Positions 1 through 51,425 of a stretch of DNA of 51,425 bases are shown here, one piece after another (position 1 is the stretch's first letter; the number at the start of each line of letters is the position of its first letter). The stretch is from Fidelibacterota bacterium (GTDB taxonomy: Bacteria; Fidelibacterota; UBA2242). The stretch spans positions 1-51,425 of the forward strand of contig JAGNGI010000009.1 of NCBI GenBank assembly GCA_018002295.1, written 5' to 3'. Position numbers and translations under genes: made by a program. Below the pieces are notes generated by a model that saw nothing but the letters and a program-made list of their open reading frames with translations, had not been told where the DNA came from and searched no databases.

Positions 1-105
1 CTTTATCGGATTTCTCTGCCGTTTCTATTTATTATGCTAATTGCTTTAGTTTTGATTACTTATATTCCGGATTTGAGTTTATTTTTGGTCGGATTGATAC
101 AATAA
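1..105 (+). CDS. TRAP transporter large permease (DctM-like), C-terminal end only
   Basis: Frame 1 is open from the window edge to a TAA at 103-105 and gives 34 residues. They begin LYRISLPFLFIML and continue as a hydrophobic segment ending YIPDLSLFLVGLIQ. The pattern of a basic residue, a Leu/Phe-rich helix, then 'TYIPDLSLFL' is typical of the last helix of TRAP dicarboxylate-type large permease subunits, which import organic acids using an ion gradient. Only the C-terminus lies in the window, so the substrate cannot be judged. Other polytopic membrane proteins cannot be excluded on 34 residues. The gene converges on the TonB receptor gene that follows. Confidence 0.55.
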   Translation, partial: LYRISLPFLFIMLIALVLITYIPDLSLFLVGLIQ

Positions 106-278
106 ATAATTCGTAGAACAGCCTTTCTATGCTGTCAGTTCAGCTTTATGTTGTTTAAAAAATAGACAGCCAGTAATAATTCATCTTGGGCAATTTACTA
201 AATCGCCCAGTCGAAATCCCATTTCGACCTACATCTTCATATTTATAGGCAGGAATGTGTTCCCTGCGATTGATTTTA
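106..278. other. convergent intergenic region with small inverted repeats
   Basis: This lies between the ends of two converging genes. It contains an 8-bp inverted repeat GTCGAAAT/ATTTCGAC with a 3-base loop at about 211-230 and a second short hairpin (GCAGGAA/TTCCCTGC) near 249-268. Neither is followed by a clear T-run on either strand. They may act as weak bidirectional transcription ends, but the sequence does not settle this. Confidence 0.3.
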
Positions 279-2654
279 TCAATCTAAATGGTACGAAATC
301 GAAAAAAATGCATTGCGGGTAGCACCAGGCCAATAATAAGCATAGTATTCACCCCATTCATAGCCATAGCCGTAAGTCGAGTAAAGCCGGTTGAATAAGT
401 TATTGACTTTCGCGCCGATTTCAACCCGACCGAATGAATACCTCAGTCCGACATCAGTTAGCCAATAAGCCGGATTCATTCCGATATTGGCTTCGTCAAT
501 ATATTGTTCGCCAACATAACGGATAATCGCCGAAATCGACAAATTTTTCACCGGCTTGACATCCAAACTCCCATTAAAAAGTATACCCGGGATATTGGGT
601 AGAGTATTACCTTTATAGGAACCACTTTCAAAAACATGGCGGCTGAAAGTGCCGTTTAGAGTCAATGCCCAGAGTGGGTTGAATTGATAGCGAACTTCCC
701 ATTCTAATCCTTCATGAATGGTCGCCGACGCCTGTGTATACACATATTCACCTTCCTGCTCGATATCAATATTTTTTAACTGTTCATTTTTATAATTTAT
801 CCGATAAAGATTCAGGTCAACATCCAGCTTTCGACCTCGATAGTTGGCGCCCAGTTCGTAATCATCAATCAACTCCGCGGCGGCTTTTTGAGGTTCGCTC
901 CAATAATCGTCGGCTTCAATAATTTGTTCATCGGCTGGTTCTTTTTGCGAGCGTCCGTAATTAGCAAAAATTGAAAAGCCATTTGATAGTTCATATATAG
1001 CTCCAAATCGAGGATTCAGGAAATCCCACTTAGCGGAAATATCATACCCAATCGCATAACCGATTTTTTTCTGATCCAGATTCCATTGCAAGTGTTGATA
1101 TTGCAAATCAGTGATTAATTTCAATTTCTTTAGCGGTTCAAGCGTAAAGTGAACAAAGCCGGTTGCGATTGACTTTTCACCGATATAACGATAATAGCGA
1201 TACCAGCCTTTCCCAATTTGCGCGATCAAATTCTGATCGGAAAATCGGGAAATTTCACCAAAATGATTGCCGTTATAGTACTTAAACTCCCCGCCGATAT
1301 CGAGGCGATACTTAGCTTTGATAAATGTCAAAGTCGGTACGATTCCGTAATACGAATTCACAATCCATTTACGGCGGGTTAATTCCAGTGACTGACTGTC
1401 AGCATCAGTCGGGTAATATTGATCAAGGTAGAAAGAACGCAAAAAATCCCGAAATTCATCTCGGGCAGTTGCATCATCAACAGCCAGATTATAGGCGGCT
1501 GATTTTTCTGACTCGTAATAACCGTCACCTTTCACCAGATAAGCAACATTATTGAAGTTAAGATTCTCGCTAATCCGCCAGGTGCTATTCAAGGAATAAA
1601 CCTGCTGAAGAAAATTATCTATATACGATTTGTAACCGGAACGACGCCCGACTCGATCATTGATCAACTCGGCTGGAACGCCATCCCACATCAAGTTACT
1701 TTTTTGGTAACCAACCAGCGCCCGAAATTGATGAGAAGTATTTTGTCCGTTATATTCTATACCGGCAGAACCGGAACGCTGAAAGGTTTCATGGTATTCA
1801 CGATAGCCGTCTGATTCTATCTGCGAGAGACGGGCTGAAAGGCGTATCTTTCCATTGTGTAACTGCCCGGAGGAAGCACCCAGACGTATTTTCGAAGTAT
1901 TATACGAACCGCCGCCTAAATCAATTGAAAACGTCGGTCGGTCGGTCCCAATCGTGGTCAGGACATTGATCGAACCACCGAAAGCCGACGATCCGTATAA
2001 GCTATTGCCGATACCGCGTTGAATCTGGACATCAGCCGCGTCAGAAAGAATATCACCGTGATCAACCCAATAAACCTGATGACTTTCATTATCATTCAGA
2101 GGAACGTTATTTAACATCACCGCAATCCGACTCTGGTCAAAGCCACGAATCTGGACGTAGGAATAGCCGGTACCATTGCCGCTCTCACTATAGGAATAAA
2201 CACCGGGTTCTATAGCCAAAATCATCGGTACATCTTCTACGGTGTAGCGACTCTTGATTTCCTCAATGGATAATTCCGAAAAAGCCACCGGTGTCTTGCC
2301 TTTGACTGCCCGCGTGGCAGTAACGAAAACATACTCGCCGGTAATTACGGTTGGCTTTAAGTAAATCGTACCGCAATCTTCGGAATTAGCCGAAAAAGAT
2401 GTATCCCGGAAAGCAATGTGAGTAACAGTCACTTTTATCGGAAGAAACGATGTTTTGATGCGAAAATTGCCGTCCTTGTCCGAAAATGTACCGGAGCCAT
2501 CTTCCAGCAAAATATTAGCAGATTCGACTGGCTGACCAGTTGTTTCGGATACTAATTTTCCAAAAATTAAATGTTCTTCACCGAAAGCGTTTGCCTCGGT
2601 TAAAATAAGAATGAAAAGAATGAAGAAAAATACAGGTAGGTTTTTTTGATGCAT
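279..2654 (-). CDS. TonB-dependent outer-membrane receptor, probably for thiamine or a precursor
   Basis: This 791-residue protein has a signal peptide (MHQKNLPVFFFILFILIL), then a carboxypeptidase-regulatory-like domain at about residues 30-105 ('GKLVSETTGQPVESANILL'), a plug domain ('VEDVPMILAIEPGVYSYSESG', 'IQIRG'-type and 'QRGIGNSLYGSSAFGGSINV' elements) and a 22-strand-type barrel ending in an aromatic-rich C-terminus. TonB receptors take scarce ligands across the outer membrane using energy from TonB/ExbBD. The start at 2654 is chosen over the upstream GTG at 2732 because that GTG lies inside a TPP riboswitch, while ATG 2654 follows GGGAG at the riboswitch 3' end. THI-element-controlled TonB receptors are known as predicted thiamine transporters in the Bacteroidetes group. 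Ligand identity is therefore inferred from regulation, not from the protein. Confidence 0.88.
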   Translation of the reverse strand: MHQKNLPVFFFILFILILTEANAFGEEHLIFGKLVSETTGQPVESANILLEDGSGTFSDKDGNFRIKTSFLPIKVTVTHIAFRDTSFSANSEDCGTIYLKPTVITGEYVFVTATRAVKGKTPVAFSELSIEEIKSRYTVEDVPMILAIEPGVYSYSESGNGTGYSYVQIRGFDQSRIAVMLNNVPLNDNESHQVYWVDHGDILSDAADVQIQRGIGNSLYGSSAFGGSINVLTTIGTDRPTFSIDLGGGSYNTSKIRLGASSGQLHNGKIRLSARLSQIESDGYREYHETFQRSGSAGIEYNGQNTSHQFRALVGYQKSNLMWDGVPAELINDRVGRRSGYKSYIDNFLQQVYSLNSTWRISENLNFNNVAYLVKGDGYYESEKSAAYNLAVDDATARDEFRDFLRSFYLDQYYPTDADSQSLELTRRKWIVNSYYGIVPTLTFIKAKYRLDIGGEFKYYNGNHFGEISRFSDQNLIAQIGKGWYRYYRYIGEKSIATGFVHFTLEPLKKLKLITDLQYQHLQWNLDQKKIGYAIGYDISAKWDFLNPRFGAIYELSNGFSIFANYGRSQKEPADEQIIEADDYWSEPQKAAAELIDDYELGANYRGRKLDVDLNLYRINYKNEQLKNIDIEQEGEYVYTQASATIHEGLEWEVRYQFNPLWALTLNGTFSRHVFESGSYKGNTLPNIPGILFNGSLDVKPVKNLSISAIIRYVGEQYIDEANIGMNPAYWLTDVGLRYSFGRVEIGAKVNNLFNRLYSTYGYGYEWGEYYAYYWPGATRNAFFSISYHLD

Positions 2655-2741
2655 AATTACTCCCTTCGCTGGTATTATCCAGATCAGGTTCAAAGGGTAA
2701 ATTCTCAGCCGCCCCGTCAAACGGGTCAGCACCCCCGGACC
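2655..2741 (-). promoter_or_regulatory. TPP (THI-element) riboswitch
   Basis: Reading the minus strand, the hallmark blocks occur in order: GGGGGTGCTGACC, then CGGCTGAGAA, then ACCCTTTGAACCTGATCTGG, then TAATACCAGCG followed by AGGGAG. These match the conserved P2/P3 CUGAGA and P4/P5 ACCUGAUCUGG-UAAUACCAGCG-AGGGA cores of the thiamine pyrophosphate riboswitch. The final GGGAG serves as the Shine-Dalgarno site six bases before the ATG at 2654. TPP binding should therefore mask the ribosome site, giving translational control; no terminator hairpin with a T-run intervenes. Confidence 0.95.
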
Positions 2742-2808
2742 ATCACTTGTTAAAAATCACTGGAAATTAATAACTCGAAAAATCAGACGCAACTAATTTT
2801 TGACTTTG

Positions 2809-2900
2809 CGGAAATGCCTGGGAGTCGAACCCAGCTTCCCGATTAGATCGGGAACGACGGTTTTGAAGACCGCGGCCCCCACCGGGGTAGCATTCATTCC
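2809..2900 (-). tRNA. selC: tRNA-Sec (UCA), selC
   Basis: On the minus strand this folds as a selenocysteine tRNA. It has an anticodon loop CTTCAAA with anticodon TCA on a GCGGT/ACCGT stem, an 8-bp long variable arm TTCCCGAT/ATCGGGAA, a T-arm CTGGG-TTCGACT-CCCAG, and a D-arm with the CCCCGGTGGGG core typical of Sec tRNAs. The 3' acceptor strand is GCATTTCC followed by G and CA. The 5' strand reads GGAATGAATGC, which pairs perfectly (GGAA + ATGC) only if three bases (TGA) bulge out. No selA, selB, selD or selenoprotein with an in-frame UGA was recognised in the window. Confidence 0.88.
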
Positions 2901-2905
2901 CATAT

Positions 2906-3748
2906 TCATTGTTTGACAACAATAAAATCTAAGTTATGATCTTTTTTCAATTTATTTCCAACCGCGCGCGCCTGTTCCTCCGACTTAAATGAACCAGCCA
3001 GAACCGCCGTCAACTTGCGGCCGGATCTTTCTATTTGGCGCAAAGTAACCGAATACCCCAGTTTCTCTAATTTACTTCGAAGCGCCCTAGCGTTTGCTGG
3101 ATCACCAAAAACACCCATTTGTAAAGTAAAGTTGCCTTGTCCTGGCACTTCTACTTTTGGCAGAGAATAGGTTTGAGTCTCCGCCGATTTAGCGTTAGAA
3201 GATATTTGACTGCTGGTCGGTTGAGATTGTTTCTTAGATTCGATACTAGTAACCTTAGAAGCGATTTTGTAATCCTCAAAATGAAAATCTAGGTTAGGGT
3301 ACTGAGTCGAATAATACTTATAATAATAATCAACTGAATCACGTTTATTAAGGGCATTAAAACTACATAATCGAAGATAAATTGCTTTGTCAATCAAATC
3401 CGATTGTGGATAGGTTTTGATCAATTCACTGGCGTATTTTTCCGTTTTAGTATACAAGCCTTTAGTAAATAAATATTCGATAATTTTCAGTAAAGCATCG
3501 TCAGCAACCGAGCTGCTGGGGAAACGACTGAGCACATCACGATAAATTAGCAAAGCCGCTTCACCATCGGTTTCAATCATTCCACTAATATAAAGTAACT
3601 CGGGATTATCGGGATATTCAGCTATTAATGCAGGCAAGAGTATTCTGACGGAATCAACTTCGCCCACCCGTATTTTCTGCTTCAATTCCCCGATATTTTG
3701 GGCAAATATAAAAGCCGGAATCAATATGAGAAAAACGAATCGTTTCAT
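2906..3748 (-). CDS. exported TPR-like protein with C-terminal SPOR domain
   Basis: This 280-residue protein has a signal peptide (MKRFVFLILIPAFIFAQ), a helical TPR-like region at about 20-160 ('YPDNPELLYISG', 'YPQSDLIDKA'), a Ser/Gln/Thr-rich linker, and a SPOR domain at about 205-280 ('GNFTLQMGVFGDPANARAL...LEKLGYSV...VLAGSFKSEEQAR'). SPOR domains bind peptidoglycan strands stripped of stem peptides at division sites. The ATG overlaps the lapB stop by four bases (ATGA), so the two are translationally coupled. A role in envelope or septum assembly is inferred. No catalytic domain is visible. Confidence 0.8.
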   Translation of the reverse strand: MKRFVFLILIPAFIFAQNIGELKQKIRVGEVDSVRILLPALIAEYPDNPELLYISGMIETDGEAALLIYRDVLSRFPSSSVADDALLKIIEYLFTKGLYTKTEKYASELIKTYPQSDLIDKAIYLRLCSFNALNKRDSVDYYYKYYSTQYPNLDFHFEDYKIASKVTSIESKKQSQPTSSQISSNAKSAETQTYSLPKVEVPGQGNFTLQMGVFGDPANARALRSKLEKLGYSVTLRQIERSGRKLTAVLAGSFKSEEQARAVGNKLKKDHNLDFIVVKQ

Positions 3749-4893
3749 ACGTCCGTAAAATAGGTATCAGCCAAACCGCAAACCGGACAAATCCACAGAA
3801 TATCAGAACTCCGATTACCGCAATTAGAGCAGATATACTCTTTCTGATCAACCATTTTTTCAATTATGTCATTTAGAATGGCTGTAGCTCGATTTAATTC
3901 GGCCTGTCCAACAAGCAGTTTAGCCAGATTAATTTTGGCGATGGACAAACCGGGATTTTTTTCGACTAAATCTTCCAGGATAGCGATAGCTTTTTTTACA
4001 TTTCCCTTCTTTTCGTAAAAATCAGCGAGAGCAATCAAGGTTTTGGGATCATCAGGAATTCTTCGTAGGAGATTTTCATAAAAACTTTCAATATTGCCAA
4101 AATTCCCGAGATTAAATAAAATCGTCTGCAGAGGTTTAAAAATCAAATAGGCTTTGTGCGGCGCTACGTCGGCAAATTTAACCCACTCTTCGACGGCATC
4201 TTCTTCCCGATGATCCAGAACATAAGATTTACCAATATAATAATAAGCCGCCTCACAATTTGGATCAATTTTTAGCGCTTTCCGAAAAATTAAACGGGCT
4301 TCATGGTATTCACCCGCCTGGTATTTGACTAAACCTTCTTGAACTTTATAAAGAGCCAGAAGCCGATCGTTACGTTCTTTTTTTAATTCCAAAGCCATCG
4401 CCAGATATTCAGATGCTTTCTCCCAGCGTCCCAAGTCCCGGTTCAAAATATGATTCTTTTCTAAAGCCCAGATATTTTTCTTATCAATACTCAAAATGTT
4501 CTCGACATAATTTAGCGCGCGAATTTTATCACCGGCGGCGATGTAATCTTCCACTAAATTACGCAGTATTTCCAGACGTTGGATATTACTAATTTCCTGC
4601 CGATAGAGAAGCGATTCATGAATTTTTATAGCGTTTTTAGGCTTACCATTCTTGCGCATCAGAATACCCAAATTGATATAAGCGTCAATATTATCGGTGT
4701 CTGCCCGGATGACATCCCGAAACAAGCGGATTGCGACATCATCCTCGCCGTGTAACATATGATTGAGCGCCATAGCATAAAGGCTGGCGGAATCTTTGGA
4801 CCGGCTTAGACGACGCCGACCAGTCAGATTAATTACGATAAATCCAATAAGCGCAATGAGAACCAGCGTTAAAAGTATATCCAATAAAGACAT
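3745..4893 (-). CDS. lapB: LapB-type TPR protein with rubredoxin-like metal motif
   Basis: The 382 residues show the full LapB (YciM) layout: one N-terminal membrane helix ('LLDILLTLVLIALIGFIVINL'-type segment), a long stretch of TPR repeats (about 35-345), and a C-terminal rubredoxin-like double CxxC ('CSNCGNRSS' and 'CPVCG') at about 357-377. In enterobacteria LapB works with FtsH in degradation of LpxC and so sets the lipopolysaccharide level. An ftsH gene lies 9 kb away at 14051. It follows lapA by 12 bases and overlaps the SPOR gene by four. Length matches the E. coli protein (about 389). The regulatory role is inferred from family and synteny. Confidence 0.85.
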   Translation of the reverse strand: MSLLDILLTLVLIALIGFIVINLTGRRRLSRSKDSASLYAMALNHMLHGEDDVAIRLFRDVIRADTDNIDAYINLGILMRKNGKPKNAIKIHESLLYRQEISNIQRLEILRNLVEDYIAAGDKIRALNYVENILSIDKKNIWALEKNHILNRDLGRWEKASEYLAMALELKKERNDRLLALYKVQEGLVKYQAGEYHEARLIFRKALKIDPNCEAAYYYIGKSYVLDHREEDAVEEWVKFADVAPHKAYLIFKPLQTILFNLGNFGNIESFYENLLRRIPDDPKTLIALADFYEKKGNVKKAIAILEDLVEKNPGLSIAKINLAKLLVGQAELNRATAILNDIIEKMVDQKEYICSNCGNRSSDILWICPVCGLADTYFTDV

Positions 4894-4905
4894 ATTAATT
4901 CCTGT

Positions 4906-5232
4906 TTATTCGGTTTTTGAATTATCGGCTTCTGTTTCGTCAATTCCCTGATTTCGCAGTAAATCAACTTCCTTCTTCAACTTTTTATAATCGTTCGATA
5001 AAGCGCGTAGTTCATTCTTAGTGGTAAGAATTTTAATACCAGCAATTAAAAAGCCAATTACAAGTCCCAGTATAAAAGTCAAAAATACCAGAATTAGAAT
5101 ATCCATCTCAACTGGAGATGCTTTCCAGAAAAACTGGATTTTCACCGGTGGATTCAAATTTGAGTTCTGAATAACAAAAAACACGATTAAAAACATGATC
5201 AAAAGCGTTACAACCCAGCGTAAAAATTTCAT
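4906..5232 (-). CDS. lapA: LapA-like (DUF1049) membrane protein
   Basis: This 108-residue protein has two hydrophobic helices ('WVVTLLIMFLIVFFVIQNS' and 'ILVFLTFILGLVIGFLIAGI') followed by a charged coiled-coil tail ('LRALSNDYKKLKKEVDLLRNQ'). The 'FFVIQNSNLNPPVKIQFFW' stretch between the helices is characteristic of DUF1049/LapA (YciS). The start is ATG 5232, preceded by GAGGTG; a GTG six bases upstream lies within that ribosome site. It sits directly upstream of lapB, as in proteobacteria. Confidence 0.8.
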   Translation of the reverse strand: MKFLRWVVTLLIMFLIVFFVIQNSNLNPPVKIQFFWKASPVEMDILILVFLTFILGLVIGFLIAGIKILTTKNELRALSNDYKKLKKEVDLLRNQGIDETEADNSKTE

Positions 5233-5246
5233 AATCACCTCAAAAT

Positions 5247-6545
5247 TTAAATGATTTTACCAAATAAAGACACTCCCATAGCCTTTTCGATTTGGACATT
5301 ACAAAACTCACCGATTTTTGGATGTCCTTCTTTTATCACGACGATTTTATTAGATTCGGTACGGCCGATCATTTCGTCCGGATTTTTCTTACTGGTTCCG
5401 TCAATTAATACCTCTTGAACCGTACCCACTAAGGCTTTATTACGTTCCAATGTATGACTTTTCTGAAGTTGAATAACGGCTTTCAGACGACGAGATTTTT
5501 CCTCCTCCGGAACATCGTCAGTCATTTTAGCCGCTTTGGTTCCCGGACGCGGGGAATATTTGAACATAAAGGCTGAGTCGAACTTAACTATCTGCATTAC
5601 CTGCAAAGTTTGCTCAAAATCATCTGCGGTTTCTCCCGGAAAACCAACAATAATATCGGTCGTAAGCGCAACCTGAGGGAGAAATTCTCTAATTAAGTTA
5701 ACTACTTTCAGATAATGCACTTGATCATAGGAACGGTTCATTAACTTCAGAATCCGGGATGAACCAGCCTGAAGAGGCAAATGAATCTGTTTACAAATAT
5801 TAGAATGAGATTGCATAACTGCTAACATTTTTTCATCAACGTCGCCGGGATGGGGCGAGGTAAAACGAATCCGACGCAAATCCGGTACAGCGGCAACTAC
5901 CTCAAGCAATTCCGGAAAGCGATATGCTTCATAATGGTAGGAATTGACATTTTGCCCCAGCAAGGTTACTTCGCGGTAACCATCATTTAATGCTTGTCGA
6001 ATTTCATCGATAATGCTCTGCGGTGAACGACTGCGTTCCCTCCCGCGTACATACGGCACGATACAAAAAGTGCAAAATTTGTTACAGCCGCGCATAATCG
6101 AGACCCAGGCATTGACCACGCTATTGCGAGAAGGAATTAGCTCATCATATACTTCCGTGCGCGATAGATTCACATCTACGATAGGCATCTGTTCCTGATT
6201 CAAATATTCCGGTAAATTTCGATAGGAATCGGGACCTAAGACTAGATCCACAAATTTGTTTTCAGTCAGGATTTCGTCATAATTTCGTTGAGCGACGCAT
6301 CCGATCAGTCCGAGCAACAGCTCCGGTTTCTTTTTCTTTAGACTTTTAAATTGCGCTAATCTGGCAATCGCCCGCTTTTCCGCATTTTCTCGGACACTAC
6401 AAGAATTAATGAGAATTAAATCGGCCTCTTCGGGAATAGCCGTCGGCTGATAATTAGCTCCGCGCAGTAAGCCAATAACCAATTCGGAATCAGCTTCATT
6501 CATTTGACAGCCGTAGGTTTCGATATAAAATTTGCGGGCTTCCAT
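5247..6545 (-). CDS. miaB: tRNA-2-methylthio-N6-dimethylallyladenosine synthase MiaB
   Basis: This 432-residue radical-SAM methylthiotransferase adds the methylthio group to i6A37 of tRNAs that read U-starting codons. The N-terminal UPF0004 domain carries three cluster cysteines (C13, C49, C83). The radical-SAM domain carries CxxxCxxC at C154/C158/C161 in 'MRGCNKFCTFCIVPYVRGRE', and the C-terminal TRAM domain starts near 370 ('RNKALVGTVQEVLIDG'). The wording 'RGRERSRSP' favours MiaB over MtaB or RimO. It is the first gene upstream of lapA on this strand, 15 bases apart, so it may be co-transcribed with lapAB. Confidence 0.93.
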   Translation of the reverse strand: MEARKFYIETYGCQMNEADSELVIGLLRGANYQPTAIPEEADLILINSCSVRENAEKRAIARLAQFKSLKKKKPELLLGLIGCVAQRNYDEILTENKFVDLVLGPDSYRNLPEYLNQEQMPIVDVNLSRTEVYDELIPSRNSVVNAWVSIMRGCNKFCTFCIVPYVRGRERSRSPQSIIDEIRQALNDGYREVTLLGQNVNSYHYEAYRFPELLEVVAAVPDLRRIRFTSPHPGDVDEKMLAVMQSHSNICKQIHLPLQAGSSRILKLMNRSYDQVHYLKVVNLIREFLPQVALTTDIIVGFPGETADDFEQTLQVMQIVKFDSAFMFKYSPRPGTKAAKMTDDVPEEEKSRRLKAVIQLQKSHTLERNKALVGTVQEVLIDGTSKKNPDEMIGRTESNKIVVIKEGHPKIGEFCNVQIEKAMGVSLFGKII

Positions 6546-6625
6546 CGTAACTGCTGAAATTTAAAATATAAAACCGGTTTTAGAAATGAAAACTAAGAAA
6601 TTTATATGAGGGAATGAATCTGCGC

Positions 6626-7546
6626 TTAACGAATGTATCCAGAGAAGAAAAAGTCAAGCGGATTTTTATTGATATTAAACTGCTTTACTTCGTAGTGCAA
6701 ATGCGGTCCGGTCGTGCGGCCGGTAGTGCCGACCTCGCCAATTTTTTGGCCGCGTTTAACGGCTTCACCAGATCGAACTAATATTTTCGAAAGATGAGCA
6801 TAGAGGGTTGAATATCCGTAGCCATGATTGACTTCGACCACGTAACCATATCCACCTTGATAACCGGATTTACCGACGACTCCATCAGCCGTCACAAAAA
6901 CTGGAGTCCCAGTTGGCGTCGTAATATCTAAACCATAATGGAACTCTCTCCGACCGGTAAACGGATCTCTCCGGTAACCAAAACCGTCATTGATAAAACC
7001 GGTATAAACCGGTCGAATGGACGGAGTGGACTGAATCTGATCGGAACGATTTTTGAAAGCATCATAAATCGTTTCATAACTGATGCGCTCAAATTTAATT
7101 TCCCGCGCCAGGCGATCCAGATTATTGACCAACTCTGAAACTTTTATATCACTCTCAGGCAGGAGCTGATCTAATTCGTCCGATTTGGGCATTAAACGAC
7201 CACCAACACCCAGCCGGCGGATGTCCTGATCAATTACAGGGAGATCACCGTAGGTTCGGAGAGCCTTGTCTTTTTCAACCAGCATGCTAATATCCGATTC
7301 CATTTTCTGGATGCGATTATTCAAGTCGTAAAAGGTCGAAACCAAACGATTATTGTTTTTCTTAAGACGAGTCAACCTAGATTGATAAACCAGATTAGAA
7401 AACAAATTAGCGCCTAAAATAATGACAAAAATAAGGAGAAAAACTCCACCGGCGAGAACGGCAACCAACTTTCCCCAACTGAGCGAAATCGAATGTACCC
7501 GTTTTCGTGTGTTCACTACAAAAAGGAGTTTGGGTGCTTTTTTCAT
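6626..7546 (-). CDS. membrane-anchored M23 (LytM-type) peptidase
   Basis: These 306 residues comprise a short cytoplasmic basic tail, one transmembrane helix (about 27-50), a coiled-coil region (about 55-95), and a C-terminal M23 domain (about 185-290). All zinc and catalytic positions are visible: H203 and D207 in 'HYGLD', H251 in 'YAHLS', and H282/H284 in 'PHLHYE'. M23 enzymes cut peptidoglycan cross-bridges or stem peptides; anchored coiled-coil forms act in cell separation or shape (compare EnvC/MepM/SpoIIQ-like proteins). The active site looks intact, unlike EnvC-type activators. Its 80-base gap from miaB suggests its own or a shared promoter. Confidence 0.87.
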   Translation of the reverse strand: MKKAPKLLFVVNTRKRVHSISLSWGKLVAVLAGGVFLLIFVIILGANLFSNLVYQSRLTRLKKNNNRLVSTFYDLNNRIQKMESDISMLVEKDKALRTYGDLPVIDQDIRRLGVGGRLMPKSDELDQLLPESDIKVSELVNNLDRLAREIKFERISYETIYDAFKNRSDQIQSTPSIRPVYTGFINDGFGYRRDPFTGRREFHYGLDITTPTGTPVFVTADGVVGKSGYQGGYGYVVEVNHGYGYSTLYAHLSKILVRSGEAVKRGQKIGEVGTTGRTTGPHLHYEVKQFNINKNPLDFFFSGYIR

Positions 7547-7948
7547 TTTGTTAGTTTATTTTTCGCCCATATTATAAAATTCATTGTGAATTTTAAAAAA
7601 TAGTTTTTATTAAGTCAATATTTTTTTTAGGTAATTATTAATTAAGTAAATCTCACTTCGGGTTTGCTCAGATTATTACCATCACTTAATTGCAATTCCG
7701 GCAAGCAATTATGCCATAAATAACTTTACGAACCGGCTTTTAAAATACTTATAAAAATTTAGTTAAAAATTGGATAGTTAGTCTAAAAAATCATTGCTTT
7801 TTCTTAAAATCTTTCTCATATTTTGGCCGTTGGATGTAACTGTGAATATCTGATACGAACGATTAGAGAGCGGTTTTTAGGAATAATTCTCGGAAGATAT
7901 TCATTCTATAGTAAATATTTTTTAAAATTACAAATTAAGGAGGAAAGT
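7547..7948. other. divergent intergenic region
   Basis: About 400 AT-rich bases lie between the divergently transcribed M23 gene and the sorted surface protein. I see several T-runs but no convincing promoter pair, hairpin terminator or RNA. An in-frame ATG at 7823 for the downstream gene is rejected because ATG 7949 has a near-perfect AAGGAGG site and starts a signal peptide. Confidence 0.4.
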
Positions 7949-10093
7949 ATGAAAAAAGGTGGCTATGTTTTAATCATGCTAGCAGTGCTGAGCACGATGA
8001 CAGAGGTGGGGTGGGGACAGGTAAGTATTACTCAATTTGAAACTGCATACAATCAAGATTTCAATTCATTAGCTAATACTAAAACGGATAATGCCTGGAC
8101 CGATAATTCCACTATCAGCGGGTGGTATTCAAACAGGACAGAGTACATCGCCGATAATGGTAGTAGTACAACTGGCGGTTTACATAGCTATGGATCGGCG
8201 GATGCCAGTGAGAGAGCATTAGGTGGACTTTCATCTAGTACGGCTTCCCCCGCTTTTGGTATTCGTTTAGTAAATAACACTGGAAACACTATTACTTCAT
8301 TTAATATTTCCTATAAAGGGGAGCAATGGAGGCAAACGGCGAATTCTCATACATTAGTTTTTTCTTATCAAGTAGATGCAACAGGAATTGAATCTGGAAC
8401 ATGGACATCTTTTTCAGATTTAGATTTTACAGTTTTGAAAACTGGTACCTCTAGCGCTCTTGATGGTAATGCTGAAGGTAATTACCAAAATGTATCATCA
8501 AATGTTATCATTGAAGTACCTAACGGACATGAAATATGGTTTCGTTGGCTAAAAACTGGAACTAATAGTCCTGGTTTAGCTATTGACGATTTATCTATAA
8601 CAGCTTATGAAATAAAAGTACCTACTATATCGGCAAATCCTAGTAGTCTGTCAGGTTTTTCTTATGTCGTTGGCTCTGGCCCATCTGCCGAGCAGACTTT
8701 TATGGTTAGTGGAACGAATCTAACGGCAGACATATCAATTTCGGCACCAGAACACTTTGAAATTTCAAAAACAAGTTGTTCGGATTTCACCTCATCGCTT
8801 ACTTTTGCTCAATCAGACGGTTCCGTGAACGAAACCATTATCTATGTGCGATTAAAAGCCGGCTTGGCAATTGGCTCATATAGTTCCGAAAAGATTACCT
8901 GTTCTTGTGAGGGGGCCGACGATCGAACTGTAACCTGTAGTGGCACTGTGACTAGTCCACTACCAAATGTTTGGATTAATGAAATTGATGCAGATCAAGC
9001 AAGTACAGATTCTTTGGAATTCATTGAACTATGCGGAATATCGGGATTAGATATAACTGGCTATTATATTGTATTATATAATGGTTCCAATAGCAATAAA
9101 TATTTGACCCATACTGTTGGTAGTTTTACATTTTCTAACGAAATAAACGGTTATGGATTTTATGTTGCAGGTTCAAATAATATAATTCAAAAAGATGATA
9201 CCCTTGGTAATGGAGAGGAAAATTTAATTCAAAACGGAGATCCTGATGCAGTCGCATTATTCAATTCATCCAAAGAATTAATTTTTTGGTATTCATATGG
9301 TGGTACTTTTATAGGTAATGCTTTTGATGATTTTCCACCGGTCTCATTTTATGTTAGTAAATCATCTATTGATATTGAGACAACTTCTATGGGTTTTTTA
9401 AAAAATACTAAACCTGAAGATTCAGAAACTGGAAATAACAATTTACTACCAACACCAGGAGCTGCTAATACCGATGGTACAACCGATCAATCTCTCCCCG
9501 TTTCTCTGACTTCTTTTTCTGCCCAGTCGCGCAATCAGTCCGTGGTGCTTTCCTGGCACACCGAGTCCGAAATCGAAAATCTCGGATTTATTATCCAAAA
9601 ACGGTTACCGGAATCCGGTGACTGGTTATTAGTTGCGGATTACACAACTTGCGAGGCGCTGGCTGGGCACGGCAGTACTTCTGAAGCACATGAGTATTCC
9701 TACACCGACGCGGCGGTCATCCCGGGTGCAACCTATCTTTATCGCCTCGGCGATGTGGATTACAAAGGAAAAGTAACCTGGCATAAAGAGGTCGAGGTTA
9801 AAGTCGAGGCTGAAAATGCGCAAGTTCCACTAGTATTTGGATTGAAGCCGGCCTATCCGAACCCGTTCAACCCGAGTGTCACTATACCTTACAGCTTGGC
9901 CGAAGACGGACAGATGTCGCTGAAGGTTTACAACCTGCGCGGTGAATTAGTCGAAGTACTTATAAGCACTTATGCTCTTAAAGGCACTTACTCTTACAAC
10001 TGGAGTCCGCAGAACCTGAGCGCTGGGATTTATCTGGTGCGCTTACAATCCGGCAATCATACATCAATGCAGAAAATAGTCTTCGTGAAATAA
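7949..10093 (+). CDS. secreted multidomain surface protein with T9SS-type C-terminal sorting domain
   Basis: This 714-residue protein follows AAGGAGG seven bases upstream of the ATG. A signal peptide (MKKGGYVLIMLAVLSTM) is followed by an N-terminal beta-rich domain (about 25-210, ending 'GLAIDDLSITAYE'). Next come an Ig-like segment (about 215-330, with Cys residues), a lamin-tail-like domain (about 335-500, 'VWINEIDADQASTDSLEFIEL') and a fibronectin-like stretch with 'LPVSLTSFSAQS...VVLSWHTESEIENLGF'. The C-terminal ~75 residues carry 'AYPNPFNPSVTIPYSL', 'LKVYNLRGELV' and 'LSAGIYLVRLQSG', the type-A sorting signature of type IX secretion and related FCB systems. It is probably exported and surface-attached. 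No enzymatic motif is recognised, so its function is unknown; lamin-tail modules often accompany secreted nucleases or adhesins. Confidence 0.82.
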   Translation: MKKGGYVLIMLAVLSTMTEVGWGQVSITQFETAYNQDFNSLANTKTDNAWTDNSTISGWYSNRTEYIADNGSSTTGGLHSYGSADASERALGGLSSSTASPAFGIRLVNNTGNTITSFNISYKGEQWRQTANSHTLVFSYQVDATGIESGTWTSFSDLDFTVLKTGTSSALDGNAEGNYQNVSSNVIIEVPNGHEIWFRWLKTGTNSPGLAIDDLSITAYEIKVPTISANPSSLSGFSYVVGSGPSAEQTFMVSGTNLTADISISAPEHFEISKTSCSDFTSSLTFAQSDGSVNETIIYVRLKAGLAIGSYSSEKITCSCEGADDRTVTCSGTVTSPLPNVWINEIDADQASTDSLEFIELCGISGLDITGYYIVLYNGSNSNKYLTHTVGSFTFSNEINGYGFYVAGSNNIIQKDDTLGNGEENLIQNGDPDAVALFNSSKELIFWYSYGGTFIGNAFDDFPPVSFYVSKSSIDIETTSMGFLKNTKPEDSETGNNNLLPTPGAANTDGTTDQSLPVSLTSFSAQSRNQSVVLSWHTESEIENLGFIIQKRLPESGDWLLVADYTTCEALAGHGSTSEAHEYSYTDAAVIPGATYLYRLGDVDYKGKVTWHKEVEVKVEAENAQVPLVFGLKPAYPNPFNPSVTIPYSLAEDGQMSLKVYNLRGELVEVLISTYALKGTYSYNWSPQNLSAGIYLVRLQSGNHTSMQKIVFVK

Positions 10094-10111
10094 TAAACCG
10101 CAGAGTGTGCC

Positions 10112-10130
10112 AAGATTTTAAAATCTTTTA
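10112..10130. terminator. possible weak terminator (palindrome plus T-run)
   Basis: AAGATTTTAAAATCTT is a perfect 16-base palindrome 18 bases after the stop of the sorted protein and runs into TTTT. The stem is all AT except for two GC pairs, so terminator strength is doubtful. Confidence 0.3.
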
Positions 10131-10255
10131 AGTTTTCTTAAGTACTTTTAAGAAATTAAAATATACTCGAGATTTACCGTCGTAAACATGTATTCATCAT
10201 TTCCGCTTTTTTCATTTTGACTTAGAATCTCGCGTAATTATCTTATGCGCGTCGA

Positions 10256-11281
10256 ATGGCAAGTGATTTTTCCGATAAGCAGAAAATTACCAGCGCCCAC
10301 GGCGCCGGCGGAAAATATAGCCACGACCTGATAACAGGACTTTTCCTGAAATATTTCAACAACGCACCGCTACGGGAATTGCTGGACTCGGCGATTCTAC
10401 CGGAAAGGCACGGACGATTGGTCTTCACAACCGATTCTCACGTAGTTCAACCACTTTTTTTCCCCGGCGGCGACATCGGTAAACTCGCCGTTTCGGGAAC
10501 GGTAAATGATTTGGCAGTCTGCGGAGCCAAGCCACTCTGGCTTTCCTGTGGAATGATAATCGAAGAAGGTCTCGAGATTGAAACGCTGGAAAAAATCGTG
10601 ATTTCAATGCAAAAAACCGCTCAATCAGCCGGTGTACAGATTGTTACCGGCGATACTAAAGTCGTGGGACACGGCGAAGCCGACGGGCTTTTTATCAACA
10701 CAGCCGGAATCGGCTATTTGCCGGAAAATCGCAATATCGCTAAATCGCTGATCACTCCCGGCGATAAGATCATCCTGAATGGCTTTATCGGCGATCACGC
10801 CGCCGCAATCATAAAAGCCCGCCACCAGTTTCAGATTGACCTTGATATTATCAGTGATTGCGCGCCGCTGAATAACTTGACTGAGGTTTTATACGAAAAT
10901 ATCACGGGCATCCGGATTATGCGCGATCCAACACGCGGCGGTCTGGCGACTACTCTGAATGAATTTTTGGACGGTAACCGCTTCGGGATGAGAATCAGCG
11001 AGGAATTTGTCCCGATTCGCAATGTCGTGCAGGGTTTATGCGAACCGCTGGGTTTCGATCCATTTTATCTTGCCAACGAAGGAAAAGTCGTAGTCGTAGT
11101 GGCAGAAAAATCAGCTGAAAAGGCTTTGCAAACGATGCGTTCGCATCCACTCGGCCGGAATGCCGCCCTAATCGGTGAAGTTATCGCTCAACCGGCTGGA
11201 CACGTTCTACTTAAAACCCGTATTGGCACTGAGCGAATTCTCGATATGCTGACCGGCGAAATGTTGCCACGAATATGTTAG
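10256..11281 (+). CDS. hypE: hydrogenase maturation protein HypE
   Basis: This 341-residue protein has the PurM/AIR-synthase-like fold. HypE dehydrates the carbamoyl group, delivered to its C-terminal cysteine by HypF, to thiocyanate, supplying the CN ligands of the [NiFe] hydrogenase active site. Visible landmarks are the start 'ITSAHGAGGKYSHDLI', 'FTTDSHVV', 'GTVNDLAVCGAKP', 'VTGDTKVV', 'RDPTRGGLATTLNE' and the obligate C-terminal PRIC. The only available start is ATG 10256, as a stop lies 21 bases upstream; no clear Shine-Dalgarno site is seen. hypA and hypB follow, but hypC, hypD, hypF and any hydrogenase subunits are absent from the window. SelD was considered because of the nearby tRNA-Sec, but the PRIC tail decides for HypE. 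Confidence 0.93.
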   Translation: MASDFSDKQKITSAHGAGGKYSHDLITGLFLKYFNNAPLRELLDSAILPERHGRLVFTTDSHVVQPLFFPGGDIGKLAVSGTVNDLAVCGAKPLWLSCGMIIEEGLEIETLEKIVISMQKTAQSAGVQIVTGDTKVVGHGEADGLFINTAGIGYLPENRNIAKSLITPGDKIILNGFIGDHAAAIIKARHQFQIDLDIISDCAPLNNLTEVLYENITGIRIMRDPTRGGLATTLNEFLDGNRFGMRISEEFVPIRNVVQGLCEPLGFDPFYLANEGKVVVVVAEKSAEKALQTMRSHPLGRNAALIGEVIAQPAGHVLLKTRIGTERILDMLTGEMLPRIC

Positions 11282-11288
11282 ATTGTAA

Positions 11289-11418
11289 CTCTCGCAAAGT
11301 CGCAGAGACGCAAAGAATCTATTTCGTTTTATTTTGGTGTCTTTATAAATGAGTATTTCTCTGTATTTAATAAACAGTAAAAAACTTTGCGCCTTAGCGT
11401 CTTTGCGAGAGATTATTC
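11289..11418 (+). repeat. MITE-like element, copy 1 (upstream of GxxExxY gene)
   Basis: The element runs 11289-11411 and begins and ends with 27-bp imperfect inverted repeats. The left end starts CTCTCGCAAAG and ends GACGCAAAG; the reverse complement of 11385-11411 matches at 23 of 27 positions. Bases 11303-11418 recur at 11854-11969 with 112 of 116 identities; all four differences are transitions. No coding capacity is seen in it. Confidence 0.8.
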
Positions 11419-11457
11419 TCTGCGTCCTGGCGAGAGAAATTTTAAGAGGATTTTAAT

Positions 11458-11835
11458 ATGGACGAAAATGATATTTCCAGGATCATTGTAGATTGCGCCT
11501 ATCATATCCATCGCGAACTCGGGCCTGGTCTTTTAGAATCGGTTTATGAAAAAGTATTGATGTATGAACTCGAAAAGAAAGGCCTTAACATAGACAATCA
11601 GGTCGCGATTCCCGTCAGATACCATGAAATTTCGTTAGAGTTAGGATTCAGAGCCGATCTTATTATTGAAAATAAAATCATTATCGAATTAAAATCTGTC
11701 GAAGAAATCCTCCCCGTTCATAAAAAACAACTCCTGACTTATTTGAAACTAACTGGGTTGAAGCTCGGTCTTCTCATAAATTTCAATTCTAACTTAATCA
11801 AAGATGGAATTACACGGATTGTCAATAATCTTTAA
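11458..11835 (+). CDS. GxxExxY family protein (PD-(D/E)XK nuclease-like)
   Basis: This 125-residue protein carries the family hallmark G24-x-x-E27-x-x-Y30 in 'ELGPGLLESVYE'. It also has a plausible PD-(D/E)XK site: D67 in 'GFRADLII' followed by E77-L-K79 in 'IIIELKS'. The family is widespread in environmental genomes, often in many copies, and its function is unknown; nuclease activity is inferred from the fold. AGAGG lies about ten bases before the ATG. The gene interrupts hypE and hypA and is bracketed by two nearly identical 116-bp direct repeats. This suggests it arrived as a cassette rather than being part of the maturation pathway. Confidence 0.85.
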   Translation: MDENDISRIIVDCAYHIHRELGPGLLESVYEKVLMYELEKKGLNIDNQVAIPVRYHEISLELGFRADLIIENKIIIELKSVEEILPVHKKQLLTYLKLTGLKLGLLINFNSNLIKDGITRIVNNL

Positions 11836-11853
11836 AGATATCTACTTCCCTCA

Positions 11854-11969
11854 CAGAGACGCAAAGAATCTATTTTGTTTTATTTTGGTGTCTTTATAAA
11901 TGAGTATTTCTTTATATTTAATAAACAGTAAAAAACTTTGCACCTTAGCGTCTTTGCGAGAGATTATTC
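11854..11969 (+). repeat. MITE-like element, copy 2 (downstream of GxxExxY gene)
   Basis: This copy matches 11303-11418 at 112 of 116 bases, in the same orientation. Its right terminal repeat (11936-11962, ending TTGCGAGAG) is intact. The outermost part of its left terminal repeat is missing, as CTCTCGCAAAG is replaced by unrelated sequence. It fills most of the 156-base gap between the GxxExxY gene and hypA. Confidence 0.8.
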
Positions 11970-11991
11970 CTAACGGTTTTACGAGAAAGCA

Positions 11992-12345
11992 ATGCATGAA
12001 CTAAAAATCGCCCAAAATATAATCGCTATCGCCGCCGATGAACTGGCTCAACGTCAGATTTCCACGGCTGTCAGGGTCATCCACTTCAAAGCCGGTCAGA
12101 TGCATGCCATTATACCGGAAACACTCCTATTCAATTTCGACACCATAAAATCTGAAATTCCGCAATTCGCACACGCCGTTCTGTCTATCGAAATAATTCC
12201 GTTACGGATCAAATGCCATCAATGTCAAAACATTTCCGAACTCGACGAACCGGTATTCGAGTGCCGGCATTGTCACGGAACCGATCTGGAAATAATCAAC
12301 GGCCAAGAAATGTTCGTTGACAATATCGAGATGGAAGATGGATAG
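11992..12345 (+). CDS. hypA: hydrogenase/urease nickel-insertion protein HypA
   Basis: This 117-residue protein delivers nickel to the hydrogenase large subunit together with HypB. The N-terminal M1-H2-E3 nickel-binding motif is present ('MHELKIAQNI'), and the structural zinc site is two CxxC pairs ('CHQCQN' and 'CRHCHG') at about 74-96. Length is normal for HypA (about 113-120). No strong Shine-Dalgarno site precedes the ATG; its 5' region is largely the second copy of the repeat that brackets the GxxExxY gene. That insertion may have displaced the native translation signal or coupling to hypE. Confidence 0.92.
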   Translation: MHELKIAQNIIAIAADELAQRQISTAVRVIHFKAGQMHAIIPETLLFNFDTIKSEIPQFAHAVLSIEIIPLRIKCHQCQNISELDEPVFECRHCHGTDLEIINGQEMFVDNIEMEDG

Positions 12346-12362
12346 CGATAGAAGTAATTATG

Positions 12363-12441
12363 ACACAGAGGAACACGGAGATTTTAATAATTATAAAAAT
12401 TACTCCATGAACCTCAGTGAATCCTCTGTGCGCCTCCGTGT
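12363..12441. repeat. small palindromic element between hypA and hypB
   Basis: Bases 12363-12380 (ACACAGAGGAACACGGAG) match the reverse complement of 12424-12441 at 14 of 18 positions, with about 43 AT-rich bases between. The ends alternate purine-rich AGAGG and CGGAG blocks, the same style as the repeats flanking the GxxExxY gene but a different sequence. It separates hypA from the true hypB start. Confidence 0.6.
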
Positions 12442-12460
12442 AACCCAAAAGGATCAAACT

Positions 12461-13138
12461 ATGGAAATCAAGATTGTGCGCAACGTTCTCGAAGCCAATG
12501 ACAAATTAGCCGCTGAAATTCGTCGGCGCACCGCAAATTCAAAAACATTACTCGTCAATTTGATGAGTTCACCCGGCTCCGGCAAAACCACTCTACTGGA
12601 AAAATTGATTCCGATGCTCCAGTCAAAAGCCTATAAAATCGGCGTGATCGAAGGCGACATCACCACCACGATGGATGCCGAGCGTCTTCAGCCTTTGAAC
12701 ATTCCCATTGTACAAATCAATACCGAACCATTTGGCGGCGACTGTCATCTCGGAGCAGAAGTAATTATGCCAGCGCTCGATAGTCTCGATCTGGCTAATC
12801 TCGATTTCGTCTTTATTGAAAATGTCGGTAATCTGGTTTGCCCGGCGGAATTCGATACCGGTGCTAATGTCAATGTGGTTGTTCTGAGTGTGACCGAAGG
12901 TGAGGACAAGCCACTCAAATATCCACTAATGTTTCGGGTCTGTCATCTGGCATTGATTAGTAAAACCGACCTACTCCCCTACCTCAATCTGAATCTGGAT
13001 TTACTACGCCAAAATATGTTGAGAATCAATCCCAATCTCACCATTTTCCCGATTTCAGCTCAGCGCGGAGACGGCCTTGCCGATCTGCGAGATTGGTTAA
13101 TTGAACACAAACGCTGGATTTCAGATGTTGCAGAATAA
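12461..13138 (+). CDS. hypB: hydrogenase maturation GTPase HypB
   Basis: This 225-residue SIMIBI-class GTPase powers nickel insertion with HypA. The P-loop is 'SSPGSGKTT' at 37-44, and the conserved metal site Cys95-His96 lies in 'GGDCHLGAE'. 'ENVGNLVCP' holds the second conserved cysteine (C127) and 'ISKTDLLP' is the guanine-specificity motif (usually NKxD; here SKTD, as in many HypBs). The N-terminal histidine-rich or CxxCGC nickel-storage extension of some HypBs is missing. The start is ATG 12461 with AAAAGGA upstream. A longer frame from 12317 overlaps hypA and runs through a palindromic element, so it is rejected. Confidence 0.92.
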   Translation: MEIKIVRNVLEANDKLAAEIRRRTANSKTLLVNLMSSPGSGKTTLLEKLIPMLQSKAYKIGVIEGDITTTMDAERLQPLNIPIVQINTEPFGGDCHLGAEVIMPALDSLDLANLDFVFIENVGNLVCPAEFDTGANVNVVVLSVTEGEDKPLKYPLMFRVCHLALISKTDLLPYLNLNLDLLRQNMLRINPNLTIFPISAQRGDGLADLRDWLIEHKRWISDVAE

Positions 13139-13188
13139 GGTCAAGCATTTTAACTTCGAACGCTTATTAATATGAAATGAGGAAAGTA

Positions 13189-13563
13189 ATGCCTAAGAAA
13201 ATATTAGTTATAGATGACGATGTTGACCTAATAGAAGTCCTGCGTTTGATGCTGGAGAAAAATGGCTATCTCGTAATAGATGCCCAAAACGGCACCCGCG
13301 GCTATCAATTAGTCGAAAAAGAACGCCCCGATCTCATCATTCTCGACGTTATGATGGCAACCTGGGACGAGGGATTTGAAGTTGTCCAAAAAATCCGCAA
13401 TAATCCCAAATTAGCCGCTACTCCTATTATTATGCTAACTGCCGTTAGCCAGCAAATGGGCATTCGATATGACAAAGACAAGGAAACCCTGCCGGTTGAG
13501 GAATTCATCGAGAAACCCGTAATGCCGGGTACCCTGCTGAACATAATTAAAAAGTATATCTAA
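13189..13563 (+). CDS. single-domain response regulator (CheY-like)
   Basis: This 124-residue receiver domain has no output module. The acidic pocket is 'VIDDDVD' near the N-terminus, the phospho-acceptor is D53 in 'ILDVMM', the switch Thr is in 'IMLTAVS', and the conserved Lys is in 'EFIEKPV'. The start at 13189 is preceded by GAGGAAAG with good spacing; an in-frame ATG at 13177 forms part of that ribosome site and is rejected. It follows hypB by 50 bases in the same direction and may be co-transcribed with the hyp genes. Its partner kinase is not identifiable here. Loop residues after D53 ('ATWDEGFE') resemble receiver proteins found beside hydrogenase loci, but that is only suggestive. Confidence 0.85.
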   Translation: MPKKILVIDDDVDLIEVLRLMLEKNGYLVIDAQNGTRGYQLVEKERPDLIILDVMMATWDEGFEVVQKIRNNPKLAATPIIMLTAVSQQMGIRYDKDKETLPVEEFIEKPVMPGTLLNIIKKYI

Positions 13564-14050
13564 TTGAGCTACATGACAAACTAATTTCCGCCATGCCGCA
13601 AGCGAGACTAAATTGGTTTCGGCTGAAAGAAAGTTTAAGACTGAAAAAAGTCTAAGACTTAAGTTCTTTCTCAGCCTCAGCCTCTTTACTCAACCTCTTT
13701 TCTCTGCCTTACTTTTCTAGTCTTGGAAGATTAAACCGCCAAGTTCGCCAAGAACCGCTAAATGAGAAAAATCCCAAAACCCAAATTCCAAATAGCTAAA
13801 CCAATTTCCGCAAAACTGACTCCCGTCTTCCTTCTCAGTCTCTTTTCTCAGTCTTTTTACTCAGCCTCTTTACTCTGCCTCTTTACTAATGACCAATGAC
13901 CAATGACCATTCGCTTCCCAGCCGGAGATGTTCTTAAGGCCGTAAGTAAATTAAACGGTCAGGTTGGGCGCTTCTCTTTACTCAACCTAAAAGAAAGACT
14001 AAGACTTAAGTTCTTTCTTAATCTCTATGATTATCTATTATCCGAATTAA
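13564..14050. repeat. gene-free stretch filled with dispersed CT-rich repeats
   Basis: About 490 bases carry copies of a degenerate motif CTCAGCCTCTTTACT. Two longer blocks (13648-13700 and 13991-14020) share TAAGACTTAAGTTCTTTCT. Bases 13888-13909 are a threefold AATGACC tandem, and 13829-13909 reappear in inverted form at 18950-19020. Fragments such as 'GCCAAGTTCGCCAAGAACCGC' at 13739-13759 resemble other dispersed repeats. I see no gene here. Confidence 0.65.
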
Positions 14051-15931
14051 TCAGGATAAAATCGCCTCAATTTCCTCTTTTTCTAACACTTCTTTTTCTA
14101 AAAGCGTATTTGCCATTTTATCCAGTAATTCCCTTTTCTCAATTAACATCTCTTTGGTTTCACGGTAGCATTTATCAATAATTTCTTTGACTTCTTCGTC
14201 AATCAATCTTTCGAGATGTTCTGAGCGCCTTTCAATTCCGGCTGATTGGTTGAGAAATCCCGGTGTTGAACGGTTGACTAGAGAATAATTCGGCAGTTTT
14301 TCGCTCATACCATACACAACGATCATATTTTTCACTAACTGAGCCACGCGTTCCAAATCATTGGAAGCGCCAGTCGAGATCTCATTAAAGACGATTTCTT
14401 CAGCGGCACGCCCGCCGAGTAATCCCTTTATTTTTCCAATAATTTCAGATTTAGTCATCAGGTAACGATCTTCGAGTGGCATTTGCAAAGTATAACCGAG
14501 CGCACCTATTCCTCTCGGCACTATGGATACTTTTTGCACCTGTTCGGCGCCTGGAGTAAAATATCCTACGATCGCATGACCCGATTCATGATAGGCGACG
14601 ATTTTACGTTCTTTTTCGTTGATAATTTTATTTTTCTTTTCCAAACCGGCAATAAGACGTTCGATAGCGGCTTCAAAATCAGATTGGGTAACTTCATCAC
14701 GATTGTTTCGGGCGGCTAAAAGAGCGGCCTCGTTACATACATTGGCAATTTCAGCACCGGCAAATCCAGGCGTTTGGGCGGCTAATTGCTTCAGGTCAAC
14801 GTCCGAGCTGAGTTTTAGATTGCGAGTATGCACTTTAAATATCGCTTCTCGACCTTTCATATCGGGACGGTCAACCAGCACCTGCCGATCGAATCGTCCG
14901 GGCCTTAGGAGAGCGGGATCAAGCACTTCCGGTCTGTTAGTAGCTCCGATAATTATTACCCCGACTCCGGGATCAAAACCGTCCATTTCAACCAGTAACT
15001 GGTTGAGCGTATTTTCACGCTCGTCGTAGCCGCCTCCATAAGTCAGAGCATTACCACGGCTTTTCCCGATAGCATCTATTTCATCAATGAAAATAATGCA
15101 GGGAGCGGCGGCTTTGGCTTGCTTGAACAAATCTCTGACCCGAGCCGCGCCTAAGCCGACAAACATTTCCACAAAATCTGAACCGCTGAGGTTAAAAAAA
15201 GGTACTCCGGCTTCTCCCGCCACGGCTCTGGCTAGCAAAGTCTTGCCAGTCCCGGGCGGTCCCACTAGCAATAAGCCCTTCGGTAATTTGCCCCCTAATC
15301 TTGTGTATTTTTTAGGATTCTTTAAAAAATCTACAACTTCTTTAACTTCCTCAACGGCTTCATCAACGCCAGCCACGTCGGAAAATTTAACCTGATTCTC
15401 CGGCTTTTCGGCATATATTTTAGCTTTATTCCGGCCGAAATCGAGCATCGGGTTGCTACTTCCCATTCGTCTGAAAATTACCCCCCATAAACCGATAAAA
15501 AAGATAATAGGAAATACCCAGTTCAGAAAAAAATTACGAAGCGAGTTCGACTCATACCTACCTTCAAAATTAACACCCGAGGCTTGTAATTTCGCCAACA
15601 GTTCCGGATCCGGAAGTTCCGGAATGCGGTTGACGATAAATTGCCGGGCTACCTGTTTTTCAATCGATGGCACTCTCAATCGCCACGGTGCGGTCGGGGC
15701 ATGAGTAAGCGCTTGCTCTTCATTAATATCTTCGGATTTGAATTCGCCTACGATGCGATCCTCGAAAATTACGATTCGCGCTACTTTTCCGGAATCCAAA
15801 GCATTTAAAAAGTCTCTATAGCTCAAGCGGACATTAGCCGGTCTATCCGGAAAAAATAACAACTGGGTAAAAATTATCATCAGTGTGATTAACCAGAAGT
15901 AAATCAGTGAAAATTTTTCATTTTTCTTCAT
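14051..15931 (-). CDS. ftsH: ATP-dependent zinc metalloprotease FtsH
   Basis: These 626 residues form the membrane-anchored AAA+ protease that removes misfolded membrane proteins and regulatory targets. Two membrane helices (about 9-27 and 135-153) flank the periplasmic domain. The AAA module has Walker A GPPGTGKT at 224-231, Walker B '[11 protein letters not shown]' at about 279-289, and the arginine-finger region '[13 protein letters not shown]'. The zinc site is H448-E-S-G-H452 ('AYHESGHAI'). Length is typical. It is transcribed alone, divergent from the exported protein gene at 16292. Functional partnership with LapB (3745) in controlling LpxC is possible by analogy. Confidence 0.96.
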
Positions 15932-16291
15932 AACTGTCTCACCTCATCAGTTTTCAATTGACACTTCATTTATGAAAAATTTAAATCATTTCGGCTTATT
16001 TTGCCATTATAATTTCTCTCGGTAACTCAGGATTCATAAGATTAAGGAGTTATGTCAGCCTGAAAACATATTTAATTGTTTCAGTAGGTATTATAAGACT
16101 TGAATCAAACCGCATTTTCTTTAAATTACTTTGAAAATTATTAAATATCAAAATCTTACGAATACGCTGAAAATGCTAACAATTCTAAACTAAACATCTT
16201 TTTTGACTCGCGAAAATTCTTGCATTTCCAGAAATAACTCACTATAATTTATCACTTTTAAAATGAGAATCTACAACAAGGAGGACAATTT
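15932..16291. other. divergent promoter region between ftsH and the exported-protein gene
   Basis: About 360 AT-rich bases lie between divergent genes. The only clear signals are the plus-strand promoter-like pair at 16220-16248 and an AAGGAGG ribosome site at 16278-16284. No RNA element was recognised. Confidence 0.4.
16220..16248 (+). promoter_or_regulatory. candidate promoter for the exported protein gene
   Basis: A TTGCAT box at 16220-16225 is followed after exactly 17 bases by a perfect TATAAT at 16243-16248. The start codon lies 43 bases further on, behind AAGGAGG. The -35 box is only a half match, so the call rests mainly on the -10 box and the spacing. Confidence 0.45.
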
Positions 16292-16735
16292 ATGTTGAAA
16301 AAGAAGAACGTCATTTTGATTTTTTGGCTCTTGGCGAGTTTTGCATTTGCCGAGGAAAAAGGCGGGGTAATACCTTGTTTAGCAAGTTTTTTTATCGGCC
16401 CGCGTGTAGGTTTGGAAATGAACGAAGGTAAGCAGATTGAGACAATCGAATGGATTCATTTTGGCAGTAATTTTGTCCCATATGTCGGTCTAGTTGTAAG
16501 GGCTTATACAAGTTATGAAATTGGGGGAAAAACTAATGGAGCAGGAGGATTTTTTGCAAGTTGTTGTATCGGTCCTCGAGTTGGGGCTGAGCTAAATTAC
16601 CGAAAAATAAGAACTCTCGAATGGTTAAGATTAGTCCCGTGTATTAACATTTATCCAGCTATCAAAATACCGCTGGAAGCCTATCAGGGCAAAACAATGA
16701 CCGAAATTGAACAAAAAGAAGGACTTCGCAAGTAA
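16292..16735 (+). CDS. small exported protein with internal duplication, function unknown
   Basis: This 147-residue protein has a signal peptide (MLKKKNVILIFWLLASFAFA). The mature part contains two copies of a ~33-residue unit, with about 42 residues between the copies. Copy 1 includes 'FFIGPRVGLEMNEGKQIETIEW' (split as FFIGPRVGLEMN + IETIEW) and copy 2 includes 'CCIGPRVGAELN' + 'IRTLEW'. The GPRVG core is identical in both. Hydrophobic stretches before each GPRVG suggest membrane or barrel association. I do not recognise the family. It has its own promoter-like sequence, a strong AAGGAGG site and a strong terminator 21 bases after the stop, so it is probably a single-gene transcript. Confidence 0.6.
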   Translation: MLKKKNVILIFWLLASFAFAEEKGGVIPCLASFFIGPRVGLEMNEGKQIETIEWIHFGSNFVPYVGLVVRAYTSYEIGGKTNGAGGFFASCCIGPRVGAELNYRKIRTLEWLRLVPCINIYPAIKIPLEAYQGKTMTEIEQKEGLRK

Positions 16736-16755
16736 ATTCAGATTTTTTATGAATT

Positions 16756-16797
16756 GAAAGCTGGAATTAAAGTCGGTTTAATTTCAGCTTTCTTTTT
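16756..16797 (+). terminator. rho-independent terminator
   Basis: A 16-bp stem, GAAAGCTGGAATTAAA (16756-16771) against TTTAATTTCAGCTTTC (16777-16792) with one G-T wobble and a five-base loop, is followed by TTTTT. It ends only 12 bases before the yidD start codon. Confidence 0.85.
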
Positions 16798-16809
16798 AAA
16801 TCCAATTCG

Positions 16810-17211
16810 ATGGGTAAAAAGATAAAAATAAAATTGGTGATTTTTTCCATCTTATTATTTTGGAATTTGTTGCTTTCCCAAGAACACCAAAAATGGACAG
16901 ACTACTGGGAAATACCTTTAAATTTACCAGAAAAACCCGGGGAAATATTTTCTACCAACTTATTTTCTTCTTCGGCTATAGCCTGGATTAAAATTTACCA
17001 AAAAGTGATTGCCAGTCAGGATTTACCATCGTGCGTCTTCCACCCTTCTTGTTCACGTTTCGCCTTGACCTCCATTCAGGAATTCGGCATTGTCAAGGGC
17101 GCTTTATTAGCCAGTGATCGCTTGATGCGCTGTAACCCATTTGCTATGCGCTATTATCCATTTGACGGCGAAAAATTAGCCGATCCACCTCAAAAATATC
17201 GTTTAAAATAG
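16810..17211 (+). CDS. YidD-domain protein with an added signal peptide
   Basis: The C-terminal ~75 of 133 residues are a YidD (membrane protein insertion efficiency factor) domain. 'AIAWIKIYQKVIASQ', 'CVFHPSCSRFALTSIQEFG', 'KGALLASDRLMRCNPF' and 'YYPFDGEKLADPP' match the conserved order and cysteines. Normal YidD is a short cytoplasmic, membrane-associated protein. Here it follows an N-terminal signal-like helix (IKIKLVIFSILLFWNLLLSQ) and a ~35-residue linker. This suggests an exported or membrane-anchored variant. No ribosome site is seen, and a terminator ends 12 bases upstream. It is followed after 12 bases by two paralogous TPR/membrane proteins. A signal-peptide YidD placed next to such proteins suggests an envelope role, which is inferred. 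Confidence 0.8.
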   Translation: MGKKIKIKLVIFSILLFWNLLLSQEHQKWTDYWEIPLNLPEKPGEIFSTNLFSSSAIAWIKIYQKVIASQDLPSCVFHPSCSRFALTSIQEFGIVKGALLASDRLMRCNPFAMRYYPFDGEKLADPPQKYRLK

Positions 17212-17223
17212 ACCAGAGCCATT

Positions 17224-18060
17224 GTGAAAAAATCTATTTTATTTCTTCTCATTCTTTCGATTTCATCAACTACCAATGCTCAGATAGAATCTTCTCTTTT
17301 TGAACCGGCACACTTAAAAGAATTTGGACTTTACCTGTTTCAGCAAAAAGATTACCTGCGAGCGGCGATGGAGCTCGAACGTTATCGCTATTTTGCAAAA
17401 AGTGGCGATGATTCGATTACTTTTGTTATTGGGCTGTGCCATCAATTCCGCCAGCGTTATGATTTTGCCGCCGCAACTTTTCGGGAACTGGCTGAGGATG
17501 ATTCCAGTAAATTTAAAGAATCTGCGCGCTTAGCTATGTTATATAATTATACAAAATTAGAAGATTGGCCTAAAATCCTGGGATTAAGCTATCAAAATGA
17601 TGCCGAGTTTTATTTCTATTATTTGGCCAGCGTGAAAACAGCTCCAACTACAATTACCACTTCCTTTTTTCAAAATGTTAATGATGAAAGTCTGCGAAAT
17701 CAACTTAAAGCACTTGAACAGGATCGTAATAAAATTCACCCCAAATCACCTTTTTTAGCCGGAACATTATCAACTCTTATCCCCGGATTAGGAAAAGTTT
17801 ACATCAATCGGTCCGGCGATGCGCTCTTTTCGTTCGGAATGATCAATCTCTTTGCGCTTCTAACTTATAAAGCCTTTCAAGCCGAACTGCCTGTAACTGG
17901 CGTTCTGTCAGGTGGATTGACTCTCTCGCTTTATCTCGGAACAATCTACGGCAGTTATGTCGGGGCTGAACTTTATAATCGTAACTTAGATGCCGATTGG
18001 CAAAGTAAAATGACTAAACTGAATCCAGTTGATCGGCACCCTTATTGGTCCACATGGTAA
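17224..18060 (+). CDS. exported TPR-like protein with C-terminal membrane segment
   Basis: This 278-residue protein starts at GTG 17224 and has a signal peptide (MKKSILFLLILSISSTTNAQ). A helical repeat region at about 30-130 ('AAMELERYRYFAKSGDD', 'FAAATFRELAEDD') is followed by a hydrophobic C-terminal block at about 180-250. That block begins 'SPFLAGTLSTLIPGLGKVYINR', a glycine/proline turn motif typical of small two-helix membrane domains. The next gene encodes a diverged copy of the same architecture, so an internal duplication is likely. The function is unknown; association with YidD points to envelope assembly. Confidence 0.65.
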   Translation: MKKSILFLLILSISSTTNAQIESSLFEPAHLKEFGLYLFQQKDYLRAAMELERYRYFAKSGDDSITFVIGLCHQFRQRYDFAAATFRELAEDDSSKFKESARLAMLYNYTKLEDWPKILGLSYQNDAEFYFYYLASVKTAPTTITTSFFQNVNDESLRNQLKALEQDRNKIHPKSPFLAGTLSTLIPGLGKVYINRSGDALFSFGMINLFALLTYKAFQAELPVTGVLSGGLTLSLYLGTIYGSYVGAELYNRNLDADWQSKMTKLNPVDRHPYWSTW

Positions 18061-18887
18061 AAAGAATAATTCTTTTACTACTTGCGATCTTCTCGGTAAT
18101 TTTTTCTACGGAAAATCTCGGCGATTACTATAATGCCAAACAGCATTATTTCGAAGCCATTACTGAGTACAAACGGCAACTATTTCTTGGTCAGTACGAA
18201 AGCCAAGATGAAATTTTACTAAAAATGGCAAAGATATTCCACGCCGTTCAGCAGGATTTAGCCGCCGAAGAAATACTTTTACAAGCCATCTCCAATGATG
18301 AGGCGTCTGCTTTTGACTGGGAATGTTCACTCGAATTAGCTCGTCTGCATTGGGATAATTATAACTATTTCGAAATGCGCAATGTCTTGGATTTTATTAG
18401 TATAAATTCAGAGCAACCAATTCAGGATACAATCAATTATATCAAAGCCTGGACTTACTTTTATGAAGCCAAGTGGAGCGAAGGTCTGGCTTTGTTGGAT
18501 TCGGTCCATTTTATTGACTCAAAATCATTGCAGAAGGAAATTTCCGGTGTTCATAAAATTCCTCAAAAATCGCGCACTCTGGCGCTGGTAATGTCAAATA
18601 TCATCCCCGGCACCGGGCATTTGTACGCGCACGATTACCAAAATGCCCTTTACTCTTCTCTTTTGGTTGGCGGAACGATGGTTTCGATCATTTCGAATGT
18701 CATCGATCGAGCCTATTTTGTTGCCTTGATTAAATATCTATTTATCTATTCCCGTTATAATAATGGAACATTGGTTAACCTCGCCAAAAAAGTAGATAGA
18801 GATAATATTGATGCGATTGGTAATTATCTAAAAACTGTCTCGCAGAAATATCCAGCGCCTCTGGAATTGCTGAAGTGTTTGCGATGA
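18054..18887 (+). CDS. second exported TPR-like protein, paralogue of the preceding gene
   Basis: This 277-residue protein starts at ATG 18054, which overlaps the upstream stop codon (ATGGTAA); a TTG nine bases upstream gives only an extra MVH. A signal peptide (MVKRIILLLLAIFSVIFS) is followed by TPR-like helices at about 25-155 ('KQHYFEAITEYKRQLFLGQ', 'AAEEILLQAI') and a membrane block near 185-235. That block includes 'ALVMSNIIPGTGHLYAHDY', which aligns with 'TLSTLIPGLGKVYINRSGD' in the preceding protein. Translational coupling and shared layout suggest the two form a pair. Confidence 0.65.
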   Translation: MVKRIILLLLAIFSVIFSTENLGDYYNAKQHYFEAITEYKRQLFLGQYESQDEILLKMAKIFHAVQQDLAAEEILLQAISNDEASAFDWECSLELARLHWDNYNYFEMRNVLDFISINSEQPIQDTINYIKAWTYFYEAKWSEGLALLDSVHFIDSKSLQKEISGVHKIPQKSRTLALVMSNIIPGTGHLYAHDYQNALYSSLLVGGTMVSIISNVIDRAYFVALIKYLFIYSRYNNGTLVNLAKKVDRDNIDAIGNYLKTVSQKYPAPLELLKCLR

Positions 18888-19359
18888 TATAAAAGCCTTT
18901 TAACCACAAAGGATCTAAAGCACGATTAATAAGGTTGAGGCTGAGAGTAGTCATTGGTCATTGGTCATTGGTCATTAGTAAAGAGGCTGAGAAAAGAGAC
19001 TGAGGCTGAGAAGAACTTAAATCTTAGCCTTTTTTCTTAGCCTTGGCCTTTCTTTTAGGCTGAGGCTGAGAAAAAAAGCCATACTGTCACTCTGAGCCAT
19101 ACTGTCACTCTGAGCCTGTCGAAGAGGGACAGGATCGCCTACACTATGACTTTCGATAGGGTCATCCTTCGACGAGCTCAGGATGACAGAATGGGACAAG
19201 CTCAGGATGACAAAGAAGCAACAAGCTCAGGATGACAGGAAGAATGTCACTCTGAGTCCCTTCTCCTTTGCTTTTTTCCCCAGCCTTGACCTTAACATTG
19301 GTCTGTAGTATCGCACTCAACTCAAGTCGTCTGATGCCGCTTTAAGTCAAATGCATTAA
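18888..19359. repeat. gene-free stretch of dispersed repeats
   Basis: Bases 18930-19080 carry GAGGCTGAG-type repeats and a fourfold CATTGGT tandem (18951-18975), inverted relative to 13829-13909. Bases 19081-19255 carry a repeat whose arms are ACTGTCACTCTGAGC (at 19082, 19098 and near 19245) and its complement-like GCTCAGGATGACA (at about 19176, 19199 and 19224). A 60-residue open frame at 19017-19199 is a translation of these repeats, not a gene. Confidence 0.7.
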
Positions 19360-20100
19360 CTAACGCCCCACCAGCTCCATTAGTCTTAGAGCATTATAAT
19401 ACATGGTGGAATTATTAAACATAATGTAATTGAGTTCTTGATCACATAGGGCGAGCACTTTTTCTAATTCTTGATCGCTAAAAGTATAATTATAATCTAA
19501 TCTATTCCCGATGTGTAGTCCGTGTAAACGATAATAGCGGTAATCGCCATAATAACTGGGTTGATATAATGGATCAACGCAATGAATCAGGTTTAATTCC
19601 CGACATACTTTTTGGATCGTTTTCTTGTCCCATTTGGGATTGCGGACTTCCAGAATGAATTCGAAATCTTCACTGTCTTTTCTAATCTTCTCGAAAAAAT
19701 TATACAGGTTCAGCAAATATTTCTCATCTGGAGTAAAACTTGGTGGACATTGGAATAGAATCCTGGTGCAACCCAATTTCAAGGCAAATTCTCGAGTTCT
19801 CTCCCAGGCGGTAAAGACTTCATCGGTATCTTTGAATAATCCGTAATTCTCTTTAGCGCCAATTTTTTCTCTCAGTCGGCGATAAGTGAATGAACCAGCC
19901 GGATGAGTAATGATTTGCCAGGCTTTAATGACGAACTCGAATTTCGGATTCTGCTTTTCGGCCGCCAGACGCCATTTTTCGGCGGTCGCAATTCGAGGCA
20001 ATTGATAAAAGGTGATGTTAATTTCGATACAATTGAATTCACGGTAATATTGCTCTTTTTCGATTGGGAAGCCGCAACAACCGATTTTGAACTCTTTCAT
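19360..20100 (-). CDS. DUF72 (YecE-like) protein
   Basis: This 246-residue protein has a TIM-barrel-like fold. Landmarks are 'KIGCCGFP' at the N-terminus, 'YYREFNCIEINITFYQLP', 'FEFVIKAWQIITHP', 'GCTRILFQCPPSF', 'FILEVRNPKWDKK' and 'YYRLHG'. These match the DUF72 order of conserved aromatic and acidic positions. The biochemical role of the family is not established. Length is normal. It is transcribed alone upstream of repeat-rich DNA. Confidence 0.85.
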   Translation of the reverse strand: MKEFKIGCCGFPIEKEQYYREFNCIEINITFYQLPRIATAEKWRLAAEKQNPKFEFVIKAWQIITHPAGSFTYRRLREKIGAKENYGLFKDTDEVFTAWERTREFALKLGCTRILFQCPPSFTPDEKYLLNLYNFFEKIRKDSEDFEFILEVRNPKWDKKTIQKVCRELNLIHCVDPLYQPSYYGDYRYYRLHGLHIGNRLDYNYTFSDQELEKVLALCDQELNYIMFNNSTMYYNALRLMELVGR

Positions 20101-20307
20101 ATCCCAAATGTATTCAAATCCTTACTAAAAAGTGACAAAGAATTTCTAAGTTTGTCGAAAGCCCTTTTCCTGCAAGATCACGATTTTCAAAATCCTCCCC
20201 TTAGCCGACAATGAAAATATTGGTTTTTCAGGTTAAATATTAGTAATTAATTTAACGAAAATTAATAATTAAACCTTTGTGCCTTCGTGTCTTAGTGGTA
20301 AGAAAAC

Positions 20308-20622
20308 TTAGATTACTTCCAGGATTTTTTCTTCGATATTTTTTTTAGGTTGGGCGCCGGTAATCTGAGCCATTATTTTACCATTTTTGAAAATCAGCAG
20401 AGTCGGAATACTGCGGATGCCGAATTTCTGAGCAATTTGCGGGGAATTTTCGACATTCACTTTGCCAAATTTCATTTTGCCGTTATACTTTTGCGCCAGT
20501 TCTTCGACCACCGGCATCAGTTTCAGACAAGGAGCACACCAGGTTGCCCAAAAATCAACCAGCACCGGTAAATCGGATTGCTCGACTTCAGCTTTGAAAT
20601 TTGATTGAGTGAATTCTACCAT
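20308..20622 (-). CDS. trxA: thioredoxin
   Basis: This 104-residue thioredoxin reduces protein disulfides. The active site is W28-C-A-P-C32 ('FWATWCAPCLKL'), with Ala in place of the usual Gly. The cis-Pro loop 'GIRSIPTLLIFKNG' is present, as is the buried Asp in 'VDFWA'. Length and layout are canonical. The WCAPC variant is common in several phyla and does not suggest a different function. A second thioredoxin-like gene with WCYPC is at 42270. Confidence 0.92.
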   Translation of the reverse strand: MVEFTQSNFKAEVEQSDLPVLVDFWATWCAPCLKLMPVVEELAQKYNGKMKFGKVNVENSPQIAQKFGIRSIPTLLIFKNGKIMAQITGAQPKKNIEEKILEVI

Positions 20623-20722
20623 AAAACCCCGCTTTCTTTGGAAATTTAACTATCTCAATGTCTCACGTTATAATATATTCTTAACTACTTTTAAACTCAA
20701 ATCTATTTTTTCCGGAAATTTT

Positions 20723-21964
20723 TTATCTGGCGCGCACCCATTGCCATATTTCCGGAAACGTAGGTCTTTTGCCATATATTAAAATCGCCACTCTGAAAAT
20801 TTTCCCAGCCGCCAGCATCGCCGCCCAAACACTTACTGCCAATACTACTAATGACATCAATATTTCCCAGAGCGGCGGCATTATCACGCCTATTCTTAAA
20901 ATCATAAAATAGGGCGTGATGATCGGAATGAACGATAAAATTATCGTCGTCAACGACTGAGGATTGGCAATTACGTAGGAAGCCAAAAAAATCGGTACAA
21001 CCGAGATCAACGAAAAAATCGAAACGGCTTGCTGAGCGTCTTGTTCATTGTCGAAGAGCGAACCGATTGCCGCAAAGATCGCCGCATAAAGCAAATAACC
21101 CAAAACAAAATAGACCAGAAATAAGATGACATTTATGGAACTGAATAACTCGAGGCTTTTGAAATTCGAAATCATTATTCCGACGATTAAATAGAGCACC
21201 AATTGCGTCAAACCCAACAATCCCAACCCCAAAATTTTCCCGGACATCAGCTCTGTGGGAGACACCGAGGAAAGCAATATCTCGATTAAACGATTAGTGC
21301 GTTCGGCGAGCACACTACGCATCAATACTTGGGAAGACATAAAAATGGTGAAGAACAACATCAGCACATAGATTAAGGGAATAATAAATGAGAGGGTTTC
21401 GTTACTCGAAGTCTCCTGTCCGCTGGAAGCGACTTTGATGGTCTGGAATTCGACATTTTTCATCAGATCCTGGATTAAAGCCGGGTCTAAACCGGCTTTA
21501 ACCAACCGATATTCGGAAATTATTTCATTGATCACCAGATTAAGTTCACTTTGATCTTTGAAGTTGCCGACATTCAAGCTATAATAAAACACGCGGCTGG
21601 AATCCAGCACAACTTCTGGAATAACGAGATAAGCACTTATAACTGAAGAATTTAAAAGCTCAGCCGCTTCTCGTTTCATTCTCACAGGATCACCATTTTT
21701 TATTACGATGACTTGATATTTCGGAGTTTGATCCGCAAGAGTATATTTATCAGCCAACTTTTGTTCCAATTTCTCCGCAAATTGACCGGTTTCATCTACT
21801 ACGGCAATTAGGCGCATTTCCTGATCGTCCGAGTTTAATACGACTGATGGAATAAACATCGAAGCTACCATAATCAGCGGAATAATAATCGTCGAGATGA
21901 TAAATCCTTTGGAACGCAGACGAGTTAGGTATTCCCAGCGGGTGATTATCATTATATTTTTCAT
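20723..21964 (-). CDS. ABC-2 type exporter permease (NatB-like)
   Basis: This 413-residue membrane protein has an N-terminal helix (IITRWEYLTRLRSKGFIIST start), a large extracytoplasmic domain (about 40-180), and a cluster of five or six C-terminal helices. 'VLMRSVLAERTNRLIEILLSSVSPTELMSGKILG' lies at the cytoplasmic coupling region typical of NatB/YhaP permeases. Its ATG overlaps the stop of the ATPase gene by four bases (ATGA), so the two are coupled. NatAB exports sodium in Bacillus; substrates of homologues vary and cannot be told here. Confidence 0.85.
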   Translation of the reverse strand: MKNIMIITRWEYLTRLRSKGFIISTIIIPLIMVASMFIPSVVLNSDDQEMRLIAVVDETGQFAEKLEQKLADKYTLADQTPKYQVIVIKNGDPVRMKREAAELLNSSVISAYLVIPEVVLDSSRVFYYSLNVGNFKDQSELNLVINEIISEYRLVKAGLDPALIQDLMKNVEFQTIKVASSGQETSSNETLSFIIPLIYVLMLFFTIFMSSQVLMRSVLAERTNRLIEILLSSVSPTELMSGKILGLGLLGLTQLVLYLIVGIMISNFKSLELFSSINVILFLVYFVLGYLLYAAIFAAIGSLFDNEQDAQQAVSIFSLISVVPIFLASYVIANPQSLTTIILSFIPIITPYFMILRIGVIMPPLWEILMSLVVLAVSVWAAMLAAGKIFRVAILIYGKRPTFPEIWQWVRAR

Positions 21965-22851
21965 GAATTTTCCGCCCCCCTCACAAGCTCGATAAAGATT
22001 TGCTCCAGAGATGGCTCCTGCAATTCAAAACGAGTAACCTGCACACGTTGCATTACTGAGAGTAATAATTCATTGAGATTACCGGTAAGACGACAGGTAA
22101 GTCGGTTGTCAGTGATTTGCATATCAGGCAAATTCAAGTCAGCCAGCGCATCCGCCTTGCCGTCATAATCAATCAAAAGCATTTGTTGACCATATTCTTT
22201 CTTAATCTGCCGCAAGTCGCCGTTCAGAATTGGTTTACCTTTATTAATCAAACAAATCCGGTCGCATAGCTTCTCGACTTGTTCCATTTGGTGAGTCGAA
22301 AATATTACGGTCGCACCGCGTCCCTGCAATTCAGCAATAATTTCTTTCAATAGCAGCTGATTTACCGGGTCGAGACCAGCAAAAGGTTCGTCCAGGATAA
22401 GAAGTTCCGGTTTATGAATTACCGAAACAATGAATTGGACTTTCTGTTGATTGCCTTTGGAAAGTTCTTGAATGCGGCGATGGCTATAAGCGGAGAGATC
22501 GAAACGACGAAGGTATTCGTCAACACTTTGGTTGGCTTCTGCTGATGATAAACCTTTAAGACGGGCAAGATAAACGACAGTTTCCTTCAATTTCATTTTT
22601 TGGTACAATCCGCGCTCTTCCGGCAAATAACCAACTTTCAATAAATCAGACCGCTCCAGGTGTTTTCCATTATAAAGAATTTCTCCGGCATCAGGCTGAA
22701 TGATATTCATTATCATCCGAATAGTGGTAGTTTTCCCGGCACCGTTGGGGCCCAAAAGCCCGAAAATCGAACCGGTCGGAATCGAGAGATCGAGGTTATC
22801 AACCGCAACTGTTTTATTAAATACTTTCTTAACCTGTTTTAATTTTAACAT
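21961..22851 (-). CDS. ABC transporter ATP-binding protein (NatA-like)
   Basis: This 296-residue ATPase has Walker A 'GPNGAGKTTT' at about 35-44, the Q-loop, signature 'LSKGNQQKVQ', Walker B 'LLILDEPFAGLD' and H-loop 'STHQ'. A C-terminal ~80-residue domain ('LEQIFIELVRG' at the end) is typical of DrrA/NatA-type exporters. It pairs with the overlapping permease gene. The gene starts 32 bases after tyrS ends, so all may be read from one transcript. Confidence 0.9.
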   Translation of the reverse strand: MLKLKQVKKVFNKTVAVDNLDLSIPTGSIFGLLGPNGAGKTTTIRMIMNIIQPDAGEILYNGKHLERSDLLKVGYLPEERGLYQKMKLKETVVYLARLKGLSSAEANQSVDEYLRRFDLSAYSHRRIQELSKGNQQKVQFIVSVIHKPELLILDEPFAGLDPVNQLLLKEIIAELQGRGATVIFSTHQMEQVEKLCDRICLINKGKPILNGDLRQIKKEYGQQMLLIDYDGKADALADLNLPDMQITDNRLTCRLTGNLNELLLSVMQRVQVTRFELQEPSLEQIFIELVRGAENS

Positions 22852-22883
22852 TCAGCAATCTTCGATTTATTGAATTCAGGTGA

Positions 22884-24101
22884 TTATTTAACGATGAATT
22901 TGAAAAACCGCCGTTTCCCGACTTTGGTTATATATTCGCCTTTATTTTGAATTGCATAATTGATATCGTTAATCTTTTTGTCGTTGATGCGTACGCCGCC
23001 CTGCTGAATTAAGCGCCGAGCTTCACCGTTAGAAGAAACCGCTCCGCATTCGGTTAGTAACTTGACTAAAGGTTTTGGTAAATCCGATGAGGGAATTATT
23101 ATTTCCTCGATGTCGTCGGGGGTTTTTTTCTTGCTGAAAATTTGTTCGAAATTTTGTTCAGCCTGACGGGCGGCGGACTCTGAATGATACATTTTGATAA
23201 TTGTGCGGGCTAATTCCTTTTTTAGCACCATTGGATTGGTCTGCCCGTCATTTAGGCGGCGTTTTACTTCCTGAAGTTGGGCAAGTGAATAATCCGTCAC
23301 CAGAGTAAAATATTTAAGAATCAGATTATCGGGAATGGACATAATTTTGCCGTACATCTCGTCCGGTTCATCGTCAATGCCGATATAATTACCGAGGCTT
23401 TTGCTCATTCGTTGACCACCATCTATGCCTTCCAGCACCGGCAGAGTTAATATAACCTGTGGTTCCTGACCGTATTCGCGTTGAACGTCACGCGCGGTAA
23501 GCAGATTGAATTTCTGTTCGGTGGCGCCGAGTTCGACATCGGCTTTGATTGCCACGGAATCGTAGCCTTGCATCAATGGATAGAAGAATTCGTGCAAACT
23601 AATCGGATTGCCTTCTTTATAACGTTTGGTAAAATCGTCTCTTTCGAGTATCCGTGCAACGGTAAATTTCGCCGCCAGATTCATAATTTCATCGAATTTC
23701 ATTTTGGCGAACCATTCGCCGTTGTAATGGATTTCAGTTTTACTTCTATCCAGTATTTTAAAAAATTGATTCTCGTAAGTTTCGGCATTTTTCATCAAAG
23801 TTTCATATTGTAATCTTGGTCGTGTTTCGTTCTTGCCACTCGGATCACCAACCAAGCCAGTGTAGTCGCCGATAATAAGAACGATTGTATGTCCCAGTTC
23901 TTGGAACTGACGCAATTTCCGGATTCCGACTGTATGCCCAAGGTGAATATCCGGTGCGGTTGGATCGAAGCCCTGCTTGATTCTGAGCGGCTGATTGGTT
24001 TTAATTGAGTTCTCGAGCTTTCTGACCATTTCCTCTTCGGAAATTAGTTCCTCGACTCCTCGTCTGATGATTTCCAGTTGTTCTTTAACCGGTGGGAACA
24101 T
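22884..24101 (-). CDS. tyrS: tyrosyl-tRNA synthetase
   Basis: This 405-residue class I synthetase charges tRNA-Tyr. The HIGH motif appears as H53-L-G-H56 ('DIHLGHTVGI'), the KMSKS loop as 'RMSKSLGN', and a C-terminal S4 RNA-binding domain covers about 340-405 ('GEARRLIQQGGVRINDKKI'). The length and 'QQGFDPTAPDIHLGH'-type start place it in the shorter TyrS (TyrZ-like) subgroup. It follows smpB by two bases. Confidence 0.94.
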   Translation of the reverse strand: MFPPVKEQLEIIRRGVEELISEEEMVRKLENSIKTNQPLRIKQGFDPTAPDIHLGHTVGIRKLRQFQELGHTIVLIIGDYTGLVGDPSGKNETRPRLQYETLMKNAETYENQFFKILDRSKTEIHYNGEWFAKMKFDEIMNLAAKFTVARILERDDFTKRYKEGNPISLHEFFYPLMQGYDSVAIKADVELGATEQKFNLLTARDVQREYGQEPQVILTLPVLEGIDGGQRMSKSLGNYIGIDDEPDEMYGKIMSIPDNLILKYFTLVTDYSLAQLQEVKRRLNDGQTNPMVLKKELARTIIKMYHSESAARQAEQNFEQIFSKKKTPDDIEEIIIPSSDLPKPLVKLLTECGAVSSNGEARRLIQQGGVRINDKKINDINYAIQNKGEYITKVGKRRFFKFIVK

Positions 24102-24103
24102 GC

Positions 24104-24565
24104 CTATTTTCCTTTTCTTAAACGTTCAACTTCGCGGCGCGCTTCTTTCTCAGCTAGCGCGTTCCTCTTATCGTATTGTCTTTTGCCTTTGGCTAAACCT
24201 ATTTCGACTTTAACTTTCCCCTTATCCGTAATAAAAACGCGGAGCGGAATCAGGGTTACGCCTTTATTCTCGACTTCGCGTTGCAGGCGCCGAATTTCAT
24301 TCCGGTGCAATAGCAGACGGCGATCGCGTTCCGGATTATGATTGTCGTATCCGCCAAAATCGTAGGGAGCAATATGACATTTCAATAAATATAATTCCCG
24401 ATCAATGATTTTGGCGTAACTGTCTTTGAGATTGATGTGCCCGGCTCTGACCGACTTGACTTCGGTGCCTTTGAGTTCGATGCCGGCTTCAATTTTATCC
24501 AGAATAAAATAATCATGGAAGGCTTTCTTATTAGTCGTTATAATTTTGACATCATCTTTTGGCAT
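24104..24565 (-). CDS. smpB: SsrA-binding protein SmpB
   Basis: This 153-residue protein binds tmRNA for trans-translation of stalled ribosomes. Landmarks are 'NKKAFHDYFILDKIEAGIELKG', split as NKKAFHDYFI and EAGIELKGTEVKS, then 'INLKDSYAKI', 'HIAPYDFGGYDNHNPER', 'RRLLLHRNEI' and a basic C-terminal tail ('KGKRQYDKRNALAEKEARR'). All are diagnostic. The smpB-tyrS pair reads as a two-gene unit. No tmRNA gene was seen. Confidence 0.95.
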   Translation of the reverse strand: MPKDDVKIITTNKKAFHDYFILDKIEAGIELKGTEVKSVRAGHINLKDSYAKIIDRELYLLKCHIAPYDFGGYDNHNPERDRRLLLHRNEIRRLQREVENKGVTLIPLRVFITDKGKVKVEIGLAKGKRQYDKRNALAEKEARREVERLRKGK

Positions 24566-24651
24566 ACGGAAAATTTAATTCTTTTGCCTCAACTTCCAAT
24601 GTAAAACTTGGAGAACTCAGTCGGAGGTTATAAATTTCGCCGTTATTTGAA

Positions 24652-24735
24652 GCCCGGGTGGTGGAACTGGTAGACGCGCTAGGTTCAGGACCTAGTCTCC
24701 ATTAGGAGGTGCGAGTTCAAGTCTCGCCCCGGGCA
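24652..24735 (+). tRNA. tRNA-Leu (CAG)
   Basis: This has acceptor stem GCCCGGG/CCCGGGC with A discriminator, a leucine-type D-arm 'GGTGGAACTGGTAGACGC', anticodon stem-loop CTAGG-TTCAGGA-CCTAG with anticodon CAG, a long variable arm (TCTCCATTAGGAGGT), and a T-arm GCGAG-TTCAAGT-CTCGC. It is a class II tRNA of 84 bases. The 3' CCA is not encoded (ACA follows). Confidence 0.96.
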
Positions 24736-24829
24736 CAAAGATTGAATAATGCGAAATTAGGCTTAATTACTTATATCGGTAATCAACGCTGTTCAGTTTG
24801 GAATTATCTCGCTAACTCGGCAATGTCTG

Positions 24830-25216
24830 TCATTCGGTCGGCTGAAAAAAGTGAACTTTCAGCAATTTTTGTTCCGGAGGCAGAGAGATAATACTGGTTA
24901 TTTCGATTGGAGCAATAGGCGTTATTTTCAGACCAAGCGCCAAAAACTGAGCTTCGATAGCTTTGTAATTTATAATCGAAGAATCGTAACGGAAAGTGCA
25001 AAATCCGACGTTTTGATCGAAAATGAACGATTCGATGCCCTCCGTCATTTTCATTAAATCCTGCATGTTTTTACCCGACTGCTCATCCGGTAAACCTTCG
25101 ACCCGAACTGTCATTAATTTACTGCTGGATGAATATTCCTGTCCAACGAAAAGCACTCCAATGCAAAACAGGATCATCAACGAAATCATCAAAATGCCCA
25201 AATTGCGTCGCCTCAT
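24830..25216 (-). CDS. membrane-anchored HMA-like fold protein lacking CxxC
   Basis: This 128-residue protein has an N-terminal membrane helix (LGILMISLMILFCIGVLFV). It is followed by a ~70-residue region with the pattern of a heavy-metal-associated ferredoxin-like domain: 'MTVRVEGLP' strand, helix 'LMKMTEGIESFIFD', strand 'VGFCTFRYDSSII', helix 'YKAIEAQFLALG', strand 'LKITPI'. The metal-binding CxxC expected after the first strand is replaced by 'PDEQSG', so metal binding is doubtful. One Cys remains in the second strand. I know no named family; the assignment rests on pattern only. Confidence 0.5.
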   Translation of the reverse strand: MRRRNLGILMISLMILFCIGVLFVGQEYSSSSKLMTVRVEGLPDEQSGKNMQDLMKMTEGIESFIFDQNVGFCTFRYDSSIINYKAIEAQFLALGLKITPIAPIEITSIISLPPEQKLLKVHFFQPTE

Positions 25217-25461
25217 ACAGATGCTTCCTTTTAGCTACTACCCCAAAAAAAGCGATATAATTTAAGGACTTACTAACTAAAATGAAAGTAATATAACTAG
25301 CCAAGGAAGCCCAGAATTTTTTATTTTTTATCCACAACCTTTTTGCCCACTGGGACGTCTGCTCATGGTTATTCAACCTTTCCGCTATACATGGAATTTT
25401 TATCTCATTGAGCACATGTAAAGTATTCCCGCTTAATCGAAGAACTACAATCACCTAACTT
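25217..25461. other. AT-rich intergenic region, no confident gene
   Basis: An open frame of 111 codons (25119-25454, minus) overlaps the 5' end of the preceding gene and has no start signals or recognisable domain. I see no RNA element or promoter that can be supported. Confidence 0.3.
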
Positions 25462-25563
25462 CTATTTATAAACATAATATTGAAGAGTTACTTCTTCCAT
25501 CTCATTGCTAGGAATCTGTATCAGTTGATACATCAATTCTTTTAGTGAAGACTCATAAGTATA
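25462..25563 (-). pseudogene. C-terminal gene fragment cut off by an IS982-like remnant
   Basis: On the minus strand a frame reads out of the IS terminus as GYTYESSLKELMYQLIQI, then PSNEMEEVTLQYYVYK and a TAG at 25462. No start codon exists on this side of the IS end at 25564. The piece looks like the tail of a protein-coding gene whose 5' part was lost when the element inserted. The parent family is not recognised. Confidence 0.4.
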
Positions 25564-26069
25564 ACCAGTTGTGTAGAATTAAGCGAGGGCATGTTTAATA
25601 TGGTTTAGGGGTTTATTATTGATAAAATTCAGGAACTGTAGCAAAGTGAAGGCAGTCACTTTCGATAAAATCCTGGTAGCCAAGCCAACAAAGATTTTGG
25701 TATAATTTATACGAATCACGAATTGATCTACCAAATTAGAAAACAAGGTTTCCCGGTTGTCTTCGATAATTCTTCAGATTGGAGCGCATGGTTGGCTTTG
25801 GAGAGATCAAAACTGGTTATGACCCCATTAAGACTGCAAACCCCATGGAATTTATACCCGAAATAATGGGAGTTTTGAGCCGCGCAATAGCCGTATTCTG
25901 GTTCTGTTTCAATAGATTCTTTGATAATTGGTTTAATACGATCGAAGGTTAATTTAAGATTGTGCATTAGTTTATCACCTTGATTATTATTGAATTACAA
26001 TATAATAATTTAAGGATTTTCAAGCTAATGCACATCTTATTTTTTAGGTTTTTATTCCACACGACGGGT
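25564..26069 (-). mobile_element. non-autonomous IS982-like element, copy 1
   Basis: The ends are inverted repeats: left ACCAGTTGTGTAGAATTAA, right (reverse complement) ACCCGTCGTGTGGAATAAA. The interior is about 90% identical to 27613-28146. Relative to that copy a 29-base deletion (between GGTTTC and CCGGTTG, near 25752) shifts the transposase frame. The remaining frame (25728-25967) begins MHNLKLTFDRIKPIIKES and passes 'YGYCAAQNSHYFGYKFHGVC'. No clean target-site duplication is visible. Confidence 0.75.
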
Positions 26070-26486
26070 ATATAATATTCTTTTGCTGTCATTGAAAAAT
26101 ATGGTTAATGTATTGTCATTGATTTTATAAGATGTTGCATTTTGAAGTGCACTTAGGTATTTCCAATAATTTGATCTGCACCACGCTTCCGTTGAAATAA
26201 TTAATCCAATGGAAAGAGAATCGTTGCCTCCAATCCAATAAGGAGCATGGTAATTGTTACCGCATAAAGTATCACTTTTACCGTATATAGTACTATCACC
26301 AAAAAGCAAAAAATAATCTTCGGTAGGGGCTAATGTTATTATTTCTCCGGTGACACTTTGAAAAGACTGCACTTCCCACCATATATTCTTGAGATTTGCG
26401 GGAATGTTCTGATTCGGCGAAGTCGAGTCAGAACATGCTCCTAACGCAAGTAGTAAGGTCATAAGTATATAGTTTATATTGTGCAT
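26052..26486 (-). CDS. small lipoprotein, function unknown, ending inside an IS terminus
   Basis: This 144-residue protein starts at ATG 26486 with AAAGGAG upstream. A lipoprotein signal (MHNINYILMTLLLALGAC) has its lipid-accepting Cys at about residue 18, followed by 'SDSTSP'. The mature part ('LKNIWWEVQSFQSVTGEI', 'DYFLLFGDST', 'TIFFNDSKRILYTRRVE') resembles small META-like beta-barrel lipoproteins, but the match is weak. The last six codons and the stop lie in the terminal inverted repeat of IS copy 1. The native C-terminus has therefore been replaced by the IS end. A ~175-base leader repeat lies upstream. Confidence 0.6.
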   Translation of the reverse strand: MHNINYILMTLLLALGACSDSTSPNQNIPANLKNIWWEVQSFQSVTGEIITLAPTEDYFLLFGDSTIYGKSDTLCGNNYHAPYWIGGNDSLSIGLIISTEAWCRSNYWKYLSALQNATSYKINDNTLTIFFNDSKRILYTRRVE

Positions 26487-26519
26487 ATTTTCTCCTTTCA
26501 AAAATGTTATATGATACTA

Positions 26520-26678
26520 TCAAAATTGGTTCATCACGGAATTAAACTTGCGCTGACTGTTCGGGACATTGTTTGTTTGGAAATCTGAATCTCGAGACAA
26601 CTCCATTCCTTTCCTACAATCCTTCCCTTCTGAGTTAGAAATAAAAAATCCTACGGTTTTCCGCTCTTCTGGTTTCAT
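26520..26678 (-). CDS. possible small ORF in leader repeat, copy A
   Basis: On the minus strand an ATG at 26678, preceded by AAGAAGAG, opens a 52-codon frame. It starts MKPEERKTVGFFISNSEGKD, continues CRKGMELSRDSDFQTNNVP, and ends NSVMNQF. An internal ATG (MELSRDSD) also has an AGGAAAGGA site. The same reading is conserved in the middle part of leader copy B, but there an early TGA interrupts it after MNPKERKTI. The conservation may simply reflect the shared repeat, so coding status is uncertain. Confidence 0.25.
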   Translation of the reverse strand: MKPEERKTVGFFISNSEGKDCRKGMELSRDSDFQTNNVPNSQRKFNSVMNQF

Positions 26679-26745
26679 CGAAGACTCTTCTTGCTTCTGG
26701 TGTAAGCTATATGATGGGGGGGGGTAAAGTCAATAGTTTTTTTGT
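26568..26745 (-). repeat. leader repeat R, copy A, with C9 tract in a candidate promoter
   Basis: This matches 29040-29215 in the same orientation at close to 90% identity. On the minus strand it starts with TTGACT (26728-26733), then TTA, nine C residues (26716-26724) and ATCATATAGCTT. This places a C-tract in the spacer between a good -35 box and a TATAGC -10-like box 16 bases away. The lipoprotein start is about 230 bases downstream. Confidence 0.7.
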
Positions 26746-26751
26746 AAGATT

Positions 26752-27069
26752 ATTTCTCCTGCCAGACGACACCGATATAATTATCGACAACATAACCTTG
26801 ATTATGAGTCGTAAAGGCAATCGAAGGACACTTGCCACCGGCGGTACCATCTAATGGCTGTCCATTATTTCCAAGCGTCCAGGTACTGCCGCCATCGCTG
26901 GAATGCTCAAGCCACACATGACCAGCACTGGTGTAAATCTGATGAAGCCAACGGGGATTTCCACCGGCTAAGGTCTGAATCAGTTTCCGCTGACTGGTAT
27001 TGAATGCCGCGGCATCATTGGAGCGGTAAATGCCCTTCCAGTTTGCCTGCAGGTTTTTATCGCTATCTA
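26752..27069 (-). pseudogene. 3' fragment of a BNR/sialidase-like secreted protein
   Basis: A minus-strand frame without a start codon reads ENIIDSDKNLQANWKGIYRS and later 'GNPRWLHQIYTSAGHVWLEH', 'SSDGGSTWTLGNNGQPLDG' and 'CPSIAFTTHNQGYVVDNYIG', ending VVWQEK and TAA. SSDGGSTW is a classic Asp-box (BNR) motif of exported beta-propeller proteins. The 5' part is missing, and the frame abuts the stop of the next lipoprotein gene, so this is a relic. Confidence 0.6.
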
Positions 27070-27077
27070 TTATATTT

Positions 27078-27641
27078 TCATTGAATTAACTCTAGCTGAC
27101 AGAGGTCATAATATATTTGCGATGGATAAATAAAAGGCATAATACTAATAATTACATACAAGCTATCTCCATTTGTCGTTGTAAGAGTATCAATTAACTC
27201 ATAGTAATTCCAAATAGAGTCCTGAATCGTGAAATACTTTCCATTACTTCTATTTTTATTGAAGTTTACGTATCCCTTACCATATCCTTGAGGATCTTTA
27301 AATTTTGCCCAAATTGATAATCTATAACGATTGCAACCTAGCGGTGCAGCTATTTTTGTTTCTAAATACATAGGTACTATTCGGTCTCCTCCATAAAGAA
27401 CAACAGACCAGTTGCCTCCGAACGGTGGAACATCATTGGAAAATCCAACATCGAGAAAATTACTATGTAAAGTCCAACCGTCAATTGATTTATTGCCATT
27501 AATTTCAAATGAAGAGTTGGTAATTAAGTTTAATCCTTCTTCGGTAAGCTCTGTCGGACATTCTTTCTCACAACCAGATATAAGAATAACAAGCATAGAA
27601 TATATTATAATCACCCGTTGTGTGGAATTAAGCGAGGGCAT
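27078..27641 (-). CDS. lipoprotein whose start codon is supplied by an IS terminus
   Basis: The 187-residue frame begins MPSLNSTQR inside the left end of IS copy 2. It then continues outside it as VIIIYSMLVILISGCEKE, giving a full lipoprotein signal with the lipid Cys at residue 24. The only other start, the internal Met16, leaves a signal too short to work. The mature domain ('TEEGLNLITNSSFEINGNKSIDGW', written as LITNSSFEIN and IDGWTLHS; 'YRLSIWAKF') looks like a carbohydrate-binding-type jelly roll with the usual 'NSSFE...GW' opening. The likely role is surface glycan binding, which is inferred. Native 5' sequence was replaced by the IS end. Confidence 0.55.
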   Translation of the reverse strand: MPSLNSTQRVIIIYSMLVILISGCEKECPTELTEEGLNLITNSSFEINGNKSIDGWTLHSNFLDVGFSNDVPPFGGNWSVVLYGGDRIVPMYLETKIAAPLGCNRYRLSIWAKFKDPQGYGKGYVNFNKNRSNGKYFTIQDSIWNYYELIDTLTTTNGDSLYVIISIMPFIYPSQIYYDLCQLELIQ

Positions 27642-28146
27642 GTTTAATATGGTTTAGGGGTTTATTATTGATAGAATTCAGGAACTGTAGCAAAGTGAAG
27701 GCAGTCACTTTCGACAAAATCCTGGTAGCTAAACCAACAAAGGTTTTGGCATAATTTACATGAATCACGAATTGATCTACCAACTGCGAAAACAAGGTTT
27801 CAATCCGTTTACGAACTTTTCGAAACAATGCCGGTTGTCTTCGATAATTCTTCTGATTGGAGCGCATGATTGGCTTTAAGAGATCAAAACAGGTTATGAT
27901 CCCATTAAGACTACAAACCCCATGGAATTTATACCCGAAATAATGGGTATTTTGAGCCGCGCAATAGCCGTATTCTGGTGCTGTTTCAATAGATTCTTTG
28001 ATAATTGGTTTGATACGATCGAAGGTTGATTTAAGATTGTGCATTAGTCTATCACCTTGTTTATTATTGAATTACAATATAATAATTTAAGGATTTTCAA
28101 GCTAATGCACATCTTATTTTTCGGGTTTTTATTTCACACAACGGGT
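27613..28146 (-). mobile_element. non-autonomous IS982-like element, copy 2
   Basis: This is a 534-bp element bounded by inverted repeats ACCCGTTGTGTGGAATTAA (left) and, in reverse complement at the right end, ACCCGTTGTGTGAAATAAA. It has the same orientation as copy 1 and about 90% identity to it. Each flank is AT-rich, with no certain target duplication. Together the two copies frame 26070-27612 like a composite transposon. Confidence 0.8.
27628..28044 (-). pseudogene. internally deleted IS982-family transposase
   Basis: The frame is intact for 138 codons, whereas IS982 transposases are usually about 250-300. It runs from MHNLKSTFDRIKPIIKES straight into 'APEYGYCAAQNTHYFGYKFHG'. The conserved C-terminal region follows: 'RKRIETLFSQLVDQFVIHV', 'NYAKTFVGLATRILSKVTAF' and 'SINNKPLNHIKHALA'. 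The first part of the DDE domain is missing, so it cannot be active alone. IS copy 1 shares exactly this junction, so the deletion predates their spread. Confidence 0.75.
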
Positions 28147-28197
28147 AAAATAATACGGTATAAATAAAAATTTTCTTCATTTTAATTCTCCCTAATG

Positions 28198-28857
28198 TTA
28201 AAAAACTATTCCGATATTTGACTGAAGATAATAGTTTGTAAAATCAATATTAATTATATCATCGTGGTATTGAGTAAGTCCCTTTAATAGTTTAACCTCA
28301 AAAGAATATGTATTACGACGAATATTGAATTTTTTATTTATCCCAATATCTAATATGAAATCAAAATCAGGAAAACTGCCTTTCATATTCTTTTTAAATC
28401 CAATATTACCAATTTCCCTATCATAAATTGTTAGGTTTGATTTTATAAGATAACCAATATCTATCCCTAATAAAATTCCTAGCTTATCAAAAATATTTAA
28501 ACCAAAGTTACTCGATAATCTCAAGAAATTGTTTTTATAATTAGCATAACAAGGACCTACAGCGGCAGCTGGTGAGTATTTAACCATAGAATTTGTATAA
28601 GAAAAATAAAAATCATTTAGGAGGAAAAAATGGGTATTAAAGGTTATAGTATTTGACAAACCCATATCAAATCCCAGAGGATATAAATACTTAATCGGTT
28701 CAAGACGGGTAAAGCTTTGTTTTGTAAAATTCATCCCAACTTTAAAGCCAGGATTAAAATATTTTATATCTGCCCCAAAAGAAAAAATTTCTAAGATCAT
28801 TATTAATAGTAAGACTTTAATTGGTTTTATGCTAAATCTCCTACAGTTAATTCTCAT
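28198..28857 (-). CDS. small outer-membrane beta-barrel protein
   Basis: This 219-residue protein has a signal peptide (about 1-29, 'IKVLLLIMILEIFSFGA'). Alternating hydrophobic/polar strands follow: 'NPGFKVGMNFTKQSF', 'LGFDMGLSNTITFNTHFF', 'GILLGIDIGYLIKS', 'FDFILDIGINKKFNI', and a C-terminal strand ending in Phe ('YYLQSNIGIVF'). This is the pattern of PorT-like or OmpW-sized barrels of the FCB group. Leader repeat R copy B lies upstream, after a ~160-base additional leader. Substrate or partner is unknown. Confidence 0.65.
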   Translation of the reverse strand: MRINCRRFSIKPIKVLLLIMILEIFSFGADIKYFNPGFKVGMNFTKQSFTRLEPIKYLYPLGFDMGLSNTITFNTHFFLLNDFYFSYTNSMVKYSPAAAVGPCYANYKNNFLRLSSNFGLNIFDKLGILLGIDIGYLIKSNLTIYDREIGNIGFKKNMKGSFPDFDFILDIGINKKFNIRRNTYSFEVKLLKGLTQYHDDIINIDFTNYYLQSNIGIVF

Positions 28858-29378
28858 ATTTTTGAATACGAAAAATAAATTTAGACGTCACTGTCTAGCA
28901 AACAACTAGATATTTGAAAAAAAAGAGAAATGGTAAGAGACAGTAAGCCCTCATAATTTTCAGACTTATAAACCTTAAAAGGAATCCTACCACTGCCCCT
29001 AAAGTTGCCATAATTTGATTTGTTCCGATTGACCGGAATATTGTTTGTTTGGAAATCTGAATCTCGAGACAACTCCATTCCTTTCCTACAATCCTTCTCT
29101 TCTAAGTTAAAAATAAAAAATCATATAGTTTTCCGCTCTTTTGGGTTCATCGAAGACTCTTCTTGCTTCTGGTATAATCTATACGATGGGGGGGTAAAAT
29201 CAAGAGTTTTTTTTAAAAAGTTTTTTATATAGTATCAGGACATGGCGTCCAATTTTATTAATGGCGTGACTAATTTAAAAGTAAGTTAACCGGTTTATGT
29301 CACAATGAATTTATCTAGGAAATGCTTCTTGACATTCTTCGATATCCGGGACACCAGTTATTTTAAACTGCTGAAAAA
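28858..29378. other. long upstream region of the barrel gene
   Basis: This 520-base stretch holds leader repeat R copy B (29040-29215). The 65-codon frame at 28881-29078 begins inside the repeat (MELSRDSD) and runs into unique sequence, and I regard it as unlikely to be a gene. Bases 29216-29378 show nothing recognisable. Confidence 0.4.
29040..29215 (-). repeat. leader repeat R, copy B, with C7 tract in a candidate promoter
   Basis: This is the second copy of the sequence at 26568-26745. On the minus strand TTGATT (29198-29203) is followed by TTA, seven C residues (29188-29194) and ATCGTATAGATTATACC. The C-tract is two bases shorter than in copy A, changing the -35 to TATAG distance from 16 to 14. 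The barrel-protein gene is the next gene downstream. Confidence 0.7.
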
Positions 29379-31151
29379 TCATTTATTCAGTATCCGCAAT
29401 TTTTCCGCTTCTACTCTGCCTTTTTCTTCATTGACGAAACAGAGTAAAATTGCCCCAACCAGAAATAATATCCCAATCGAACCAATTCCAATCCGTGAAG
29501 CCAAATCAGCCGAAAATCCGGCGCGGCGAGCCAATAAACCCACAGTCGCGATTAAAAACGGCCCAAAAATTACCGAGAACTTACCAATCATATTGAAAAA
29601 ACCATAGAATTCGGCGCTCTGCTCTTTGGGTATCAACCGTAAATAAAACGAACGACTAAGAGCCTGAATACCGCCCTGAACACATCCGATTACAATTGCC
29701 AGAATATAAAACTCTTTCACATCTTTCATTAAAACGCTATAAGCCGTTACTCCCAGATAGACGGCAATTGTCGCAAAAATTACTTTCTTGGGATTCCATT
29801 TTTCAGCCAATTTACCGAACGCCAGCGCCGCCGGAAAACCAACAAACTGAACAATCAACAAAGCCACAATTAATGAACTCGATGGAAATCCAATTGACAA
29901 TCCATAATCTACCGCCATTCGGATAATCGTATCAACGCCGTCAATATATAACCAGTAGGCTACTAAAAAAATCATCACGACTTTGAGATGGCGCACTTGC
30001 TGGAAGGTTTGGCTCAGTTGCTTAAATCCCTGACGGATATACGTAGAACGTCTATTCGGTTTCGGCTGCCGGCGTTTTTCTTTGACATAAAGAATTAGCG
30101 GAATAGTGAAAATTCCCCACCAGAGCCCTACCGATAAAAAACTCACCCGAATCGGCAGATTTTCTTGGGCTGGGGTAAGATAATCGGTGGTAATCGTAAT
30201 CCGCCCACAGTGATTGGAAAGTCCCTCCACTCCCTCAATCCGCTGATCGCGAAATGATTGATAAGTAATCGGATTTCTAATGATAATTACAGCGGAATCC
30301 TCCGGACTCAATTTTTGGTTCAGATTACCAATCAAATATTCATTCTTACTATGGTTTTTAGCGACGATCTCACCAGATTTAAATTGACCGAAACTAATCG
30401 CAGACACTATCAAGTCCTGATCAACTTCAGGTGGAACAGGCACACTGATCCAGACTGAATCATCAGAATGATAATCAACTATCGTGATGGGTAATTTAAT
30501 TTCACTGGTGACAACCGCTTTACCGATGGAATGTTTCTTGGGAATCGAAAAATCCTTACCTGGTTCGATCTGGATAACCGTAGCATTTTGAGTGAGAGCT
30601 TGATAGACATTTGCCTGTTGCTCAACCGGAAACCCAAAAGTCGCCGGACTAAGATACCACAAAACATTAATGAGAAATAATAATCCACCTCCCAGATAAC
30701 CCAGCGCATAGCCTTTGGCAGACACATAATCAATTTTATGAGACGGGGCAACCTCAGGCAATAAACTATCGTAAAAGGTATTTGCACCGGCAAAACCCAG
30801 CGACCCAGCCACATAGAAAATAACCGCCCACAACCATTGCCCATAGTCAACCATAAAAAGACAGGTCGTCGTCAGAACACCCAAATAAGCGAAAAATATC
30901 AAAAAGCGTTTCTTCGATGAACTCTGGTCGGCAATTGCGCCCAGAATTGGCGATATTAGAGCTACAATTAGCGAACCAATCGAGTTAGCGTATCCTAACA
31001 TTGCGGTACTGACATTCACATCCGTACCGGCACTCCAATAACCTTTGAAAAACACCGGGAAGAACCCAGCCATTACCGTCGTGGCAAAAGCCGAATTAGC
31101 CCAATCATACATCGCCCAGGCAAAAACTTGTTTGTCTTTTATTAATGACAT
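29379..31151 (-). CDS. UMF1/Atg22-type MFS transporter with a large non-membrane insertion
   Basis: This 590-residue MFS protein has the family opening 'FAWAMYDWANSAFATTVMAGFFPVFF', seen as AWAMYDWANSAF and VMAGFFPVFF. 'PILGAIADQSSSKKRFL' follows TM2, and 'NTFYDSLLPEVA' plus 'GYALGYLGGGLLFL' follow. A soluble insert covers about residues 167-335 ('PGKDFSIPKKHSIGKAVVTS', 'VWISVPVPPEVDQDL'), after which the helices resume at 'RVSFLSVGLWWGIFTIPL'. Typical members are about 400-450 residues. UMF1 proteins are thought to export small solutes such as amino acids, but the substrate here is unknown. Confidence 0.82.
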   Translation of the reverse strand: MSLIKDKQVFAWAMYDWANSAFATTVMAGFFPVFFKGYWSAGTDVNVSTAMLGYANSIGSLIVALISPILGAIADQSSSKKRFLIFFAYLGVLTTTCLFMVDYGQWLWAVIFYVAGSLGFAGANTFYDSLLPEVAPSHKIDYVSAKGYALGYLGGGLLFLINVLWYLSPATFGFPVEQQANVYQALTQNATVIQIEPGKDFSIPKKHSIGKAVVTSEIKLPITIVDYHSDDSVWISVPVPPEVDQDLIVSAISFGQFKSGEIVAKNHSKNEYLIGNLNQKLSPEDSAVIIIRNPITYQSFRDQRIEGVEGLSNHCGRITITTDYLTPAQENLPIRVSFLSVGLWWGIFTIPLILYVKEKRRQPKPNRRSTYIRQGFKQLSQTFQQVRHLKVVMIFLVAYWLYIDGVDTIIRMAVDYGLSIGFPSSSLIVALLIVQFVGFPAALAFGKLAEKWNPKKVIFATIAVYLGVTAYSVLMKDVKEFYILAIVIGCVQGGIQALSRSFYLRLIPKEQSAEFYGFFNMIGKFSVIFGPFLIATVGLLARRAGFSADLASRIGIGSIGILFLVGAILLCFVNEEKGRVEAEKLRILNK

Positions 31152-31162
31152 GGCTTATTCAT

Positions 31163-31193
31163 TGTGATTCGTTGTCATTCGTTGTCATTCAAT
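31163..31193. repeat. short tandem ATTCGTTGTC repeat
   Basis: A 10-base unit (ATTCGTTGTC) occurs twice in tandem with a partial third copy just upstream of the MFS start codon. It has no evident function. Confidence 0.5.
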
Positions 31194-31225
31194 TGTTAAT
31201 ATTATTCGACTTTACTCTACGTTTC

Positions 31226-32461
31226 TCAGAATAAAAATCCTATATCAATATACAGCTGGCTACCAGCCTCTTCATTGAAAGCCATTTCAGCATAGACAAT
31301 GAAATTTTCATTCCAACCGATATGAACTCCGCCGCCTTTCCCAGTATGCAAATTGGTAAAACCACCTTTTAAATCATTTTCATGCCAGACCCGCCCGAAA
31401 TCGAAAAAAGCATTAGCCGTTAGGTAGAAATCCTGGCCAGCGAACTGAAAATCGTAGAAACGGTAACGCAATTCCATATTCATAATAAATTTGGCTGAGC
31501 CAACATAGCGGTTTTTATAAGCGCCGCGAATCGAACGATAACCACCAACGCCTTCATCAATGCGGAATGAACCACCTAATGGATAATACAACAGAAGAGG
31601 CGCCTCGCCAAATATATTCTCAACTATAATCCGATTCGCATATACCAGATTCTTACGAAGCGTGAAATAACGGCGATCAGTCAGCGTCAATCTTAAAAAA
31701 TCATTATCACTGCCAATTAGACCGGTGTACCATTCGCCCACAATATCCGTCCAGACACCGCGATTCGGCGCCGGTTCATTATCCCGCGAATCGTAAACCA
31801 ACCCGAATTTAAGGTAATCGTTAAACGACTTATCGGTATCGCGTTTTTTAAGGATTCCAGCGTTAAGGTCTTCTTCAAATTTGGTGGCAATTCCGCCGTT
31901 GTCATTTGCGCCACAACCTAGCTGGTAAAAGCCCAGTCCACCCAATACTGAAATGAGCGGCCGCCCATCCTCCCGATATTTCAAAGCTTTCAAAATATTA
32001 GTATAAAAAATGATTTGCTCGGAATTAAAAGTATAATAATGCTTGCCATGCAAGGAATCAAGACTATTGCCATCCTCATCAACTTCGATATAACTGGGAT
32101 CGAATTTCGAATCGTTGCCCAATCCATAATAGGGCTGGAATTTTTCTTTTTTATAACGAGTTCGGACGCTTATTCTGAAACCATTACCCAAAATATAGGG
32201 TGAATCAAAAAAGATGGTGTGGTCCTGTTTTCCACCGGTCGTGAAGAAAATTTGGTTATCAATTTTAAAATAGTAAGGCGAATAGCCACCTTTGGCATAG
32301 TTGAAAATATCAAAGATCATTCCATAACCAAATCCCTCATCGGCGTTATAATTGATAGCCGGAACGCCACCCCAACCCCAACCGGTGCGCTCCTTAGCCA
32401 TTGTCCTTTCGATGGAAATTAGCGATATTAGTGCTACTATTAATAATAAGTCTCTCTTCAT
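31226..32461 (-). CDS. Omp85/BamA-like outer-membrane barrel protein
   Basis: This 411-residue protein starts at ATG 32461, preceded by GAGG; an upstream in-frame ATG is rejected. A signal peptide (MKRDLLLIVALISLISI) is followed directly by a 16-strand-type barrel without visible POTRA domains. Motifs typical of the surface-antigen/D15 fold are 'GLVYDSRDNEPAPNRGVWTD', 'GGSFRIDEGVGGYRSIRGAYKNR' (the GGYRSIRG loop resembles the VRGF/YRG motif) and a C-terminal 'YIDIGFLF'. Without POTRA repeats it is more like the patatin-associated or TamA-like barrels than BamA itself. Its role is unknown. Confidence 0.7.
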   Translation of the reverse strand: MKRDLLLIVALISLISIERTMAKERTGWGWGGVPAINYNADEGFGYGMIFDIFNYAKGGYSPYYFKIDNQIFFTTGGKQDHTIFFDSPYILGNGFRISVRTRYKKEKFQPYYGLGNDSKFDPSYIEVDEDGNSLDSLHGKHYYTFNSEQIIFYTNILKALKYREDGRPLISVLGGLGFYQLGCGANDNGGIATKFEEDLNAGILKKRDTDKSFNDYLKFGLVYDSRDNEPAPNRGVWTDIVGEWYTGLIGSDNDFLRLTLTDRRYFTLRKNLVYANRIIVENIFGEAPLLLYYPLGGSFRIDEGVGGYRSIRGAYKNRYVGSAKFIMNMELRYRFYDFQFAGQDFYLTANAFFDFGRVWHENDLKGGFTNLHTGKGGGVHIGWNENFIVYAEMAFNEEAGSQLYIDIGFLF

Positions 32462-32532
32462 TTTAACCTCAAAATATAAATAGGAGAAGCCGTAACGACT
32501 TCTCCTATTTATCATTTAATCCTGGCATAATT

Positions 32533-34041
32533 TTACAGCTTTACCTGAACGCCGAAAGCTACGAGATAATTAGTCTGATTGTACTTTTCAATTCCGCTGG
32601 CATTCTCAGCCTCAATATAGAAGGCATCCAGTGCACCGACGTTGAGCTTTACTTTCGGTGAAATTTGATACTCAATGCCACCGCCAATTGTAAATGCATC
32701 GAGGTTGAAGTCCATATCACTCTGCGATTCCGGTTTTGCACCCATCATACTATATTGTCCACCGAGACTGACTTTTAATTTTTCAGTTAAAGCATATTCA
32801 GCACCCAACCCGAATTCAGTCGTATTGTCGAAGTTTTTCTCATCGCCATCCCAGTCAACGGCGCCGTTATTGTAATAATTAAAATCCATCATTAGTTTAA
32901 TCTTTCCCATATTATAAGATACGCCAACGGCTAGCTGAGAAGGTATATCGGCTCCATATTTAGCGCTATCAGGGAAGAGACCGGTATCGTCTTTCTTCGT
33001 ATCATTTTCCAGTTCCATCTTAGTGATGGTCTCATAACGAATACCGATATTCAAGTTTTCATTCGGGCTGATATTAATTCCAAAAATTCCCGCAACGCCT
33101 GAACCACTCTGAGCGGCGTCAACTTCTTTATCAGCAGTTTGAGCATCTAAATTGGTACCGTATGAAGTCATGGTGCCAGCAACTGTTGTATAAGCATTTT
33201 GAACTTGAGCCACAGTATAACCAGTTGGATTGATACCTGCGGCTATTAATCCACTTTCTAATTGCGCAACCTGTTCTTCTGTTAAATATCCTGCTGCCTT
33301 AGCATCTTGTAAAGTAATATTTGGCGCTGCAGCAACTAAAGTTGATAAACTATTTGCCGCGCCAGTCGCAGCTGTTGCAACCCCAAAAAAGTAGGTTGAA
33401 GGTTTTTCCCAATTACCGGATCGTAAAACCTGAATATTCTTCAAATATCCGGTGTAGCTATTACTTGCCATAACGTAGCGCGCTCCCCCAAATACCGAAA
33501 ATATCTCATTAATTTTATATGAAACACCGCCTTGCACACCGTAGTAGATCGAAGAACCTTCAAAACTTACATCCAGTTTATAATCAGTAACGCCCACGCC
33601 TGCTAAGGCAGTTTTCAGTGCCGAAACCGGAACTTCAAAGGAAGGCAAACCCTTCTCAAATTTGGCACTGCCGCCGCCCCCGATCGGCATAAAGCCTCCG
33701 GAAAGTACAAGTTTATCCATTTTATAAGCAACGTAAGCCGAGGGAAAAACCGGCGCAAATACTTTGCCGACGAACTCATGATTGTTCAACGTCGGGGTGT
33801 CATTAGTCACCGTCTTGGTTTGCCAGATCGTCTGATTGCTGACATCCAGAAACAAACCGTCCTCGAATAATTTAGTCAATCCAGCCGGATTGTAGTAAAC
33901 CGCATCCACATCGGTGGAAGCGTTACGGTTCAAAGTCCGCACCCAAGCCGCGCTTTGGTTAGTGTTCGTAACCAAGCCACCAGCTAAAACAGTTCCGCTC
34001 ACCAGCAGAACTACACATAACAAAACACGCCTGATTTTCAT
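32533..34041 (-). CDS. OmpP1/FadL/TodX family outer-membrane transporter
   Basis: This 502-residue protein has a signal peptide (MKIRRVLLCVVLLVSGTVLAG) and the family hallmark 'NTNQSAAWVRTLNRNASTDVDAVYYNPAGLTKL', visible as NTNQSAAWVRTL then DAVYYNPAGLTKL. A 14-strand barrel follows, with a lid region rich in Ala/Gly at about 220-310, and a C-terminal 'YLVAFGVQVKL'. FadL proteins let hydrophobic compounds such as fatty acids or aromatics diffuse laterally across the outer membrane. An insertion of roughly 80 residues ('TLVAAAPNITLQDAKAAG...') is larger than in E. coli FadL. A structured-looking leader lies upstream. Confidence 0.85.
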   Translation of the reverse strand: MKIRRVLLCVVLLVSGTVLAGGLVTNTNQSAAWVRTLNRNASTDVDAVYYNPAGLTKLFEDGLFLDVSNQTIWQTKTVTNDTPTLNNHEFVGKVFAPVFPSAYVAYKMDKLVLSGGFMPIGGGGSAKFEKGLPSFEVPVSALKTALAGVGVTDYKLDVSFEGSSIYYGVQGGVSYKINEIFSVFGGARYVMASNSYTGYLKNIQVLRSGNWEKPSTYFFGVATAATGAANSLSTLVAAAPNITLQDAKAAGYLTEEQVAQLESGLIAAGINPTGYTVAQVQNAYTTVAGTMTSYGTNLDAQTADKEVDAAQSGSGVAGIFGINISPNENLNIGIRYETITKMELENDTKKDDTGLFPDSAKYGADIPSQLAVGVSYNMGKIKLMMDFNYYNNGAVDWDGDEKNFDNTTEFGLGAEYALTEKLKVSLGGQYSMMGAKPESQSDMDFNLDAFTIGGGIEYQISPKVKLNVGALDAFYIEAENASGIEKYNQTNYLVAFGVQVKL

Positions 34042-34101
34042 GTTTTTCTCCTTTATTTTTACTCGTTATTAGAGTTATGATGAAGAATTTTCGTTTTTAT
34101 T

Positions 34102-34141
34102 TTTTCCCCTTCGGCTACCCTACAGTCCTGCTTTACCGGTA
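34102..34141 (-). promoter_or_regulatory. possible structured leader upstream of fadL-like gene
   Basis: On the minus strand the block ACCGGTAAAGCAGGACTG + TAGGGTAGCCGAAGGGG lies about 65 bases before the AAGGAG ribosome site. AAAGC followed by GGUAGCC resembles the 3' half of a c-di-GMP-I (GEMM) riboswitch, but the 5' half and the tetraloop receptor are not found. It is reported as a possible RNA element only. Confidence 0.2.
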
Positions 34142-34216
34142 TTTAAAATAACCACTCAATCTATAATTAACCACTAACCTCGGCGTAAATATATCGAAAA
34201 GAAAAGGAAAACAAAA

Positions 34217-35536
34217 TTAATTTTTTTGAACCGGATACAGGCAATATTTCAATCGTAATTTTTGAAATCGGCTGGCTTTCGCCTCCCAGTCAGCTAACAT
34301 CGGATTCAAGTCAGCGCCAATATTGACCCAGGTTCGAAAATCAGCATTGCCGAAATAAGCATCGGCCTCTGTGGTTTTTATCCATTTAAAATGTTTTGGG
34401 TAAAGCTTTGAAATCACTGAAATTAAAGTAGTACTAAATTTATAAGAATCAAATTTGTTAAGGTCACTAACTTTTAAGTTTATTCCCAAACATTCTGTAT
34501 CCAGATATAAAGGCATTTCAGACGCATAAAGTTCGCGACGCGGAATAAACTTGACTGGGCTTATTTCCACTCCCGCAAGATCATATTTCGCCAGAGCGTT
34601 TACTAATTCATTAGCCGACATCCAAGGCGCTCCGACGACGTGAAAAGGGTGAGGCGTTCCAGTCCCTACACTAATATTGGTAAATTGAAAAAAATACAAT
34701 CCGGCATAGAGAACAGCAGTCTCTTCATCTTGCACCGATTCATCCGCAAATGACCATTTCAGTCCGGTTTGTTGCCAGGGCATATCGCGATAATAATTTG
34801 CCATTTTAATTACGGTAAGTTGAGATTTATCCCCGTCATTAAGCCAGTTTTCCTCATTCATTAGCAAAGCTAATTCGCCCAAAGTCATACCGTGTCGAGC
34901 AGGTAAAGAAAAGTCAGCCGCAAACTCACTCTGAATTGACATTGGACCACCTATTTCAACTCCGCGTAAAGGATTGGGTCTATCAAGCACGATAATAGGA
35001 ATTTTTTGCTTAGCGCTGAACTTTAAAGCCTCAATCAAAACTCTGAGCGCCTCTGATTCCCGCAATCCGAAATCCTGCAAATCGAGCACAATCATCTCGG
35101 CGCCATTTAACATATTTGCACTAAGTTGGTCTCTCTCACTATTTAAAATATAATATTTGGTAATTCCATAAAGCTGACTCTGACTTAATCGGAATCCTGA
35201 GCCGGTCAGTAACGAGCGGTCATCCAAAACCTGTACGCACGACCGACAGCGCGTTCCCAATCTTATATTGACAATGTCAAAAATATACTGATTTCCCTGA
35301 GCAAAACTATTGCGATCGGCAATGACCATAAATTTATAATTATCGAGAGCGTGAAAATTATCATCAATTAACAAATCCAAGCCGATTTTAAAGTCCTGCG
35401 TTTCTTCATCAACCGGCAAAGTAATTACCGTAGAATGCCGTAATTTGGCAGTTTGACCGTTTATTTCGCTAAAGACTAAAAGTAATAATATTAATTCGCC
35501 GAAAAATGACCGACGTTTATCCCAAATTATTTTCAT
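34217..35536 (-). CDS. namZ: exo-beta-N-acetylmuramidase NamZ (DUF1343)
   Basis: This 439-residue protein starts at ATG 35536, seven bases after the ampG-like stop, and has a signal-type N-terminus (RRSFFGELILLLLVFSEING). DUF1343 landmarks are 'AEMIVLDLQDFGLR', 'IPIIVLDRPNPLRGVEIGGP', 'LPARHGMTLGELALLMNEE', 'SVGTGTPHPFHVVGAPW' and 'ADLNPMLADWEAKASRF'. NamZ enzymes release terminal MurNAc from the non-reducing end of peptidoglycan fragments. The neighbours (permease, SpoIID, sugar kinase) fit a recycling role. Compared with typical DUF1343 proteins, the N-terminal region is diverged: the usual 'TNHTG'-type motif is not obvious. Confidence 0.85.
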   Translation of the reverse strand: MKIIWDKRRSFFGELILLLLVFSEINGQTAKLRHSTVITLPVDEETQDFKIGLDLLIDDNFHALDNYKFMVIADRNSFAQGNQYIFDIVNIRLGTRCRSCVQVLDDRSLLTGSGFRLSQSQLYGITKYYILNSERDQLSANMLNGAEMIVLDLQDFGLRESEALRVLIEALKFSAKQKIPIIVLDRPNPLRGVEIGGPMSIQSEFAADFSLPARHGMTLGELALLMNEENWLNDGDKSQLTVIKMANYYRDMPWQQTGLKWSFADESVQDEETAVLYAGLYFFQFTNISVGTGTPHPFHVVGAPWMSANELVNALAKYDLAGVEISPVKFIPRRELYASEMPLYLDTECLGINLKVSDLNKFDSYKFSTTLISVISKLYPKHFKWIKTTEADAYFGNADFRTWVNIGADLNPMLADWEAKASRFQKLRLKYCLYPVQKN

Positions 35537-35543
35537 AAGCCTG

Positions 35544-37217
35544 CTAATTCTCGATCTTTTTCTTTCCAAAATCCGGGTCAATTTTTACCAGACTGGCGAC
35601 TAAAAAACTGGGAATCGTACAAAACATTATATAGACAAAGAAAGTTCTATATCCCATCAAATCCTGCAATTTGCCGCTGATCATTCCCGGCAGCATCATT
35701 CCCAGCGCCATAAAAGCCGTTGCAATCGCATAATGCGACGTCTTATATTCACCTTCCGCCAAATACAACATAAAGAGCATATAGCCGGTAAAACCGAAAC
35801 CGTAACCGAATTGTTCAATGGCAACACAAATTGTAACTATCATAAAATTATCCGGCTGAACATATGATAAGTAAACATAGACTAAATCGGGAATATTAAT
35901 AGCCAGCGCCATCCATAACACCCATCTTTTCAGCCCGTTGCGAGCGGCAACTATTCCACCGAGAATGCCTCCGATTGTCAGACAAATTATTCCGACGGTT
36001 CCATACACAAATCCAACCTGCGTCGTTGTCAATGCTAATCCGCCAGCCTCTTGGCTATCCAGTAGAAAAGGCGAAGCCATTTTTACCAATTGCGATTCTG
36101 CCAGACGATAAAATAACAGGAAAGATAAAGCCGAAACAATGCCTTTTTTCTGGAAAAAACTGGAAAAAACCTTAAGCCAGCTGGATTTGAGTTCCTGGCT
36201 TTTTACCCTGACCGTCTCCAATCCGGTCGGCAACATTAGTTTGTGATACAAACAAATGAGCAGGAAAAATACGCCTAAAATTCCGAACGATACCGCCCAG
36301 CTGAAAGGAATATCACCGGCGGTAGCTTCAAATTGCGACACTACCGGTTCTCGCAGACGGTGATCAACTTTCAAAGTCACCTTGACCGGCTTATTCCAAT
36401 TCTCAGCCGTAAATTCCAGGCGACCAGCTGATGTCAACCAGATGTCCTTACTACCTTTCTTGCGGCCGAAATTTACTACAACGGTTTCCTCTTTTTTGGG
36501 CGGCGCTGACAGACAGATAAAAACATTAGCGGAATCACCATCGGGCTCGGCTGGATTATAGATCGGCACTTTTACTTCCGCCGGAATAACGACTATATTA
36601 GGTTGCTCAGATGCCTTGATCGCTGGCAAATTATTTTCATCCAGCACTTGAATAATTTCATTCGGCGGAACAGCCATAGCCGTAATACTAACAGGCTTTA
36701 GCCCGGTTTTACTCATAATATAACCAGTTAGCATCACGATTAAGCCTTGCCCGACGATCATTGCCATCCGGTAAAACGTACTGCGAATCCCGACGAACCA
36801 GGTCTGCTGGTGCTCATCCAAGCCGATCATATAAAATCCATCAGCGGCGATATCGTGAGTCGCCGAGGCTAAAGCAATTATCCATAAAACGATTAACGTC
36901 AAAGCGAACCAGAGCGGTAATCGGACAACTAGCGCTACCCCGATAAAACAACATCCGAGTATAAATTGCGTTATTAATACCCAATTGCGTTTGGTAGAAA
37001 TTACATCTACAAATGGACTCCAGATTGGTTTGATTACCCAGGGCAAATACAAAACACTGGTCCAAAACGCCAAAGCCGCATTAGAAACTCCCATCGTTTT
37101 GTACATAATTACCGAAACCGTCATCGCTATGACGTAGGGGATGCCTTCGGCAAAATAAAGGCTTGGTACCCAAAGCCAGGGTGAACGATTTTTCACAGTC
37201 GCCGGTTCACTTGCCAT
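35544..37217 (-). CDS. ampG: AmpG-like MFS muropeptide/MurNAc permease with ~130-residue insertion
   Basis: This 557-residue protein starts at ATG 37217 with AGGAG upstream. AmpG-type MFS motifs are 'SLYFAEGIPYVIAMTVSVI', 'ALAFWTSVLYLPWVIKPIWSP', 'ATHDIAADGFYM' and 'RSTFYRMAMIVGQGLI'. Helices are interrupted at about 172-303 by a soluble domain with 'LSAPPKKEETVVVNF' and 'GRLEFTAENWNKPVKVTLKV'. The latter matches the FTxxNWNxPxxVTV pattern common in secreted beta-sandwich (Calx-beta-like) modules. AmpG imports cell-wall turnover products; related permeases in Bacteroidota import MurNAc. The insert is probably periplasmic and could bind substrate; that is inference. Confidence 0.8.
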   Translation of the reverse strand: MASEPATVKNRSPWLWVPSLYFAEGIPYVIAMTVSVIMYKTMGVSNAALAFWTSVLYLPWVIKPIWSPFVDVISTKRNWVLITQFILGCCFIGVALVVRLPLWFALTLIVLWIIALASATHDIAADGFYMIGLDEHQQTWFVGIRSTFYRMAMIVGQGLIVMLTGYIMSKTGLKPVSITAMAVPPNEIIQVLDENNLPAIKASEQPNIVVIPAEVKVPIYNPAEPDGDSANVFICLSAPPKKEETVVVNFGRKKGSKDIWLTSAGRLEFTAENWNKPVKVTLKVDHRLREPVVSQFEATAGDIPFSWAVSFGILGVFFLLICLYHKLMLPTGLETVRVKSQELKSSWLKVFSSFFQKKGIVSALSFLLFYRLAESQLVKMASPFLLDSQEAGGLALTTTQVGFVYGTVGIICLTIGGILGGIVAARNGLKRWVLWMALAINIPDLVYVYLSYVQPDNFMIVTICVAIEQFGYGFGFTGYMLFMLYLAEGEYKTSHYAIATAFMALGMMLPGMISGKLQDLMGYRTFFVYIMFCTIPSFLVASLVKIDPDFGKKKIEN

Positions 37218-37236
37218 TACTTTTCTCCTGAGTAAT

Positions 37237-38586
37237 TCAATATGCTTGGTGGAGTTTAACACCCGGATAATAATGTTCTAATATTTCCAAGGTTGAATAG
37301 CCTTTCAGAGCCATCCCGAGAGCCCCAATCTGGCAGTAGCCAACCCCATGTCCCCAGCCGGCTCCTTTCAGAACGAAAGCCGCCGGGATATTTTCAGATC
37401 CTTCCTCCACATCAACTACAAAAGCCGAACTGTAAAGGAAAAGGTCATGAAATGCTTCGCGAATGGCATATTGATCATTAATCACGATTTGCTTGTCAAC
37501 ATTGGCTTTATCCCGATAGTTAATCGCCAGACTGGTCAGTCGTCCGGACTTGCCCCGTTTTAATGGTTCGATGCTCTTGATGGCGGCCGCTTTCAGATTC
37601 AATTTCAGATTGAATAGCGCCGTAATCTCTCTCTGCGTCATCCGAAAATGCCAGCGAAAATAATGACCTTCTTTATCAACATTGCCAAGATACTTTTTCA
37701 ACTCTTTTTCCGGTACGATGGATGGGCTACAGAAAGCCAACGGCGGGTTTTCGATCCAATTGCGGACTTTCGCCTCTGTATCGAGCGGCAAAGCCGAATG
37801 TTGGCAATCAGGCGGAATATCAATCACTGAATCCAAATATGGCACGGCTGAACCATTCCACACATTTTCAAAAGATTCAGTAACTCCGCCGCAGTTCTTG
37901 TGATAGCGGGTATCACAGATTTTTTCACCGTATATTAAGACCTGACCGGTGGTTTCAAGCGCACCTTTGATCGAATGCTCCGAAAGAAACGTCGTCCCCT
38001 GATAACGCTGACAGCAATCGTCATTGCAAACGTCCATTCCAAGATTGCGGTGTTTCATTTCCACGTTCGCCAGCAACCAACTGCGGGCGATGATTGTCTG
38101 CGATTTGATAACGGATAATGGACAAGCCGCTCCCATCTCGGAAGTTGCCACGCACATTAAATATTGCTCAAGCGGCAATACATTTATCATCATTAGATTG
38201 TCATTCATCCGAATTATTTCGATCGAGCCGGGCAGATAAACATCAATATATTTTTCCCAATGAAAACCACGTCCGGCAACCACATTCTTGACTTTAATCC
38301 CGGCTTTGTTCGCAATCTGAATTTCACCGCCTCTCGGAATGATTTTCCAACTCAGTTGGGCGTTGGGTATTAATCCATTAATTTGAATCCCGATTTGGTT
38401 TTCAAATAAAATAAATTCAATCTGTTCGCCGCCTTTCAAAATCTGCCGCGGGCCGCTCTCCGGAATTAATTCATAAACTGGAGATTGTGGAATCACGAGC
38501 GCAATCCTTTGACATTTATCAATTGGCAGGAAAATTCCTACCCGCAGGATTGGCTCTTCGGTCGGAATCACATTCGGTTCAAGCAT
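37237..38586 (-). CDS. SpoIID/LytB-domain protein
   Basis: This 449-residue protein has its SpoIID domain at about 110-330: 'INVLPLEQYLMCVATSEMG', 'LSVIKSQTIIARSWLLAN' and 'DTRYHKNCGGVTESFENVW', plus a C-terminal 'GWGHGVGYCQIGALGMALKG'. SpoIID is a peptidoglycan lytic transglycosylase in sporulation; non-sporulating phyla carry homologues in cell-wall recycling loci. No signal peptide is seen, suggesting a cytoplasmic location or a non-classical route. The ATG follows GGAGAGAAAG and overlaps the kinase gene by 19 bases. Confidence 0.85.
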   Translation of the reverse strand: MLEPNVIPTEEPILRVGIFLPIDKCQRIALVIPQSPVYELIPESGPRQILKGGEQIEFILFENQIGIQINGLIPNAQLSWKIIPRGGEIQIANKAGIKVKNVVAGRGFHWEKYIDVYLPGSIEIIRMNDNLMMINVLPLEQYLMCVATSEMGAACPLSVIKSQTIIARSWLLANVEMKHRNLGMDVCNDDCCQRYQGTTFLSEHSIKGALETTGQVLIYGEKICDTRYHKNCGGVTESFENVWNGSAVPYLDSVIDIPPDCQHSALPLDTEAKVRNWIENPPLAFCSPSIVPEKELKKYLGNVDKEGHYFRWHFRMTQREITALFNLKLNLKAAAIKSIEPLKRGKSGRLTSLAINYRDKANVDKQIVINDQYAIREAFHDLFLYSSAFVVDVEEGSENIPAAFVLKGAGWGHGVGYCQIGALGMALKGYSTLEILEHYYPGVKLHQAY

Positions 38587-39815
38587 AACTTTCTCTCCTT
38601 CCAGGTTAAATAAGCGTCAATAGCCGCACCCAGCGCTGGCGCTTCTCGCAGAGGGGAAATTTGAATTCGCGCCAGGTTTAAATGCTTTTGCGGACAATAA
38701 TGTTCTTTGGCTACCTCGTCGAGGACCGAAGAATTGATAATTAATTGAGTCAATTCATTGACAAACGGCAACCAGAGCACCTCATCACCTTGGGCTTCGC
38801 ACAATAATTCACCCAATCGCTGTCCGATGACCAGATTGTCAAATAACGTCTTTTTATAATTATTTTCAGTTTGGGGTCGTGGACGATCGGGATTGACAAA
38901 GTCAAATATTCCCTGCCAACCGGCATATATAGAAGTAATGCGTTCATAGAAAAGGAGCGCCAGAAAATGGGCAACTTTTTGCATCGTAATAACCGCCGCT
39001 TTCTCACCATCCAAAGCCCGACGACGGATTTGGGGCGGAAAGATACCGTTCCGGGTTAGTTCCTCTGGCGACTTTCCGATTAGCTCGCCATAAATCGATT
39101 GTATTCCGCTCGAAGAAACGTATTTTTCCACGGAATAGCCATCCGGACACTTCATTTCCCAAGTTTTAACAAACCAACCCTTGGTTTCGTCAAGCGGAAT
39201 GACTTTCCCGTCGAGTTTCAGAGCATCCGCCGCACCGGTTCCCCCACCAAGGTAATAAGAATTGCGAACATTCCGAAACAAACCTTCACCGGCATATTCT
39301 TCGCCGATTCCACAATAATAAGCGTCACTGCCGATCTGATTGATCGGTTGAACTAGCTCTATTCCAGCTAAGGTTATTTCATTTTCGAGTCGAACCGCAT
39401 AATTGGTAATGCGCGGGCCATTTTTTAGGACGGCGATGCCGCGGCCGTCTCTGGTTTTAATACCTGGCATACCAATTCCAATAAGCACCCGATTGGTGTC
39501 GCTCCGTTTGGTAATTTGTTCAATACACCAGGAAGCGGCTTTGATATAACAACTCGATTGAACGAGTTCTGCGGTCGTCGGCACGATTTTTCCTGCTTCC
39601 CACTCGGCAATTTGCCGATTTAAGTCAACCGGCTGGAAATTATGGATATAGCCGGGGATTTCATTATAGGACTTTGTCGCGTGGAAATTGCCAAGTGCAA
39701 AAGCGGTTCCGTGATTTGCGGTTTTCACTGACCAGCCGCTGACTTTAGTTGCACCGCCGTCAATTCCAATTAACAAAAATTCATCATCTGCTATGTCTTT
39801 CTTACAATTAGCCAA
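38568..39815 (-). CDS. ASKHA-fold sugar kinase (BadF/ROK-like), possible MurNAc or GlcNAc kinase
   Basis: This 415-residue protein carries the phosphate-1 motif 'GIDGGATKVSGWSV', 'VLIGIGMPGIKTRDGRG', 'IGSDAYYCGIGEEYAG', the nucleotide-binding 'YYLGGGTGAADALKLDGK' and a C-terminal 'APALGAAIDAYLTW'. These place it among acetate/sugar-kinase-Hsp70-fold kinases resembling N-acetylhexosamine kinases. The start is TTG 39815, two bases after the glycosyltransferase stop; no in-frame ATG exists near it and a stop lies 21 bases upstream. Its position beside namZ and ampG suggests phosphorylation of MurNAc or GlcNAc. A MurQ etherase is not in the window. Confidence 0.7.
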   Translation of the reverse strand: MANCKKDIADDEFLLIGIDGGATKVSGWSVKTANHGTAFALGNFHATKSYNEIPGYIHNFQPVDLNRQIAEWEAGKIVPTTAELVQSSCYIKAASWCIEQITKRSDTNRVLIGIGMPGIKTRDGRGIAVLKNGPRITNYAVRLENEITLAGIELVQPINQIGSDAYYCGIGEEYAGEGLFRNVRNSYYLGGGTGAADALKLDGKVIPLDETKGWFVKTWEMKCPDGYSVEKYVSSSGIQSIYGELIGKSPEELTRNGIFPPQIRRRALDGEKAAVITMQKVAHFLALLFYERITSIYAGWQGIFDFVNPDRPRPQTENNYKKTLFDNLVIGQRLGELLCEAQGDEVLWLPFVNELTQLIINSSVLDEVAKEHYCPQKHLNLARIQISPLREAPALGAAIDAYLTWKERKLCLNRM

Positions 39816-39817
39816 TT

Positions 39818-41401
39818 TTAAAGTGACTTTCCCAAATTACGATTAGTGATTTCATTTATTTTTCTCCGTCGGAGAACGGCTTTCAAACGCATATAGTCTT
39901 TGGCTTCGTCGTTGCGATCAATAGTATTTTGGTCAATGCTATGATCGGTTCCACCGGTATGCCGCACGACTTCATAAATCGGTTGCCAGACTCGTCCGAT
40001 GCGATATTGCTCACTGATTTTTAACACCAGGTCATAATCTTCGCCATAATTGCAAGCAAACGGTTCGTCGTTCATCCCGAAATAACCCATTTCCCGGATA
40101 ATTTTTATCGGAATCGCCCGTGGAGCTCCGGCACCATTAATACGCAAGAGATTATTACGTCCGTTGGCATCCGTCCACTCTTCGTGTTTGACAATCGGAA
40201 TTTCTTCCATTCGGACAAATTCACCACTTGGTTTCTTTTCCCAGACTTCGTACGAACCGATAACCATTCCGATTCTTTCATCAGAATTGAAGACAGCTAC
40301 AATTTTCTCAATCGCATCTGATTTTAAACGATCATCAGAATCAAGCTGGACGTAGTAGCGACCGCGGGCAATTTTTAAACCAAGATTCAACGATAGTCCA
40401 ATATTGTTAATATCCGCTACGATCAGTCTAACCGGCGGTTGCTGAGAATCATAGCGGTCTCCGCCCGTCATATAGCGCCGAACTTCAGTAACCGTCGGAT
40501 CAAGAGGCCCTCCATTTACAACGACGATAATTTCAAGGTCTTTGACGCTCTGGCTGAAAACCGAATTCAGCGCATTACCGATAAATTCCGGCCGATGATA
40601 AACCGGAATTATTACCGAAGCCATGCAATCGTACTTTTCGTTTAGATCCGGCCGCAGGTGATAACCTTGATCAGGCACGAGATAAGCTCCGATTCTCTTC
40701 AAATGATTAGTTAAAACTACTTCGGCTTCCAGCTGGGCTTCTTTGCTCACCAACAAATAATCAAAGACATTATGTTTAACTCCGCCGGATACCACTCGAT
40801 AAAGCGAGCCGTCTATTTTGTTGGCAATGTGAACCAATTTATATTTTTCCGATAACTTTAGACGAATGTCATATAAGGCGTTGTATTTCAATGACTGATC
40901 AAAACCGCCAACTGCTTCCAAAGCCGCCTTACTGAACAGGAACACCTTGCCATAATCCTGATTATCACGTAAACGACCGGAATGATGTTTCAGAAGTCGG
41001 ATTTCCTGAATTTTTCCATTATTAACTAAATCATAGTCGCCGTATAACATTCCCAGATCTGGATATTTTTCTGCCAGCAAGAAGGATACATCAAGCAAGG
41101 AATGTTTCAAAATGACTTCGGCAACCGAATTATCAATGAACAAAAGATATTTGCCCTTAGCTGTTTCCATCACCCTGTTCAATGTTCGGCTAAGATTACC
41201 TGCCTCCCGAATTATCTCCAATGGAAGTGAGCAACAATCAAATTCAGGAATCGGCTGATCCGCCTGACATAAAACCAGAACTTCAAGCGGCAAACAGGAC
41301 TGATTAAAAACCGAAGTCAAAGTTCGAGCAAATTGGTCGGCCATCTCGGGAATGTAATGTAAAATGACACTAATTCCGCCAAAAGCATTAATTGATTTCA
41401 T
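39818..41401 (-). CDS. tandem two-domain family 2 glycosyltransferase
   Basis: This 527-residue protein starts at ATG 41401. The N-terminal GT2 domain (about 8-230, 'GISVILHYIPEMADQFARTL') has 'LLFIDNSVAE' where the DxD metal motif should be, so it is probably inactive. The C-terminal GT2 domain (about 245-500) has 'SVIIPVYHRPEFIGNALNSV', DxD in 'YYVQLDSDDRLKSD' and the catalytic-type 'YGEDYDLVLKISEQY'. No membrane helix is seen. It is the first gene of the recycling operon; the product glycan is unknown. A role in cell-wall glycan metabolism is inferred from position only. Confidence 0.8.
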   Translation of the reverse strand: MKSINAFGGISVILHYIPEMADQFARTLTSVFNQSCLPLEVLVLCQADQPIPEFDCCSLPLEIIREAGNLSRTLNRVMETAKGKYLLFIDNSVAEVILKHSLLDVSFLLAEKYPDLGMLYGDYDLVNNGKIQEIRLLKHHSGRLRDNQDYGKVFLFSKAALEAVGGFDQSLKYNALYDIRLKLSEKYKLVHIANKIDGSLYRVVSGGVKHNVFDYLLVSKEAQLEAEVVLTNHLKRIGAYLVPDQGYHLRPDLNEKYDCMASVIIPVYHRPEFIGNALNSVFSQSVKDLEIIVVVNGGPLDPTVTEVRRYMTGGDRYDSQQPPVRLIVADINNIGLSLNLGLKIARGRYYVQLDSDDRLKSDAIEKIVAVFNSDERIGMVIGSYEVWEKKPSGEFVRMEEIPIVKHEEWTDANGRNNLLRINGAGAPRAIPIKIIREMGYFGMNDEPFACNYGEDYDLVLKISEQYRIGRVWQPIYEVVRHTGGTDHSIDQNTIDRNDEAKDYMRLKAVLRRRKINEITNRNLGKSL

Positions 41402-41732
41402 AAGCAATTTTTGAAACGTTTAGGAATTTTAAAATGCCTAACGATTTGTCTGATTAAACTACTAATAAGCTAATTCTCACAAACATAAAACTAATAAATT
41501 CCCTTTCAAATAACTAAACATTTTAGTGACGGCTGGCAATTTTCACAATTAAAAACGCCCAATTACCAGAGGTGGCTCGACTTTTCCCGATAGAATCGGA
41601 CAACCAATTATTTCAATATCGGTCTAATCGCTTGGTATTATTTAGAGATTTGAAAATGAACAAAATAGACGGCAACTCTTCGAAATATGAAAACCACAAA
41701 TATTTAAAATTTTGAAAATAATGAGGACTCAA
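41402..41732. other. divergent intergenic region
   Basis: About 330 AT-rich bases lie between the recycling operon and the small membrane protein. Short self-complementary pieces occur (for example CCCGATAGAATCGG at about 41588-41601), but no promoter pair or known RNA could be supported. GAGG at 41723-41726 is the ribosome site for ATG 41733. Confidence 0.35.
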
Positions 41733-42050
41733 ATGAACAAAACGATCAAAATTAGTCTCCTTCTCCTTTTAATTGTCGGTTTATTGTTTTCTGCTTATCG
41801 GCTGGGAAGCAAAAAAGACAACACTACGATTCTCTCGGTCTCAACTACGGTTCAGGACTTCAATTCAGTGTTAGCTAATAGCTTGGAACAATTAGAAAAA
41901 ACCGCTAATGAGGCTGAGTTCGGCAAGATCATCCTAAATATGGACGATGCCGCTATTATCGTAACGGTTAAAATGAAAGATTTGCGCAAACTGACTCGTA
42001 CCGAAATTCCATTTGACCAATTTATCCGCACCTATTTGAAGTTTTCCTAA
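41733..42050 (+). CDS. small membrane-anchored protein, function unknown
   Basis: This 105-residue protein starts at ATG 41733 with GAGG at proper spacing; in-frame TTG/ATG codons at 41712 and 41721 lie in the leader. It has one N-terminal membrane helix (IKISLLLLLIVGLLFSAYRL) and a charged, mostly helical-then-strand soluble part ('DFNSVLANSLEQLEKTANEA', 'ILNMDDAAIIVTVKMKDLRK'). I recognise no family. It forms a single-gene unit ending at a strong terminator. Confidence 0.55.
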   Translation: MNKTIKISLLLLLIVGLLFSAYRLGSKKDNTTILSVSTTVQDFNSVLANSLEQLEKTANEAEFGKIILNMDDAAIIVTVKMKDLRKLTRTEIPFDQFIRTYLKFS

Positions 42051-42073
42051 GATTTCCTCACCTGCAGTAAGCA

Positions 42074-42108
42074 AGCGCAGAAACCCAAATTTTCTGCGCT
42101 TTTTTTTT
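42074..42108 (+). terminator. rho-independent terminator
   Basis: A perfect 10-bp stem, AGCGCAGAAA (42074-42083) with TTTCTGCGCT (42091-42100), has a seven-base loop and is followed by eight T residues. It lies 24 bases after the upstream stop. Confidence 0.92.
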
Positions 42109-42269
42109 ACCTAAAAATATAAGGTCAAATTAACAGCATAATCGGTAATTTTAAATTGGTAAATATAACGGAATATTTAGGTGCAATAACTAATTAAATT
42201 CAAAAAGAAAATGTCTCTCAAGCAAAAAAAGTTATACCAAATAGCTTAATGACTTTTAGCATATTCAGG

Positions 42270-42623
42270 TTACTTAATCAGAATATTCTGAATCGCTTGA
42301 TCCAGTTGATTTTTGGGTAAAGCACCAACCAGCATCTGCGGTTTGCCATTTTTCGGGATAAATAACAGTGACGGGATACTCCGAATACCGAAATATTCAG
42401 CCAGGTCGCCCTCTTCATCGGTATTGACTTTATAGATATTAACTTTACCGGCGTATTTTTTACTCAGCTCCTCGAGAACCGGCGCCACCATTTTACAAGG
42501 ATAACACCAATCGGCATAAAAGTCAATCACACTGGGTAATTCACCTTTATATTTCCAGGTATTTTCATTTTCAAAATCGAAAATTTCCTTCAAAAACCTG
42601 GCTTTAGTCAATTTTTCACTCAT
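42270..42623 (-). CDS. thioredoxin-like protein with WCYPC active site
   Basis: This 117-residue protein starts at ATG 42623 (GGAGAAGC upstream); a longer frame to 42701 lacks start signals. The thioredoxin fold has C40-Y-P-C43 in 'FYADWCYPCKMVAPVLEEL', the cis-Pro in 'GIRSIPSLLFIPKNG', and 'VYKVNTDEE'-like spacing ('IYKVNTDEEGDLAEYFG'). A Tyr in the CxxC alters redox potential compared with CGPC. WCYPC thioredoxins are known in anaerobic and FCB bacteria. The N-terminal ~25-residue extension carries no signal. It is divergent from the V4R sensor gene. Confidence 0.85.
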   Translation of the reverse strand: MSEKLTKARFLKEIFDFENENTWKYKGELPSVIDFYADWCYPCKMVAPVLEELSKKYAGKVNIYKVNTDEEGDLAEYFGIRSIPSLLFIPKNGKPQMLVGALPKNQLDQAIQNILIK

Positions 42624-42807
42624 TGCTTCTCCATTTTTTACTTTAATATCTGATTCTAAAGCCCCAAATCGGTTACAATTTTTTAATAAAATAGTTCTCA
42701 TTAAACAAATTGAAAATTTTATTGCTTTACTTTACTATATAAAGGTAGTATATTTTTTTATGTTATTTGGCTCAATTATATTTTAATTAAAATAACAGAT
42801 TGGTTTT

Positions 42808-43419
42808 ATGCTAAAGACTGATAAGAAACAGCTGGATAAATTACTTGAGCTTCAGGGCGAAGTCAAAGGGGTGGTATTTCAGACTGACGGTAAATATGTC
42901 TTGCAAAAAGAAGGCGAGGAAGGATTAAAAAAATTAGAAAAAAGGGTCAAAGAATTAGGTTATCCTATTGACTATAGGAAAAAAGGTGAAGCCTTAGATC
43001 TGTCTCCCATCGGCTTAAGAGTCATTTCCCTTCTGATTATTCAAGACACTTTTAACTGGCAAGATTCGGAAATAAGAAATATGGGGTATGCGGCGCCGGG
43101 ATTTTCATTTGTTGTAAAACTATTTATGCACTTTTTTATTTCATTAAAAAAATCAGCTAACGAATACCCATCATATTGGACATTGCATTATACCATCGGC
43201 AACCTTGAGGTGATAAGCCTTGATGAAAAATCCAAAGATGTGACAATTCACCTTAATGATTTTAAGGTTCATCCAATTATGTGCCTATATCTTGAGGGAT
43301 ACTTTGAAAGGATTTATGAATTCGCGGTTGGAAAAGGGAAAGGTAACTGCACCGAGACTAAATGTATGTTTGAAGGCGATCCTTATCATGAATATGTTTT
43401 TAAAATGAAAAGGCAATAA
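42808..43419 (+). CDS. V4R-like sensor protein
   Basis: This 203-residue protein has a C-terminal half ('YWTLHYTIGNLEVISLDEKS', 'VHPIMCLYLEGYFERIYEFA', 'CTETKCMFEGDPYHEYVFKM') that follows the V4R pattern of helix, then 'ExxC...GD..CxF'. The second Cys of the usual CxF is replaced by Tyr-Val-Phe. V4R domains bind small hydrophobic ligands or serve as signalling inputs. The gene ends three bases before the hybrid kinase starts, so the two are almost certainly one operon. A ligand-sensing role for this protein in the kinase pathway is inferred. Confidence 0.6.
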   Translation: MLKTDKKQLDKLLELQGEVKGVVFQTDGKYVLQKEGEEGLKKLEKRVKELGYPIDYRKKGEALDLSPIGLRVISLLIIQDTFNWQDSEIRNMGYAAPGFSFVVKLFMHFFISLKKSANEYPSYWTLHYTIGNLEVISLDEKSKDVTIHLNDFKVHPIMCLYLEGYFERIYEFAVGKGKGNCTETKCMFEGDPYHEYVFKMKRQ

Positions 43420-43422
43420 AAT

Positions 43423-46400
43423 ATGGTATTAACTGCAGAGACTCGAGAATTAGAGAAATATATAGAAGACATCTGGCAATTTTTACCTATACCGGTATGT
43501 TATATAAATGCGGTTCATCTAATTATAGCCGTCGGTGCTAATTTTGAAAAATTCTCGGGGTATGATTCAGAAGAACTTGTCGGGATGGAGCTCGAAACCT
43601 TATTTGCCGATCAACAAGAAATTAAGAAAATAGAAGAAGAAATATTAAACTCAGGCTTTGTTTCTAATATAGTAACAACTTTCATTACCAAAGAAAAAAA
43701 TGAAGTTCCGGTTCTTCTCTCCGCCACCGCCAGAAAAGATGAAGAAGACAATATTTTCGGCTATTTTATGTCAATGCTGGATATCACCAAGCGCAGGCAA
43801 TACGAACAAGCCTTAAAAGAAAGTGAACGACGATTTTCCGCTTTTATGGAAACACTCCCCCATACGGCTTTTATCAAAACCGGCGATCACAAATATCTTT
43901 ATATCAATAATGCAATGAAGAAACGCTTTGGAATTGAAGAGTGGGTTGGTAAAACTACTTTTGATCTTTTCCCAAAGGAAATAGCTGAAAAGTTGGTTAA
44001 GGCTGATAATATTTCACTTGTCAAAGGTTATCACATAGAAGAGAGTACCGTCCCCGATAAAAGTGGCAATGAATGTATCTGGGAAACCTATACTTTTCGA
44101 ATCGAGAGGGAAAATCAAGAGCCATTAATCGGCGGTTTTTCAATGGATATTACGGAGAAGAAGGAATCTGAAAAAAAATTACGGGAAAACGAAGAATTTC
44201 TAAATAGTATTATTGACAGTATCCAAGACGGCATTAGCATTCTAAAACCGGATTTGACGATCAATTTTACCAATGATGTGATGAAAAAATGGTATGCCGA
44301 GAACCTGCCACTTGAAGGGAAAAAATGCTACGAATGTTATCACAATGCTAACGCTCCCTGCGATCCTTGTCCAACTCTTCGCTGTATCCAATCCGGCAAA
44401 ACCGAGTGGAATATTGTTCCAGGTCTCCCCGGCTCTCCTATCAAGTGGATTGAATTATTCAGCTACCCGATAAAAGACCCTGATACAGATAAAGTAACCG
44501 GAATGGCTGAATTTGTGCGCGATATTACCAGCAAGAAGCAGGCGGAAGAAGCTTTACGGCAGTCCGAAAACAAATATCGTTTGTTATTTCAAACTTCTCC
44601 AGACTTCATCGCTCAGATTGATACAGATGGAAGGTTCATCACTGCGAATCCAGCAATGGCAGATAGTTTCGGTATCTCACCGGAAGAACTGATTGGTAAA
44701 ACATTTTTTGAAGTAATGTCTCCAGATATTGCTCAGCGTCGTCTCGAGATAGTACGAAAGGCGATGAACGAGGGAAAAATTCAAATCTTAGAAGATGAGA
44801 ACAAAGGTAAATTTTTCTACAATATATTCGTTCCGGTTAAAAATTCTGAACAAGAAGAAGCCACTGTCCAGGTAATCGCCAGGGATATAACTGAACAAAA
44901 GCAAATGGAACTTCGATTATCGGAATCGGAACATAAATATAGGGACCTGGTCGAGAATATGACCGAGGGTTTAATCACGATTGACGAGAAAAAAAACATA
45001 ATCTTTGTGAACAGCAAATTTTGCCAGATGTTAGAATATAAGCCCGAAGAACTAATCGGCAGGAATATTTTCGATTTCTTTGATTCTAAGAATCAAAAGA
45101 TTCTAAAACAAGAATTAGCTAAAAGGCCCGAAGGAACATTTTCCCGATACGAAATCACTTTTACCTCAAAATCGGGAAAGCCAATTCCAACGATTATTTC
45201 TGGAGCTCCAAATTTTGATGATAAAGGTGTATTTCTCGGGTCTAATGCCACTGTCTTAGATTTTACCGAGCGCAAACAGGCGGAAGAAGCCTTGCGGCAG
45301 TCAGAAGAAAAATACCGCTTGATTACGGAAACTACGAGTGATCTGATTTCCTTGCATACTTTCGATTTGAAAGTGTCCTATGCCTATGTAAGTCCTTCAA
45401 TTAAAAGGATTGCCGGTTACGAACCGGAAGAATTATTAGGCAAATCGGCATTCGATTTTATCCATCCCGGAGATCGAAAGGGTTTACTCAAAATATTGAA
45501 GACCTATATCGGTTATAAGGTTAAAAATCTGATTACTGAAAAAGAATCAGAATTCACAGAGACAATCGAATACCGATTCAAACATAAATCTGGAAAATGG
45601 ATTTATCTTCAAAGCGTTGGCAACATCCTTGGCAGACAGATGCTATTCACATCGAGAGATATTACTGAGCGCGTGCAGATGGAAGCCTCTCTGCGTGAAA
45701 ATGAAGAGAGATACCGCTCGGTGGTAGAAAACAGCGCTATGGGAATTTTTATCGTTGACGATAATTATACTTTTGAGTTTGTCAATCAACGGCTCTGTCA
45801 AATTCTAATGTACAATGAATCCGAAATTATCGGACATAAGTTTATGGAATTTTTAGCGCCGGAGAGCGTCGAGCTAGTCCAAGATCGCTATCAGCGTCGC
45901 CAGAAAGGGGAAGTGGTTCCGACGAATTATGAATTTGAAATAATTCGCAAGGACGGCGAAAGACGCCAGGTTGAGGTTTATTCGAACGTGGTAAAAGATT
46001 CTGATGGAAATCCGCGTACCATCGCTCAGATTCTCGACATTACAGAACGAGTAAAAGCCGAGGCTGAACGGGATAGTCTGGAATCCCAATTGCGTCAAGC
46101 TCAGAAAATGGAGGCAATTGGACGTTTAGCTGGTGGCGTTGCCCATGATTTTAATAATATTCTAACAATTATCCTGGGTTACTCGCAGATGGCGCTGATG
46201 AATTTACAGCCAGGTCAAAAATTCTATTCCCAATTTCAAAAAATTAATGATGCCGCTCGTCGTTCAGCAACGATGATTGGTAAAATGCTGGCATTCTCGC
46301 GTCAGCAAAATGCCGAACCTCAAAGGCTCAATCTGAATACGCATCTGGAATCTACCAAAGGTCTACTGGAAAAAATGGTGCGCGAAGACATTAGAATGAG

Positions 46401-47226
46401 TTTTATTCCGGGCGCCGAACTTCATAATATTTATCTGGATCCGACGCAATTCGATCAGGTAATTATGAATTTGGTCGTCAATGCGCGAGATGCGATGCCT
46501 AAAGGTGGAAGTTTGATCATCGAAACGGCTAATTTTACCTGTGATTCCGAATATTGCTTAAAGCATCATGGCTTTCAACCGGGCAATTATGCTCTCATTT
46601 CTGTCAGCGATACCGGTTGCGGGATGGATAAAGAAATCCAGGAACATATATTCGAACCATTTTTTACGACCAAAGGAGAAGGTGAAGGCACCGGCCTCGG
46701 GCTTGCTACGGTTTACGGAATTGTCAAACAAAATCATGGATTTATCAACATTTATAGTGAACCGGGCAAAGGGGCAAAGTTCAGAATCTATTTCCCTGTT
46801 TATGAAGGTCAAGATGAAAAACACTATCAATTGGAAGATCTGGAAAATGTAATGGGGGAAGAGACAATCCTGCTGGCCGAAGATGATGATGAAGTTCGCA
46901 CTTTTACCCGAAATGCGTTGCAACAATTAGGGTATCAAGTTATAGATTTTGGCGAACCGAGTGAAGCTTTGGAATACTTTGGAAAACACAGCAATGAAAT
47001 TGATCTATTGATCACGGATTTGGTTATGCCGGGAATGAACGGTCAGGAATTGCATCGCCAGATTGAACAGATTAAGCCCGGCATCAAAGTGCTCTACACA
47101 TCCGGCTACACTTCCAATATAATTGCCGTTCAAGGTATTATTAAAAGGGGTATCAATTTCCTGCAAAAACCCTTTGCGCCTGCGGTCCTGGGGAAAAAAA
47201 TACGCCAAATATTGGACACGAGTTAA
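43423..47226 (+). CDS. hybrid histidine kinase with seven PAS domains and a C-terminal receiver
   Basis: These 1267 residues have no membrane helix. PAS domains start near residues 10, 135, 259, 382, 504, 629 and 764, several ending in the PAC-type 'DIT(E/S)(R/K)K' motif. The third carries a cysteine cluster at about 300-323 ('KCYECYH', 'CDPCPTLRC'). The kinase core follows: H-box '[20 protein letters not shown]' with His at ~908, N-box '[17 protein letters not shown]' at ~1012, and 'DTGCGMD' and '[13 protein letters not shown]' ATP-lid motifs. The receiver begins at ~1146 ('[12 protein letters not shown]') with the acceptor Asp at ~1198 ('[10 protein letters not shown]'). It is a soluble multi-input kinase. 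Its downstream target is not visible, so the receiver may pass phosphate to an Hpt protein elsewhere or self-regulate. Confidence 0.95.
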
Positions 47227-47282
47227 AATTACAACGGATAATTCGTAAATAACGTCAGTAAATAATATCTCATAAATTCTCG

Positions 47283-47310
47283 GAGGCTCCAGAGGAGTCT
47301 CTGGCGTGAG
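47283..47310. terminator. hairpin between converging genes
   Basis: CCAGAG-GAGT-CTCTGG at about 47289-47304 forms a perfect 6-bp stem with a four-base loop between the kinase (plus) and esterase (minus) ends. There is no good T-run on either side, so intrinsic termination is uncertain. Confidence 0.3.
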
Positions 47311-47318
47311 AGAGTCTT

Positions 47319-47909
47319 TCAAGGCGGAAAATTCGCCGGGGGCAGATTTTCATAAATTGACTGCACGGTCGGGATTAATTGCTCAAAATTCAGAAAGCGA
47401 TGACCGCCAGTCTCGGAAATTATCACCTGACAATTATTTACCTTAAAATATTCCGCCGCTTTTCGATAGTCCAGCAATTCATCATCCCGATTGAGAAACA
47501 CGAATAGGTTCTGGGGATTTATTGTTTGGGGTGAGTGGTAAAGCGCGCGAATTTGAGAAGTATATTCCCGACACCAAGCCGCCAGCGAGTTATTTTCCAT
47601 ATCACAAGGATTATAATCATGTGGGTAAGTATCACCGATTGGGTCAATTGTCGGATTCAGCAGAATTGCCGGGCAACCATATTCTTGATGCAAATGCAAA
47701 GCATAAAATCCACCTAAACTCGATCCGACCAATAAAATTTGAGAATCATTCCTAACCTTTCGAATATTCTCGGTTATCATTTCAATCGCCGAGGCTGGCT
47801 CGAGCGGTAAATCCGGCGCTAATACCATTTTATCGGTAAAATGCGTCCGTAAAATCTGGGCTTTGGTCGCCTTTCCCGAACTACCAAACCCATGACAATA
47901 GATCAACAT
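47319..47909 (-). CDS. YqiA/YcfP-type alpha/beta-hydrolase esterase
   Basis: This 196-residue protein opens 'MLIYCHGFGSSGKATKAQIL', with nucleophile elbow 'LLVGSSLGGFYALHLH', acidic residue in 'FLNRDDELLDYRKAAEYF', and catalytic His in 'ETGGHRFLNFEQ'. The order and length match the UPF0227/YqiA esterases, which act on short acyl esters. The natural substrate is unknown. It is downstream of the deaminase gene by seven bases in the same direction, so the two are probably co-transcribed. Confidence 0.88.
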   Translation of the reverse strand: MLIYCHGFGSSGKATKAQILRTHFTDKMVLAPDLPLEPASAIEMITENIRKVRNDSQILLVGSSLGGFYALHLHQEYGCPAILLNPTIDPIGDTYPHDYNPCDMENNSLAAWCREYTSQIRALYHSPQTINPQNLFVFLNRDDELLDYRKAAEYFKVNNCQVIISETGGHRFLNFEQLIPTVQSIYENLPPANFPP

Positions 47910-47916
47910 TTAAATC

Positions 47917-48429
47917 TCAAGAATTACTATTCTGCTTATCAACCGGATGAACTTTCCAATCAACGGACGGTTCGACAATTTCGATTTGCCGATCCGGTTT
48001 GCGCATCACAACTCTTTCGATCCTGGCATTTGCGATAATCGCTTTACACTGATCGCAGATAAATTGATGACCGACGACATAAATAGTAGCGCCGGCGGTA
48101 GCCTGACCATTACGAGCCGCCAGAACGACGGCATTGGATTCGGCATGGGAGCCAACCGCTCGACACCGTTCTAATTGCGTCCCGGACTTAATCTGATGTC
48201 GGTCGCGGTAACAATAGCCGATTTCCATACAATTCGGTTGGTTGGTTGGCGCTCCGTTATAACCGGTAGAGACGATCACTTTGTCACGTACGATCACCGC
48301 GCCGACTTTATTCCGGAAGCAGGTTGAACGACTTGCCACCATTTCGGCAATATCCAAGAAATATTCGTCCCAGGTTTTACGAGTTGGCTGAGGTGATTTC
48401 AATTCCGATGACTCTTTATTTTTCTGCAT
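47917..48429 (-). CDS. dCMP deaminase (ComEB-like)
   Basis: This ~170-residue protein has the zinc-dependent deaminase signature 'SHAESNAVVLAARNG' (His-Ala-Glu) and 'FICDQCKAIIANARIERVV' (C-x-x-C). It also has the dCMP-deaminase insertion with extra Cys/His residues ('GAPTNQPNCMEIGYCYRDRH', 'GTQLERCRAVGS'), and the opening 'RKTWDEYFLDIAEMVASRST' is typical. It converts dCMP to dUMP for thymidylate synthesis. The start is taken as ATG 48429, where GGAGAATG lies upstream; ATG 48441 or 48456 are possible. Confidence 0.88.
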   Translation of the reverse strand: MQKNKESSELKSPQPTRKTWDEYFLDIAEMVASRSTCFRNKVGAVIVRDKVIVSTGYNGAPTNQPNCMEIGYCYRDRHQIKSGTQLERCRAVGSHAESNAVVLAARNGQATAGATIYVVGHQFICDQCKAIIANARIERVVMRKPDRQIEIVEPSVDWKVHPVDKQNSNS

Positions 48430-49134
48430 TGCAAATATCATTCTCCATTTGGGCAAAATATACGAAAGCCTAAACCAGAAATGAAGGAAATCGTTATAAG
48501 GCTGAGGGTGAGAAAATAAGAGAAGGGTAATAGGTAACGGGCTTCAGATTACCGGCTACAGGTCAATACTGTAGTATTGATAACAGTTTAAAACAAGACC
48601 AAATTTAGTAAATAGCTACGTAGTGGCTGACTATTTGTAGTCAATGGTATAAAAAATAAAAACTATGCTCTACAAATAGTTCGCCCTTACAGGGCTAAAT
48701 AATCGAAAGACTGAGGTCAAGGATAAGTCTTAAAAATAAATAGGGAACGGAAAAAATTGCCTACGAATTCATTCGTAGTGATAGTGAGACAGAATTAGAA
48801 AAATTTAAATGAAAAACCTCACATCAACATCGAAACATTGACACAAGTAGTCTAAGACAAGGTAAAGGATGAATATTTACAATCCTCTCCCCTTTCCTGG
48901 TTTCTGCTTAAGCAATCGCCAATTGTCAAGATTTGTCTGGCAAATTATCTCTCCTTTTCCTAAACTTAGGGCATGATTTTTGGAATTTTCTTCTTTAATT
49001 TCAATCAATTCCTGAACATTAAAACCAATTCAACTATGTCAAGATTTCTACATCTAAATCAAGTATTTTTGGAAACCAAATCAGTTTTCCCGCTTCAAAT
49101 CTAATAGGTAATCATTCAAAACAAAGGAATAAAA
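48430..49134. other. gene-free divergent region with decayed repeats
   Basis: About 650-700 bases contain a GAGGCTGAG-like repeat trace (48500-48530). An inverted repeat ACTATTTGTAG / CTACAAATAGT (about 48629-48639 and 48671-48681) is followed by TTCGCCCTTACAGGGC, a small hairpin. Other pieces look like decayed intergenic repeats. No coding frame or known RNA is supported. The ribosome site for the oligopeptidase (AAAGGA) is at 49122-49127. Confidence 0.45.
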
Positions 49135-51018
49135 ATGAAACAACTATTTACTTTCAGCGTGGTGATTATGTTATTCTTGATCAATGAAGAAACCTCCGTT
49201 GCGCAAACGCGCGAACGCTCCCAGATTCCTGAAAAATATATCTGGGACCTGACACCGATTTATCCATCGGACGAAGCCTATTTATTAGCCAAAGATGCGT
49301 TAGTCAAAAAATTCGACCAGATTTTGAATTACAAAGGCAAACTTGGGCAGTCGGCTGACCAGCTCTATGCCGGCCTAAATCTCAACAGCGAAATCAGTAA
49401 GGAAATGGCGCGGCTAGGCTCGTATATCAGTTTCAAAGCCGACCTCGATACCCGCGATACGAAATATCTCGGTATGCGCCAGGAACTCTCGCAACTTGCT
49501 ACCGAATATTATACGAAGGCGGCTTTTATTCAACCTGAAATTCTTGAAATTGACCCGGCAAAGTTGAAAAAATTCATCGCCTCCAAAAAAGAATTGAAGG
49601 TCTTCGAGTTCTATATCAATGACCTGATCCGCGTTAAGAAGCATCTGCTTTCCGAAAAAGAAGAAAAAATCATCGCCGAAACCGGCCTATTCGCTGATGC
49701 GCCCTATACGATCTATGGTCTTTTTAGCAATGCCGAATTCCCATTCCCGGAAATTGTTCTAAGCGACGGAACCAAAGTTAAACTCGATCTAGCTACCTTT
49801 GCTACCTTGCGTGCTTTGCCGGTGCGTGCCGATCGCGAATTAGTTTTCGATTCTTTCTTCGGAAAAATATATGATTTCCGTCGCACTTTTGGGGCAACTA
49901 TGGACGCCAACGTCAAACAACATCTTTTTATCGCTCACGTTCGTAATTACAACAGTTGTTTAGAAACCGCCCTCGATGCCAATAATATCCCGACTGACGT
50001 TTATACGGCTTTGATAAAAAACGTTAATGACAATCTACCGACTTTTTATCGTTACCTTAAAATTAAACAGCAGTTGCTCGGTGTAGATACATTGAAATAT
50101 ACCGACCTCTACACACCAGTTGTCAAGGATTTGGATATTGATTATCCCATTGAAACTGCTCAGCAAATGATTTTAAGCGCTCTGAAGCCGCTAGGAAGTG
50201 ACTATCTCAGCGTTATTGAGCGGGCTTTTAACGAGCGTTGGATTGATATTTACCCAACTCCTGCTAAACGGAGTGGCGCCTATTCCGACGGCTCAATTTA
50301 CGACGTGCATCCCTACGTTTTGCTCAATTACTGTAATAAATACGATGACGTCGCGACCCTGGCGCACGAACTCGGTCACACTATGCACAGCTACTTTTCC
50401 AATAAAACCCAACCTTTTCCGCTTTCCGACTACTCGATTTTCGTCGCTGAAGTTGCTTCGACCTTCAACGAGGTTCTGCTTTTTCATGATAATCTCAATA
50501 AAGTCACTGATCCCGATCAGAAACTCACCCTGTTGATGAATTATTTAGACGGCATTAAAGGCACGGTTTTTCGTCAGACGCAGTTTGCCGAGTTTGAACT
50601 ACGCATACACGAAATGGCAGAATGCGGTGAACAGTTGACCGGTGATTCACTAACTGAACTTTATAAACAAATCGTGCGGATGTATTATGGCCACGACAAA
50701 GGTATTTGCTACGTGGATGACATCATCAACATCGAATGGGCTTACATTCCTCATTTCTATTACAATTTTTACGTTTATCAGTATGCCACCTCCTTCACAG
50801 CCGCTACCGCGTTAGCCAAAAAAGTATTAGAAGGTGACGAATCCGCCCGGTCCAATTATCTGAATTTCCTCTCTTCCGGCGGTTCCGACTACCCGATCAA
50901 CCAGTTAAAAGCCGCCGGGGTTGATATGACTACTGCCGAACCGTTCAATCTAACAATGCAGGAAATGAATTGGGTAATGGATGAAATTGAAAAAGTCCTC
51001 GCCGAGAAGAAGAACTAA
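49135..51018 (+). CDS. pepF: exported oligoendopeptidase F-type M3 metallopeptidase
   Basis: This 627-residue protein follows AAAGGA before the ATG. A signal peptide (FTFSVVIMLFLINEETSVAQ) precedes 'PEKYIWDLTPIYPSDEAYLL', the standard PepF opening ('WDLT-LY-SDEAW'). The M3 zinc site is H-E-L-G-H at ~410 in 'TLAHELGHTMHSYFSNK', with the third ligand Glu in 'SIFVAEVASTFNEVLLF'. 'YQYATSFTAATALAKKVLEG' near the C-terminus is also typical. PepF usually is cytoplasmic and about 600 residues long. The signal here indicates a periplasmic or secreted enzyme for peptide degradation, as seen in some FCB bacteria. Confidence 0.93.
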   Translation: MKQLFTFSVVIMLFLINEETSVAQTRERSQIPEKYIWDLTPIYPSDEAYLLAKDALVKKFDQILNYKGKLGQSADQLYAGLNLNSEISKEMARLGSYISFKADLDTRDTKYLGMRQELSQLATEYYTKAAFIQPEILEIDPAKLKKFIASKKELKVFEFYINDLIRVKKHLLSEKEEKIIAETGLFADAPYTIYGLFSNAEFPFPEIVLSDGTKVKLDLATFATLRALPVRADRELVFDSFFGKIYDFRRTFGATMDANVKQHLFIAHVRNYNSCLETALDANNIPTDVYTALIKNVNDNLPTFYRYLKIKQQLLGVDTLKYTDLYTPVVKDLDIDYPIETAQQMILSALKPLGSDYLSVIERAFNERWIDIYPTPAKRSGAYSDGSIYDVHPYVLLNYCNKYDDVATLAHELGHTMHSYFSNKTQPFPLSDYSIFVAEVASTFNEVLLFHDNLNKVTDPDQKLTLLMNYLDGIKGTVFRQTQFAEFELRIHEMAECGEQLTGDSLTELYKQIVRMYYGHDKGICYVDDIINIEWAYIPHFYYNFYVYQYATSFTAATALAKKVLEGDESARSNYLNFLSSGGSDYPINQLKAAGVDMTTAEPFNLTMQEMNWVMDEIEKVLAEKKN

Positions 51019-51162
51019 GTGCTTTTAAGTTCTACAAAGAAATATTGATTACAAGCTTATTAAATGCATAAGTGCGTGAATGTAACTCAATATCACAGGG
51101 TCTTTTAATTTCTTATCAGCGCTTAAAAGAACTTAAACGTGCTTAGTTGAACTTACTAAAAA
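51019..51162. other. convergent region with imperfect inverted repeat
   Basis: Bases 51018-51035 (AAGTGCTTTTAAGTTCT) are partly complementary to 51122-51142 (CTTAAAAGAACTTAAACG), and the same words recur near 10124-10150. The arrangement could end transcription from both sides, but no clear T-run hairpin is present. Confidence 0.35.
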
Positions 51163-51425
51163 TTACAACTGCTCGACGAAATACTTGGCGGTCAGCTTCT
51201 CGCCGGTAGCTCGGACAATCATCTCATCCCAGCGATACTTTCTGCCGACTGAAAAAATATTGGTTTTAAGGTAATTTCCCAGATCGGGATTATTGACATA
51301 TTTAATTTTAGCGCCATCGTTAACTCCCTGATAGCGCGCTATCGCTTCGGTCAATTGGGCGGCTAAAAGTTCACCTAGCTGGTAATTATGATAATAAACC
51401 GGGTAAGAACAAACATGAATCTTGG
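51163..51425 (-). CDS. M2-type peptidyl-dipeptidase, C-terminal end only
   Basis: The minus-strand frame is open to the window edge and gives KIHVCSYPVYYHNYQLGELL, then 'AAQLTEAIARYQG', 'LGNYLKTNIFSVGRKYRWDE' and 'RATGEKLTAKYFVEQL', ending TAA at 51163. The 'PVYYHNYLLGEL...SQL' and 'ATGEKLTAKYFVEQ' patterns are the conserved C-terminus of the bacterial M2 (angiotensin-converting-enzyme-like) peptidases. The active-site HEXXH lies beyond the window, so activity cannot be assessed. It converges on pepF. Confidence 0.75.
   Translation of the reverse strand, partial: KIHVCSYPVYYHNYQLGELLAAQLTEAIARYQGVNDGAKIKYVNNPDLGNYLKTNIFSVGRKYRWDEMIVRATGEKLTAKYFVEQL

Follow-up and report, generated by a model that had tools for sequence, protein, structure and literature searches.

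Two copies of a putative sigma-70-type promoter whose spacer is largely a run of cytosines occur in the window (the whole 51,425-nt stretch analyzed here, contig C23 of G000, a 2.2-Mb, 120-contig Candidatus Neomarinimicrobiota MAG). The core is conserved in relatives, its copies differ in tract length, genes for exported proteins lie downstream, and C tracts are rare genome-wide. We infer that the core acts as a promoter whose tract slips within populations, with an effect on expression. On balance, we favor a promoter family with a C7–C10 tract in its spacer that drives exported surface-protein genes and in which slippage would reset the -35/-10 distance, and thus transcription. Because the same promoter precedes exported-protein genes in relatives, it is probably an expression switch driven by slippage, a kind already known, and such a switch is its most likely function.

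Two poly-C leaders in the window and their surroundings

The two leaders (Table 1) are 90.7% identical across 182 aligned columns, and the single indel is the C tract itself, which differs by two C. The layout is TTGACT-TTA-C9-ATCA-TATAGCTT in leader A and TTGATT-TTA-C7-ATCG-TATAGATT in leader B. The original prediction of two near-identical leaders, with tracts of nine and seven C, ahead of a lipoprotein gene and a putative beta-barrel gene is confirmed. A search for further leader copies and the genes behind them recovered no third copy in the 2.2 Mb of G000; neither the exact leader core in GTDB contigs nor the promoter core in IMG/VR was found. The prediction had also placed promoter boxes on both sides of the tract. 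The -35 boxes stand, but TATAG does not hold as the -10: the TATATT of the homologues sets the -10 two bases further on, so that the spacers measure 16 bp with C7 and 18 bp with C9, instead of 14 and 16 bp.

Table 1. Features of the two leaders and the genes behind them, in window coordinates
Feature	Position	Strand	Basis and remarks
Leader A (promoter core and ~170-bp 5' leader)	26540..26743	minus	Ahead of META lipoprotein gene; alignment with leader B
Leader A -35 box, TTGACT	26728..26733	minus	Core-pattern match 26708-26733; 5/6 consensus bases
Leader A C tract, C9	26716..26724	minus	Longest C run of the genome
Leader A -10 region, TATAGCTT	26704..26711	minus	Homologue alignment; TATAGC at 16 bp or, in homologue register, TAGCTT at 18 bp
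Leader B (promoter core and 5' leader)	29012..29213	minus	Ahead of barrel gene; alignment with leader A
Leader B -35 box, TTGATT	29198..29203	minus	Core-pattern match 29180-29203; 4/6 consensus bases
Leader B C tract, C7	29188..29194	minus	Run count in window
Leader B -10 region, TATAGATT	29176..29183	minus	TAGATT at 16 bp in homologue register
Element AATTGGACGCCATGTCCTGATACT upstream of leader B -35	29231..29254	minus	Common to both G004 copies; absent from leader A; sequence comparison
META-domain lipoprotein gene	26052..26486	minus	Behind leader A; lipobox LGAC; Shine-Dalgarno AAAGGAG; 3' end enters IS end
Gene of putative small outer-membrane barrel (219 aa, exported)	28198..28857	minus	Behind leader B; barrel by inspection

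Apart from the two leader tracts, the window contains no C or G run of at least seven. Five runs of at least seven C occur in the whole of G000 (four C7 and one C9, the latter in leader A), compared with about 50 expected from composition (zero-order) and 15–24 from a third-order model. C tracts are thus scarce in this genome, and two of the five occupy the same place in two promoters.

The lipoprotein behind leader A matches Pfam META (2.2e-06) over profile positions 2-106 of 109, so that the domain is nearly complete. The 219-aa protein behind leader B has no Pfam match and was called a barrel by inspection; its AlphaFold model, made without an alignment, was uninformative (pLDDT 28), and no homologue was found in family f1. 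Within 28820-28857 a Shine-Dalgarno-like AGGAG precedes an ATA codon and a typical signal peptide (KPIKVLLLIMI), and the ORF's own ATG, upstream of the ATA codon, has no clear Shine-Dalgarno. The nearest named relatives of an adjoining Atg22-type transporter are from Candidatus Neomarinimicrobiota (63% identity). Elsewhere in the window, a TPP riboswitch (2644-2901) adjoins a selenocysteine tRNA gene.

Two internally deleted IS982-type copies (25561-26077 and 27612-28150) are 88% identical overall and carry the same deletion; their terminal repeats resemble ACCCGTTGTGTG, and longer copies are found on C74 and C48 of G000. Either transposition of this shortened form as a non-autonomous element or duplication of the region may lie behind the pair. 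The end of an IS copy supplies the first codons (MPSLNSTQ) of a lipoprotein ORF at 27078-27641; the native start of this ORF may thus have been replaced by the IS. The leader itself is not part of the insertion sequence, as IS982-type copies on C74, C48, and C27 lack it. A BNR-like exported protein fragment at 26756-27066 (IYTSAGHVWLEHSSDGGSTW...) ends just upstream of leader A, which begins directly behind the stop of this fragment and lacks the AATTGGACGCCATGTCCTGATACT element.

These surroundings raise the question of whether the window copies are decaying debris, that is, a duplicated promoter-leader from an IS-linked rearrangement that now controls nothing while relatives have working versions. 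The deleted IS982-type elements beside both genes, the gene fragment upstream of leader A, and the termination of the lipoprotein gene inside an IS end are consistent with such a history, as is decay of the -10 to TAGATT or TAGCTT and of the -35 to TTGATT or TTGACT. However, pure C9 and C7 tracts have been kept in a genome with only three other runs of this kind, the 3' ends of leaders A and B share a long invariant block, and the META domain is almost intact. We therefore regard debris as quite improbable.

Occurrence of the promoter in relatives

Among 245 genomes of the phylum that we searched, four besides G000 (G004, G008, G036, and G047) have the promoter, and a fifth (G062) has a shortened form of it. 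The shared core is TTGACA-TTA-C(7-10)-N-TATATT, and pairwise BLAST between genera gives E values down to 1e-23. A BLAST search with the leader recovered its promoter part in G004, which belongs to another genus of the same family (83% identity over 89 query bases), and in G062, from another family. The pattern TTGANNTTACCCCCN{3,18}TATA matched G000 (two sites), G004:C12, G008, G036, and G047, with three stray matches, compared with one match for the reversed-pattern control, and a second pattern added G004:C6. A census of runs of at least seven C in four genomes, which for G036 covered nearly all such runs, added G004:C2:9170 (C8) and G036:C1:2077337 (C7 inside an interrupted tract; designated G036b). 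The set comprises nine sites: G000_A, G000_B, G004:C12, G004:C6, G004:C2, G008, G036a (equivalent to that in G047), G036b, and G062. Four of these lie at G004:C12:215051, G004:C6:85984, G008:C107:3579, and G036:C1:2036070. Most sites beyond the first few came from asking for C runs, so the purity and conservation of the tract across the set are partly a product of the search; G004:C12 and G062, first found by BLAST, are free of this effect.

The 5.4-kb G047 locus (L135, contig G047:C10) is 99.6% identical to L134 of G036, with two substitutions, one 18-bp gap, and the same tract of ten C, and the two are for this reason counted as one observation. G036 is a separate species representative; the contig match may reflect a recent transfer or a mis-binned contig. 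The identical tract gives no sign of rapid slippage, in what is a small sample at this level of identity.

So far as found, the promoter is restricted to family f1 and one genus of family f8 (g17). A looser pattern, TTGAN{2,8}C7N{2,6}TATA, was not enriched phylum-wide (10 versus about 8 control sites, the control being the reversed pattern), which argues for a lineage-restricted homologous module, and poly-C promoters common to the phylum were rejected on this basis. Pattern matches in G125, G193, and G202 looked like sites within coding regions and one in G182 like an unrelated site; a candidate in G058 resembles a cobalamin riboswitch leader, and six further matches to a hairpin-like leader motif looked coding or unrelated. 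In a distant family, TTGATT-N6-C8-TCAAATATAT lies ahead of a lipoprotein gene (L276, G138:C22:8392-8420) and is possibly an independent poly-C promoter.

Genes behind all nine sites encode a signal peptide or lipobox, as judged by inspection. The leaders might instead have preceded non-surface genes at random, which would have spoken against the original prediction; every copy precedes an exported protein. FG-GAP repeat exported proteins lie behind G004:C6, G008, G036a, and G036b, and the three that could be read to their ends have T9SS-type C-terminal sorting domains. A gene for a peptidase-like protein of the C25 (gingipain) family comes next in G004:C6 and G036a and, judging by sequence similarity, in G008 as well. 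At G004:C12 a beta-helix lipoprotein is followed by a C25 protein (4.7e-76), at G004:C2 there is a lipoprotein resembling a PQQ-type propeller, and in G062 a PKD-LRR exported protein. The G008 and G062 loci, from different families, also lie near a gene for a HydF-like hydrogenase maturation GTPase (L133 5685-6953 and L136 4466-5650).

In G010 the FG-GAP orthologue lies behind a comparable TTGACATT promoter (TTGACA), which has a non-C spacer and no C tract. No run of at least seven C lies directly upstream of FG-GAP homologues from four more distant families either, indicating that the tract is optional. The proposed surface-gene promoter with a variable spacer tract is thus strengthened by its recurrence in other genera and another family, and qualified by the tractless G010 homologue and by the window copies, which are among the most degenerate.

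Leader sequences and proposed copying of the promoter

The sequence shared along with the core differs from pair to pair. Leaders A and B share core and leader, as do G008 and G036b, which belong to different families; the C12 and C6 copies of G004 share a 191-bp upstream region and the core, and the pair in G036 shares the core with 180 bp of upstream sequence. Leader B and the G004:C12 promoter region are 77% identical over 126 bp. The common denominator of these pairwise shared stretches is the core, which suggests that recombination has placed copies of it before different genes. The promoter, with varying upstream or leader sequence, would have been duplicated or recombined before different surface genes, the window holding two of the copies. 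It is tempting to go further and, tentatively, to picture a mobile promoter cassette, in which a slippage-tuned poly-C promoter was repeatedly copied before unrelated surface genes (T9SS FG-GAP and C25 operons, lipoproteins, and a barrel), giving an uncultured environmental phylum a set of surface proteins that switch independently; we hold this to be possible rather than likely.

A conserved regulatory RNA or leader peptide, with the C tract incidental, could also account for similarity between leaders. An AGAAGC...TCTTC-ATGAA motif is conserved in G000 and G004, five copies have an ATG between +53 and +55 and G062 has one at +45, and the G008 and G036b leaders align (71% over 184 bp). Against this, the leaders have no stable fold (z +1.41 and +0.47, no better than shuffles), and six leader loci compared with Rfam gave no match at E<=0.1; an RNA element or riboswitch was rejected on these grounds. 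The products of the short ORFs are unrelated, except in G008 and G036b (L257 and L108), where the similar MNKGFVVRSFELFSPTRRNGRGRDPRADIALQR and MNKEFVDRSFELALHNMWNGLGCDRWTDSALQR are encoded. A leader peptide was likewise rejected: the 52-aa ORF of G000_A is cut short by a stop at codon 10 in B, and G004 has no counterpart of it. Moreover, G036a and G004:C2 have lost the leader sequence while the tract promoter stays. We consider an RNA or peptide element very improbable.

Spacer length and probable slippage

The best-preserved relatives have a -35 of TTGACA (6/6) and a -10 of TATATT (5/6), separated by 16 bp (G004:C12 and G008), 17 bp (G004:C6), or 18 bp (G036a). A homopolymer tract lies between recognizable -35 and -10 elements at nine sites, the window copies being weaker, and the spacer to the best shared -10 is 16–18 bp at eight of the nine, with a 2-bp ambiguity in the -10 register (TATTAT lies two bases on). 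In G062 the tract directly abuts TTGA and the spacer is 11 bp; this promoter would be off or dead. Both window copies and G036b are the weakest of the set, and the window promoters match 8–9 of 12 consensus bases and were not picked out by a consensus scan. Tract length varies among copies within G000 (9 and 7) and within G004 (7, 9, and 8), while the length of the core is otherwise almost constant; G008 has 7 and G036a 10.

Homopolymer tracts in the -35/-10 spacer alter expression of porA and fetA in Neisseria and tp0126 in Treponema (PMC7864442, PMC2791445); the spacer optimum of porA and tp0126 is 17 bp (PMC7864442), and opc also has a homopolymer promoter tract (PMC2791445). The anatomy described above shows the sequence-level features of this mechanism. 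As in porA and fetA, a G/C homopolymer lies in a spacer of ~17 bp ahead of an outer-membrane protein gene (PMC7864442, PMC2791445), and the same holds for the poly-G of tp0126, an OmpW homologue of Treponema pallidum best expressed at 17 bp (PMC7864442). The present core is homologous to none of these three. The Neisseria genes belong to a different phylum, whereas here several copies appear to have been recombined before different genes and we infer switching from sequence; tp0126 is a single gene of a spirochaete pathogen. The surface-protein gene opc of Neisseria meningitidis has a poly-C promoter tract that overlaps the -35 according to one account (PMC7864442) and lies between the boxes according to another (PMC2791445), whereas here the -35 hexamer is clearly upstream of the tract, except in G062.

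In the favored reading, polymerase slippage on the tract, which makes up most of the spacer in the promoters of f1 and f8 g17, would shift the -35/-10 distance around a 17-bp optimum, and the gene or operon downstream would be transcribed according to spacer length, as happens with porA, fetA, and tp0126. In the homologue register the window spacers, 16 bp (C7, TAGATT) and 18 bp (C9, TAGCTT), are each one base off 17 bp. As they are equally far from the optimum, the proposal that one leader is on and the other off is not established.

The tract could alternatively be a fixed promoter part, such as a recognition element for a regulator or alternative sigma factor or a DNA-melting spacer, in a real promoter family whose length differences reflect slow drift rather than switching within populations. 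Leaders diverge from genus to genus but the tract remains C-rich, G036 and G047 have the same C10, spacers are kept at 16–18 bp, and leader B and both G004 copies have an element in common upstream of the -35. However, in a core that otherwise aligns well it is the tract whose length varies, the G010 promoter does without it, and mononucleotide tracts are generally slippage-prone. Tracts of 7–9 are short for fast slippage, which counts against a switch. Weighing these points, we find a fixed element unlikely, and retain slippage as the probable basis of the length differences.

Most known cases of promoter-spacer phase variation come from host-adapted pathogens. The mechanism is thus already known and the lineage would be new: a text search for Marinimicrobia with phase variation found no paper in the collection searched, and we found no earlier report in the phylum. 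If the slippage reading is correct, promoter-spacer phase variation would extend to the uncultured phylum Neomarinimicrobiota, acting on T9SS-secreted proteins, gingipain-type peptidase operons, and lipoproteins, and switching would plausibly serve escape from phages or grazers.
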